Source: Planctomycetaceae bacterium (GTDB lineage Bacteria > Planctomycetota > Planctomycetia > Planctomycetales > Planctomycetaceae). From it: a stretch of 50,957 bases of DNA. Positions 1 through 50,957 of this stretch are shown in pieces. The notes below the pieces were generated by a model. That model did no database searches. It saw only the letters and a program-made list of their open reading frames with translations, and was not told the DNA's origin. Made by a program: the position numbers and the translations under genes. Within the stretch, counting starts at the first letter, position 1. Every line of letters starts with the position of its first letter. Location: NCBI GenBank assembly GCA_020850695.1, contig JADZEF010000166.1:1-50957 (forward strand). The letters run 5' to 3'.

Positions 1-414
1 GCCTTGCAGTGTGAGCACAATCTGCCGCCGGCCGCCCTGGTTGCGATGCTCGCAGAGATAGATTCCCTGCCATGTCCCGAGCACCAGCCGGCCGTTGCTG
101 ACGGGAATCGTCAGCGAGCATCCGAGCATCGACGATTTCACATGGGCCGGCATGTCGTCCGGGCCCTCCAGTGTGTGTTCGTATGGAAAGTCTTCGGGAG
201 CAATGGCGTTGAAGGACGATTCGAGATCGCGCGGCACATCGGGATCGGCGTTCTCGTTGATGGTGAGCGACGCGGACGTGTGGAGGAGAAAGACGTGCAG
301 CAGTCCGATTCGGACGTTCGCCAGCTCCGGCAGCGCCGACAGGACGTCACTCGTAATGAGATGAAAGCCACGCCGCCGGGCGTCTAGAGTGACCTGTTTC
401 TGGTGCCAGCTCAT
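1..414 (-). CDS. yjbQ: YjbQ/UPF0047 family protein (partial)
   Basis: The reading frame starts at ATG 414 with MSWHQKQVTLDARRRGFH and stays open to the left edge, giving 138 codons without a stop. Family landmarks are the block GLLHVFLLHTSASLTINEN in the middle, HVKSSMLG with SLTIPVSNGRLVLGTWQGIY, and CEHRNQGGRRQIVLTLQG at the edge. The family is about 138-140 residues long, so only the last codon or so is missing. UPF0047/YjbQ proteins are small trimeric beta proteins with a conserved histidine-rich pocket; weak secondary thiamine-phosphate synthase activity has been reported and the real role is unclear. The gene reads away from aroC's upstream side and is separated from the aroC stop by a palindromic repeat. 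The family call is secure; the function is not. Confidence 0.85.
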   Translation of the reverse strand, partial: MSWHQKQVTLDARRRGFHLITSDVLSALPELANVRIGLLHVFLLHTSASLTINENADPDVPRDLESSFNAIAPEDFPYEHTLEGPDDMPAHVKSSMLGCSLTIPVSNGRLVLGTWQGIYLCEHRNQGGRRQIVLTLQG

Positions 415-476
415 GGTGGAAGATCGGACCGGTTCCTGTGGGATTCGGATGGGCTTCGAGTGTCGATGGAGTGGGT

Positions 477-570
477 CGTAGGCCGGCCTTCCAAGGCCGG
501 GTGGCAAGCGGAATTTCGCGAAATTCAGGAGGGACGCTATTCTTGTCCGGCCATGGAAGGCCGGACTACG
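477..570. repeat. Paired CCGGCCTT-type inverted repeat with central palindrome
   Basis: Two arms, 477-500 and 547-570, are inverted copies matching at 22 of 24 positions. Each arm is itself nearly palindromic (CCGGCCTTCCAAGGCCGG). Between them lies a perfect 16-bp palindrome, GAATTTCGCGAAATTC, at 511-526. The same arm pair occurs at 28199-28260, so this is an interspersed repeat family. It lies in the gap between the yjbQ start and the aroC stop. It may act in transcript termination or mRNA folding, but nothing in the sequence proves that. Confidence 0.8.
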
Positions 571-600
571 ATCTCCGTTCGTTCATGTCAAACGTCGGTT

Positions 601-1725
601 CTATTTCAGCCGGCCCCCTTGCGACAGCCACCGCAGCCAATGGTCGGCGATGACAATCGCCACCATCGCCTCGGCCATCGGCACGAACCGCGGCAACAGG
701 CAGGGGTCGTGGCGACCCTTCGTGCGAATCGTCGTCGGCTCGCCCGACGACGTCACTGTCGACTGCTCCATGGGCAGGCTGCTGGTCGGCTTCACCGCCG
801 CCCGCAGCACGATCGGCATGCCGCTGGTGATGCCCCCCAGCATCCCCCCGTGACGATTCGACGTCGTGCTGATCCGCGGTTTGTCGCCCGAAGCTGTGGC
901 CGTGAAAACGTCGTTGTTCTCGCTGCCTCGCAGCGTCGCACAACCGAAGCCTATTCCGTATTCCACCCCCAGCACCGCAGGAAGACTGAACAGCGCCTTC
1001 GCGAGGTCTGCCTTGATCTTGTCGAAGACCGGCTCGCCGAGACCCGCAGGAATCCCCGTCGCCACAATCTCGCCGACGCCGCCGATCGAGTCCCCCTGCT
1101 TCCGCATCGACTCGATCAACTCGACCATCCGGGCGGCGACGGTCGCATCGGGGCAGCGGACGATATTGGGTTCCCCGTTCGGCAGTTTCTCTACCTGTTC
1201 GAGCGTGACGGCGGCCGGATCGCTGATGGTCGCTCGAATCGAACCGACCTGCGTGACATAGCCGACCACACGACCGCCGAACGCCTCGGCAATCAGCCGC
1301 TTGGCGACGACGCCGGCCGCCACGCGGACCGTCGTCTCGCGGGCGCTCGACCGGCCGCCGCCGCGGTAGTCGCGAAATCCGTATTTCGCGTCGAACGAGT
1401 AGTCGGCGTGCCCCGGGCGGTACTTGTCCTTGATGTCCGAGTAGTCCTTGCTCCGCTGATCCTGGTTGCGGATCAGGATCGCGAGACTGGTGCCGGTCGT
1501 CCGCCCCTCGAAGACGCCCGAGAGAATCTCCGGCGTGTCCGACTCGTCGCGCTGCGTGACGATGGAACTCTGCCCCGGACGTCGCCGGTTGAGATCGACC
1601 ATGAGGTCGTCGACCGTCAGTGGAAGCCCCGGAGGAACGCCGTCGATGATGACCACGTTTCCCGGTCCGTGGCTTTCCCCGGCGGTGGTGATGCGAAATG
1701 CCTGTCCGAAGGAGTTGCCTGCCAT
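601..1725 (-). CDS. aroC: Chorismate synthase
   Basis: This 374-residue protein converts 5-enolpyruvylshikimate-3-phosphate to chorismate with reduced FMN, the last step of the shikimate pathway, in the cytoplasm. Signature blocks are present in order: GESHGPG (16-22), RRPGQS (48-53), KYRPGHAD (101-108), RGGGRSSARET (121-131), and the C-terminal RHDPCLLPR. The frame is open further upstream to 1794, but the family N-terminus MAGNSFGQAFRITTAGESHG fixes ATG 1725 as the start; no clear Shine-Dalgarno precedes it. Length matches the usual 350-390 residues. No other aromatic-pathway gene is adjacent, so this is a stand-alone housekeeping gene. Confidence 0.97.
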   Translation of the reverse strand: MAGNSFGQAFRITTAGESHGPGNVVIIDGVPPGLPLTVDDLMVDLNRRRPGQSSIVTQRDESDTPEILSGVFEGRTTGTSLAILIRNQDQRSKDYSDIKDKYRPGHADYSFDAKYGFRDYRGGGRSSARETTVRVAAGVVAKRLIAEAFGGRVVGYVTQVGSIRATISDPAAVTLEQVEKLPNGEPNIVRCPDATVAARMVELIESMRKQGDSIGGVGEIVATGIPAGLGEPVFDKIKADLAKALFSLPAVLGVEYGIGFGCATLRGSENNDVFTATASGDKPRISTTSNRHGGMLGGITSGMPIVLRAAVKPTSSLPMEQSTVTSSGEPTTIRTKGRHDPCLLPRFVPMAEAMVAIVIADHWLRWLSQGGRLK

Positions 1726-1910
1726 GGCTCGATTGTAGCGTCGCGCGACGCCCGTGTGATCGGACAGCGACGGACTTCCGCCTCCCGGACGCATCCTTCC
1801 TTCGGTGGGCGGGTCTCTGCCCCTCTCGGATCGGTGTTCCCGGGAACGAGTCCCGAGTGGGGCGTATGGTTCGGTGGCGGCAGATCCCGTTCCCTCAATG
1901 CCTGACGGGC

Positions 1911-3448
1911 TCAGGCCAGCAATTCGGGAACGATCTGGCCGTCATGCACGAGGGAAACGGGGCGGCCCTGCCGGTCCGGCAGCGTGGTGTGCGGGTCGAT
2001 GCCGACGAGGTGATAGATGGTTGCCAGGATGTCTTTCGCCGTCAGGGGGCGGTCTGCCACGGTGCTGCCGATGGCGTCGGTCCGGCCGATGACCGTTCCC
2101 CGCTTCATGCCGGCGCCGGCGAAGAAGTTGGTGTAGGCCCGCCCCCAGTGACCGCGCCCTTCGCCCTGGAACTGCGGGGTGCGGCCCATTTCGTTCATCA
2201 CCAGGACCAGCGTGTCGTCGAGCATTCCGCGATCTTCGAGGTCGTGGATGAGCGCGGAGAACGCCAGATCGAGCCCCGGAAGAAGCTCGTTTTTGAGGCG
2301 GTTGTAGTGATCGACGTGCGTGTCCCAGCCGGCGTTGAGCTGGCCCCATTCGTCCCAGACGACAGTAACGAACCGGCATCCCGCCTCGACGAGGCGTCGC
2401 GCCTGGAGCGTCGACTGGCCGAAGAGGTTCATGCCGTACGACTCGCGGACGGTGGCCGGTTCGCGGTCGATGGCGAAGGCTTCGCGGACCGACTGGGAAT
2501 CGAGCAGAGAGAACGCGAGTTCTCGCTGGCGATCCATCGTGGCGGTGCGGCGGCTGATGTGCGTGGCGTCGGCCTCGCGGCGCCGGGCCTCGAACTGGTC
2601 GAGGAGCGAGCGGCGTCGATTGAGGCGGTCGACCGTGATGTCCCCCGTCAGTTCGGCCTCGGGAGCGATCAGGAAGCGGCAGTCCTTCACGCCCAGGTAA
2701 GGGTCGAAGATCGTCGCTGCGGGTCCGTTGGAACGACGCACCGCACTCGTCGTCGCCTCGCCGCGGAACTCGGTCCAGATCGGATCGAAGCGGCTTCCCA
2801 GAGACGAGCCGAAGGGCGGCGTATAGCGGGCCGCCGCGCGCCGCGTGCTCAACAGGAACGGCAACGCGAGGTTGTCGGGCACTGCTTCAGGGCGCTTCGG
2901 ACCGTTGCGCTGCTGGTCGAAATACTGGAAGACCGAGCCGAAGAAGGGCTGATGGTCCGGGTGGGTCGCCATTTCCTCGAGAGGCACGCTGCCGACGGGA
3001 GCGCCGGTCGTGGCGTACTGCATGCCGTGGAAATTCCACGGGTGCGTCAGCGAGCGAACGACCGCGGTGCGGTCCATGACGCGGGCCATCCGCGGCAGAT
3101 GCTCGCAGACATCGCAACCTGGCAACGACGAGGCAATGGGCATGAGGGTCCCGCGAATCTCCGCGGGCGCCTCGGGCTTCATGTCGCAGACTTCGAGATG
3201 ACTCGGACCACCGAAGAGATACAGCAGGATGACATTCTTCGCCGAGCCGAAGCCGGGGAGGCGGTGTCTTCGCGACGGGCGTCGGTGGTCGTTTCGCGAG
3301 ATGAACGCGAACGGGCCGGAGACGCCATTGTCGGCGGTGAGATCGCCCCAAGTCCCGCCCCCAGCGCGCCGAGTCCGCCTGCCAGCAACAGGTCGCGGCG
3401 GGTGACGCCATTGCACAATCGCTTGGGACTGCCGAGCACGCGCAACAT
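1911..3448 (-). CDS. DUF1501 family protein, frameshifted near the N-terminus
   Basis: DUF1501 proteins are common in planctomycetes, resemble sulfatase/alkaline-phosphatase-fold enzymes, and are probably exported by the Tat system; their activity is not established. The body in one frame (3262 down to 1911) has AKNVILLYLFGGPSHLEVCD, EHLPRMARVMDRTAVVRSLTH, NEMGRTPQFQGEGRGHWG and the C-terminal LVHDGQIVPELL. The expected family N-terminus MLRVLGSPKRLCNGVTRRDLLLAGG, with the twin arginine, is in a different frame starting at ATG 3448. The two frames join naturally if one base is restored in the GGGG run at 3255-3258 (CCCC on the coding strand), giving about 512 residues. So this is either a real one-base deletion or an assembly error. 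It lies 56 bp downstream of pheT. It has no adjacent DUF1549/DUF1553 partner, which often accompanies this family. Confidence 0.85.
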
Positions 3449-3504
3449 GCGTTTGTCCTGTCGATTCCGAAGGGGCCGACCTCAACGACCGGCGCTATCT
3501 TACG

Positions 3505-5532
3505 CTAGCGCAGCTGGGCCGCCAGCTTTTCCTGGCACGCCGTAATCACGGCCGCCTGCCAGCGGTCGACTTCTTCGGCGGTCAGTGTGCGGTCCGGAGA
3601 ACGATACCATGTGCGGATGATGTACGACTTCTTTCCTTCCGGGATCTGCTTGCCACGATACTGTCCCGCGAACGACGTTGCCTCGCACAGCGGACCGGCA
3701 GACGCACGCACCAGCGCTTCGAGGTCGTCCCAGGTCGTCGCTTCATCCAACACGAAGTTAAGGTCTCGTTCGATTCCGGGGAACTGCGGCAGCGGACGAG
3801 CCGATGGCACGAGGTCCGCCGATTCTTCCAGCACCCCCAGGTCGACCTCGGCCGCCGTCACCGCGTCGTGGAGATCGAGTGCGTCGGTCACCGATCTGTC
3901 CAACTCGCCGACATAGCCCCACGGCTTTCCGTTGAGCAGCACTTCCGCGCCGCGACCCGCCGCAAACTGTGACAGGTCCGAAGGACGGGCCGTGATGACG
4001 GCGGCCGGATTCACTGCCCGTGCCACCGTCTGAAGCAGTCCCTTCACTTCGAGGAACGACCGTCCGCTGACGAGTCCGATCACCAGCGGCTCCACTTCGC
4101 GTTCGGGCGCGCCGGGCTTCGCGTCGAGATAGACGCGGGCGATTTCGAAGAGCTGCGCGTTGAAAGTGCGGTGTTTTTCGTTTTCGCGGCGCGACACAAG
4201 AAGACTCGGGACCAGGCTCTGTCGCAGGACATCGCCGCGCCAGCCGTCATGGTCCAGGGGCAGCTTTGTCCGCTCGCCGCGCGGCTTGAACAGATCGTAG
4301 ACCGACTCGGGAACGAACGAGAACGTGATCGCCTCGAAGCATCCAGCGGCCGTCAGCGCGTTGCGCACGCGATCGGACACGCGGTCGCGGTGCGTTCGCT
4401 TGCTGAGCGTGAGCGGAACGGCGACGTCCTGCGGGATCTTTTCGTATCCGTGGACGCGTGCGATCTCTTCGATGAGGTCGGCCTCGCGATCCAGCTCGCG
4501 GCGCCACGACGGCGGAATGAACGTCGCCTGCTCGCTCGTGGCGGTGCCTTGCGGCGCCATTCCCAGTGTCTTAAGAATTCGCACCGCTTCTTCGGCTGGA
4601 ATATCAATGCCCAGGATGCGGCGGATCTGGTTGAACCGTAGCGTGACCGGATCGCGCGGCCCGGGGAGCGGCTCGCCGGTGATGACCGGTTCGTCGAGCA
4701 GCTCCCCGCCGGCGACCTTCAAAATCAGTTCGCAGCAGCGGCGGCTGGCCCATTCCATCTGCCGCACATCAATGCCGCGCTCGAAGCGGTACGACGACGG
4801 GCTGTGCAGCTTGAGGCGGCGGGCGGTGCTGCGGATCGAGCGCGGAGCGAACTCGGCGACTTCGACGAGCACGTTCTTCGTTCCGCTGCCGATCTCGGTG
4901 TCGAATCCCCCCATCACGCCGCCGATGGCGACGGGGCGATCGGAATCCGCGATGACGCACATGGACGGGTCGAGGGCGTATTGCTTCTGGTCGATGGCGG
5001 TGATCCGCTCTCCCGCCTTGCCGCGCCGCACGATGATCCGCTGCCCGTGCAGCTTGTCGAAGTCGAACGCGTGGAGCGGTTGGCCGCACTCCATCAGCAC
5101 GTAGTTCGTGACGTCGACGATGTTGTTGACCGATGGCTGGCCGATTGCTTCGAGCCGATCGCGGAGCCAGGCGGGGCTCGGGCCGACCTTCACGCCGCGA
5201 ATGACCCGTGCGATGTACCGCGGACAGATGTCGGGGCACTCGATGGCGACCGACGTGACCGAGGATGTTTTCGCCGCCGCCGGCGTCACTTCCGCCGCGG
5301 GAAGCTGGAAGGGCAGGCCGAACAGTGCGGCCCCTTCGCGGGCGATGCCGAGATGTCCGAGGCAGTCGGGCCGGTTGCTGGTGACTTCGATATCGATGCA
5401 GAAGTCGTTGCCGACGGGCGCGACGCCGTTGTCTCCCAGGTTCAACCCGCTCATCGTGAGCCGGTCGGCGAGCGCCTGCGGGGTGACGGAAAGCGAAACG
5501 TACTCGCGAAGCCAGTTCCAACTGACGTTCAT
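3505..5532 (-). CDS. pheT: Phenylalanine--tRNA ligase beta subunit
   Basis: This is the beta chain of the (alpha-beta)2 enzyme that charges tRNA-Phe; the beta chain holds the editing and tRNA-binding functions. Visible parts include the N-terminal [14 protein letters not shown], the B3/B4 editing region ([23 protein letters not shown]), the B5 region with [24 protein letters not shown], and the C-terminal anticodon-binding FDX-ACB domain ([16 protein letters not shown] to the end). Length is 675 residues against about 800 in most bacteria. The gap is at the N-terminus: the sequence passes straight from [15 protein letters not shown] to the [14 protein letters not shown] block, so the EMAP-like tRNA-binding insert is absent. 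The start is ATG 5532 by homology; the frame is open to 5607. pheS is not in the window. Confidence 0.95.
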
Positions 5533-5637
5533 GGTCGCTGCGATTGGAAGTCTAATGGGACAAAATGGTTCGACAACGGAGCTCAGACCGTCGTCATGGT
5601 GGGGCATACTTTAGACGCGCCCGCCCCTGTGGGATAG

Positions 5638-5684
5638 GCTTCCAGCCTGTCAGTCTTGCCGCGGATCAGCTTCCATCCTGTCAG
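5638..5684. repeat. Direct repeat GCTTCCA(G/T)CCTGTCAG
   Basis: A 16-bp unit at 5638-5653 recurs at 5669-5684 with one mismatch, in the 265-bp gap between the divergent pheT and the glycerol-1-phosphate dehydrogenase-like gene. The form resembles the short interspersed repeats seen elsewhere in this window. No operator or promoter role is shown. Confidence 0.55.
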
Positions 5685-5797
5685 AAGGGCATGCCACCCC
5701 TTTTTCGCGAATTCGCGAGCCGTCGAGCACTGTCCAATTGCCAGATGCATCGACGGGCACGCATAGTAGGGCTAACTTCGCAGACATCCGACTTCCC

Positions 5798-6850
5798 ATG
5801 CTTCATCCGACGCAGATCACGATTCCAACCCTCGTCCGCATCAAGGAGGGGGCTCTCGATCGCCTGGGGAGATATCTCCAGCGGAGCGGCTACCGGCGCG
5901 TCGCGGTCCTGTCGAGCCAGGGACTGTCGGAGATTCTGTTGGAGCGCGCCCGCAACAGCCTGCGAGTCGAGAACATCGAATCGCCCGCATGGACCGAGAT
6001 CGCGGCGCACGGTCTTGAAGAGGCGGCCCAATGCTTCGTGGCCCTTCCCAAGGGGATTGCCGCAATTGTGGGACTCGGTGGCGGAAAGGCGCTCGATGTC
6101 GCCAAGTACGTCGCGTTCCTAGGTCGGATTCCCTATTTCGCTGTCCCGACCTCGCTTTCGAATGACGGTTTCTGCAGTCCGCAATCGAGCCTGACAATCC
6201 GTGGCCGACGCCGGTCGCTTCCCGCCGCGGTCCCCTATGGCGTGGTGATCGATACGCTTGTCTGCCGCCATGCTCCCTCCCTTCTGACCCTTTCCGGCGT
6301 CGGCGACCTCGTGTCGAAATTCACCGCCGTTCGCGACTGGAAGCTCGCCTTTCACGCCACGGGGGAAGTCGTCAACGACTTCGCGGCACTCATCTCGGAT
6401 GGCTCGATCCACGCCTTTCTGAATCACCCGCAATTTGATCTCGACGGGTTGCGTCTGCTGGCGACGTCGCTGCTGTTGAATGGCGTGGCGATGGAGATCT
6501 GCGGTTCGTCCCGGCCGGCCAGCGGGAGCGAGCACCTGATCTCGCACGCGTTGGATGCCATCTCGGCACGGCCCCGGATGCATGGCCTCCAGGTTGGCGT
6601 GGCGACGTACCTCTGCAGTCTGCTCCAGGGAGAAAACTCCGCGCGGATCGCGAGGGTCTTCGAGGCCACGGGATTCTGGAAAGCGATCGCCGACGACCCG
6701 TTCTCCCGGCGCGAATGGCTGGATGCGGTCCGCCTGGCCCCTTCCGTCAAGGAAGACTACTTCACCGTCCTGTCGAGCCGGGATGTGCTTCCCGAAGTCG
6801 AACGATTTCTCCGCGAAGACCCGTGGCTCGCGCCCTGCTTTCAAGAATGA
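5798..6850 (+). CDS. sn-Glycerol-1-phosphate dehydrogenase-like protein
   Basis: This 350-residue member of the iron/zinc alcohol dehydrogenase superfamily is closest in pattern to glycerol-1-phosphate dehydrogenases (EgsA in archaea, AraM in Bacillus), which reduce dihydroxyacetone phosphate to sn-glycerol-1-phosphate with NAD(P)H. The nucleotide-binding block is VGLGGGKALDVAKYVA (91-106), followed by VPTSLSNDGFCSPQSSL (116-132), which is typical of G1PDH. Likely metal ligands are D170 (GVGDLVSK), H246 (GSEH) and H263 (MHGLQVG). ATG 5798 is chosen because the family N-terminus begins here, although the frame is open from 5738. The gene sits 24 bp upstream of glgX on the same strand, suggesting co-transcription. 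A related 3-dehydroquinate-synthase-fold enzyme with another substrate is possible. Confidence 0.82.
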   Translation: MLHPTQITIPTLVRIKEGALDRLGRYLQRSGYRRVAVLSSQGLSEILLERARNSLRVENIESPAWTEIAAHGLEEAAQCFVALPKGIAAIVGLGGGKALDVAKYVAFLGRIPYFAVPTSLSNDGFCSPQSSLTIRGRRRSLPAAVPYGVVIDTLVCRHAPSLLTLSGVGDLVSKFTAVRDWKLAFHATGEVVNDFAALISDGSIHAFLNHPQFDLDGLRLLATSLLLNGVAMEICGSSRPASGSEHLISHALDAISARPRMHGLQVGVATYLCSLLQGENSARIARVFEATGFWKAIADDPFSRREWLDAVRLAPSVKEDYFTVLSSRDVLPEVERFLREDPWLAPCFQE

Positions 6851-6874
6851 CCGTCGAACGGAAGACAATCGCAC

Positions 6875-8941
6875 ATGACGATCAGCAAGACGTGGCCGCT
6901 CGGCGCGACCCTGACGGACGACGGTGTCAATTTCTGCATCTTTTCCCGGCATGCGGCCGGTGTCGAGATCGTGCTGTTCGACGGCGTCGATGACGCCCGC
7001 CCCGCCCGCGTCATTCCGTTCGATCCGGACGCCGACCGAACCTACTTTTACTGGCACAAGTGCGTGCCGGGACTCCGCGCGGGACAAATCTACGGGCTGC
7101 GCGTCTCTGGTCACCACGATCCGGCCAGCGGACTCTGGTGCGACCCTCAGAAGGTCCTGCTCGATCCGTACGGAAAAGCCGTTGCGGTTCCGACGAACTA
7201 TTCGCGGGACGCCGCCTGCCGCGCCGGTGACAACGCCCGCCTCGCCATGAAGAGCGTCGTGGCCGACCCGCACGCGTACGACTGGGAGGGAGACCTGCCG
7301 ATCCGGCGGGCCTCGTCGCGGACCATCATTTACGAAATGCACATCCGGGGATTCACGCGCCACCCCAGTTCCGGTGTCGCGGAGCCGCAGCGCGGTACCT
7401 ACGCCGGACTCATCGAGAAGATCCCCTACCTCAGGGAACTGGGCGTCACGGCGGTCGAACTGCTCCCGGTGTTTCATTTCGACCTGCAGGACGCGCCCCC
7501 CGGACGAATCAACTACTGGGGCTACGCTCCGATTTCGTTCTTCGCTCCGCATCCCGCTTACGCCGCAAGCCGCACCCCGCTGGGAGTGCTCGACGAGTTC
7601 CGGGACATGGTCAAGGCGCTGCACAAAGCCGGCATCGAAGTGATTCTGGACGTCGTTTACAACCACACGGCCGAAGGTGGGGCCGGAGGACCAATGCTCT
7701 CGTTTCGAGGCATCGACAACCCAACTTACTACCTTCTGGAATCCGATCGCCGCCGCTACGCGAACTACAGCGGGACCGGAAACACGCTCAACGCCAATCA
7801 TCCCGTCGTCCGTCGGATGATCGTCGACAGCCTCCGATACTGGGTCGAAGTGATGCACGTGGACGGCTTCCGCTTTGATCTCGCATCCATCCTCGCGCGA
7901 GATTCGACAGGTCTTCCGCTGCCCAATCCGCCGGTCCTCTGGGACATCGAGACCGAGCCCTCGCTCGCCGGAACAAAGTTAATCGCCGAGGCCTGGGACG
8001 CGGCCGGGCTGTACCAGGTGGGAAGCTTCACCGGCGACAGTTGGAAGGAGTGGAATGGACGGTTCCGGGACGACTTTCGCGACTTCTTCCGCGGCGAGCC
8101 CGGAGCGGTCGCCCGCATCGCCGATCGCCTCATCGGCAGTCCCGGCGTGTTCGGGCACGAGGAACGCGAGGTCGAACAAAGCGTCAACTTCATCACCTGC
8201 CACGACGGCTTCACTCTGAACGACCTGGTCTCCTACAACCAGAAGCACAACGAGGCAAATGGAGAGAACAACCGTGACGGCGCGGACGACAACCGCAGCT
8301 GGAATTGCGGCGTCGAGGGGCCTTCCGACGATCCGGCGGTCGAATCGCTGCGAAACCGGCAGGCCAGGAACATGTTGACGGCGACGCTCCTCTCGCTCGG
8401 CGTCCCGATGATCGTCATGGGGGACGAGGTTCGCCGAACCCAGAATGGAAACAACAACGCGTATTGCCAGGACAACGAGCTGAGCTGGTTCGACTGGACC
8501 CTTCTCGACCGCCATGCCGATCTATTGCGGTTTGTCAAGCTGTTGATCGCCCGGCGGCTGATGCGGGGCGCGGAACACGAGCGAAAGCGACTGAGCCTCA
8601 ACCGCCTGATTCGCGAGGCTCGCCATGCCTGGCACGGCGAACGGCTCAATCAGCCGGACTGGAGCGGCCAGTCCCGCACGCTCGCGCTCCATGCCGAATT
8701 ATCGACCGATGGATTGTCGATTCACCTGATGTTCAACGCTCACTGGGAAAGTCGAGACTTCGAGCTTCCCGCCACGGCAGAGTCGCGCCCCTGGCGACGA
8801 TGGATCGATACCGCTCTCGACTCGCCGGACGACATCGTCCCATGGGAATCGGCCCCGGCTCTCAACGATGCAGGCTACTCCGTCACAGGGCGATCCGTGG
8901 TCGTGGTTTTCGCCAGGACGGGAAGCCATCTGACCATGTGA
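6875..8941 (+). CDS. glgX: Glycogen debranching enzyme GlgX
   Basis: This cytoplasmic alpha-1,6-glucosidase of the isoamylase/GlgX type hydrolyses branch points left on glycogen after phosphorylase action. An N-terminal CBM48 domain (about 5-130) precedes a GH13 barrel. Catalytic residues are visible: nucleophile D335 in DGFRFDLASIL, acid/base E372 in LIAEAWD, and the third acid D444 in TCHDGFTLNDL. The GlgX hallmark NEANGENNRDGADDNRSWN follows, then MGDEVRRTQNGNNNAYCQDN. Length is 688 residues, in the family range. It follows the G1PDH-like gene by 24 bp. Together with the GH13 and GH63 enzymes across the next 10 kb it suggests active glucan storage turnover. Confidence 0.95.
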   Translation: MTISKTWPLGATLTDDGVNFCIFSRHAAGVEIVLFDGVDDARPARVIPFDPDADRTYFYWHKCVPGLRAGQIYGLRVSGHHDPASGLWCDPQKVLLDPYGKAVAVPTNYSRDAACRAGDNARLAMKSVVADPHAYDWEGDLPIRRASSRTIIYEMHIRGFTRHPSSGVAEPQRGTYAGLIEKIPYLRELGVTAVELLPVFHFDLQDAPPGRINYWGYAPISFFAPHPAYAASRTPLGVLDEFRDMVKALHKAGIEVILDVVYNHTAEGGAGGPMLSFRGIDNPTYYLLESDRRRYANYSGTGNTLNANHPVVRRMIVDSLRYWVEVMHVDGFRFDLASILARDSTGLPLPNPPVLWDIETEPSLAGTKLIAEAWDAAGLYQVGSFTGDSWKEWNGRFRDDFRDFFRGEPGAVARIADRLIGSPGVFGHEEREVEQSVNFITCHDGFTLNDLVSYNQKHNEANGENNRDGADDNRSWNCGVEGPSDDPAVESLRNRQARNMLTATLLSLGVPMIVMGDEVRRTQNGNNNAYCQDNELSWFDWTLLDRHADLLRFVKLLIARRLMRGAEHERKRLSLNRLIREARHAWHGERLNQPDWSGQSRTLALHAELSTDGLSIHLMFNAHWESRDFELPATAESRPWRRWIDTALDSPDDIVPWESAPALNDAGYSVTGRSVVVVFARTGSHLTM

Positions 8942-8969
8942 GACAGATCGTCGATTGGATGATTCGCCG

Positions 8970-10229
8970 TCAACTGTCACGTCCGGGGGAGAGCGGGGCC
9001 GCGCGCAGGATGCGCGTGGCACGGGCCCCCAGGATCAGGCCGAGTGCGAGCGCTCCGACGGCCAGCGTCGCCTGGGACGCGCTTCCCAGCGTCGCCGCAA
9101 CGGTTTCCAGGTTGGCCCCCGGTCCACGTTCGCGAGCCAGCTGCAGCACCCCGCCAAGGGCTCGAAACATCGTCAGTCCCGGCATCATCGTGACAGCGCC
9201 GGCGAAGGCCACGACCGCCACGGGGACCCGGGACGATCGGGACAACCGAGCGGCGATGAAACCCACCGTCAAGCTGCCGAAGAAGGTGGCGATCTCGAGA
9301 TGCGCGCCGGACTCCAGGGACAGGAATCGGACTCCATGTCCGATCATCCCTCCGACAATCGCCAGACCGAGACTGCGCCACGGCGTGTTGTAGAAGGCGG
9401 CGAATCCGGACGTCGCGACGCCGGCCAGCAGCATGTCGGCGATGAGGTTCAGGTGATCCGTTCGAGGAGATCCCTCACTCAGTCCTTCCGGGAGCGTCAC
9501 GCGGACGCCGACGACGACGCCCAGCGCGATCGCCGTCAGGATTCCGCCCGCCAGTCCCAGTCGAGCCATCCCCATCGGCACGTGGTTGTCGATGAGATCG
9601 AAAAGACCGTTCAGAAAATGTGCCCCAGGCACCAGCATGAGGGCAGGGACCATGACCGCAAGCTGCGGAGTCTGAGTCCAGCCGCGTCGCACGGCAAATC
9701 CGCCCAGGAGCGCCCCAATGACGGCCGCGGCGAATGGAAGCGCCAGCGGCGCGACATGGCTTCGTCCCAGTTCCTTTCGGACAAGCAAACCCAGTGCTGT
9801 CGAAACCCCGACGATGGCAGTGCCCCCCGAATCGCCTCCGAGCAGTGCGCAGAGCGCACTGGCCGCCAGGCCGAGCAGCAGGGCCAGCAGGCCGGTCGAG
9901 TGACGGGATGCCAGCGACTCGACGTTGTGAAGAGAATCCAGAGCGTCGTCGAGCGGAACTCGCTGCTGACGGACCTGACTCAGGAGCGAATGGACTCGCT
10001 CCAACAGGGCCGAGTTGTAGTGAAGTTCATGCACCGCCTCGAATGCCGGAAGCTCTCCGGGGAACGTGACCGCAATCCCTCCATAGGACACCGCGACATC
10101 GCACGGCTTGCCCACCAGGGCCGTCGACGTCGCCCGCAGCTCCCGATGAATGGAGGCCGTCGATTCGTTGTATTCCAACAGCAGCCGGCCCGCCCGGACC
10201 AGAAACGGAAGTGCAGTCGCAGGAGTCAT
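8970..10229 (-). CDS. Threonine/serine exporter (ThrE) family membrane protein
   Basis: This 419-residue polytopic inner-membrane protein has the two-part ThrE layout: an N-terminal cytoplasmic stretch (about 1-115, with LLLEYNESTASIHRELRA) leading to a ThrE/DUF1212 membrane domain, then a second hydrophobic half like the ThrE_2/DUF3815 domain (about 275-405). Around ten membrane segments are visible, including GLLALLLGLAASALCALLGG and LAIVGGMIGHGVRFL. The known family member ThrE of Corynebacterium exports threonine and serine using the proton gradient. ATG 10229 is chosen because the long upstream extension to 10514 is arginine-rich and unlike the family. It converges with glgX, with 28 bp between stops, and diverges from the phosphofructokinase gene. 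The substrate here is inferred from the family only. Confidence 0.88.
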   Translation of the reverse strand: MTPATALPFLVRAGRLLLEYNESTASIHRELRATSTALVGKPCDVAVSYGGIAVTFPGELPAFEAVHELHYNSALLERVHSLLSQVRQQRVPLDDALDSLHNVESLASRHSTGLLALLLGLAASALCALLGGDSGGTAIVGVSTALGLLVRKELGRSHVAPLALPFAAAVIGALLGGFAVRRGWTQTPQLAVMVPALMLVPGAHFLNGLFDLIDNHVPMGMARLGLAGGILTAIALGVVVGVRVTLPEGLSEGSPRTDHLNLIADMLLAGVATSGFAAFYNTPWRSLGLAIVGGMIGHGVRFLSLESGAHLEIATFFGSLTVGFIAARLSRSSRVPVAVVAFAGAVTMMPGLTMFRALGGVLQLARERGPGANLETVAATLGSASQATLAVGALALGLILGARATRILRAAPLSPGRDS

Positions 10230-10507
10230 TCGTCTCTCGGGTTGAGGAGGGATTGGCGCCGGAAATGTCGAAGGCTGGCGGCTGAGGCGCCACCGTATCG
10301 ATCCGGCGTCCCCCGCCTTGTGTAAGGTCGAACGCCGTCCTCGTTGCTCAGACGCATTGCAGATCCCCTGAATAGTGGAACTTGCGACCCCCCGGCAACG
10401 GCGGCCTGCCGAAACGTCTTTGATTCCTCTGTCGTTCCGGCTATTTTGGCTGACGCAGCAAAGTTTCGTGAGGGAGCCACGTCGAATCCGAAGGGAACAC
10501 ATCCTGC

Positions 10508-11815
10508 ATGACACCCCCCGACCTCCGCATCGATTCGCTTGGCACGTGTCAATTCGTTTCCCCGCTGGCCGCGGACGATTCGCCCGGGGCCACGGTCTTT
10601 GTCGACGACAGCCACTCGATCCTGCTCGATGACGTCGTTGTTCAGGGAGAACGAATCGAGGACCGACCCGCGTTGGAATTGGCCGGACCGCGTCCCCGGC
10701 TCTTTTTTGATCCGGCTCTGACGACGCTCGGCATCGTGACGTGTGGGGGGCTGTGCCCTGGGCTGAATGACGTCATCCGCGGCATCGTGATGACTGCCTG
10801 GCATCGCTATGGAGTGCGGCGGATCCTGGGCTTTCCGTATGGTTATCGGGGTTGCACGCCGCAATGCGAGCCCATTGCCCTGACCCCGGAACGGGTCGCC
10901 GACATCCATGAGCAAGGGGGGACGATGTTGGCGTCGTCCCGCGGCCAGCAGGATGTCGCCGTCATGGCCGCCCATCTCGCGTCGCTCGGCGTCGATGTCC
11001 TCTGTGTCATCGGCGGCGATGGAACATTGCGGGGCGCCCAGGCGCTTGGCGAGGCGACCCGCGCCGCGGGACATCCCATCGCCGTGGTCGGCATTCCGAA
11101 GACGATCGACAACGACATCGAATTCATCGATCAGAGCTTCGGGTTCGAGACGGCCTTCTCGGCCGCGATGCACGCCATCCGCTGCGCCCACAATGAAGCC
11201 CGCGGCGCCCCGAACGGCATCGGCCTGGTCAAGCTCATGGGACGGCACTCCGGCTTCATCGCATGCCACGCCTCGCTGGCGACGAGCCACGTCAACTTCA
11301 CGCTCATTCCCGAGGTTCCCTTCGACCTCGACGGCGAACACGGATTGCTTGCCGCGCTCAAGCGGCGCCTCGACGCCCGGCAGCACGCGGTGATCGTCGT
11401 CGCTGAAGGAGCCGGCCAGAGCCTTCTCAAAAACGCGGGGGCCGCACGGGATGCCTCGGGAAACATCCGCCTCGGCGACATCGGAACGTTTCTGGCGGAC
11501 CGCATCAACGCGCACTTCGCCGCCAACGGCTGGGAAGCGACGCTCAAATACATCGACCCGAGCTACATCATCCGAAGCGTCCCCGCCAACCCGGCCGACA
11601 GCGTCTTCTGCTGGCGTCTGGCGACCAATGCCGTCCACGCCGGAATGTGCGGGAAGACGCAGCTCGTCATCGGACAGTGGCACGGACGATTCGTCCATGT
11701 CCCCATCGCCGCCGCCATTGCCCGCCGCAAGCAGGTCGATCCGCAAGGCGACCTGTGGCGGAACGTGCTCGAATCGACGGGGCAGCCGAGACTGAGCCAG
11801 TGCACGGCCCATTGA
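10508..11815 (+). CDS. pfkA: 6-phosphofructokinase, ATP-dependent type
   Basis: This enzyme phosphorylates fructose 6-phosphate to the 1,6-bisphosphate in glycolysis. At 435 residues it is longer than E. coli PfkA and belongs to the group with an N-terminal extension seen in plants, kinetoplastids and many bacteria. Key blocks are GIVTCGGLCPGLNDVIRG (75-92), VIGGDGTLRGA (167-177), PKTIDNDIEFIDQSFGFETA (197-216), MGRHSGFIA and IPEVPFDLDGE. A glycine follows GGD, as in ATP-using enzymes, whereas pyrophosphate-using enzymes have aspartate there; the lysine of PKTIDND is found in both PPi enzymes and this long ATP clade. It is followed after 55 bp by a PPK2 gene on the same strand, so the two are probably co-expressed. 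Confidence 0.93.
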   Translation: MTPPDLRIDSLGTCQFVSPLAADDSPGATVFVDDSHSILLDDVVVQGERIEDRPALELAGPRPRLFFDPALTTLGIVTCGGLCPGLNDVIRGIVMTAWHRYGVRRILGFPYGYRGCTPQCEPIALTPERVADIHEQGGTMLASSRGQQDVAVMAAHLASLGVDVLCVIGGDGTLRGAQALGEATRAAGHPIAVVGIPKTIDNDIEFIDQSFGFETAFSAAMHAIRCAHNEARGAPNGIGLVKLMGRHSGFIACHASLATSHVNFTLIPEVPFDLDGEHGLLAALKRRLDARQHAVIVVAEGAGQSLLKNAGAARDASGNIRLGDIGTFLADRINAHFAANGWEATLKYIDPSYIIRSVPANPADSVFCWRLATNAVHAGMCGKTQLVIGQWHGRFVHVPIAAAIARRKQVDPQGDLWRNVLESTGQPRLSQCTAH

Positions 11816-11870
11816 TCTTCCTTCCTTCGAATACACCGCCGCCAACCGCCGCCGCCAGGAGTTCTGCACC

Positions 11871-12779
11871 GTGATTCAACAAGAGATCCTCGACCGCTTC
11901 CACGTCCCTCCCGGCAAGAAAGTGCGGCTGAAGGACTATGAGACCGGGTGGGAGCTGACGGGAAAGCTCGCTGAACTGGGACGCGGCGTCGTCAGGCAGA
12001 GGGCCCAGGTAGTCCTTGAGGAAAACCTCAAGGAACTGGCCGACGCCCAGGAACTGCTTTACGCCGACGACCGCTATTCGATCCTGATCGTGCTTCAGGC
12101 CATGGACGCCGCCGGCAAGGACGGGACGATCAAGCACGTCATGTCGGGCGTCAATCCGCAGGGCTGCCAGGTCTTCAGCTTCAAGAAACCGTCCGCCGAG
12201 GACATCGACCACAACTTCCTGTGGCGCTACATGCGGTGCCTGCCGGAACGCGGGCGGATCGGCATCTTCAACCGCTCGTACTACGAAGACGTGCTCGTGG
12301 TGAAGGTGCATCCCGAGATTCTCGACTCGCAGCGGCTTCCCGTGAAAAAGTACGGCAAGAAATTCTGGGAGCACCGCTACGAAGACATTAATGCGTTCGA
12401 ACATCACCTCGTCCGCAACGGGACGGTCATCCTCAAGTTCTTCCTGAACGTCTCCCATGACGAGCAGAGACGGCGCTTTCTGGAGCGCCTGGAACGCCCC
12501 GAGAAGAACTGGAAGTTCTCCTCCGCCGACCTTGCGGAACGGGGCTACTGGGACCAGTACATGGACGCCTACGAGGACGCCCTGAGCGCTACAAGCACGA
12601 AGTGGGCGCCGTGGCATGTCATTCCGGCGGATCAGAAATGGGCCACCCGCGCGATCGTTGCAGACATCATCACGTCCGCCATTCGATCGCTCGACCTGAA
12701 GTACCCCGAGGTGACCGACGAGCATCGACGTCTCATGGAAGAGGCGCGGAGGAAGCTCACCGAAACTCAGGAGGGATGA
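11871..12779 (+). CDS. ppk2: Polyphosphate kinase 2 family protein
   Basis: PPK2 enzymes use polyphosphate to phosphorylate nucleotides, or run in reverse. Walker A is MDAAGKDGTIKHVM (about 77-90), Walker B/base-contact is FNRSYYEDVLVV, and the lid region is YGKKFWEHRYEDINAFE. The C-terminal half (LKFFLNVSHDEQRRRF to WAPWHVIPADQKWATR) matches in pattern the class III enzyme of Meiothermus ruber, which phosphorylates both AMP and ADP; class assignment is inference. The start is GTG 11871, preceded at 11856-11860 by AGGAG at good spacing. Length is 302 residues, within the one-domain family range. It sits 55 bp after the phosphofructokinase gene. A polyphosphate-glucokinase-like gene 8.6 kb away may draw on the same polymer. 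Confidence 0.93.
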   Translation: MIQQEILDRFHVPPGKKVRLKDYETGWELTGKLAELGRGVVRQRAQVVLEENLKELADAQELLYADDRYSILIVLQAMDAAGKDGTIKHVMSGVNPQGCQVFSFKKPSAEDIDHNFLWRYMRCLPERGRIGIFNRSYYEDVLVVKVHPEILDSQRLPVKKYGKKFWEHRYEDINAFEHHLVRNGTVILKFFLNVSHDEQRRRFLERLERPEKNWKFSSADLAERGYWDQYMDAYEDALSATSTKWAPWHVIPADQKWATRAIVADIITSAIRSLDLKYPEVTDEHRRLMEEARRKLTETQEG

Positions 12780-12802
12780 TCCCCGTCCTGGGACGTCCCC
12801 CA

Positions 12803-12836
12803 CGAGTTGCCCGGACGATCACGTCCGGGAAACTCG
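12803..12836. terminator. Stem-loop between convergent ppk2 and amylase genes
   Basis: A 15-bp stem (12803-12817 with 12822-12836, one mismatch) closes a four-base ATCA loop. It lies 24-57 bp after the ppk2 stop and 25 bp before the amylase stop, so it could end transcription from both sides. There is no T-run on either side, so intrinsic termination is only probable. Confidence 0.5.
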
Positions 12837-12860
12837 CGTGACAATGTCCGTGCGGAGCTT

Positions 12861-14342
12861 TCAAGATGGGGACGACACTCGCAGCATCGTCACTCCCCAA
12901 GGCGGTAGATCGAGAAAGAGTCCGCGACTGACCAGTTCATCGCCGTCGCGATCGTAGTCGACGCCGTTCCATTGGTCTTGAAGCCGCCAGCGGCTCCCGG
13001 CAAGGTCGCTCCACGGAATCCGCACGGTGCACTGGCTCTGATTCGAGGCGTAATTCACCGCGACGATCAGTCGTTCCCCGCCTGCGAGTTCCCAGCCATA
13101 CGCGACGAAACAGTCGTGCGTCCAATTGCCGTTCCAGGCCGGATGGCATTCCAGCAGCCGCCAGTCGCCGTCACGGACGATCGATTGGTTGAGGACCTTG
13201 AGCAGTCGGTCGTAGAAGCCGCGCAGCGATTCGTCGGTCGGCTCGGCGGGACCGCGGACGAGGTGGGGTGAGATGCGTTTCTTCTTCCCCTCGAATTCCC
13301 CTTGGTGGAAAAACCGCAGTCCGGGCGCCAGGAACGTGATGGCAGCCGCGGCCTCGTGCTGGCCGGAAGGGAACGTTGCGGCGGCCCGGGGCTCGTCGTG
13401 GTTCTCGAGAAATCGGGCGAGCTTGTCCTGATAGTCGAGCCCGGCATGGAAGTGTTCGCGGACCGGGCGGGCATGCCCCTCGCGCAGTCGATCGTAGAGC
13501 CGCTTGTCGTAACAGTAATCGAACCCCTGGTGCTGCAGCTCCCATTCGCGGTCCCAGTAGACCTCGGCCATGAAGCGGAATTCGGGGTGGCGCTCGCGGA
13601 CCTGATCAGTCGCCTTCTGCCAGAACAGGTCCGGGCGACGGCCCCATGTGCGTTCAAAGACGTCGGGCAGGACGAGCATCGCCATGTCACAGCGGACGCC
13701 GTCGCACTGCCCGGCGATGCGGACGAGCTCTCCGATCATTGCCTCCTGCAGGGCAGGGTTGGCGTAATTGAGCTGGAGGGTGTCGGGCCAGCCGTCAAAG
13801 TACGGGTCGCGTCCGTAGGCGAAGATCCGACTGCCGCCGCGCGTCGCGAGACGGACAAAGTTCTGCGGGGCGCGGGCGAGGTCCTGGTCGGTCCCGGGAA
13901 TGAAGTATTCGGGATGCTCTTCGACCCAGGGATGGTCGAGCGCCATGTGGTTGGGAACGAAGTCGAGCAGCAGTTTGAGTCCGCGCTGCGAGAGCCGGCG
14001 GCGCAGCCGCGCCAGGGCGGCCTCGCCGCCAAGGCCCTTGTGGACGGCGTATTGGGTGATGGCGAAGCCGGAGCCGGCGATGTCGTCGTCGGTGAGATCG
14101 GGGAGGGTCTCCTCGAACTCGCGCCGCCAGCCAGGGTGCGTTCGCGAGACCTTTTGCGCGGCGGCCCCGGTCTGCCAGACGCTCAGGAGCCAGATCCAGT
14201 CGAATCCCTGCCCGGCGAGACGGTCAAGTTCGGCGTCGGGGATGTCGTCCAGAGTCGCCCGCCGGCCGAGCGAACGCGAGAGCTCGGTGAGCCAGACGCG
14301 GGTGTTGATCTGGTACAGAGACGGGTATCGGGGGTTGCTCAT
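12861..14342 (-). CDS. GH13 alpha-amylase family glycosidase
   Basis: This 493-residue protein has the GH13 (beta/alpha)8 barrel and a short C-terminal beta domain. Conserved regions in order: LLLDFVPNHMALDHPW (124-139), nucleophile D219 in CDGVRCDMAM, acid/base E260 in RFMAEVYWD, and D316 in FLENHDEPRAA. No signal peptide is present, so it acts inside the cell on alpha-glucans or malto-oligosaccharides. The exact specificity (amylase, trehalose-related, or sucrose-type) cannot be read from the sequence. A GAGG Shine-Dalgarno precedes ATG 14342. It lies 28 bp after a membrane-protein gene on the same strand. Confidence 0.88.
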   Translation of the reverse strand: MSNPRYPSLYQINTRVWLTELSRSLGRRATLDDIPDAELDRLAGQGFDWIWLLSVWQTGAAAQKVSRTHPGWRREFEETLPDLTDDDIAGSGFAITQYAVHKGLGGEAALARLRRRLSQRGLKLLLDFVPNHMALDHPWVEEHPEYFIPGTDQDLARAPQNFVRLATRGGSRIFAYGRDPYFDGWPDTLQLNYANPALQEAMIGELVRIAGQCDGVRCDMAMLVLPDVFERTWGRRPDLFWQKATDQVRERHPEFRFMAEVYWDREWELQHQGFDYCYDKRLYDRLREGHARPVREHFHAGLDYQDKLARFLENHDEPRAAATFPSGQHEAAAAITFLAPGLRFFHQGEFEGKKKRISPHLVRGPAEPTDESLRGFYDRLLKVLNQSIVRDGDWRLLECHPAWNGNWTHDCFVAYGWELAGGERLIVAVNYASNQSQCTVRIPWSDLAGSRWRLQDQWNGVDYDRDGDELVSRGLFLDLPPWGVTMLRVSSPS

Positions 14343-14370
14343 GTGTCAGCCTCGCAGCCTCGCAGGATGT

Positions 14371-15027
14371 TCATGGTCGTGGATGGACTTCCGAGTAGAC
14401 GATGTAGCTGCTCACGAGCAGCGCCCAGAACGGAAACAGGAGAGTAATCCAGGGATAATCGGTGATGGCCAGCAGCAGCACGAGGCCACATGCGAAACCG
14501 ACCAGCGAGACCCAGCGTGCAAGGACCGCCGTGCGCACTCCGATCGTGGATGTCACGAACATAAAGACCGCGGCCATCCGCATTCCGAATGTGTTCATCA
14601 GCGAGTAGGCCATCCGTCGACTGACGGTATAGGAGCCGGATTGTCCTGGATTGCCGAAGGGGAAAGTCTCCAGCACACTCTGTGCAACCGAGACCGTGGC
14701 GAACAGCATGGCGACGAACAGAAGTCCGCTGCCGAGAAAGACGGTGGCGAAGAACCGGTCTTCGAGGAGGCCGATGCGATTGCGGAGGACCGCCATGAAC
14801 CAGAGAAACGCAATCCCTGCGAAGGGCGCCAGGTGCAAAGCGACGCGGACCCGGTTTCGCAACGCCGGATCGGCGAGCCACTCACCGGGTTCCGCGGGAT
14901 CGGCCGGGACGGCGAGCCGCACCAGCACCAGCGTGACGATGTAGAGCACAGCAAAAACGAGGCCGCTGATCGCCACGCCCCGCGGAGGCGCCGGCGGCTG
15001 TGCTGGTTCCCTGGGCGTCGGGTTCAT
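14371..15027 (-). CDS. Conserved membrane protein of unknown function
   Basis: This 218-residue protein starts with a proline-rich cytoplasmic tail (PTPREPAQPPAPPRG) and then shows about six hydrophobic segments, including ISGLVFAVLYIVTLVLVRLA, LAPFAGIAFLWFMAVL, FLGSGLLFVAMLFATVSVA, TFGMRMAAVFMFVTSTIGV, LVGFACGLVLLLAI and WITLLFPFWALLVSSYIVY. I do not recognise a named family. It is followed 28 bp later by the GH13 amylase gene and is 92 bp downstream of the bestrophin-like gene, all on the minus strand. GGAG precedes the ATG. No catalytic or binding motif is visible. Confidence 0.75.
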   Translation of the reverse strand: MNPTPREPAQPPAPPRGVAISGLVFAVLYIVTLVLVRLAVPADPAEPGEWLADPALRNRVRVALHLAPFAGIAFLWFMAVLRNRIGLLEDRFFATVFLGSGLLFVAMLFATVSVAQSVLETFPFGNPGQSGSYTVSRRMAYSLMNTFGMRMAAVFMFVTSTIGVRTAVLARWVSLVGFACGLVLLLAITDYPWITLLFPFWALLVSSYIVYSEVHPRP

Positions 15028-15119
15028 CGCGGCTTCTGCTCCGGCCCGGACGTGGCCTGGTACACGGAAGGACAGAACAATCCTGCCATGGGCCTTTCCT
15101 CAACGAACGATCCTTCGAA

Positions 15120-15905
15120 TCAATTCAACTCATCCATCATCTTCCGCAGGTCGACCGTGGCCCCCGTGCCGACCTTCAACCATCCTTCCTGAGGACGGTC
15201 GAGGTCGGCGATCAGGCCAAAGATCAGCGAGAACACCAGGACGAGAACCACGATCGCCGGCGAACGCCGCGACTTCGACAGCCCCTCGTGATACCCCACG
15301 CCCATCATGGTGAGCAGAGTGGCGGCATACAGGATCACCCAAAGCGGGAGCGGGAGGCGATTCTGAATCGACACCAGGATCCGGGTCGAGTGCATGTCAA
15401 TTGTCTCGTTCAGAGACTGCACGAAGAGCCCGACGACGATGGACTCGGGATGTTCGCGTCCGGCGGCTTCAGCTTCCTTCCAGAGCTGCCGGTGCAGCTC
15501 GTCCGATCGCTTGAGGAGCCCATCGATGTCTTTCGACTGGAGAACCTCGAGCCGCGCGTCGACGTAGTCGCGCAGCAGCGACCGCACCTTCGGCCCGCGT
15601 CCGTCCGGCAGCATTCCGGCCCGCAGGAAGCAGGTGCCGATCGCGTTGTCTTCCTCCACGATGATCTCCCGGCGGGACTGGAAGCGGGTTGCCGCCAGGC
15701 TGAACGTGAACGCCAGGATGAAACCGAGGAGCGCGAGAGTGGCTGCGACGATGCCGCCGACCGGGCCTTCCATCTCGTCATCCAGGCGATCCCGCCGGAA
15801 TCGACCGAGCCGGTATCCCCCCTCGATCGCGGCGAAAATGAGGGCCACGGTGACTGCGAGCAGCCCCCAGAGGGAAATTTGGTCGAGAGGGCCGTAAAAC
15901 TGCAT
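15120..15905 (-). CDS. DUF4239/bestrophin-like membrane protein
   Basis: This 261-residue protein has an N-terminal membrane segment (about 9-24), a second near 46-66 (GGIVAATLALLGFILAFTFS), a long soluble alpha-helical middle (about 70-195) and two C-terminal segments (about 200-240, including LPLWVILYAATLLTMMGVGY and PAIVVLVLVFSLIFGLIADL). The motif DLDRPQEGWLKV near the end, and the REIIVEEDNAIGTCFLRAG block after the second membrane segment, are typical of the DUF4239 family, which sequence databases call bestrophin-like. ATG 15905 is chosen over the upstream in-frame ATG at 16007, since the extension is basic and unlike the family. No function is known; an ion-channel role is suggested only by distant resemblance. 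Confidence 0.75.
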   Translation of the reverse strand: MQFYGPLDQISLWGLLAVTVALIFAAIEGGYRLGRFRRDRLDDEMEGPVGGIVAATLALLGFILAFTFSLAATRFQSRREIIVEEDNAIGTCFLRAGMLPDGRGPKVRSLLRDYVDARLEVLQSKDIDGLLKRSDELHRQLWKEAEAAGREHPESIVVGLFVQSLNETIDMHSTRILVSIQNRLPLPLWVILYAATLLTMMGVGYHEGLSKSRRSPAIVVLVLVFSLIFGLIADLDRPQEGWLKVGTGATVDLRKMMDELN

Positions 15906-16067
15906 GGCGGGTCTTGCGGGAGACAGAGTTCCTGGCTTCAGGCAGTCCAAGGGGCTCCGAACGAGGCGCCGCTTGAACGCCCGAGCCATGCGGATCGCGT
16001 GGAGCAACGCGCTTCGCTCGCGCTCTTTGTGCGACGCCCATCGCTCGTCGGAGCGCCCTTCCGGGAT

Positions 16068-18824
<2,757 letters not shown>

Positions 18825-18954
18825 AGGTCACCCACCTTTTCCGGCAGCACATCAAAGTTGACTGAAATCACACTGTGGTTTTCCGCAGCCCGGCATCCCT
18901 GCGTCCCTCCCATCAGACCTTTCGGCCAATGACAACTTCTCCTGCCGCACGCCG

Positions 18955-19221
18955 CTAGAACGGAAGATTCAGCATCGAGAGGTAGTGCCGCGGGACCGAC
19001 TCCAGTTCCGAATCCTCCGACAACTCGAATGGCGCCCGATGCATCCAGCCGTCATCGGTCGACGGCAAACTCCACCAGTCCCCTACCGGATCCCGCACGA
19101 CCCATTGACGCGTCGTCCGATCGACATACAGGGCCACTCTGCGTCGAATGGGCGATGGCCGGTCCTCCTCCGAACTTTCCATCAGGTGACCATCCTCCAG
19201 CCAATTCACTTGCATCATCAT
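18955..19221 (-). CDS. Small conserved hypothetical protein
   Basis: This is an 88-residue acidic protein with RRRVALYVDRTTRQWVVRDP and GDWWSLPSTDDGWMHRAPF. The frame is open from 19251, but ATG 19221 is preceded by AAGGAG ten bases upstream, which decides this start; two further ATGs follow directly. No family or motif is recognised. Its pattern of a short beta-rich piece with repeated tryptophans is typical of many small planctomycete proteins. It lies 73 bp downstream of the BON-domain gene on the same strand. Confidence 0.65.
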   Translation of the reverse strand: MMMQVNWLEDGHLMESSEEDRPSPIRRRVALYVDRTTRQWVVRDPVGDWWSLPSTDDGWMHRAPFELSEDSELESVPRHYLSMLNLPF

Positions 19222-19294
19222 CGTCTTCTCACTCCTTGAACGGATTCGCAAAGGGCGCTCCCTGCGAGGTCGAATTGTGGACGGTGTGGGGGCG

Positions 19295-19615
19295 TCAGTT
19301 GCTTTCGGTGTCGCGGTCCGAGCGGTCGCACACCCGAATGCGGTCGATCACGCGACGCACTCCCGGAACATGCTGAGCGCACGCCAGCGCCACCTGGCGG
19401 TCATGGTACCGCCGCACTTCTCCTTCCAGCACGATTTCCCCGTCCTTCTCGCTGATCCTCAGAAGATTGCGGCAGAGACCTCCCCGCCGCTCGATGAGGG
19501 CCCGGATGCATTCGCTCAATGGCATGTCGTGCGGGGCCTCCAATGGCGGAACTGCGACATCCAATGTCGCTTCGGATTGCTGACTGCGTCCGCTTTCCTG
19601 CGTTGTATTGGACAT
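19295..19615 (-). CDS. BON-domain protein
   Basis: This 106-residue protein has one BON domain at about 32-97 (ECIRALIERRG, DGEIVLEGEVRRYHDRQVAL, VPGVRRVIDRIRV). BON domains are small alpha/beta modules thought to bind membranes or phospholipids and are usual in osmotically induced periplasmic proteins. Here there is no signal peptide, so it is probably cytoplasmic or membrane-surface associated. GAGG precedes ATG 19615 at suitable spacing. It lies 56 bp after pckA on the same strand. Confidence 0.85.
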   Translation of the reverse strand: MSNTTQESGRSQQSEATLDVAVPPLEAPHDMPLSECIRALIERRGGLCRNLLRISEKDGEIVLEGEVRRYHDRQVALACAQHVPGVRRVIDRIRVCDRSDRDTESN

Positions 19616-19671
19616 GACAACTGCCTCGTGTTGGACCTGGAATCGTGGTTCGCCGGCGAGCGTTGAACTCG

Positions 19672-21270
19672 CTACGAGCGAACTCCCACCGTGGGCCCGG
19701 CGTCGCGCACATCCTGCCGCACGTCCGCCTCGTACTTCTTGAAATTGTCGCGGAACAACGTCGCCAGTTTGTTCGCCGTTTCATCGTAGGCCGACGCGTC
19801 AGCCCAGGTGCTTCGCGGCTGGAGCACTTCCGCCGGCACGCCGGGGCACGCCGTGACCGTGCCGAAACCGAAGACCGGATCGGGCGTGGTCGGCGCATCG
19901 GCCAGGTGCCCCGAATGAATTCCGTCGATGATGGCCCGCGTCAGCGCGAGCTTCATCCGTTTCCCGGTCCCGTAGGCGCCGCCGGTCCACCCGGTGTTGA
20001 CCAGCCAGACCCGGGCGTTGTGCCGCTGCATCTTCTCGGCGAGCAGCTCGGCGTACTTCATCGGATGCCAGACGAGGAACGGCCCGCCGAAGCACGGGGA
20101 GAAGGTCGCCTGCGGCTCGGTCACTCCCATCTCGGTTCCGGCCACCTTCGCCGTATACCCGCTGATGAAGTGGTACGACGCCTGTGCAGGAGTAAGCCGG
20201 CTGACGGGCGGCAGGACCCCGAACGCGTCGCACGTCAGGAAGATCACGTCGGTCGGATGTCCGGCCACGCAGGGGACCTTCGCGTTGCGGATGAACTCAA
20301 TCGGATACGCGCCGCGGGTATTCTGCGTGATCGACGTGTCGCTGAAATCGACGTGGTGCGTCGCCTCTTCGTAGACGACGTTCTCGAGGACCGCACCGAA
20401 GCGGAGGGCCTGGAAGATCTCGGGCTCGGACTCGGGGGTCAGGTCGATTGCCTTGGCGTAGCAGCCCCCTTCGATGTTGAAGATGCCGTGGTTGCTCCAG
20501 CAATGCTCGTCGTCGCCGATGAGAAGCCGCTTGGGATCGGCCGAGAGTGTCGTCTTGCCGGTGCCCGAAAGGCCGAACAGCAGCGACGAGGCGTTGGTCT
20601 TCGGGTCGGCCGTGGCCGAGCAGTGCATCGAGAGAATGCCGCGCTTCGGCATGAAGTAGTTCATCATGCTGAAGACCCCCTTCTTCATCTCGCCGGCGTA
20701 CTCTGTTCCCAGGATCACCATCTGCCGCGATTCGAGACAGAGCTCGACGCTCGTCTTCGACGTCATGCCGGTGGTATGCCGATTGGCGGGGAAGGCGCCG
20801 GCGTTGTAGATGATGGCGGCCGGTTCGCCGAAGCTCGCCAGCTCGTCGCGTGTCGGGCGGATCAACATCGTGTGCATGAACAGGGCGTGGTATGGCCGCG
20901 AGCAGACGACGCGGACCTTCGCCCGGTTTTCCGGATCCCAGCCGGCGAAGGCGTCGACGACGTAGAGCTTCTTCCGCGTGTTGAGGTAGTCCTTCGCCCG
21001 CTCCAGGTTGATCTGGAAGGTGGCGTCGTCAATGGGGATGTTGACCGGTCCCCACCAGACGTCCTTCTCCGAGGCGGGGTTTTTGACGATCCGCTTGTCC
21101 TTCGGCGAGCGCCCCGTCTTTTCGCCCGAGTAGGCGATGAGCGCCCCGGCGTCGGAAATGGCGGAGCCTTCCTCCTCGCGAAGCGACTCGGCGTAAAGCT
21201 GCGCCGGCGGCAGGTTCCGCCGCACGTCCTTGACGGTGATTCCATAAGCCGCGAGGTTGAATTCCGACAT
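19672..21270 (-). CDS. pckA: Phosphoenolpyruvate carboxykinase (ATP)
   Basis: PckA converts oxaloacetate and ATP to phosphoenolpyruvate, the entry step of gluconeogenesis. At 532 residues it has the family length. The kinase-1a/Walker motif is GLSGTGKTTLSADP (233-246), kinase-2 is LIGDDEHCW (250-258), and GGCYAKAIDL follows. Substrate-binding GRSPKDK (53-59) and the later RGAYPIEFI block are present. This is the ATP-type, not the GTP-type, enzyme. The frame runs to 21477, but ATG 21270 starts MSEFNLAAYGI as in the family, with AAGGA seven bases upstream. It follows the ROK kinase gene by 73 bp, so carbohydrate phosphorylation and gluconeogenesis may be co-expressed. Confidence 0.96.
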   Translation of the reverse strand: MSEFNLAAYGITVKDVRRNLPPAQLYAESLREEEGSAISDAGALIAYSGEKTGRSPKDKRIVKNPASEKDVWWGPVNIPIDDATFQINLERAKDYLNTRKKLYVVDAFAGWDPENRAKVRVVCSRPYHALFMHTMLIRPTRDELASFGEPAAIIYNAGAFPANRHTTGMTSKTSVELCLESRQMVILGTEYAGEMKKGVFSMMNYFMPKRGILSMHCSATADPKTNASSLLFGLSGTGKTTLSADPKRLLIGDDEHCWSNHGIFNIEGGCYAKAIDLTPESEPEIFQALRFGAVLENVVYEEATHHVDFSDTSITQNTRGAYPIEFIRNAKVPCVAGHPTDVIFLTCDAFGVLPPVSRLTPAQASYHFISGYTAKVAGTEMGVTEPQATFSPCFGGPFLVWHPMKYAELLAEKMQRHNARVWLVNTGWTGGAYGTGKRMKLALTRAIIDGIHSGHLADAPTTPDPVFGFGTVTACPGVPAEVLQPRSTWADASAYDETANKLATLFRDNFKKYEADVRQDVRDAGPTVGVRS

Positions 21271-21343
21271 GGGACGTCCTTTGTGTGTTGGGGTGGCGCG
21301 CCCCGTGAGGGTCGGGGCAATCCCTGTGAGCTGTCGAGTTGAA

Positions 21344-22021
21344 TCAGATCTGGCGCGCTCCGTCGACCGCTGTCGCCACGTTCCACAGGCGAAACCCGCC
21401 GGTGAAGGCGTGGGCATTGTCGCCGATGCGGCAGCCGGCCGGCGTTTCGAGCAGCCGCTTGGCGTTTCCCCCGCCAATGACGATATCGTCCGGATGAAAG
21501 ACTTTGGTCAGCCGTTCGATGAGGCGGTTGACGTGCTTCTGCCAGCGCTTCTTTCCGAGCCGCGCCAGACCGCGTGCCCCGACATAATCCTCAATTTCTC
21601 TTTTGCGATACGACAGGTGCCCCAGTTCCATGGGGACGATGACTCCCTCGTCAACGAGCGCGGAGCCGAGCCCGGTTCCCAACCCGACGAACAGCAGAAA
21701 CCCCGAGGAATAACTTCCGAGGGCCTGCATGGCGGCGTCGTTCAAGATCTTCACCGGGCAACCGAAGGCCGCTTCGAAATCGAATCCGATCCACCCCGGC
21801 GCGAGGTTGTGCGGTTCGATCGCAATCCGACCGTGACGGACGAAACCTGGATAGCCCATCGCCACGACGTCGAACTTCCAATCGGCCGCCGCTTCCTTGG
21901 CCTTTCGAACCATTTCCCAGGGCGTCATCTCGGAGCCGGAAGGATACCGCCTTGGCTGCGTCTCCCCGCTGGCCAGCAGCTTCACGTTGGTCCCGCCGAC
22001 GTCAACGACCAGAACGTTCAC
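21344..22021 (-). CDS. ppgK: ROK family kinase, polyphosphate-glucokinase-like
   Basis: This sugar kinase of the ROK/ASKHA fold is 225 residues long. Phosphate-1 motif is VVDVGGTNVKLL (about 4-15), the catalytic aspartate is in KILNDAAMQALG, and FVGLGTGLGSAL is the next phosphate loop. The blocks YPGFVRHGRI, PGWIGFDFE, MELGHLSYRKREIEDYVGAR and HPDDIVIGGGNAKR follow the pattern of actinobacterial polyphosphate glucokinases (PpgK), and the zinc motif of ordinary ROK proteins is missing. Use of polyphosphate is inference; a PPK2 gene nearby fits. GTG 22021 is chosen because GAGGA lies seven bases upstream; an ATG at 22054 has no Shine-Dalgarno. It is followed by pckA after 73 bp. Confidence 0.8.
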   Translation of the reverse strand: MNVLVVDVGGTNVKLLASGETQPRRYPSGSEMTPWEMVRKAKEAAADWKFDVVAMGYPGFVRHGRIAIEPHNLAPGWIGFDFEAAFGCPVKILNDAAMQALGSYSSGFLLFVGLGTGLGSALVDEGVIVPMELGHLSYRKREIEDYVGARGLARLGKKRWQKHVNRLIERLTKVFHPDDIVIGGGNAKRLLETPAGCRIGDNAHAFTGGFRLWNVATAVDGARQI

Positions 22022-22111
22022 AAATCTGTCCTCGCGCCAGGTCCTGTCGATCATCCGCGGTTCTTGCTCGTCTGGACTCCCTCCCGTGAGAACACTGTCG
22101 AGCGGCTGAAT

Positions 22112-22759
22112 CTACGTCGCGAGATTGTTCCTCTTCGCGAACTCGGCCCGGGTCTCCTCGCCGATGAAATAGAACGTCTTTCCGTTCCATTCGAGCGTCG
22201 CCGCCGCGGCAAACCTGGGGAACTGGATGTTGGCGATCGGATCGAGGACCAGGTGCCCCTTGAGATAGTTCGCGTTCCGATGCAGCTCGAAGTAGACGCG
22301 GACGGCGTCGACGATCCGGTCGTCGATCCACGAGCCGACCACGGCCGGGTCGACGTTGTCGAGCGGCAGCACGAGTTGGGCGTGCTTCTCAAAGTTCATC
22401 AGGATCGGCAGGATGTCCAGCGTGTAGTCGAGCACCACGTGCCGGACTTCCTCGTCCGTCATTGCGGTGAAGGTGAGGTGAAATTGCGCGAGGGGCGACT
22501 GGAACTTGAACGTCGCAGTCCGCCGGTCGGCGGAAATGTCGGGCGCGACCTGGATGCGGTCCTTGAATTTGGCGGCGAGGGATTCGAGCCGCGGCCTCCA
22601 GACCTGGGAGAGGCGGTTGCAGATCTCGACGAACTGCTCGAGGCGTTGCTGGCGTCCCTCGTATTCCTTGACCTTCTCGGCCTGATAGCGCTTGACCTTT
22701 TCCTCGGCCCCGCGAAACTCGGCGTCGAGACGATCCAGAAGGGGGGTGGTGTTCGACAT
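22112..22759 (-). CDS. Hypothetical protein with C-terminal YHS-like domain
   Basis: This 215-residue protein starts at ATG 22759 (MSNTTPLLDRLDAEF). The N-terminal third is helical and charged, likely a coiled coil (about 8-45). The middle is mixed alpha/beta. The last 50 residues (DPIANIQFPRF, AAATLEWNGKTFYFIGEETRAEF) closely follow the pattern of a YHS domain (DPVCGM, then GKTYYFCSEGCKAKF), but both metal-binding cysteines are replaced (I/A and I/E). That reading is mine and would need a profile search. It is 90 bp upstream of the ROK kinase on the same strand. I do not know its function. Confidence 0.65.
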   Translation of the reverse strand: MSNTTPLLDRLDAEFRGAEEKVKRYQAEKVKEYEGRQQRLEQFVEICNRLSQVWRPRLESLAAKFKDRIQVAPDISADRRTATFKFQSPLAQFHLTFTAMTDEEVRHVVLDYTLDILPILMNFEKHAQLVLPLDNVDPAVVGSWIDDRIVDAVRVYFELHRNANYLKGHLVLDPIANIQFPRFAAAATLEWNGKTFYFIGEETRAEFAKRNNLAT

Positions 22760-23190
22760 GGCATTCTCTCGGCAAGGGGTCCAACGGGCAAGATTTTCGC
22801 GGTGAAATTCGTCCGGCGTTTCCTTCATAGCGATTGCAACCGACATGCCGACGTGTCATGCCCTTCGGAATTCTTTCTTTCTGTCGAAATTCTGGCGGGA
22901 AACCGGTCCTGCGCGGCTCACACTGCCGCGCAGGAACGCCTCTCTGCGCCAAGGCTGTGCGAACCGGCACATGCCATGCGCAATGCGCGCGGTTTCGCAC
23001 AATATCGACACTGAAAATTCCGGCGTGGAACCGATGCGGTTGCCGCAGGGCGCGACCTGAACTTGAAGCAGACGTCATACGGACGCGTGACAGCTCTCCG
23101 TCGCAAGCAAGCGGCGCGGTCGCCTTGCGGGGACCAGCTCAGGACTTTCTGGCCCTTATTCGCCCGCCTCAGGATGCGCTCGGGCGGCCT
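22760..23190. other. 431-bp non-coding gap with a hairpin
   Basis: No convincing gene is seen. A perfect 9-bp inverted repeat (CCTGCGCGG at 22908-22916, CCGCGCAGG at 22926-22934) could form a hairpin but has no T-run. The plus-strand frame at 22834-23316 runs into the permease in antisense and is a shadow. The gap holds the end of the permease transcript and, presumably, the promoter of the gene starting at 22759. Confidence 0.5.
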
Positions 23191-24228
23191 TCACGTCGCG
23201 AGCCGCCGTTGCCGCAGCTGATCGATGGTCACCGCGACGATGATGATAATCCCGACAATCACCTTCTGCCGGGCCGTCGGTATGCTGAGCATCACGCAGC
23301 CGATGGGAATGGTTGACATCAGGCAGGCCCCGCACAGCGTCCCCAGCACCGATCCGCGTCCGCCGCTCAGGCTGCCGCCGCCGATGACCACCGCCGCAAT
23401 CATCTCCAGCTCTTTCCCCATGCCCGACTTCGGATCTCCTTCGCCCGATAACATGGCAAATTGGAAGAGCCCCGCCACGCCGACAAAGAACCCGGCGATG
23501 GTATAGACCGCGATGCGGACCGCCGTCACGTTGATGCCGCACAGCCGGGCCGTCGCCTCGTTCGATCCCAAAGCGAAGACACGCCGGCCAAAGACGGTGC
23601 GGTAAAGCAGAACTCCGACGACCGCCGACAGCGCCAGCAGGACCCACACGCCGGTCGAGAACTGCAGCCAGGCGGGAGTCGGCACGGGGGACTGCAGATC
23701 GAGCACCCAGGCGGGGGCTTTGCCGTAAGCGCGAATCGGCGTGTCGTTCGAGAGGATCATGCCGACGCCCAGAAACACCGTCATCGTGCCGAGCGTCACG
23801 ATGAACGGCACGACGCGCAGCGCGCTGACGAGCACGCCGTTCACGAAACCCGTCAGGCAGCCGGTCAACAACCCAGCCGCCAGTGCGGGAGCGGGCGAGT
23901 AGCCGGCGCGGAAGTACCAGGCCGTGACGGTGGCTGCCAGCGCCATCGAGGCGCCGGCCGAGAGATCAATTCCGCCGGCGACGATGATGATCATCATTCC
24001 CAGCGCGGCCACTCCGACCTGCGAGCTGTCTCGCAGAATTTTCTGAACGGTCGAGAAGGTGCAGAAATTCGCCCGTTTGCCCATCTGATTCGAGCGGACG
24101 GTATCGGCGACGGAGAAGAGGCCGAAGACGAGAATCAGTCCCAGGAAGGGGCCGAGCGCCGACCCCAGAAGCGAGGCCGCCGCTCGGCGGCGCGAAGAGG
24201 GGGGAGCGTCAGTGGAAAGCGATGTCAT
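23191..24228 (-). CDS. Sugar-type ABC transporter permease (RbsC family)
   Basis: This is a 345-residue inner-membrane permease of the BPD_transp_2 family, which includes ribose permease RbsC. Typical blocks are MIIIVAGGIDLSAGASMALA, PFIVTLGTMTVFLGVG, GRRVFALGSNEATARLCGIN (cytoplasmic loop contacting the ATPase) and AAVVIGGGSLSGGRGSVLGTL. Eight to ten membrane segments are visible. No ATPase or substrate-binding protein gene is in the window: upstream is the PQQ-propeller gene and downstream a 431-bp gap. The partners must be elsewhere, or the gene is a stray paralog. The sugar cannot be told from the permease alone. Confidence 0.9.
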   Translation of the reverse strand: MTSLSTDAPPSSRRRAAASLLGSALGPFLGLILVFGLFSVADTVRSNQMGKRANFCTFSTVQKILRDSSQVGVAALGMMIIIVAGGIDLSAGASMALAATVTAWYFRAGYSPAPALAAGLLTGCLTGFVNGVLVSALRVVPFIVTLGTMTVFLGVGMILSNDTPIRAYGKAPAWVLDLQSPVPTPAWLQFSTGVWVLLALSAVVGVLLYRTVFGRRVFALGSNEATARLCGINVTAVRIAVYTIAGFFVGVAGLFQFAMLSGEGDPKSGMGKELEMIAAVVIGGGSLSGGRGSVLGTLCGACLMSTIPIGCVMLSIPTARQKVIVGIIIIVAVTIDQLRQRRLAT

Positions 24229-24325
24229 CGGGAGCGCCTTGCGAGGAACGACCGCGGCTTGTCACCGCGAGTCCCCGTCGATCTTATCGCTGACCGGCAG
24301 GCCTGAAAATCAAGCTCATTTCCCG

Positions 24326-26623
24326 TCATTCCGCGATCGCCGGAGCACTCTTCCACTCCGGCATCGCGAAGACGTCGAGCCGTTCGACCGATTGCGAGAG
24401 AATCAGCCCATGGCAGGGAACGAGGTTGCCCGGGGCGCGGCCCTTGAGGACGGGGGTCGATTTCAACAGGGCTCCCGTCGCAGTCTCCAGGGCGAGGATC
24501 AACCCGGTTGTCTCCGCGACGCGCGTTTCGCGAGCGGGGAGAAACAGGACGCCATCCATGACAAACCCCGTCCCGCACGACGTCGGGATGGACGTCTCCT
24601 TCGCCCACACCGGAACCGGTTCCTTGCCGTCGATGCGGTAGGCCCTGACGCTCCGCTCTCCCACTACGAGCATGCGTCCCGCGGAGTCGATCGCCAGCCA
24701 CCGCGCGTTGGACGGAAGACCTCGAGAATAGAGCGACCAGCGCCGCGATCCATCCCGCAGCGACAGCGAATACAGCGGGTGTCCTCCGGCGCGGGGGACA
24801 AGCACGTTGTCTCCGACGATGATCGGGGAGCCATCGACCCAGCCCGTGTCCTTCGACGTCTCGACCGGTTGCGGCATTGCCTGGAAACCTGCATCGGTCG
24901 ACGGCTGGGGCAACTCCTGGATCCAGGCCAGGCGACGCTCGACCACGTCCACCGCCACCACCAGCCCGACACCCGTCTGACAGATGAGATACCCCTGTGA
25001 CAAAGACGGTGAGATCCCCGCCAGTCGACGCGACGGATTCCGCACGATGCTCCAGCTCGCATCGACGTCGACCAGCGGCTGCGTCCACAGCGTTCGTCCG
25101 TCGGCGGCATCGAGCTCCTGCAAACGGACGACGGCCGACTTTTCGCTGAAGATGTAGAGTCGGCCGTGAGCGGCCAGCGGCGGTCCCAGGAAGAAGGTGT
25201 CGGCTTCCGCGAGGGCGTTCTCACCGGAAGGCCCGCCGATCTCCCACACCAGTTTTCCCGTCGACCCGTCGTAGGCGGCCAGCCGATTGTGCTCGACCGG
25301 GCGCACCTGCTGGCGAGCCTGGGCATTGTCGACGGGGTGGGCCGGGCCCGAGTCTTCGATGGCGAAGACCAGCGCGCCGTCGCTGCTCAGGCGCGAGGTG
25401 GTCGCGTCGTCCCACATTCTCTGGTCGACATAATGGCGGAAGGACGGCGAGGTCTCGGGCTCGGCGCCGTCACGCACCAGCAGCCGTTCGAGCTGATCAT
25501 CGGCCAGCGTCTCCCAACGGCGGTTTCCGCTCGAAAGCTCGATGCTGCGGACGTTGCCCAGAGTGCGAATGATCGCCTGATCGCCGATGACGACCGGTTG
25601 AAACCGCGGCCACCACAGCCGGCGGTCCTTGTCTTTCAACGCCGCCAGAGTCTCGACGGTGTTGCGAAGCAATCGATCGAACGTTGAATCCGACGCGTCG
25701 GTCGGATACTTGAGCGGGTCGACAACCAGCGGAACTCCCCCCGCAGGCCACTCGACGGGGGCCATCATCCGCGAAGAAGCGACCAGCGAGCGGCGCTCGG
25801 GACCTGCGCCGGGCGAGGTCCAGCCCGGTTCGGCAAACAGGGAGAGGGACGATTTTGATCGCCCCCAGGTCCGCTGCAGCCATGTGCGGCTTTCGTTCGA
25901 GTTGTCGAAGACCCGGTCGGCGAATCGAACCTTCCCCTGCGGATGAGACGCGGCCACTTCCTCGAGCAGACTCTGAGCGCGGTTCGACTCGCCCGCACGA
26001 TGCTTCAGTGCGGCCAGTCGAACGGAAAGCTCCGGCTCGAACCGCGAGCGAAAGTTCGCCGTGGCGCGGAATCGCTCGAAGAGACGGTCGGCTTCGGAGA
26101 ATCGACCCTCGTCCATCCGCCGGACGGCATGACGCCATGCGGCATCCGCTCCGGGTTCCAACGTGGGAAAGCGACGGAAGACACCGAGCGGATCGTTCGC
26201 TACCTCTTTCGCCATCTGCCGCGCAGCGGGCCCGAATTGCAGTTCGTACGAACGCCGCCCTTCGTCTGACAGTTCCCGCAGCCAGCCTTCGAGGACGCCT
26301 TTCATGCTTAGGAGACGCTGAGGGTCTTTTGGGTCTGGAATGAACGCGTCCGATGACTCGGCCAGCGCCTGTTGGACCACCGGCAAGGCATCAATGAACT
26401 TCCCCTGGTCGAGGAACTCTCTGGCCCGCGTCAGTCTCTGCTGCGCGCGTCGGTCGAGAGTGACGGCCGATCCGATGGCCGTGGGCTCCTGCGGTCGACG
26501 CGCGGCCGCCGGACCGACAAACCGAATGCGGACTACGGGAGGCGCCGGCTGTGCAGCGAGCGGCGATGCGAAGAGGACTGCCAGCACCAGCGTGATGCCG
26601 CTCGTCGTCCTGGCGGTTGTCAT
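24326..26623 (-). CDS. Secreted PQQ-type beta-propeller protein
   Basis: This 765-residue protein begins with a signal peptide (TTARTTSGITLVLAVLFASPLAAQ). Residues about 55-250 are helical and TPR-like, counting hierarchical blocks such as LTRAREFLDQGKFIDALPVV and RRMDEGRFSEADRLFERF. From about 330 onward there are PQQ-like propeller blades, with repeated motifs such as RLAAYDGSTGKLVWEIGG, LQELDAADGRTLWTQPLV and YSLSLRDGSRRWSLY. This layout is common in planctomycetes, and its role is unknown; quinone binding is not implied. ATG 26623 is preceded by GGAGGAG seven bases upstream, which decides against the ATG at 26647. It lies 36 bp after the second DUF1501 gene on the same strand. Confidence 0.85.
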   Translation of the reverse strand: MTTARTTSGITLVLAVLFASPLAAQPAPPVVRIRFVGPAAARRPQEPTAIGSAVTLDRRAQQRLTRAREFLDQGKFIDALPVVQQALAESSDAFIPDPKDPQRLLSMKGVLEGWLRELSDEGRRSYELQFGPAARQMAKEVANDPLGVFRRFPTLEPGADAAWRHAVRRMDEGRFSEADRLFERFRATANFRSRFEPELSVRLAALKHRAGESNRAQSLLEEVAASHPQGKVRFADRVFDNSNESRTWLQRTWGRSKSSLSLFAEPGWTSPGAGPERRSLVASSRMMAPVEWPAGGVPLVVDPLKYPTDASDSTFDRLLRNTVETLAALKDKDRRLWWPRFQPVVIGDQAIIRTLGNVRSIELSSGNRRWETLADDQLERLLVRDGAEPETSPSFRHYVDQRMWDDATTSRLSSDGALVFAIEDSGPAHPVDNAQARQQVRPVEHNRLAAYDGSTGKLVWEIGGPSGENALAEADTFFLGPPLAAHGRLYIFSEKSAVVRLQELDAADGRTLWTQPLVDVDASWSIVRNPSRRLAGISPSLSQGYLICQTGVGLVVAVDVVERRLAWIQELPQPSTDAGFQAMPQPVETSKDTGWVDGSPIIVGDNVLVPRAGGHPLYSLSLRDGSRRWSLYSRGLPSNARWLAIDSAGRMLVVGERSVRAYRIDGKEPVPVWAKETSIPTSCGTGFVMDGVLFLPARETRVAETTGLILALETATGALLKSTPVLKGRAPGNLVPCHGLILSQSVERLDVFAMPEWKSAPAIAE

Positions 26624-26659
26624 GCTGTCTCCTCCCGCCCGCATCATTTCGACTCAGTC

Positions 26660-28135
26660 TCAGGCTCTCAACAGCCCCGGGATCGGCTCGCCATAATAGA
26701 TGGAGTGCGGACGGGAGGTGTCGTCGTGCCACACGGCGGTGTGCGGAATGCCAAGGGCGTGGTAGATCGTCGCCGCCATGCTTTCGGGGGTTTGCGGGTT
26801 GCTGGCCGGGTACGCTCCGATGGCGTCCGACGAACCGATGACCGTTCCCCCGTTGACGCCGCCGCCGGCGAAGAAGACGCTCTGGACCGCACCCCAATGG
26901 TCGCGCCCGGCGGCATGGAACGATGTGGGAAGAGTCGAGAGTTTCGGCGTTCGGCCGAATTCGCTGGCCATGACGATCAGCGTGCTGTCGAGCAGGCCGC
27001 TCGATTTCAGATCGTCCATCAGGGCGCAGAGGGCACGGTCGGTCGGCGGCAGCAGGCGATTGCCGAGGCGATAGAAGATCTCGCCGTGGTTGTCCCAGGT
27101 CTCGTTGTTTCCGAGATTGACCTGGACGAGGTTGACCCCCGCTTCGACGAGGCGATACGCCATCAGCAGCGACCAGCCGAAGCTGTTGCGTCCGTACCGC
27201 TCCTGGATCTTCGCGTCAGCCCGCGTGACGTCGAACGCGCGCCGCACCTCGGGCGCTGCCAGCAGGGAAATCGCCGATTCGCGGTGCTCATCGTATCGCT
27301 GCGTGCCGGCCGATCGCTCCAGCGCGCCGCGCTGGCGGTCGAGATCGGCCAGCAGGTCGACTCGACTGGTGATTCGCCCCAGGCTCATGTCGGGCGAGAG
27401 CGTGATGTTCGGCGCCTGGAAGACACGATCGTCGGCGGCGGCCGGCGGCTTCTTCGTCTCGTTGGCGAAAGTGTATTCCGGATACGCCCCGCGCCAGAAG
27501 GGGTTGCCGTACGGGGACGCCTCGATGAAAAACGGATCACGCTTCGTTCCCATCTGTCCGCCATAGGCGCCCGGAATGACGCCTCCGGACCAGTGCACGA
27601 GCCTCTCGGGAAGAACGACGGCCGGCGGAAGGTTGTGGTTCCGAGCCGGCAGCGCATCGCCGACGGTCGACGCAATTGATGGCCAGTCGGTGGGGTTGGC
27701 TTTGCGGTCGCCGCGGAAGCCGGGGTTGTCGACACCGCGCCCCGTCAGCATGTAGTAGTGGCCGCGGGTATGTTCGTTCGTGGGATGCGTCAGCGAGCGG
27801 ACGACCGCCCAGTCGCGGCTCCGCTGCGCGAGCATCGGCAGGTGTTCACAGATCTCGAGGCCTGGCGACGCGGTCGCGATCGGCTGGAATTCGCCCCGGA
27901 TTCCATCGGGAGCATTCGGCTTGAGATCGAAACTCTCGTGCTGGGCGAGTCCGCCGGAAAGGAAGATGTAAATGCACGACTTGGCCGTTCCTCCTGTCCG
28001 CCCCTCGTTCGAACCTCCGGCCGCCTGAAAGGCTCCAAGGTGGTTGGTCCCGAGTCCCAGAAGTCCGACGGCGCCCGCCTGAACGGCGGTCCGACGAGAA
28101 ACGACGGGATGGCGGAATTGCGAAGGAGCCGTCAT
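26660..28135 (-). CDS. DUF1501 family protein
   Basis: This is an intact 491-residue member of the family. The N-terminus MTAPSQFRHPVVSRRTAVQAG has a twin-arginine motif followed by a hydrophobic run, so Tat export is likely. Family blocks are KSCIYIFLSGGLAQHESFDL, GLEICEHLPMLAQRSRDWAV, VVRSLTHPTNEHTRGHYYML, MASEFGRTPKL, GRDHWGAVQSVFFAGGG and YHALGIPHT. The fold is sulfatase/alkaline-phosphatase-like, with the role unproven. ATG 28135 is used; an in-frame ATG at 28216 falls inside the palindromic repeat. Directly downstream (36 bp) is the PQQ-propeller gene. Confidence 0.92.
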   Translation of the reverse strand: MTAPSQFRHPVVSRRTAVQAGAVGLLGLGTNHLGAFQAAGGSNEGRTGGTAKSCIYIFLSGGLAQHESFDLKPNAPDGIRGEFQPIATASPGLEICEHLPMLAQRSRDWAVVRSLTHPTNEHTRGHYYMLTGRGVDNPGFRGDRKANPTDWPSIASTVGDALPARNHNLPPAVVLPERLVHWSGGVIPGAYGGQMGTKRDPFFIEASPYGNPFWRGAYPEYTFANETKKPPAAADDRVFQAPNITLSPDMSLGRITSRVDLLADLDRQRGALERSAGTQRYDEHRESAISLLAAPEVRRAFDVTRADAKIQERYGRNSFGWSLLMAYRLVEAGVNLVQVNLGNNETWDNHGEIFYRLGNRLLPPTDRALCALMDDLKSSGLLDSTLIVMASEFGRTPKLSTLPTSFHAAGRDHWGAVQSVFFAGGGVNGGTVIGSSDAIGAYPASNPQTPESMAATIYHALGIPHTAVWHDDTSRPHSIYYGEPIPGLLRA

Positions 28136-28198
28136 GTCACACCCCGGCGGCGGTTTCCGAGAACTCATTATGGCACAGTACCTTCGCGTTTTCCGCTT

Positions 28199-28260
28199 CG
28201 TAGCCCGGCCTTCCAAGGCCGGGCGTTAGATTTCGTCCGGCCTTGGAAGGCCGGACTACG
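28199..28260. repeat. CCGGCCTT-type inverted repeat, second copy
   Basis: The arms at 28199-28222 and 28237-28260 match as inverted copies at 23 of 24 positions, with a 14-base spacer. The arm sequence is the same as at 477-500 and 547-570, but the spacer is 14 bases here and 46 there. This shows that the arm pair, not the spacer, is the conserved unit. Confidence 0.85.
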
Positions 28261-28413
28261 GGAAACCCAACGGTAACGCGCTCGATACATCGACGCTTCG
28301 GCATGCGAACCTCGACAGAGTTTCGCCCGAGCCATCGTCGAATGCAAGAGGGAGAAGCGAATGTGCGGCCGATCCTGAGCATCGGAAAAAATAGCCGAAA
28401 CGAGAGTCGCACC

Positions 28414-28470
28414 CAAAGCAAAGGCATCTGATGCAAAGGCGCAAAGCCCGCAAAGGAATGAACGCAAACA
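28414..28470. repeat. GCAAAG-unit short repeat
   Basis: GCAAAG occurs four times (28418, 28433, 28441 and 28450), mixed with AACGCAAAC, and a related GCCGCAAAGGAAA follows near 28526. This resembles the GCAAAGGCGCAAAG type of interspersed bacterial repeat. No coding function is seen. Confidence 0.5.
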
Positions 28471-28738
28471 AGACGCCAGAGATGAGCGAGAGTCAGCAGC
28501 ATCTCCATCCATCCGAAAAGACAAAGCCGCAAAGGAAATCTTCGCAAGACGCAACGATTCTGGACGTACGTCGTACGGAAGGCGGCAAGGGGCTCCCTTG
28601 GAACGAAACAAGGGAGCCGAGCGCCAACGTGACAGAATGCCGTTGGCGGCTCGCAACGCCTCGACCCCAGGCACCGACCGTGACCGACTTCGAATTCTCG
28701 GCACGCAGACACCCGCTGTTCGTATCTGCCGATGTCAA

Positions 28739-30490
28739 TCACGGAACCGCGTCGGCCGGCCGCCAGTCGATCAGCTGGAGTTCGACCGTTTCATTCCCAC
28801 GATACCGATTGATGCCGGGTGCAAAGCTGATGGAGATCGGACCGTTGACCGCGGCGATTTCATCCGCCCAGTCCCCGCGACCGAACGCGACGGCCCGCAT
28901 GACGGCTCCCATCTGCTTGACCCGCAACGAGAGATGCCGCTCCCCTTCGCCCATTTTTCGAGGGGGCTCGGCAAGATCGATCCGGGCGGCGACGAAAACC
29001 GGCTTCGGATTCGATTGTCCGAACGGGCCGAGCTTGTCGAGCTCGAGGACCGCCTTGCGGGTGACGTCGGCGAGCCGCACTTCGGCGTCGACGACCAGTT
29101 CGCGGTCCTTGTCGGTCACGGTGTGCCTCTCGGCCAAGGCTTTCACGAAGTCCTCGCGGAAGGCATCGATGCGGGCGGCTTCGACCTTCAGGCCGATCGC
29201 CGCCTTATGGCCGCCGCACGACTTCAAGTGAATGCCCGAAGCCGTCACGGCGGCATGCATGTCGTGCCCGCCGAAAGTCCGGCCCGACCCGGCCCCGATG
29301 CCGGTCTGGGCGTTCAATGCGATCAGAATCGCCGGTTTCTGAAAATGCTCGACGACGCGGCTGGCCACAATCCCGATGACCCCGGGATGCCAGTCGTGGT
29401 GGGCCAGCACCAGCGCCGGCTGATCGAGCCATTCCTCATGCTCGGCGACGAGTTCCTTGGCTTCCTTGAAAATCCGCTGCTCGACGGTGCGGCGTTGTTT
29501 GTTGAGCTGGTCAACGTATTCGGCCAGCGCCCCCGCCCGTTCGGCGGCTTCGGTCGTCAGCAGTTCAACCGCCAGCCGCGCCTGCCCCAGCCGTCCGGCC
29601 GCATTCAACCGCGGCGCGATGCCGAACGCGACATCCTCGGATTCGATGGAAGGTTTCTCCTCGAAGCCTGCCACCTTCAGCAAAGCCTTGAGCCCCAGGC
29701 TCGAGCGTTCCTTCAATCCGGACAACCCATATCGGACGATGACGCGGTTTTCGCCCAGCAGCGGGACGACATCCGCGACGGTCCCGATGGCGGCAAGCCC
29801 CACGGCGGTCAGCAGGAATTCGCGCATTCGCGGCGAGGCGTGCTTGCCGTCGCCCAGCTTGCGGCAGATCGACCAGGCGACCTTCAGTGCCACTCCGGCC
29901 CCGCACAAGTCCCCAAAGGGATAGCTGGTTCCCGGCAACCGGGGATGAACGAGGACGGCCGCCTCGGGCAACTCGGCATCCATCTGGTGGTGATCGGTGA
30001 TGATCAGTTCAAGGCCGAGTTCGCGGGCCAGCGCCGCCTCTTCCTTGCTGCAGATGCCGCAATCGACACTGACGACGAGTCGTTGCGGGTCCTCGGCGTG
30101 CAACTGGCGGATCGCCTCGCAATTGAGTCCGTAGCCTTCTTCCATGCGGCAGGGGATGTAGTAGTCGACTTTGGCGTTCAAGAGCTGCAGGCAATGCCAA
30201 AGCATGCTGGTGGCCGTCACGCCGTCGACGTCGTAGTCGCCGTAGATCGTGACGCGGCGGCCGTTCTTCACGGCCGAGACAATGCGGTCGGCGGCCTCGG
30301 CCACTCCCGGAAGGGTGTCGGGGTCGTGGAGGTCGGTCAGCCGGGCGTTGAGGAATGACGCCGCGCCGTTGTCGGGAAGGAATCCTCGTGCCAGCAGAAC
30401 CTGAGCCGTCAGCGGCGAGACGTTGAGCTCGGTGCAGAGCCGCCGGACGTAACCGGCGTCGTGGGCGCTGTACCGCCAGGGCCTCGGCAT
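28739..30490 (-). CDS. recJ: Single-stranded-DNA-specific exonuclease RecJ
   Basis: RecJ degrades single-stranded DNA 5' to 3' in recombination and mismatch repair. The DHH-family motifs are clear: VTIYGDYDVDGVTATSML, VVSVDCGI, LIITDHHQMD and LVHPRLPG, then FGIAPRLNAAGRL. The DHHA1 domain has SCGGHKAAIGL, and an OB-fold-like C-terminal domain follows. Length is 583 residues from ATG 30490, which is preceded by GGGA; an in-frame ATG at 30505 has no Shine-Dalgarno, so the start is uncertain by five codons. It is flanked by the zinc-ribbon membrane gene upstream (gap about 160 bp) and the repeat-rich gap downstream. Confidence 0.96.
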   Translation of the reverse strand: MPRPWRYSAHDAGYVRRLCTELNVSPLTAQVLLARGFLPDNGAASFLNARLTDLHDPDTLPGVAEAADRIVSAVKNGRRVTIYGDYDVDGVTATSMLWHCLQLLNAKVDYYIPCRMEEGYGLNCEAIRQLHAEDPQRLVVSVDCGICSKEEAALARELGLELIITDHHQMDAELPEAAVLVHPRLPGTSYPFGDLCGAGVALKVAWSICRKLGDGKHASPRMREFLLTAVGLAAIGTVADVVPLLGENRVIVRYGLSGLKERSSLGLKALLKVAGFEEKPSIESEDVAFGIAPRLNAAGRLGQARLAVELLTTEAAERAGALAEYVDQLNKQRRTVEQRIFKEAKELVAEHEEWLDQPALVLAHHDWHPGVIGIVASRVVEHFQKPAILIALNAQTGIGAGSGRTFGGHDMHAAVTASGIHLKSCGGHKAAIGLKVEAARIDAFREDFVKALAERHTVTDKDRELVVDAEVRLADVTRKAVLELDKLGPFGQSNPKPVFVAARIDLAEPPRKMGEGERHLSLRVKQMGAVMRAVAFGRGDWADEIAAVNGPISISFAPGINRYRGNETVELQLIDWRPADAVP

Positions 30491-30650
30491 TGGAAATGAT
30501 CCCATCCGTTCAGAAGAAAATCGGCTCCCTCACAGTACCGATTACAGCAGGCGCGGGCGGGGGTGTCAAAGCCCCTTGGCAACGTTGCCCGGACACCCCC
30601 TGCGAGGACCTGGAGTGTCTGAACCCGAAGCGTAAGAACAACCGCCGGAC

Positions 30651-31748
30651 TCAGTGGAATTCGTCCACGGTGGGCTGGCCGGTCAAATCGCAGTAGGCCA
30701 CCGCGAACATCAAGTGCCCGATCGGGACGGCGAACAGGATTCCGATGCAGAGCGCCAGGTATCCGCCCATCGCCACCACGCCCGCAAGAATCGCCAGCCC
30801 GAATGACGTGAGCCGATGTCCCTGCGTCAGCTCGGACGCGATCCGCAGGCAACTTGTCCCGGGGGGATCCTGGTCGATGAGCACATAAGTCGTCGGCCAA
30901 TAGCGCAGCATCACCATCAGGAGAACGAGCAACGTGAAGCCGACCGCCGCGACAAGGACCAGGACAATCGCGTCCTGGTTGCGCTGGAAGGCCATCAACG
31001 CCATGACGAACGGGACCATCAGACCCATGATCGTCAGTGTGTTGAGTATCCCCTTGATGATCTCGGCAAGACTCTTTCTCAACAGGAACCTGCCCCCGCC
31101 AAACAGATCCCCCACGTCGACGGGCTCGCCGCGAACCATCTTCAGGAGTGCGATACAGCGACCGATGCCGAGGAACCAGCGCAACACCGGAACGACGATC
31201 GACACCATGAACACCGAGAGGCCGGGGATGGCCGGTCTGTTCCGGCCGCCGGCCGCTTCGCCGATTCCCACGAAGACGCCGGCAGCGAACCCCGCGATGA
31301 TTTCCGGCAGCCAGACGACCGCCATCGCAATGCCGAACTGGCTCCAGAAGATCTTCCAGGCCCGGCCGAGAACTCGACCCGGTTCAAGCGGGCGTGTTCC
31401 TTTCGTAATGAAGGGTGACGCCCCCGAAACCCGCGGGGGAGACGCTCGTCGTTCAAGAACCTCCCCGCACGCGCGGCACTTCGCGGCCCCGGGCTCGACG
31501 TTCTCCCCGCACATCGGACACGACGTCCGTGGCTTCGGCGGCTCGACCGTGGATGTGGCTGCTGCCGCGGGCGTTTCTTCGAAATCCTCCTCGTCGTGAT
31601 GAAAAGGATCGGCTTCGAAGACGGCGGTGCTCTGGCGGGGAACTGTGACCGGCGCGCCGCATTGCGGACATTTGGCGGCGGCTCCGGCCTTATCCGCGGA
31701 CGTCCGGAGCAGTCGGTCGCATTGCTGGCAATGAAATTCAATCGTCAT
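30651..31748 (-). CDS. Zinc-ribbon membrane protein, unknown function
   Basis: This 365-residue protein has two zinc ribbons: CQQCDRLLRTSADKAGAAAK ending in CPQCG (about 7-30) and CPMCGENVEPGAAKCRACG (about 77-95). A linker follows, and about six membrane segments run from about 145 to 355, including IAMAVVWLPEIIAGFAAGVF, LSVFMVSIVVPVLRWFLGIG, LMVPFVMALMAF, IVLVLVAAVGFTLLVLLMVM and LAILAGVVAMGGYLALCIGI. This combination of N-terminal zinc ribbon and membrane domain is common in planctomycetes, and no function has been assigned. It is likely an inner-membrane protein with the ribbon in the cytoplasm. Confidence 0.75.
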   Translation of the reverse strand: MTIEFHCQQCDRLLRTSADKAGAAAKCPQCGAPVTVPRQSTAVFEADPFHHDEEDFEETPAAAATSTVEPPKPRTSCPMCGENVEPGAAKCRACGEVLERRASPPRVSGASPFITKGTRPLEPGRVLGRAWKIFWSQFGIAMAVVWLPEIIAGFAAGVFVGIGEAAGGRNRPAIPGLSVFMVSIVVPVLRWFLGIGRCIALLKMVRGEPVDVGDLFGGGRFLLRKSLAEIIKGILNTLTIMGLMVPFVMALMAFQRNQDAIVLVLVAAVGFTLLVLLMVMLRYWPTTYVLIDQDPPGTSCLRIASELTQGHRLTSFGLAILAGVVAMGGYLALCIGILFAVPIGHLMFAVAYCDLTGQPTVDEFH

Positions 31749-31965
31749 GGAATCGGTACTTCCCTCGCCGTCGCAGCTCGTCGACCGAGCAGCGTAGCAA
31801 ACCGGCCGGCGCGGGCATAGGCGGCCCGCGGGCCGCGTCAGGGCGACTCTCGTGCTGCCGACTGGCGGCAGATCGCGCCATCGCCGAGACTGATGCGAAT
31901 CTGGAACACCCTCAAAAAGTCTCTCGCATTCCTACGTTCCGCGACTCCGCTGAAGGAGCTCTTCC

Positions 31966-33447
31966 ATGCGTTCGACGCGCTTGCTAGTCGTCATTCTGAC
32001 GTTCCTGACGTCGATCTCCGCGCCCGCCGCCGAGTTTCACGTCCGTCCGTCCGGATCGTCGAAAGGGAACGGTTCGCTCGATCAACCGTGGGACCTCGCG
32101 ACGGCTCTGCAGGCGGCAGACACCGTGAAGCCCGGCGACACCGTCTGGCTGCACGCTGGGACCTATCAGGGCGGCTTCATTTCCCGTCTCAAAGGAACCC
32201 GCGACAAGCCCATCGTCGTTTCGGGCTTTCGAGGCGAGCGAGTCACTATTGACGCCCGGCCGCGCGACGAGCGCGACAATGCCCTCTTTCTGTTGCAGGG
32301 AGCCGACGCGATCTATCGCGACTTCGAAGTCACCTGCAGCGACCCGCTGCGCAAAACGGCCATCGCCGGGTCCTGGCCGGCCGACATCCGCCGCGGAAAC
32401 GTTGACGTCCGCGGAGACCGCATCTCGCTGGTCAACCTCGTCATTCACGACTGCGCCAGCGGCGTCGGGCTGTGGGCCGAAGGGGAATCGGGCGAAGTCT
32501 CGGGGTGCCTTATCTATAACAACGGCTGGGCCGGGCCCGACCGCAGTCACGGTCACGCCATCTATGCCCAGAACGCCCGCGGAACCAAGCGGATCGTCGA
32601 TAATATCGTCTTCAACCAGTTCGGATACGGCATCCATGTCTACGGGTCGGAGAAGGCCTCGCTGAAGGGCTTTGAGATCGACCGCAACATCGCGTTCGGC
32701 AACGGCAGCCTGAGCGGCACGGGGGACTCGGCGCCGGGAATCATGGTGGGGGGCGCTTCGCCGGCGGAGCGGATTGCCGTCCGAGACAACATCGTGACCG
32801 GCGGCGGCATCCGGCTGGGATATCCGTGGGGCGTCGTCAGTGAGGACGTCCTGTGCACCGGCAACTATTGCGAAGGCCTGGTCGTGCGGGACTTCCGCCG
32901 GGCGACGGTCTCGAAGAACACAATCGTCGCCCATTCGAACGTCGTGCAGATGGAAGGAGCCGAAAAACTTCTGCTCGGCGGAGTGAAGTGGAACAACAAC
33001 GAGTTGTTTGTCACGGACGGGCGATGGGGCGAGGCGGCGATCGTCGAGAACGGAAAAAGCCGCGGGATGTCCATTGAGGAATGGCGGCGCGCCACCGGTT
33101 GCGACACCGACAGCCGCTTCACGAAAGGGACGCCGAAGGAACTCCGCGTGACGGTGCGGCCCAATGCCCATCAGAAGGGACGTGCCCAGATCGCAGTGAT
33201 CAATCCCGAATCGCTGCCGCAGGTCGACATCGACCTCTCGAAAGTCCTGAGCAACGGTCAGAAGTACCGCGTCGCCAGCGTCAAGAACTTCTACGGGCCG
33301 CCCGTCATCACGGGAGTCGCCGACGGCAAACCCGTTACGATCCCCCTTCAGCCGGTAACCGCCGCAGCGCCGGTCGGGATGAAGGCCTCGGACGTCCCGG
33401 TGACGGAACCGCAGTTCGCAGCCTTCGTCGTCCTCCCCGAAGAGTGA
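31966..33447 (+). CDS. Secreted right-handed beta-helix protein
   Basis: This 493-residue protein begins with a signal peptide (RSTRLLVVILTFLTSISAPAAE). The body shows repeated short strands with asparagine ladders (LVNLVIHDCASGVGLW, IVDNIVFNQFGYGIHVYG, IAVRDNIVTGGGIRLGY, ATVSKNTIVAHSNVV), typical of a parallel beta-helix like pectate lyases and related polysaccharide-active proteins. The start FHVRPSGSSKGNGSLDQPWD is the usual N-cap of such proteins. A C-terminal beta domain covers about 385-490. GAAGGAG precedes the ATG closely. Substrate and catalytic residues cannot be named from sequence alone. It is the only plus-strand gene between recJ and the nitrate locus and converges with the nitrate reductase gene. 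Confidence 0.85.
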   Translation: MRSTRLLVVILTFLTSISAPAAEFHVRPSGSSKGNGSLDQPWDLATALQAADTVKPGDTVWLHAGTYQGGFISRLKGTRDKPIVVSGFRGERVTIDARPRDERDNALFLLQGADAIYRDFEVTCSDPLRKTAIAGSWPADIRRGNVDVRGDRISLVNLVIHDCASGVGLWAEGESGEVSGCLIYNNGWAGPDRSHGHAIYAQNARGTKRIVDNIVFNQFGYGIHVYGSEKASLKGFEIDRNIAFGNGSLSGTGDSAPGIMVGGASPAERIAVRDNIVTGGGIRLGYPWGVVSEDVLCTGNYCEGLVVRDFRRATVSKNTIVAHSNVVQMEGAEKLLLGGVKWNNNELFVTDGRWGEAAIVENGKSRGMSIEEWRRATGCDTDSRFTKGTPKELRVTVRPNAHQKGRAQIAVINPESLPQVDIDLSKVLSNGQKYRVASVKNFYGPPVITGVADGKPVTIPLQPVTAAAPVGMKASDVPVTEPQFAAFVVLPEE

Positions 33448-33476
33448 CGCCGACCGGTATGCCATCGGCAGACGTG

Positions 33477-35786
33477 CTATGGCTCGAGCCGCACCGCACA
33501 CGCCTTATACGACGGCTGCTTCGAGTAAGGATCGAAGACCGCATCCGTCAACTGGTTGGCCGCCTCGTAGTGCATGGGGACGAAAACCTGCCCCTGCTTG
33601 ACGGCATGCGTCAGGAAGACGCGAGCCCGCAGTCGACCGCGCTGAGATTCAACGGTGACCCAACTCTGCGGCCCCAGTCCCAGCTTTTGGGCGTCAACAG
33701 GATTCACCTCGACGTATGGGTGCTCGGGATAGAGTCTCCGCAGCACGGCTGACTTCTTCGTGCGGGTCTGCGTGTGCCACTGCGATGCCGACCCACGCCC
33801 GGTGAGCAGAATGAACGGATACTTCTCCGAAGGGGCCTCCGAGAGCGGCCGGGGGTCTTCGCTCAGAAATCGCGCGCGTCCGTCCGCGTGGTAGTAGCGA
33901 CCATCTTCGAACAGGCGGCGTTCCTGGCGGGGGAAAAGAGAAGGATCTAGGGACGAGGGTCCAGGGCCTAGTGACAGAGATGAAGCTCGCGGAGAGGCTG
34001 AGTCGTTGAGGAGTCCTTCCTTGTTTCCTGCCTGTCCCTCGACCCTAGACCCTAGACCCTCAACCCTTGCATACGGCCACTGAATCCCCCCCTGTTGCTC
34101 GATCATCCGGTAGTCCTCGATCCCGGAGAAATCGCACGGCATTCCCCGCGACAGCTCCTTCATGATTTCGAAGACTGCCGCGGGGGAATCCCAGCGGGCA
34201 AACATCTTCCCGCAACCCCATGCCTCCGCGACGAGCCGGAAGATCGAGAAGTCCGATAGCGCCTGGCCCGGAGCGCGCGAGACTTTCTTGACCACGCCGA
34301 TCCGCCTTTCCGAGTTGATGAGCGTTCCTTCCTTTTCGCCCCAGGCGGCTGCGGGGAGAACGAGGTGGGCGCGGCGGGCCGTCTCGGTCGAGTGATACAT
34401 GTCCTGCACCACCAGGAAGTCGAGCCGATCGAGAATGTCGTGGCACTGCTTCTGATTGATCCACGAGTGGGCGGGATTCGTGCAGATGACCCACAGCCCC
34501 TTGATCTTCCCCCGCAGGATTCCCTCCATGATCTCGGGATAGGTGAACCCCGCGTGCGTGGGAATCTGCCGCACGTCGATGCCGAGGATTTCGGCGACAC
34601 TGTTGCGGTGAGCCTCGTTCGCGAAGTCCCGCCCGCCGAGCAGCGACGCGGTGTTGCTGAAAAGACGCGAGCCCATCGCGTTGCACTGTCCGGTGATTGA
34701 GTTCGCTCCGGTGCCGGGGCGGCCGATGTTCCCCGTCATCAGCGCCAGGTTGATGATCGCCTGGGCGGTGCGGACTCCCTGGTAGCTCTGGTTGACTCCC
34801 ATCGTCCACCAGAACGAAACGCGTTCCCGCTCGTGAATCGTGCGGGCCAGCCGTTCGATTGCCTGCGGTTCGAGCCGCGTCTCCCGAGCGACGACATCGA
34901 GCGTGTATTTCTGGACGTACTCTGCGTATGCCTTGAACCCGTTGGTATGAGCTTCGATGTAGTCCCGATCAATCCATCCGTTCTCGATGAGGATCCGGGC
35001 GATTCCATAGAACAGAGCGAGGTCCGACTTGGGATAGAGCGGCAGGTGCTGCGTGGACTGCATCGCCGTCTCGGTCATCCGGGGATCGATGACGACGATC
35101 TCGGGATTGCGGTGGTTGCGGGCGATGCGCTCCCACAGGATCGGGTGCGCGATGCAGAGATTGCTGCCGACGAGAATGATCGCGTCCGATTCCTCGAAGT
35201 CCGCATAAGTGTAGGGCGGCGCGTCGAATCCAAAGGCCTGCTTGTAGGCGACGACCGACGTCGCCATGCATTGCCGCGTGTTCCCGTCTCCATGAACCAT
35301 CCCCATGCCGAACTTCGCCAGCGTACCGAGCAGCGCCATCTCTTCGGTCGGAATCTGCCCCGTGCTGAGGAACGCGACCGATTCGTTGCCGTGCTGCGTC
35401 TGGATCCTGCGGAACCGCGACACGAAGGTTTCGAGGGCCGTGCTCCAGTCGACCGGTTCGAGCCGCCCCGACGCATTCCGCAGCAGCGGTTTCGTGGCGC
35501 GGTCCTCCGCACCGAGAACTGTCAACGCTTCCCATCCCTTGGGACACGCCATCCCAAGATTGACAGGGTAGGCGGATGTCGGCGTCAGGCTCACGGCCTG
35601 TCCATTCTGAAGATGGACATCGAGACTGCACCCGGTCGAGCAATACCCGCACACCGTCGTCGTCACCGCGTCAGGCTTGCGGACGGTCGGCACGCGGCCC
35701 AGCCCGAACCCGCCCGGTTCGAGCAATAGCTCGCGCGTGAGAGGCCCGGTCCGTTGATGCAGAAGAGAAGCGATGTCGGTGCTCAT
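33477..35786 (-). CDS. nasA: Nitrate reductase catalytic subunit (NasA/NapA type)
   Basis: This is a molybdenum bis-MGD oxidoreductase that reduces nitrate to nitrite for assimilation. It has 769 residues. The [4Fe-4S] ligands are C46, C49, C53 and C81 (VCGYCSTGC and MACPKGW), and C173 in [11 protein letters not shown] is the probable molybdenum ligand. [17 protein letters not shown] and the C-terminal molydopterin-binding domain ([10 protein letters not shown] to the end) follow. No twin-arginine signal is present, so it works in the cytoplasm or on its inner membrane face. ATG 35786 overlaps the TGA of the upstream iron-sulfur/anchor gene (ATGA), so the two are translationally coupled. An insert at about residues 574-620 is encoded by an in-frame repeat (see 33927-34067). 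Confidence 0.93.
33927..34067. repeat. In-frame repeat inside the nitrate reductase gene
   Basis: This stretch encodes the low-complexity segment starting [20 protein letters not shown]. It contains two facing blocks: CTAGGGACGAGGG near 33947 and CCCTCGACCCTAGACCCTAG near 34036, inverted copies of one motif. CCCTAGA is repeated in tandem at about 34043-34058. The family normally has only a short linker between the molybdenum and C-terminal domains. So an intergenic-style repeat appears to sit in the coding sequence without breaking the frame. Confidence 0.7.
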
Positions 35787-37435
35787 GTTCGCAGGGCCCC
35801 CGGCATGCGCGGCGCCGCCACTGCCGCGAAGAAGATGTAACGCTCCAGCAACTCGCCCGCGAGGCATGCGAGGAACAGCAGTCCGACGATTGCCCCCTGC
35901 CGCACGCGGACATCAGCGTCCGCTCCGTCAAGCGGCTGAAGCAGCATCAGCGGCATGACGACTCCCCCCAGCGCTCCGCAGGTGAGGCGGGCCAGCATCT
36001 GATTCGACAGAGCCCCCCTCATCAGGAGCGCCGAACGCTTGAGCGGGGCATGGCGATGGCCGAGGAGATGCCGCAGGAAGATCACTTCGAACGCGAGCTT
36101 CATCGCCGCAGCTGCGATCAACGCCCGCGCAAGGTCGCGGCCGGCCCGGTCCATCAACTCGCGCGATGATCCAGAGTTCGAATCCGTTCCAATCAGCCAC
36201 AGGGTGATCCACGTTGCGGCGATTCCCAGCACGGCCGAGGTCAGCACGAACTTCGTGGCGGTCTGGCCGAAGCTCCAGAACTCGCGCTGCGTGAAAACGT
36301 AGATCATGATCGAGCAGAAAACGCCGGCCACTCCCAAGAGAGCGACCGCTCCTCCCAACACCCGTAATAGCTGTGTCGAGCAGTCGGACTTCAGCGCAAC
36401 GGCCGCGAACAGGCACGCCGCCGCGGCGAACCCGCCAAAAGAGACGATCTCGCGGCTGAGCCATGAGTGCCTCAGACCGAGTACCGCGCGGAATGCATAC
36501 TGCGGTCGCCCGAGGTGAAAGACGCTCGCTCCGAGCGCCAGAAGTCCGAAGGCGAGCGCGCCGATCGTCTGCACCGGCCGGAAGGCGCTCTGTGACGGGC
36601 CTTCGAGAAACAGGTCAAGGATCCCGCCGACAATGAAAGCTCCGACCGAGAGCTGCGTCAGGACGAGCATCACGATCAACGGCCAGTGAGGCTGCTGCGG
36701 GTTGACCGAGTGATAGTCGGCCGGCAGCAGGTTCCGCGGGAAGACGCGATTCGTCTTGTAGGTCGTGGTCGGATGCGTGATCTGAGGCTCGGGAGCGGCG
36801 GGAAGAAACACGGCCGCCTCGGAGTCTTCGATCACCTGGCGGATATCGACAATGCGGATGGCGATTGCTTCGTTGGGACACGACTGCACGCAGGCCGGGG
36901 CCTCGCCCGCGGAAAGGCGGTCCGAGCACATGTCGCACTTGCGGACGATTCCCTTTCCGCTGTGGTACTTCGGCACGTCGTACGGGCACGCCAGCACACA
37001 GTACTGGCAGCCGAAGCATTGATCGTCGAGGTGCTTGACGATGCCCGTCAGCGGGTTCTTTTCGTAGGCGTTGACCGGGCAGGCGGTCATGCAGGCCGGT
37101 TCGAGGCAGTGATGGCAGGCCGTGGTGACATGCTGCATGACGGGCTTCGTTGCCGTGCCGCCGATCAGCAGGCCGACGTCGCGCCAGGTCTCGGTGTCGT
37201 CCAACCCGTTGAGCGAGTGACATGCCGTCACGCACGCCTTGCAGCCTGAGCAACGGTCGAGGTCGACTTCAAACGCGTACTGCTGGCCCACGGCGGGAAG
37301 GGAAGTCGGCAGCAACCGCTGATAGTGCTTCGCCTGGGCGGGAATGCTTCCGTTCTCGTGAGCCTGAGCAAATCGCTCGACGGCCGACAGGTCTTGCTGG
37401 TCGGCGAGCAGGCGTTCGAGGAGAGAAGTGGTCAT
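35783..37435 (-). CDS. Fused DmsB-DmsC type iron-sulfur/membrane-anchor protein
   Basis: This 550-residue protein joins an iron-sulfur electron-transfer domain to a membrane anchor. Four [4Fe-4S] clusters are expected from C62, C65, C68, C72 ([11 protein letters not shown]), C107, C110, C115, C119 ([13 protein letters not shown]), C140, C143, C146, C150 ([11 protein letters not shown]) and C167, C170, C182, C186. From about 253 to 545 it is a DmsC/NrfD-like membrane domain of about eight helices. In DmsABC-type enzymes such anchors take electrons from quinol and the B subunit passes them to the molybdenum subunit. Here the nitrate reductase gene overlaps its stop (ATGA), so it probably serves that enzyme. 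It lies 209 bp downstream of nirBD. Confidence 0.9.
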
Positions 37436-37482
37436 GCGGGAATGTGCATTCGCGACGGGGTCGGATCCAGAAGAGCGAAATC

Positions 37483-37603
37483 AGGAACCACGGAAAGGAC
37501 GGAAGGTACGGAAAAGACCAGAAGGCAAAGACCAACAATTCTCTCTTCTTCTTTGGTTTTCCTTCCGGGCTTTCCGTTCCTTCCGTGGTTCCTGCCTTGG
37601 GTC
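37483..37603. repeat. Long imperfect inverted repeat
   Basis: The left arm (37483-37525, AGGAACCACGGAAAGGACGG and more) is matched by the right arm (about 37561-37603, ending CCTTCCGTGGTTCCT). The match is over roughly 40 bases with several mismatches and leaves a central piece of about 35 bases. It fills most of the gap between the nirBD stop and the iron-sulfur/anchor start. It could form a large hairpin in the transcript and weaken read-through; no T-run follows. Confidence 0.7.
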
Positions 37604-37644
37604 CTCTGATTTCGCTTTGAGCAGCACGTGCTCCGCGGCACGGG

Positions 37645-40600
37645 TCAGTGATCAGCGCCCGACGACACCAACTCGCGGCTTGATTCGGCACCCAGGCTGC
37701 TCAGAGCCGCAGCCTGGGTGCTGTCATGTTCCGTGCTTTCCTGCGACGCGTTTGTCATGCACGATGTCGCGAGCCGGCATCCGATTTCTGTCGCCAGTTC
37801 CCGATCGAGAATCTCGGCAGGAGGCAGCTCGGCGAAGACCTGTTCTCCTTCCACCCGCACGCGGAACGTCCGGATTCGATACTCCTCGCCTTGCAGCGAA
37901 TCACCCGAGACGAGCGAAAAAGTCCGCTTGTGAAGAGGACAGGCGACCTTCGGTTCCCCCTTCGAGTCACCAAGAATTCCGCGCGACAGGATGAAGGCCT
38001 TCTTGTGCGGGCACATGTTCTGCGTTGCATACCACTCGCCGCGGCTGTCGAAGCGATAGACGGCGATCTGCGACCGGCCGTACTTGATTGTGGCGCCGCC
38101 ATCTTTTGGGAAGTCCGACACCACACCGACGGGAACCCAGTGCAACGGAGTCGCACCCGAAGAGGTCGCACCCAGGGTGCGGCTTTGAGCACCCTGGGTG
38201 CCGGAGCAAGCCGTGTCCGTGCAATCTTTCAGCGAATGCTCGCCGTTCGATTCGGCACCCAGGCTGCTCCGAGCCGCAGCCTGGATGCTGCGCCGGAATT
38301 GTTCGAGCGAGACGAATTCCGACGGCCAGTCGGCGGGGCGCGTCTGCCCGCGCTCCGACACGATTTCGATATCGGGCTCCGTCGCTTCGGTGTTCATGAA
38401 CTGCCGGAACCACTTCCGCTTCTCGGGATTCCGCACGACCTCCGCCCACTCGCACTGGTAGGTGTCGACAAGCCGCTGCATCTGCCGCTCGAGATCGGCC
38501 CCGATGCCAAGCTTGTCGTGGACCACCACATCGCGGATGTGATCAATCCCCCCTTCGAGCTTCTCGCACCATACGGAGGTGCGGGTGAGGCGGTCTGCTG
38601 TGCTGATGTAGTACATCAGGAAGCGGTCGATGTATCGGACCGCCATTTCCTCATCGATGTCGGCGACGAGCAGTTCCGCATGCCGTGGCTTCGCTCCCCC
38701 GTTCCCGCAGACGTAGAGGTTGTAGCCGTTCTCGGTCGCCACCAGTCCCACGTCCTTGCATTGCGCTTCGGCGCACTCTCGAACGCATCCAGAGACCGCC
38801 AGCTTGAGCTTGTGCGGGGCGCGGATTCCCTTGTAGCGGTGCTCGATTCGAATGGCGAAACCGACCGAGTCCTGCACGCCGTATCGACACCACGTCGAAC
38901 CGACGCAGCTCTTCACAGTCCGGACCGCCTTGCCGTAAGCGTGCCCGCTTTCAAACCCTGCGTTGACCAGCCGCTCCCAGATATCGGGCAGTTGATCGAC
39001 GCGCGCGCCGAACATGTCGATCCGCTGGCCGCCGGTGATCTTCGTGTAGAGCCCGAACTCCTCGGCCACATCGGCGATGACCGCGAGCTTCGCCGGAGTG
39101 ATCTCGCCTCCCGGAACGCGCGGGACGACCGAATACGTTCCGCCGCGCTGGATGTTCGCCAGGAAGCGGTCGTTCGTGTCCTGCAGCGTCTGATGATCGG
39201 TCTCGAGGATGTCGTCATTCCAGAGGCTGGCGAGGATCGACGCCACAGCTGGCTTGCAGATTTCGCATCCTTGCCCGCGTCCGTGCAGGGCAAGGATGCG
39301 ATCGAACGTCCGCAACTCCTTCGTCCGGATGAGGGCGAAGAGCTCCGTCCTGGAGTACGCGAAATGCTCGCACAGATGATTGACGACCGCGCGGCCCGCC
39401 TTCTTCATCTCGAGATTGAAGAGATCGGCCACCATCGGAACGCATCCGCCGCAACCGGTTCCCGCGCGCGTGCAGCTCTTCACGGCGGCGACCGAATCGA
39501 GTGACTTCTCCCGGATAGCCGTGCAGATTGGTCCCTTGCTGACATTGTTGCAGGAGCAGACCTGGGCGGTGTCGGGTATCCCGTCGACGCCCCCCACAGT
39601 TGATTCACCGGCCTTGCCCACGATCAATTCGTGCGGCTTGAATGGCAGGGTTGCGCCCCCCTTCGCCAGCATCTGGAACGTCATGTATTCGGAAGCGTCC
39701 CCTACCAGCACGCCGCCGACGAGCCGCGACCCGTCCGGGCTGAAGAGCAGCTTCTTGTAGACGTTCGCGAACGGATCTTCGAAGGTGAGCGGAGTCGCAC
39801 GCTCGGCCGGCGCTTCGTAGTCGCCGAAGCTGGCGACGTCGATGCCCATCAGCTTGAGCTTGGTCGACATGTCCGCTGGAGCAAACCGGCGGATGCCTTC
39901 GGTCTCGGGCGACGCGGTCAGGTTCGACGCAACGATCTCGGCCATTTCGTAGCCGGGAGCGACCAGTCCATAAACCATGCCGCTGTGCAACGCACATTCG
40001 CCGATGGCATAGATCGACCGGTCGGATGTCTGCAGCAGATCGTCGACGGCAATCCCTCCGCGCTGGCCGAGAGTCAGTCCGCTCTCCTTCGCGATGTCGT
40101 CCCGTGGACGGATGCCGGCCGAGACGATGATCATCTCGACGGGGAGCGTCTGGCCGTCATTGAATTCGAGCCCCTCGACCCGCGTGCTTCCCAGGACCTG
40201 CTTCGTTCCCTTGTTGAGATGCACACGAACCCCGAGCTGCTCGATTTTCCGCACCAGAACGCGCGAGCCGGTTTCATCCACCTGCCGAGGCATCAGCCGC
40301 GGGGCGAACTCGACGACATGCGTTTCGAGTCCCAGGTCAAACGCCGCCTTGGCCGCTTCGAGTCCCAGCAGCCCGCCGCCGATCACCGCGCACCGCTTCG
40401 CCTTCCCCGCATATTCGATGATGTGCTTCAGGTCTTCGATGGTGCGGTAGACGAACACTCCCTTCAGATTGATCCCCGGGACGTTGGGAACGAACGGGTA
40501 CGAGCCGGTCGCCAGGACGGCGACGTCGTAGCGGATCTGGACGTGCTTGGAAGAGTGGACGACCTGTCGGGCACGATCGATGCGGCACGCGCGGTCGCCG

Positions 40601-40854
40601 AGGTGCAGCTCGACGCCGTGCTCGGCGTACCATTCGCGGCGGGCGAGCAGCAGTCGCTCGGCATCGCGATGGGCGAAGAAAGACGTGAGGCCGACGCGGT
40701 CATACGCGGCCCGCGGCTCTTCGCAGAACGTGACAATGCGGTAGCGTCGCTCGACGTCGAATTCGACGAGTTTTTCGCAGAACCGCTGTCCGACCATTCC
40801 GTTGCCGATGACGACAACGGTCTTCCGTTGATCGCTGCTCTCAGTGGCGGTCAT
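37645..40854 (-). CDS. nirBD: Nitrite reductase, NirB-NirD fusion
   Basis: This NADH-dependent assimilatory enzyme reduces nitrite to ammonium. NirB occupies about 1-850: FAD/NAD(P) domain (VVVIGNGMVGQRF at 13-25, CAVIGGGLLGLEAA at 155-168), a BFD-like [2Fe-2S] site (C433, C435, C468, C471), a second BFD-like region (C495, C530, C533), and the siroheme/[4Fe-4S] ligands C650, C656, C690 and C694. NirD, a Rieske-like domain, covers about 903-1015, with NMCPHKKAF and VACPLHKRTF as its C-x-H and C-x2-H motifs. NirB and NirD are normally separate genes or subunits. The linker (857-899) and the tail (1046-1059) are encoded by palindromic repeats. The gene follows the narK-type gene by 223 bp on the same strand. 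Confidence 0.95.
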   Translation of the reverse strand: MTATESSDQRKTVVVIGNGMVGQRFCEKLVEFDVERRYRIVTFCEEPRAAYDRVGLTSFFAHRDAERLLLARREWYAEHGVELHLGDRACRIDRARQVVHSSKHVQIRYDVAVLATGSYPFVPNVPGINLKGVFVYRTIEDLKHIIEYAGKAKRCAVIGGGLLGLEAAKAAFDLGLETHVVEFAPRLMPRQVDETGSRVLVRKIEQLGVRVHLNKGTKQVLGSTRVEGLEFNDGQTLPVEMIIVSAGIRPRDDIAKESGLTLGQRGGIAVDDLLQTSDRSIYAIGECALHSGMVYGLVAPGYEMAEIVASNLTASPETEGIRRFAPADMSTKLKLMGIDVASFGDYEAPAERATPLTFEDPFANVYKKLLFSPDGSRLVGGVLVGDASEYMTFQMLAKGGATLPFKPHELIVGKAGESTVGGVDGIPDTAQVCSCNNVSKGPICTAIREKSLDSVAAVKSCTRAGTGCGGCVPMVADLFNLEMKKAGRAVVNHLCEHFAYSRTELFALIRTKELRTFDRILALHGRGQGCEICKPAVASILASLWNDDILETDHQTLQDTNDRFLANIQRGGTYSVVPRVPGGEITPAKLAVIADVAEEFGLYTKITGGQRIDMFGARVDQLPDIWERLVNAGFESGHAYGKAVRTVKSCVGSTWCRYGVQDSVGFAIRIEHRYKGIRAPHKLKLAVSGCVRECAEAQCKDVGLVATENGYNLYVCGNGGAKPRHAELLVADIDEEMAVRYIDRFLMYYISTADRLTRTSVWCEKLEGGIDHIRDVVVHDKLGIGADLERQMQRLVDTYQCEWAEVVRNPEKRKWFRQFMNTEATEPDIEIVSERGQTRPADWPSEFVSLEQFRRSIQAAARSSLGAESNGEHSLKDCTDTACSGTQGAQSRTLGATSSGATPLHWVPVGVVSDFPKDGGATIKYGRSQIAVYRFDSRGEWYATQNMCPHKKAFILSRGILGDSKGEPKVACPLHKRTFSLVSGDSLQGEEYRIRTFRVRVEGEQVFAELPPAEILDRELATEIGCRLATSCMTNASQESTEHDSTQAAALSSLGAESSRELVSSGADH
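37688..37721. repeat. Hairpin repeat A, inside nirBD tail
   Basis: Perfect 13-bp inverted repeat, GCACCCAGGCTGC then GCAGCCTGGGTGC, with an 8-base loop. It lies in frame near the C-terminus of NirBD and encodes TQAAALSSLGAESS. Confidence 0.9.
38168..38201. repeat. Hairpin repeat D, inside nirBD linker
   Basis: GCACCCAGGGTGC (38168-38180) and GCACCCTGGGTGC (38189-38201) form a 13-bp inverted repeat with an 8-base loop. It encodes part of the NirB-NirD linker (GTQGAQSRTLGATS). Confidence 0.9.
38255..38288. repeat. Hairpin repeat B, inside nirBD linker
   Basis: GCACCCAGGCTGC (38255-38267) with GCAGCCTGGATGC (38276-38288), one mismatch, 8-base loop. It encodes IQAAARSSLGAESN, nearly the same peptide as repeat A. 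Confidence 0.9.
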
Positions 40855-40893
40855 GTCACGCTCCGTGGGATTCTGCTTCGCACGCGTTGCACC

Positions 40894-40945
40894 GAATGAG
40901 TCGCACCCAGGGTGCAGCTCGGGGCACCCTGGGTGCGACTCATTC
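40894..40945. repeat. Hairpin repeat E, between nirBD and narK
   Basis: A perfect 22-bp inverted repeat (40894-40915 with 40924-40945) around an 8-base loop. Its inner 13 bp equal those of repeat D. It lies 40 bp upstream of the nirBD start codon. Confidence 0.9.
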
Positions 40946-41022
40946 GACTCGCGTTGTCCTCGACGGCTTTACCGACAACGCTTGCGAGAAATGAATGGAG
41001 AGATCGAATCGTCTCTGCTTCG

Positions 41023-41056
41023 GCACCCAGGCTGCTCAAAGCCGCAGCCTGGGTGC
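41023..41056. repeat. Hairpin repeat C, after the narK stop
   Basis: GCACCCAGGCTGC (41023-41035) and GCAGCCTGGGTGC (41044-41056), perfect, 8-base loop. It begins 22 bp downstream of the narK stop and matches repeat A. There is no T-run, so termination is possible but not shown. Confidence 0.9.
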
Positions 41057-41077
41057 GCGGGGCGCGCCACGGCCGGC

Positions 41078-42457
41078 CTAAGACGCCGCGGAGGGCTCAA
41101 GCGACACGGGCATCGGGGGCGTCGCGCCTGTTGCGACGCTGCCGATCCGCGCTTCTTCTTCCGCTTCGGCGCTGAAGGTCACTGCGAAGGCGCTGAACGA
41201 GCAGATCGTGACGATGGCTCCCAGCAACAGCAGTGCGGTCGGCCAGGAGATGGTGTTGAGCTTGAACAGGAAGCCGGCCGCGACAGCACCCGCGTTTCCT
41301 CCCGCCCCCACGATGCCCGAGACCGAGCCCAGCGCCCGGCGATTGATGAACGGAACGACCGAGTACGTCGCTCCGTTCGACATCTTCACGAACAGGCCGG
41401 TCACAATCAGCGCGGGGATGGCAACAGCGAGCGTGCGGGCCTGGGAGAAGAACATCAGTCCCAGCCCCTCGCAGAACAGCGCGAGGAACAGCCATTTCAC
41501 GCGGCCCGCCAGGCCCCATCGGGCTCCCAGTCGATCGGCGATGATTCCCCCCAGCGCCCGGGCGAAGATGTTCATCCCGCCGAACAGTCCGGCGATGAGG
41601 CCGGCCGTTCGCAGGGCGTCACGCGGGTCGACACGCTTGAGCTCGTCAAAGTTGTCGAGAAAGTAGAGAGCGGCGACGTTGTCGAGCGTCAGTTCCATGC
41701 CGAAGCACGCCGCATACACGACGAAGAGCGCCCAGACGCGACGATCGCGGCATGCCTCGCCGAAAGTCCCGTGACTCGATCGAACCGGCGGCATCCGCCC
41801 GGCGGCGCGCAAGTCGCGATAGTTGCCCTCGGGGGTGTCCTGCGTGAAGAAGTAATAGGCGACTCCGGTCAGTGCACAGACCGCTCCGGCGATGACCATC
41901 GCCATCCGCCAGCCTTGGGCGTCCGACAGTCCACACGTGCCAACGAGGAACGCGAAAAGCAGGGGCATCACCATCTGCGTGACACCGCCGCCGAGGTTTC
42001 CCCATCCCGCAGCCGTTGCGTTCGCCGTTCCGACGCAGTGGGGAGCGAACATCACGGAGGTGTGATACTGCGTGATGACGAACGACGCTCCGATCGCTCC
42101 GATGAGGACGCGGAACAGCAGGAAAGTCTCGAACCGCTCAGCCAGACCGATGCCCATCACGGGGAGTGAGCCCAGCAGCAGCAACCCGGTATAGCAGAGC
42201 CGCGGGCCGATGCGGTCGCAGAGCCAGCCGATGAGCAGGCGGGCCAAGACCGTCAGAACGACCGACCCGATGATGCACCAGCCGACCTGGTCGCGGGTCA
42301 GCGACATCTCTTCGCGGACGACGCTCATCAGCGGAGCGATGCCGAACCACGCGAAGAAGCACAGGAAAAACGCGATCCACGTCATGTGGAAAGCCCGCAT
42401 CGCGGGAGTCGTAAGGCTCAGCAGCTCGATTCGCGTCGCACGTCCCTGGGGGGTCAT
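41078..42457 (-). CDS. narK: NarK/NasA family nitrate-nitrite transporter
   Basis: This 459-residue major-facilitator protein has twelve predicted membrane segments and belongs to the nitrate/nitrite porter family. Family signatures are TAAGWGNLGGGVTQMVMP (about 146-163) and GIVGAGGNAGAVAAGF (about 384-399). It imports nitrate for the reductases encoded downstream, probably by proton symport or nitrate/nitrite exchange. ATG 42457 begins MTPQGRATRIELLSL; only a weak GGGA precedes it. It is first in the minus-strand order narK-nirBD-anchor-nitrate reductase, and its start faces the two-component genes across a 376-bp gap. Confidence 0.93.
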   Translation of the reverse strand: MTPQGRATRIELLSLTTPAMRAFHMTWIAFFLCFFAWFGIAPLMSVVREEMSLTRDQVGWCIIGSVVLTVLARLLIGWLCDRIGPRLCYTGLLLLGSLPVMGIGLAERFETFLLFRVLIGAIGASFVITQYHTSVMFAPHCVGTANATAAGWGNLGGGVTQMVMPLLFAFLVGTCGLSDAQGWRMAMVIAGAVCALTGVAYYFFTQDTPEGNYRDLRAAGRMPPVRSSHGTFGEACRDRRVWALFVVYAACFGMELTLDNVAALYFLDNFDELKRVDPRDALRTAGLIAGLFGGMNIFARALGGIIADRLGARWGLAGRVKWLFLALFCEGLGLMFFSQARTLAVAIPALIVTGLFVKMSNGATYSVVPFINRRALGSVSGIVGAGGNAGAVAAGFLFKLNTISWPTALLLLGAIVTICSFSAFAVTFSAEAEEEARIGSVATGATPPMPVSLEPSAAS

Positions 42458-42833
42458 GGCAATCCCGGATCTTCAAAACGAGAGCCGGGGAGCGCGCCGG
42501 TTCTCGAAGCCGGAGAGCACTCAAGCAGTGAAAATGCCGGGCTGCGAAAAGTCGTCCGATTTGTTCGGGAACCCGAAGCGCGTGCGTCCCGCTCGTGCTT
42601 TCCTGGGCCGACTTATTGCCCGCCGTGGAGGCACGTTTGTGGACAAACCGGGCAGAATCGGGACGATGACTCCTATCGACCGGGCTGCGGGAGACGTGAC
42701 GGATCAGTTGGACAAACATCGGTGAGATCTCTGGTTACGGCCGTCGAACGAAGCTCCATTCATCGAACCGGGCATTTGGAACGGCGTTTTCAGAACAACG
42801 TTCCGCACCCGATCGCCTTGCGCCAGGTGATTC
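42458..42833. promoter_or_regulatory. Divergent regulatory region, narK / histidine kinase
   Basis: This 376-bp gap without a gene holds the promoters for the nitrate operon (minus) and the two-component pair (plus). The 9-bp word TGGACAAAC occurs at 42640-42648 and 42709-42717, the same way round, 69 bp apart. The first copy is part of a dyad, GTTTGTGGACAAAC (42635-42648). These are candidate binding sites for the FixJ-type regulator. I can place no firm -35/-10 pair. Confidence 0.5.
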
Positions 42834-44417
42834 GTGACGGATTCCTGCCCATTACCTCTCGAGCAAACGACGAATCCGCAGGTCGCGGACGAACAAGAAG
42901 TGGCGCGGCTCCTTCAGCGGTTGGGACGACGCTACTCTCTTGTCCTTGGCGCCGTGGCGTTACTGGTCCTGCTCGATCAGGCGGTTCTGCAGCCGATGCT
43001 GGTCCGGCTGGCCGGATACGCTCCCGTCATCAACCTGGCCGGTCGCCAGCGCATGCTGAGCCAGAAGATCGCCAAGACGGCATTGGCAATCGAACGCGGG
43101 GAATCCGCCGAGGCAGCTTCTCTGCACCGCGTTCTCCAGGAGGATCTCGCCGAGTGGCAGCGCGTCCATGATGGGCTTCGGCAGGGGGACGACGTGCTGG
43201 GACTTCCGGTCGCCAATTCCGAGGAGATCGTGGCGGGGTTCAAGGCCATGGAATCGAGCTACATCGGAATGCGCGATCCCGCACTGCGGATCGCCGGGGG
43301 GAACGCACCGCCCGTCGACACACGAGACGACCGCAGCGCCGTCAATAAGACCGTGACCTCCCTGCTGGTGGCCGAATCTCAGTATCTGGCGCAAATGGAT
43401 CGCATCGTCAAGCTCTTCGAGTCGCACGCCCGCGGCCAGGTGACGAGGCTGAGGATTCTCGGCCTCTCGATTACCGGTGCGGTACTGGCCCTGATGGCTG
43501 GGCTTGGCTCTCTGGTGGTCCGCCCGGCGTCGACCGTCATCCGTGAGCAACTCCAGGAACTCGCTTCCAGTCGGCGGTCGTTGAGTCTCGCTCATGAGCA
43601 GTCGGAAGCGCGGGTGGTCGAACGGACGCGACAATTGTCCGAAATGAATGACACCCTCCGACAGGAAATGCGCGACCGCCAACGGGCCGAAGAACAGGCG
43701 CGACAGACGCTCACGCAATTGGCCCATGTCGCGCGGGGGCACGCCGTGGGACAGCTGGCCACTGGTTTGGCTCACGAGCTCAATCAGCCTCTCGGAGCCA
43801 TCAGCAATTCTGCCGAGGCCGCAGAACTTGTCCTCAGACGCGAGGCCCCGGACATTCCTTCCGCAACGAAGGCGCTCCAGCGCATCCGCGATGCGGCATT
43901 GCGAGCGGGCGTGATCATTCGACGACTGAGAAACTTTCTTCGACCGGCGGCCCGAGTCCGGACAATCGTCGCGCTGAACTCTCTGGTCGCGGAAGTCGTC
44001 GAGTTCTGCGGCCCCGAATGCCGTCAGTGTGGCGTATCCGTGACTGTTGATTTGTCACCTGACAATCCATCCGTCGAGGTCGACCCCATTCAGATTCAAC
44101 AGGTGCTGGTCAACCTGCTTCAGAACGCGATGCAGGCGTTGCATGAGGTTCCAGCAAACGCACGTCTAGTGACCTTCCGCACATCATGCGTGGAAAACCT
44201 CGCCTTGGTGACGGTCGAAGATACTGGTCCGGGCTTCACTATGGATCCGACTGTGGCATTCGCCGTGTTGACGACCTCACGGCCTGACGGGCTGGGGATG
44301 GGACTGTCGATCAGCCGATCCATTGTTCATGATCACGCTGGTTCAATTCAGATCCACTCCTCGCCCGGGCGGGGTGCCTGCGTTCAGTTCACTCTGCCCT
44401 TTGTACGGACCTCATGA
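42834..44417 (+). CDS. Histidine kinase with NarX/PilJ-type sensor
   Basis: This 527-residue membrane sensor kinase has membrane segments at about 36-53 and 207-228 that enclose a periplasmic helical sensor. The first sensor helix, PVINLAGRQRMLSQKIAKTA (64-83), matches the P-box region of NarX/NarQ and the PilJ-type N-terminal module, which in NarX binds nitrate. A coiled coil (about 235-295) leads to HisKA with H314 in GLAHELNQPLGAISN, and HATPase_c with N431 (NLLQNAMQAL), DTGPGF (463-468) and GLGMGLSIS. The output half is FixL/NtrB-like, not NarX-like. The start is GTG 42834, preceded by AGGTG; its stop overlaps the next gene (ATGA). It is beside the nitrate operon, so nitrate or nitrite is the likely signal. 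Confidence 0.88.
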   Translation: MTDSCPLPLEQTTNPQVADEQEVARLLQRLGRRYSLVLGAVALLVLLDQAVLQPMLVRLAGYAPVINLAGRQRMLSQKIAKTALAIERGESAEAASLHRVLQEDLAEWQRVHDGLRQGDDVLGLPVANSEEIVAGFKAMESSYIGMRDPALRIAGGNAPPVDTRDDRSAVNKTVTSLLVAESQYLAQMDRIVKLFESHARGQVTRLRILGLSITGAVLALMAGLGSLVVRPASTVIREQLQELASSRRSLSLAHEQSEARVVERTRQLSEMNDTLRQEMRDRQRAEEQARQTLTQLAHVARGHAVGQLATGLAHELNQPLGAISNSAEAAELVLRREAPDIPSATKALQRIRDAALRAGVIIRRLRNFLRPAARVRTIVALNSLVAEVVEFCGPECRQCGVSVTVDLSPDNPSVEVDPIQIQQVLVNLLQNAMQALHEVPANARLVTFRTSCVENLALVTVEDTGPGFTMDPTVAFAVLTTSRPDGLGMGLSISRSIVHDHAGSIQIHSSPGRGACVQFTLPFVRTS

Positions 44418-45091
44418 CTCAAAGCACGCGTGCAATCACCTTGCCGCCGACGGTCTTCGTTGTTGACGATGACGACGACCTGCGCGAATCGCTCGTCCTC
44501 TTAATCGAAGCTCTCGGGTTTGCCGTGCGCAGTTTCGCGGACGGCGAAGAGTTCCGTCGGACCTATGACGGTATCACTCCAGGTTGCCTCCTCCTCGACG
44601 TCTGGCTGCCGACGCGCTCCGGAATCGAGCTTTACGAGCAGCTTCTTCAAGAGGGGAAGCGGCTGCCGGTGATCTTCATGACGGCGCACGCCGACGTCTC
44701 GACCGCCGGTGCCGCGATGAAGACGGGAGCCATTGAATTCCTGGAAAAACCGTTCGACCGCGTGATGCTGCTCGACCGAATACGAAAGGCGATTGAGCTG
44801 GACGAACAGTGGCGACAGCGCGAATCCGAGTTTCGGGCCCTCGATGTGCAGATCGCCGCGCTCACTTCAACAGATCGTGAAACGTTGGCACTCCTGACTC
44901 AGGGGCATTCCAATAAGAGCATCGCCGCACGACTTTTGATCTCAGAGCGAGCCGTGGAACTCCGCCGTTCACGCCTCATGCAGCGGTTGGGGGCGAAGAC
45001 GCTCGCCGAACTTCTTGACCTGACCATCACTCATCGCGTGCTGGACGAAGTCCGATTCCTCACTGGACAACCACTGGTCCCACGAAGATAG
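44414..45091 (+). CDS. FixJ-type response regulator
   Basis: This is a 225-residue two-domain regulator. The receiver domain (13-125) has the acid pocket VVDDDDD (16-22), phospho-acceptor D62 in LLLDVWLP, T90 and K112. The LuxR/FixJ helix-turn-helix (about 146-205) has TSTDRETLALLTQGHSNKSI and ERAVELRRSRLMQRLGAKTL. The ATG overlaps the kinase stop (ATGA), so the pair is translationally coupled. It most likely binds DNA after phosphorylation by the kinase and controls the divergent nitrate genes. Confidence 0.92.
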   Translation: MTQSTRAITLPPTVFVVDDDDDLRESLVLLIEALGFAVRSFADGEEFRRTYDGITPGCLLLDVWLPTRSGIELYEQLLQEGKRLPVIFMTAHADVSTAGAAMKTGAIEFLEKPFDRVMLLDRIRKAIELDEQWRQRESEFRALDVQIAALTSTDRETLALLTQGHSNKSIAARLLISERAVELRRSRLMQRLGAKTLAELLDLTITHRVLDEVRFLTGQPLVPRR

Positions 45092-45302
45092 CTCGACGGC
45101 GAGCTCTCGTCGTTAAGCCCGAATGGTCGTGTCCCGTGTCATCGGTGCGACCAGGCCGACCCCGCCGTTCCGATAATCGTCAGTTCCCGGCGTTCCACCG
45201 GTTTCCAAGCGGGAACCCAATCGGTATAGTGCGTGTCTGTCGTCTATCGGAGAGCTGGAGGCTCGACGAACGAGCGAGGTTGACGCGGTGAGGCGACATT
45301 CA

Positions 45303-45387
45303 GCCGGAGTGGCGGAACTGGCAGACGCGCCGGATTCAAAATCCGGTTCCCTTAACGGGAGTGTGGGTTCGACCCCCTCCTCCGGCA
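45303..45387 (+). tRNA. tRNA-Leu (anticodon CAA)
   Basis: The 85-base sequence folds with acceptor GCCGGAG/CTCCGGC, a D arm, anticodon stem CCGGA/TCCGG around the loop TTCAAAA (anticodon CAA), a long variable arm GTTCCCTTAACGGGAGT, and the T arm GTGGGTTCGACCCCC. The discriminator base is A at 45387, and CCA is not encoded. The next gene on the opposite strand ends inside this tRNA, and a putative integrative element follows its 3' end, so the tRNA is a likely integration site. Confidence 0.97.
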
Positions 45388-48362
45388 CTGAAGAAACCTA
45401 GGATTTTGAGGGCTTTTCTTAAGAATGAGGCGAGACAGATCGAGCCAGCCTGAGCCACATCGAGACCGCTGAAAACGGTGCCAAGGACTGAGCCAGATTT
45501 GATGATCTCGCTCCCTTCCCGGGCAATGCGGTTCGCGGCGAAGTCGTCGGGGCAGGCGGCCGCCGCTTCCTTCTCGACGGCGTACAGACGCGCAATGAAA
45601 GCCAGTGCGCACGCCGCTGCGGTCGGCTGCACCGTCCGCACGTCGAAGAACTTTCTCCGCGCATGAGCCCAGCAGAGGACCTGCATGACGCTGCGCGAGG
45701 CATAGAGGCCGTCGTAGCCCGAGAAGGCGTCGGCCTGAAGATAGCCCGTGTCATCCGCCAGGAATGTCGCCGGTCCGTCGCGCCTCCGGCTCGGCGTGAA
45801 GTCGTACACGAAGTAACGATGGTCGGCGTCGCCGGCGTAGAGCCAGAAGCGGCCCGTGCGGGTGTGGGGCAGCGTGCGGTCGAGCACCGGCACCGTCGTG
45901 TCGTCGGTGTGGATCACGCGCGACTGCCTCACCCGTCGAGCCATGAGTGACACAAGGGGCGCGAGCCGATCGGCCGCTTCGCGCAGCCAGCGGCACAGCG
46001 TCTGTCGGGGGATCTCCGCGCCGTGGCGGGCGAGGATGTCTTCCTGCCAGTAGCACGGCAGGTGCTCGCTGGCCTTGCTCACGAGAACCTGCGCGAGGAG
46101 CCCCGGGCCGGGCAACTCCTTCTCGATCGACCGGGGCGGCGGCGGGGCGATGGCGACATGCTCTTCGCACGCTGACAGGGCCGAGGATGGGCGCCATGCG
46201 ATGATCCGGTCGCCATCCGTTATCAGCACGGCGTGCTTCGACCAGCAGGTTGCCAGCGAATAGTCGCATTCGACCGGAACACCGTTGGTCACCCGTTCCA
46301 TGGATTTCCGGATGATCTTTACGACGTCTTCGACCACGCCTCGTGCGACGAAACCACCCTCGTCAGGCAACTCGACGAGGATCTCGTCATGGATGAATCC
46401 AACGACCCGGTAGCCCCGGAGAACGAGTTCGGTAAGAGCAAGCTTGGCACCGTCGGCAGCGAGGCCCTGAAACTGCGTGTTTCGCTCTGACGTATAGGTG
46501 ACACCACCCCGGATTCGGCCGGTCAATGTGGAAACGCGAGTAAAGAGCAATCGCTCCGCAGTCGTCCTGTTGCCGATTCGTCGGGCAAGAAGCGGCTGAA
46601 GGGTTCGATTGCGACATTCCCTTCCCAAAACCTCCCAGATCCGACCAACCAGCCTCGAGCGGTATGGGGTGCCGTCGGCCTTCTGAGGCGTACCGCCGAG
46701 GATTTTCTGTATCACCCGGGGAAACCAGGATGGACGGTCTCCGTCTCCGGAAAACGCACGCCAGAGATGGTCGACCGGGACTTGGAGATTTCGGGACAGC
46801 GAGTCGAATGTCGAATCGGCCAGAAACCGACTCAGTTCCGAGTAGATGTTGGTAATCAGCCGCGTCCGAAAAGTCTCTGCCTGTTGTTCGGTCATGGGGA
46901 CCTGGTAGGTGAGTTCGGCATAGCGGCTGAGCGAACGAGGGCCCATGCCGCCAGGCACTCCGAAATTCACGGGGTTCGCGAGCTGCCGCCACTTTTTGTA
47001 CTTGTCCGGATCCGATTCCCGGAGCTTCATGTACTCATCGTATGACTTGCCCAGCAACAGTGCGGCCGTGTAGCAGTGGGGATCGATTCCTTCCCTGATG
47101 ACGTCGGCCAGCGCCGAGGTGCCAAATCTCTTGAGACAGACTGCGGCCAGCGCGACGAGTTCGATGAACCGGTAGTCGACGGCAAGGAGCAGATGCCCTG
47201 ACGATGGAACGATGATCTGTCGGAATCTTTCGTCGCGGGGAACCTGTTGAAGGTTTGGTGACGAGCAGCCGGTCCGCCCGGTGCGTTCCAACACGGTGTA
47301 TCGTGGACGGATCGTCCGCTGATCCAGCTTCGGCATGAACTGCTGGAGTTTCACAACCTTCTGGTATGCGAACCAATCGCTGAGAAAAGGGTGCCGGTCC
47401 TCCAGCTTTCTCCACGCGTCCCGCGATCGGGCAATGTGTCCCTTTTCTGTCAGGGGCACTTGGATCGCTTCATTCGAATGCGGTGTGATTTCACGCACGG
47501 CTCCGGTCAGCAAGCGGTTCAGTTCGCGTGTGGAGATGCTGATCCCTCCCGTCGGGGTTCGCTTGAACTGGCCGCGACGGTCGAGGGGAAACAGTGTGGG
47601 ATATTGGGATCGGAGTTTCGTGCCCCGACGTTCGATCTCCTCGGCGACTTCGTTGCGAGTGGCCGCGTAACGATCGCTGTCGGTGGCGATCCCATTCCGG
47701 CCGATTTGTGCCAGTGCGATCGAGGCTCCGACCTGGAGCGTTTCGGTCAGGAAGCCGTATGGACCGGCCTCGATGTCTCGCTCTGTCAGGAGCCGTTCGG
47801 CAACCCGACGCATCTCGGCATGGGAGCGGGCGGTGGCGATCGCGTCCTTGATTGGATATCGGAGAAATCCGGGATCGGCGGTCGACCAGTCCGAATCCAG
47901 CAGTTCGCCGTACCGGAGACGGAACGGGTCGTCTTTGTCGAGCGCGAGACCGACGTGCGAGCGGGCGACAGTTCCCAGGTCGCGGGGCACCAGAGCAGTC
48001 CGTTCGCTGGAATCCGCCAGGCGAATCAACTGGTCAAGTATCATCGTGTCATGCATGCGATGACTACGGGCCGCCGACTCCCAAATCCGACAGGCGGTGG
48101 CGGCCTGCCGATCTCTGAGGAATCGGTGAACGACCCAAAAGTCGAAGGCCCCATTGTGGAAGACGAATCGGGCCTTCCTGTGGTGACAGAGGAAACCGGC
48201 CAGATCGTCTGGATGGATGAGCCGATTGGTCCGACCATCGCTCACCGAGACCACGGCCAGCCGAGGAACCGAAGATCCTTCGAAGGCCTCCGTCTCGCAG
48301 TCGAAAGCCAAATACCCGCTATAGATCGTTCCCTCAGACGGGCAATATCGACGCGCAGCCAC
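45336..48362 (-). CDS. Family-A DNA polymerase fused in frame to an IS66 transposase fragment
   Basis: A single open frame of 1008 codons. Residues about 1-727 are a phage-type DNA polymerase I with a DEDD proofreading domain (AFDCETEAF, D21/E23; HNGAFDF, D74; KDAIATARSHAE, D173) and palm motifs: RTGRTGCSSPNLQ (360-372), motif A DYRFIEL (D396, E401), motif B RQLANPVNFGVPGGMG (459-474), motif C FIHDE (D659, E660). In motif B the usual lysine is N463. From about 733 the frame becomes an IS66 transposase piece, and the last 18 residues are the antisense of tRNA-Leu. GTG 48362 is an unconvincing start. A strong AGGAGT plus ATG lies at 48528, but in another frame that closes at 48334; the polymerase frame itself is open back to 48525. 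One frameshift there would join them. Confidence 0.8.
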   Translation of the reverse strand: MAARRYCPSEGTIYSGYLAFDCETEAFEGSSVPRLAVVSVSDGRTNRLIHPDDLAGFLCHHRKARFVFHNGAFDFWVVHRFLRDRQAATACRIWESAARSHRMHDTMILDQLIRLADSSERTALVPRDLGTVARSHVGLALDKDDPFRLRYGELLDSDWSTADPGFLRYPIKDAIATARSHAEMRRVAERLLTERDIEAGPYGFLTETLQVGASIALAQIGRNGIATDSDRYAATRNEVAEEIERRGTKLRSQYPTLFPLDRRGQFKRTPTGGISISTRELNRLLTGAVREITPHSNEAIQVPLTEKGHIARSRDAWRKLEDRHPFLSDWFAYQKVVKLQQFMPKLDQRTIRPRYTVLERTGRTGCSSPNLQQVPRDERFRQIIVPSSGHLLLAVDYRFIELVALAAVCLKRFGTSALADVIREGIDPHCYTAALLLGKSYDEYMKLRESDPDKYKKWRQLANPVNFGVPGGMGPRSLSRYAELTYQVPMTEQQAETFRTRLITNIYSELSRFLADSTFDSLSRNLQVPVDHLWRAFSGDGDRPSWFPRVIQKILGGTPQKADGTPYRSRLVGRIWEVLGRECRNRTLQPLLARRIGNRTTAERLLFTRVSTLTGRIRGGVTYTSERNTQFQGLAADGAKLALTELVLRGYRVVGFIHDEILVELPDEGGFVARGVVEDVVKIIRKSMERVTNGVPVECDYSLATCWSKHAVLITDGDRIIAWRPSSALSACEEHVAIAPPPPRSIEKELPGPGLLAQVLVSKASEHLPCYWQEDILARHGAEIPRQTLCRWLREAADRLAPLVSLMARRVRQSRVIHTDDTTVPVLDRTLPHTRTGRFWLYAGDADHRYFVYDFTPSRRRDGPATFLADDTGYLQADAFSGYDGLYASRSVMQVLCWAHARRKFFDVRTVQPTAAACALAFIARLYAVEKEAAAACPDDFAANRIAREGSEIIKSGSVLGTVFSGLDVAQAGSICLASFLRKALKILGFFSAGGGGRTHTPVKGTGF
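45512..46166 (-). mobile_element. IS66 family transposase fragment
   Basis: Residues 733-950 of the chimeric frame match IS66 TnpC: APPPPRSIEKELPGPGLLAQ, HLPCYWQEDILARHGAEIPR, VIHTDDTTVPVLDRTLPHTR, TGYLQADAFSGYDGLY, VLCWAHARRKFFDVR and ARLYAVEKEAAA. The N-terminal third of the transposase and its C-terminal end are missing, and no tnpA or tnpB or terminal inverted repeats are seen. This is a dead remnant, joined in frame to the polymerase. Confidence 0.9.
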
Positions 48363-48606
48363 GACTTCGCCGCCCCACGAAAAGGCGAAAGGCAGTGCGT
48401 CGGTTGGAATACCGACATCTACAGAGCCGGCAAGTTGCCACAGGTGCTGAAGAATCGCTCCCTTCTCGCGGCCAATCCGCTTCCAGTCGTTCTCGGTCGT
48501 TATCGATTTGTAGAATCGTGCTGGTCATGAAATGACTCCTGTTCTGTTTGCGCGGGGCAGGGAATTGAGCACCCGACGGTGACACGTCGCGGTGCTTTTC
48601 CTTTGG

Positions 48607-48822
48607 CTAGCGGTCGGTGTCAGCCAGTGTCGTACGACCTCCGCAGCCGCCTTGGGACAGCCACCGATCGAGCCGTTCGCGGTGGTATCGGACGACCCGG
48701 CCGCGACGAACGAACGGCACGTAGCGAGCCGACGTCCAGTTCCGCAGGGTGCCGAGGGCGATGCCGAGGTAGGCGGCCGCCTGTACGGCATTTATCCAAG
48801 GGGATCCCCCGTTCGGGGTCAT
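48607..48822 (-). CDS. Excisionase-type helix-turn-helix protein
   Basis: This 71-residue protein has the MerR/excisionase HTH layout: INAVQAAAYLGIALGTLRNW as the helix-turn-helix, then VPFVRRGRVVRYHRERLDRWL as the wing. Such proteins act as excisionases or small repressors of integrated elements. The start at ATG 48822 has GGAG eight bases upstream, and it overlaps the stop of the preceding small gene (ATGA). The frame is open far upstream (to 49128) but only as a shadow. It lies 78 bp upstream of the probable polymerase start. Confidence 0.85.
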   Translation of the reverse strand: MTPNGGSPWINAVQAAAYLGIALGTLRNWTSARYVPFVRRGRVVRYHRERLDRWLSQGGCGGRTTLADTDR

Positions 48823-49061
48823 TTCCGTTCTCCAGACATCGCGACGGCCTCGGCCGAAGCGTTGGCACCGCTCACTTCCAGCGAGGGTGCGAAGAAGTGC
48901 ATAACGATTTCGTCGAGGTTGGACCTTGAGAAATCGAACCGCATCGAGCCGTCGAGACGCGGCCGATGCACCTTCCCCGTGCGGATCGCCCAGTGGATTC
49001 TGCCCTCGCTGAGGTCGATGCCGCGCAGCCGGAGTTCGGCTCGCAGCTCTGAGAACGTCAT
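48819..49061 (-). CDS. Small predicted DNA-binding protein
   Basis: This 80-residue protein starts MTFSELRAELRLRGIDLSEG, then RIHWAIRTGKVHRPRLDGSM and RFDFSRSNLDEIVMHF. The pattern resembles a MerR-like winged helix in which the second helix and wing bind DNA. ATG 49061 has GAGG six bases upstream. Its stop overlaps the excisionase-type ATG (ATGA), so the two are made together; a cooperating regulator pair is likely. Family membership is uncertain. Confidence 0.7.
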   Translation of the reverse strand: MTFSELRAELRLRGIDLSEGRIHWAIRTGKVHRPRLDGSMRFDFSRSNLDEIVMHFFAPSLEVSGANASAEAVAMSGERK

Positions 49062-49083
49062 GTGTGGCCTCGACCGTGAAATG

Positions 49084-49114
49084 AAAAAGGGGAACAGCGA
49101 ATCCGCTGCTCCCC
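49084..49114 (-). terminator. Intrinsic terminator
   Basis: On the minus strand GGGGAGCAGCG pairs with CGCTGTTCCCC (one mismatch) around a GATT loop and is followed directly by TTTTT. It lies 83 bp after the stop at 49197 and 23 bp before the start at 49061. It would end the integrase/unknown-gene transcript before the HTH pair. Confidence 0.9.
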
Positions 49115-49196
49115 TCATCATGTGACACCGTGGTGGCGTCGTCTCCGTCGAACTTTCCGGAAGTTCCGCTGCCGGAAAAACCGGAATTCCGGACTG

Positions 49197-50006
49197 CTAC
49201 GCCCGCGATTTGCGACGTTTATTGGGCAGGACCGTGTACACCCCCTCGCCACGAAGGACGTCGAGAACTTCCTGCAGTTGCTCATTTCCCATCGAAATTC
49301 TGGCCTCTTGCAGCCTCCTCAAAATGGTCTTTCGTGGAAGCAGTTTCCCCTCCTCGCCGGCGTCCCCAATGATCTTCCTGACGGCCTCAATTTTCGCAGA
49401 GGCGGGACCGGACTCCCTCGCGACGGCGGACGGCGTTCTGCTTCTCTTTGACGCCCTCCGAAAATCTTCATGGCTGGCCAGTGCCTCCCGAAAATCACGG
49501 TCGGGAATCTCCTCACGGAACAGCTCATGCCATTGCCGTTTGAGGTCTTCGACCGAAAGGCTGCCGGAATCGAGGCGGGATTGAAATTGTCGCAGGTCTC
49601 GGTGCCGTTCAAGCCCCTCTCTCACAGGAAAGGCGAGGTGTCGGAGTTGATATCGTTGCCTCTCGAGGAGGTCACCGTACGCGCAGAAGGTGTGGAACGC
49701 GATGGGCAGGAACTTGCCATCGTGATACGCCCATTCCTGGAGCCGCTGGAGGGCTACACAGAAATCCGCGGCAACATCAAGAGCGTCCGCCGCCGTCGAG
49801 ATAATGCGATTGCGAACGGGTCCGCGGAGAACTCTTGGCGTAACAACGAAGACATCGGGTGGCGTATTGGCTCGCAGTGCCGCTGTCACAGGATCAAGTG
49901 GTGGACTGCTCATCGCCCTGCCGGCAGGCCGCGCCACCTTCTGGCGGGGCGCAGGCTTCGGTGCGGCATTCGGTGCCGGCCTCGCCTGAGTCTTTCGCAT
50001 GACCAT
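49197..50006 (-). CDS. Hypothetical protein of the mobile element
   Basis: This 269-residue protein is not recognised. The N-terminal 40 residues are rich in alanine, proline and basic residues. The middle is helical and charged (LQRLQEWAYHDGKFLPIAF, YGDLLERQRYQLRHLAF, VEDLKRQWHELFREEIPDRD). The C-terminal 70 residues (KIEAVRKIIGDAGEEGKLLP, KTILRRLQEARISMGNEQL, VLDVLRGEGVYTVLPNKRRK) look like a winged-helix DNA-binding domain by pattern. AGGA precedes ATG 50006, and the gene overlaps the integrase end by 113 bp; an internal ATG at 49913 would reduce the overlap to 20 bp. It is followed by the terminator. Confidence 0.7.
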   Translation of the reverse strand: MVMRKTQARPAPNAAPKPAPRQKVARPAGRAMSSPPLDPVTAALRANTPPDVFVVTPRVLRGPVRNRIISTAADALDVAADFCVALQRLQEWAYHDGKFLPIAFHTFCAYGDLLERQRYQLRHLAFPVREGLERHRDLRQFQSRLDSGSLSVEDLKRQWHELFREEIPDRDFREALASHEDFRRASKRSRTPSAVARESGPASAKIEAVRKIIGDAGEEGKLLPRKTILRRLQEARISMGNEQLQEVLDVLRGEGVYTVLPNKRRKSRA

Positions 50007-50957
50007 GTTGGACTTCCTTTGCGTTCGTCTTTTCGATTGCGTCCCGCTTTGTTTCCAGACCGAGATGAGTGTAGCGCTTCGTCATCGCGAGCGTCGTGTG
50101 GCCCAGGATCTCCTGAACGAGCAGCGGGTTGACTCCCTGCTCTTGGGCCCGACTGGAGAACAGGTGCCGGAGATCGTGCGTGCGAGTGAATTGAGGACAG
50201 CCGATCGCCCGCGTGATCCGACAGAATTCGAGTCGGACTTGCTTCACAGTCACCTGCCCCATGGACCGGCTGAATCGGGTGATTGCCCGACGTTCTTCGG
50301 CGGCAGTCGCCTCGGGATGATTCGCCCGAAATTCGGCCGCCAATTGCTCCAGGTGACGGCGGAATGCCTGGCCGCTGTCGAATCTCTGGGCCAGTGCTTT
50401 CTCACCCGCGGCGAACGGGCGGTCAAGGAACACGAAACCAGCACTTCTTGAACCGATCAGTCGGCCGAACACCTCCTTCATGGTTGTGGTGAGTGGGAGC
50501 TGACGACGGCGTGCGGTCTTGACACGCCAGTTGAGTTCCGGCTTTGACCGGATCTGGATTGTGCCAGCGATGAGGTCGACGTCCTCAATGAGAAGGTGAG
50601 TCAGTTCGCCGACCCGCAGACCGTATGTCGCGAGGGTCTGAAAAATCCTGCGCTGCCAGTCGTCGCATTCCGTGAAGAACGCCCTCTCCTGCTCAGGGCT
50701 GAAGATCGCCTGTCCTTCGTCTTCTTCCCGCGGATCTCGCAGACCGTCGATCGGAAAGCTGCTGAACGGGTTGGTGGCGTACGGAGGGAGCATGCGACGC
50801 CTGTTTGCCCAATGGAAGGCTGTCCGACAGGTGCTGAGAATGAACCGAATGCCGCCGACCTTGTAAGCGTCCCGCTTCCCGCTCCGTTCCGCGTCCGGGT
50901 CTGCTGCCGGAGCCAGCGGACGAAGTCCTCAACTGTCCGCTCCGAAACGGCATCAAC
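49894..50957 (-). CDS. Tyrosine recombinase (integrase), frameshifted and partial
   Basis: The catalytic domain is in one frame: TLATYGLRVGELTHL (catalytic R), RTHDLRHLF (H-x-x-R), EILGHTTLAMTKRYTHL (H and the tyrosine nucleophile). In the same frame upstream, the core-binding part reads RDAYKVGGIRFILSTCRTAF and FHWANRRRMLPPYATNPF. Going further back, this frame meets a stop, while the expected N-terminal piece VDAVSERTVEDFVRWLRQQT is in another frame that runs off the window. The switch lies near 50875-50910 and needs one base restored. The start of the gene is outside the window. It would catalyse site-specific integration and excision of the element. Confidence 0.88.

Follow-up and report, generated by a model that had tools for sequence, protein, structure and literature searches.

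Results

Gene content of the segment

The window, by which we mean the whole stretch of 50,957 nucleotides analysed here, is one complete contig (C168) of an 8.6-Mb draft genome, and its right end (50957) is the end of the assembly. The segment at that end occurs as a single copy in the draft genome. It consists of an intact tRNA-Leu and a set of genes that all lie on the minus strand and read toward the tRNA, with the following features:

45303..45388, plus strand: tRNA-Leu (CAA), intact (ARAGORN), 3' end toward the element
45525..46196, minus strand: IS66-family transposase relic that lacks both its ends and is joined in frame to the end of the polymerase
46185..48362, minus strand: full-length family-A DNA polymerase of about 726 aa that includes a 3'-5' exonuclease domain (Pfam, PHROG, alignment)
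48363..48606, minus strand: gap of 244 nt without a recognisable gene, at the place of a primase-helicase in 29/33 relatives
48607..48822, minus strand: HTH_17 protein of excisionase or regulator type, 71 aa (Pfam HTH_17, 1.4e-9)
48819..49061, minus strand: small protein, 80 aa from an inner ATG, overlapping the HTH_17 gene (ATGA)
49197..49913, minus strand: protein X, 238 aa, function not assigned; ATG at 49913 likely (MSSPPLDP...)
49894..50957, minus strand: tyrosine integrase, truncated in its N-terminal part where the contig stops (Pfam Phage_integrase, 5.9e-22)

The initial annotation had listed an integrase, a protein of unknown function, two coupled HTH proteins and a proofreading-type polymerase in order behind an intact tRNA-Leu. 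The tRNA and the gene list are upheld by our analysis, but the order has to be reversed: the polymerase adjoins the tRNA side and the integrase lies farthest away, so that the sequence read toward the tRNA is truncated integrase, protein X, two small genes and the polymerase with its IS66 relic.

The contig stops inside the integrase, whose identification is secure by its Pfam match and which lies on the same strand as the polymerase and within about 10 kb of it. An apparent frame change near 50870 falls in the last ~90 nt of the contig and, given that position, may be an assembly error. The integrase is 71% identical to a fragment at locus L080 and 37% identical to that of L096, and its stop overlaps the likely ATG of X by 20 nt. 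The winged-helix-like end proposed for X corresponds to one sub-threshold match, MCM4_WHD at 16.6 bits against a cut-off of 24.4. X was rejected as a conserved family protein, since 397 genomes yielded weak partial matches only and relatives offered no convincing homologue at the corresponding position. The two small genes are indeed coupled, the stop of the 80-aa gene overlapping the ATG of the HTH_17 gene (48819-48822); an HTH domain, however, is recognised in one of the two only, and the 80-aa protein has no HTH support in Pfam or PHROGs. The HTH_17 protein is 68% identical to its counterpart in L080 and 60% identical to that in L033, each at the matching place.

A proofreading family-A polymerase with an altered motif B

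The polymerase was confirmed as a family-A enzyme by its match to Pfam DNA_pol_A (3.2e-24), and PHROG 17, DNA polymerase, matches residues 16-709 (7e-50). Its exonuclease domain retains the DxE, HNxxFD and YxxxD residues, and the HDE motif is also present. In a clade test it fell, as a family-A enzyme with an exonuclease domain, inside the clade of element polymerases. It shares 46-49% identity with the polymerases of L033, L078 and L080, with which it forms one tree group (support 0.999) far from host PolI. Residue 463, the motif-B lysine of its relatives, is an asparagine (RQLANPVNFG versus RQxAKxxNFG), and this lysine is lost in the window polymerase alone among 33. Its equivalent, K758 of E. 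coli Pol I, makes contact with the nucleotide being added. At two further loci, L101 and L104, it is instead exonuclease residues that are missing.

The open reading frame that holds the polymerase (45336-48362) is a composite of 1008 aa, because its last ~280 codons consist of the in-frame IS66 relic and read-through into the tRNA. The relic, identified by Pfam DDE_Tnp_IS66 (7.9e-56, ORF residues 750-946) and PHROG 688, transposase (9e-63), comes directly after the end of the polymerase and lies between it and the tRNA-Leu. Partial related IS66 copies are present on contigs C411 and C212 of the same genome.

Most relatives carry a primase-helicase beside the polymerase

By searching 397 genomes of the bacterial class with an alignment of six polymerases (E up to 1e-30), we found the polymerase in 44 genomes, with 34 near-full-length copies (loci) in 29 of them. 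A wider sample of the phylum gave 6 of 392 genomes at a stricter cut-off of 1e-60, and a scan of genomic contigs with the window polymerase found one relative only. In 29 of 33 loci, the polymerase is immediately preceded, 2-3 kb upstream and on its own strand, by a primase-helicase gene, and about 20 of the 33 have a nearby same-strand tyrosine integrase, counting the L080 fragment. The primase-helicases are of several kinds, namely DUF3854+DUF3987, DUF3854+DUF5906, Prim-Pol+DUF3987, Prim-Pol+AAA_25 and one unmatched in Pfam. The polymerase is the constant part of the family, and the type of primase-helicase varies between relatives. In L080, the closest whole relative (integrase 71%, HTH 68%, polymerase 46% identical), the primase lies between the HTH gene and the polymerase.

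The corresponding place in the window is the 244-nt gap, where no residual primase similarity was detected, and a search of the draft genome with the L033 primase, run without a positive control, gave no match. The initial statement that no primase is present is therefore correct for the segment, but relatives do have one at that spot, and we read the absence, from this comparison, as a probable loss in this copy. The window copy is a decayed remnant: it lacks the primase-helicase, has an altered catalytic lysine in motif B and has a polymerase that runs on into an IS66 relic. These three lesions suggest that its replication module is probably dead. Since the polymerase frame is nevertheless open over 726 codons, either the decay would be recent or the lysine change is tolerated.

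Three relatives are bounded by repeats of tRNA 3' ends

Three relatives have both ends defined by an exact repeat of the 3' end of a tRNA gene:

L086, tRNA-Met: exact 3'-end repeat of 49 bp, element of 9,986 bp (same family as the source genome)
L085, tRNA-Val: exact 3'-end repeat of 19 bp, element of 9,558 bp
L087, tRNA-Arg: exact 3'-end repeat of 16 bp, element of 10,453 bp

By chance, any particular 16-mer should turn up about 1e-5 times in 20 kb. All three contain an integrase, an HTH protein, a primase-helicase and PolA, and their integrases read into the tRNA. A further integrase just past the second repeat of L085 and L087 suggests tandem accretion at these sites. Relatives also sit in large tRNA-Val islands of genomes G118 and G068; one of two such islands has three att copies spread over 69 kb, the other four over 112 kb. 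In six more loci (L029, L077, L078, L079, L094 and L098) the integrase lies directly behind a tRNA. At the Pro, Gly, Arg and Lys loci, no far tRNA repeat was found in the flanking DNA examined with 2-3 mismatches allowed. For the copy in G007, an empty site was sought in G138, where the left flank was located on C135 and a contiguous right flank was not found.

The initial annotation suggested, as a check, a search of other genomes for the same gene order beside tRNA genes. In all nine relatives that have a tRNA at the element, the integrase adjoins it. The family is common in this bacterial class and inserts beside tRNA genes. The companion check, for a repeat of the tRNA-Leu 3' end, returned no second copy of the 23-nt sequence in the draft genome at up to 2 mismatches; as the contig is exactly the window, the far end of the element lies beyond the reach of the assembly.

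The proposed insertion at tRNA-Leu itself is doubtful, because the window integrase lies more than 4.5 kb from this tRNA, at the opposite end of the segment, and not directly beside it as in the nine relatives. By polymerase and gene order, the window copy belongs to the type of L080 and L078, in which the integrase comes first, and in L078 a tRNA-Gly lies just upstream of it. If the same rule holds here, the true tRNA of the window copy would be past the contig end. Judged by this arrangement, tRNA-Leu may not be the site of the element and could be a mere neighbour, drawn near by a deletion around the IS66 copy. An integrase tail between the IS66 relic and the tRNA-Leu was considered, given that the integrases of the bounded elements run into the tRNA, and was rejected, as the matches there were tRNA-antisense and chance matches only. 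The gene is a used site in this family nonetheless, since G400 has an unrelated integrase at tRNA-Leu(CAA) and G427 has the same neighbours without an integrase.

Structural genes are rare around relatives and the replication cassette is probably shared with phages

No terminase, portal or capsid gene is found among the genes of the segment; the initial annotation had likewise seen no capsid or terminase gene. We listed the genes of the bounded elements L085, L087 and L086, with Pfam annotation of the L085 genes and the L087 primase, and recognised no capsid, terminase, relaxase or secretion gene; each of these three elements combines integrase and replication genes in about 10 kb without recognised structural genes. 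Among 81 proteins, nearly all from relatives, there was no terminase, portal or capsid in the best 25 PHROG families and no relaxase or type IV secretion family in the best 25 Pfam families, and a comparison set of 49 proteins from four viral loci yielded terminase in three of these loci. This is evidence of rarity only, drawn from the best 25 families of each list.

In the tree, the element polymerases fall into two groups, with viral polymerases interspersed among them and host PolI clearly separate. The nearest viral polymerases are 34-37% identical, several have homologous primase-helicase neighbours, and some related polymerases are on viral contigs that carry terminase genes. On this evidence, the replication cassette is probably common to these elements and tailed phages.

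Discussion

In this study, we describe a segment that is best explained as a small integrative element in decay, of a kind built of a tyrosine integrase, an HTH regulator, a primase-helicase and a proofreading PolA, a reading to which we assign a probability of roughly 0.7. By homology with other tyrosine-integrase elements, intact members of the family would be expected to excise as circles and to replicate by means of their own primase-helicase and PolA. In intact relatives, the integrase would most likely recombine the element into the 3' end of a tRNA gene and excise it as a circle, and the HTH protein would most likely govern excision and the replication operon. The primase-helicase and PolA could then copy the excised circle without host DnaG, DnaB and Pol III, and movement between cells might plausibly occur through packaging by a helper phage. 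One reading of why such an element has its own polymerase is that it could free the element from the host replisome while a phage infects the cell or once the element has been transferred.

An ordinary prophage, degraded to its early region and with its capsid and packaging genes past the contig or deleted, would share several features with the segment: terminase-bearing viral contigs carry related polymerases with primase-helicase neighbours, viral and element polymerases interleave in the tree, and the contig stops inside the integrase. We nevertheless regard a prophage as unlikely, given that the three relatives with both ends defined measure only 9.6-10.5 kb and have no recognised structural gene, and that terminase, portal and capsid are absent from the best 25 PHROG families of the 81 proteins, against terminase in three of the four viral loci. 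A further reading, that the segment is an intact minimal element which has tRNA-Leu as its true site and relies on the host's primase after giving up its own, appears improbable to us. In its favour, an intact tRNA presents its 3' end to the genes, the frame of the polymerase is open, and the examples of G400 and G427 mark tRNA-Leu(CAA) as a used site; against this stand a motif-B lysine lost in this copy only, an IS66 relic that separates the polymerase from the tRNA, an integrase more than 4.5 kb from the tRNA, where nine relatives have integrase and tRNA side by side, the lack of a second att copy in the draft genome, and the tRNA-antisense and chance matches to which the integrase-tail test beside the tRNA amounted.

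We give very little weight to the reading that the segment is what is left of a larger element, integrative conjugative or mobilizable, whose relaxase and transfer genes were lost or lie past the contig. The large tRNA-Val islands in which G118 and G068 hold relatives, with several att copies spread across 69-112 kb, would fit it, and plasmid polymerases of this kind exist (21-32% identity), yet neither the bounded 10-kb relatives nor the best 25 Pfam families of the 81 neighbouring proteins showed a relaxase or a type IV secretion family.

The decayed small element therefore remains our preferred explanation of the segment, and the suggestion of a distinct integrative family is supported by the complete relatives of ~10 kb with tRNA repeats, a polymerase and no recognised phage structural genes, but is not supported for the decayed window copy. 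More tentatively, and at slightly less than even odds, we propose that the family comprises distinct self-replicating integrative elements of ~10 kb, spread over much of the class, in which a proofreading PolA is joined to an interchangeable primase-helicase, as a PolA counterpart of pipolins. Few kinds of elements bring their own replicative polymerase, namely pipolins, casposons and Polintons, all with PolB, and the TV-Pol elements. A compact family that joins a complete proofreading PolA to a swappable primase-helicase, and whose cassette is probably common to tailed phages although it occurs in elements with no recognised capsid genes, would offer a concrete system in which to study the exchange of replication machinery between phages and elements that lack a capsid. 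It would also allow one to ask what an element of 10 kb gains from a polymerase of its own. The copy in the window is mainly the thread that leads to this family and an example of its decay.

In open-access literature, we found no paper describing this combination of integrase, primase-helicase and PolA, none on such elements in Planctomycetes and none linking phage satellites to a family-A polymerase, and the family looks undescribed. Phage satellites (PICI, P4, PICMI) are also about 10 kb in size and likewise combine an integrase with a small HTH protein and a primase-helicase in the absence of structural genes; they generally rely on a helper or host polymerase, whereas the elements described here have their own DNA polymerase and no known helper phage. 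The tailed-phage replication modules on IMG/VR contigs L126, L138 and L148 have a homologous polymerase (34-37% identity) with primase-helicase neighbours, but those contigs carry terminase genes and the bounded elements do not.

Cryptic tRNA-integrated elements with archaeo-eukaryotic primases, described by Kazlauskas et al. 2018 (PMC5862659), resemble the present family by their att repeats, mostly at tRNA genes, their primase-helicase and the absence of recognised phage or conjugation genes; the searched parts of that paper mention neither a family-A polymerase nor Planctomycetes, whereas here a PolA with a 3'-5' exonuclease is constant and the kind of primase-helicase varies. Pipolins (PMC7385651) also combine a tyrosine recombinase, a tRNA site and their own DNA polymerase, but are defined by a primer-independent family-B enzyme; the window polymerase belongs to family A, and a separate primase accompanies it in relatives. 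Similarity extends further to TV-Pol and PolA-SSB elements (PMC2579912, PMC10061031), which are mobile and encode a recombinase, a PolA-superfamily polymerase and a helicase that is D5-like or related, with members reported from planctomycetes (Iyer et al. 2008, PMC2579912). TV-Pols, however, have no nuclease domain and a priming role has been proposed for them (PMC2579912), whereas the exonuclease motifs are intact in the window and relatives have a separate primase. In PolA-SSB elements the polymerase replaces the primase (PMC10061031), unlike the arrangement here, where a separate primase-helicase lies beside the polymerase. Some PolA-SSB enzymes retain the exonuclease, and their elements are found in Bacillota, mostly with large serine recombinases (Rice 2023, PMC10061031).

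At 42834-45091, immediately before the tRNA-Leu of the window, a sensor kinase is paired with a response regulator; the pair is probably host flank and, judged by sequence, apparently FixL/FixJ-like. Downstream of the tRNA, the IS66 relic, a transposase remnant fused in frame behind the window polymerase, has related partial copies in the same genome (loci L002-L004 and L006-L007, on contigs C411 and C212 of G000), and compared with the C411 copy the window relic holds ~80 extra nt. In another genome an unrelated integrase reads into tRNA-Leu(CAA) (L229, G400 contig C163), while in a relative within G400's genus this tRNA gene has the same neighbouring genes and no integrase (L231, G427 contig C84); the two loci are an occupied and empty pair.

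A polymerase element, i.e. an integrative element with a family-A DNA polymerase, stands first in each of two large accretion islands, both at a single tRNA, tRNA-Val(CAC). Three extra copies of its 3' end extend across ~112 kb at L076 (4888-4960) and downstream (G118 contig C3, 2.944-3.057 Mb), and two extra copies across ~69 kb at L098 (G068 contig C1, 3.972-4.041 Mb).

The polymerases of L101 (13004-15241) and L104 (14662-16815) have lost several exonuclease residues and kept the polymerase motifs; L101 is also without a recognised primase. These loci may be further decaying copies or variants free of proofreading. L099, which may be a prophage instead of a small element, carries near its polymerase element an AAA ATPase (PHROG 8638) and its neighbour (2549-5060), both common to L148, a viral contig with a homologous polymerase.
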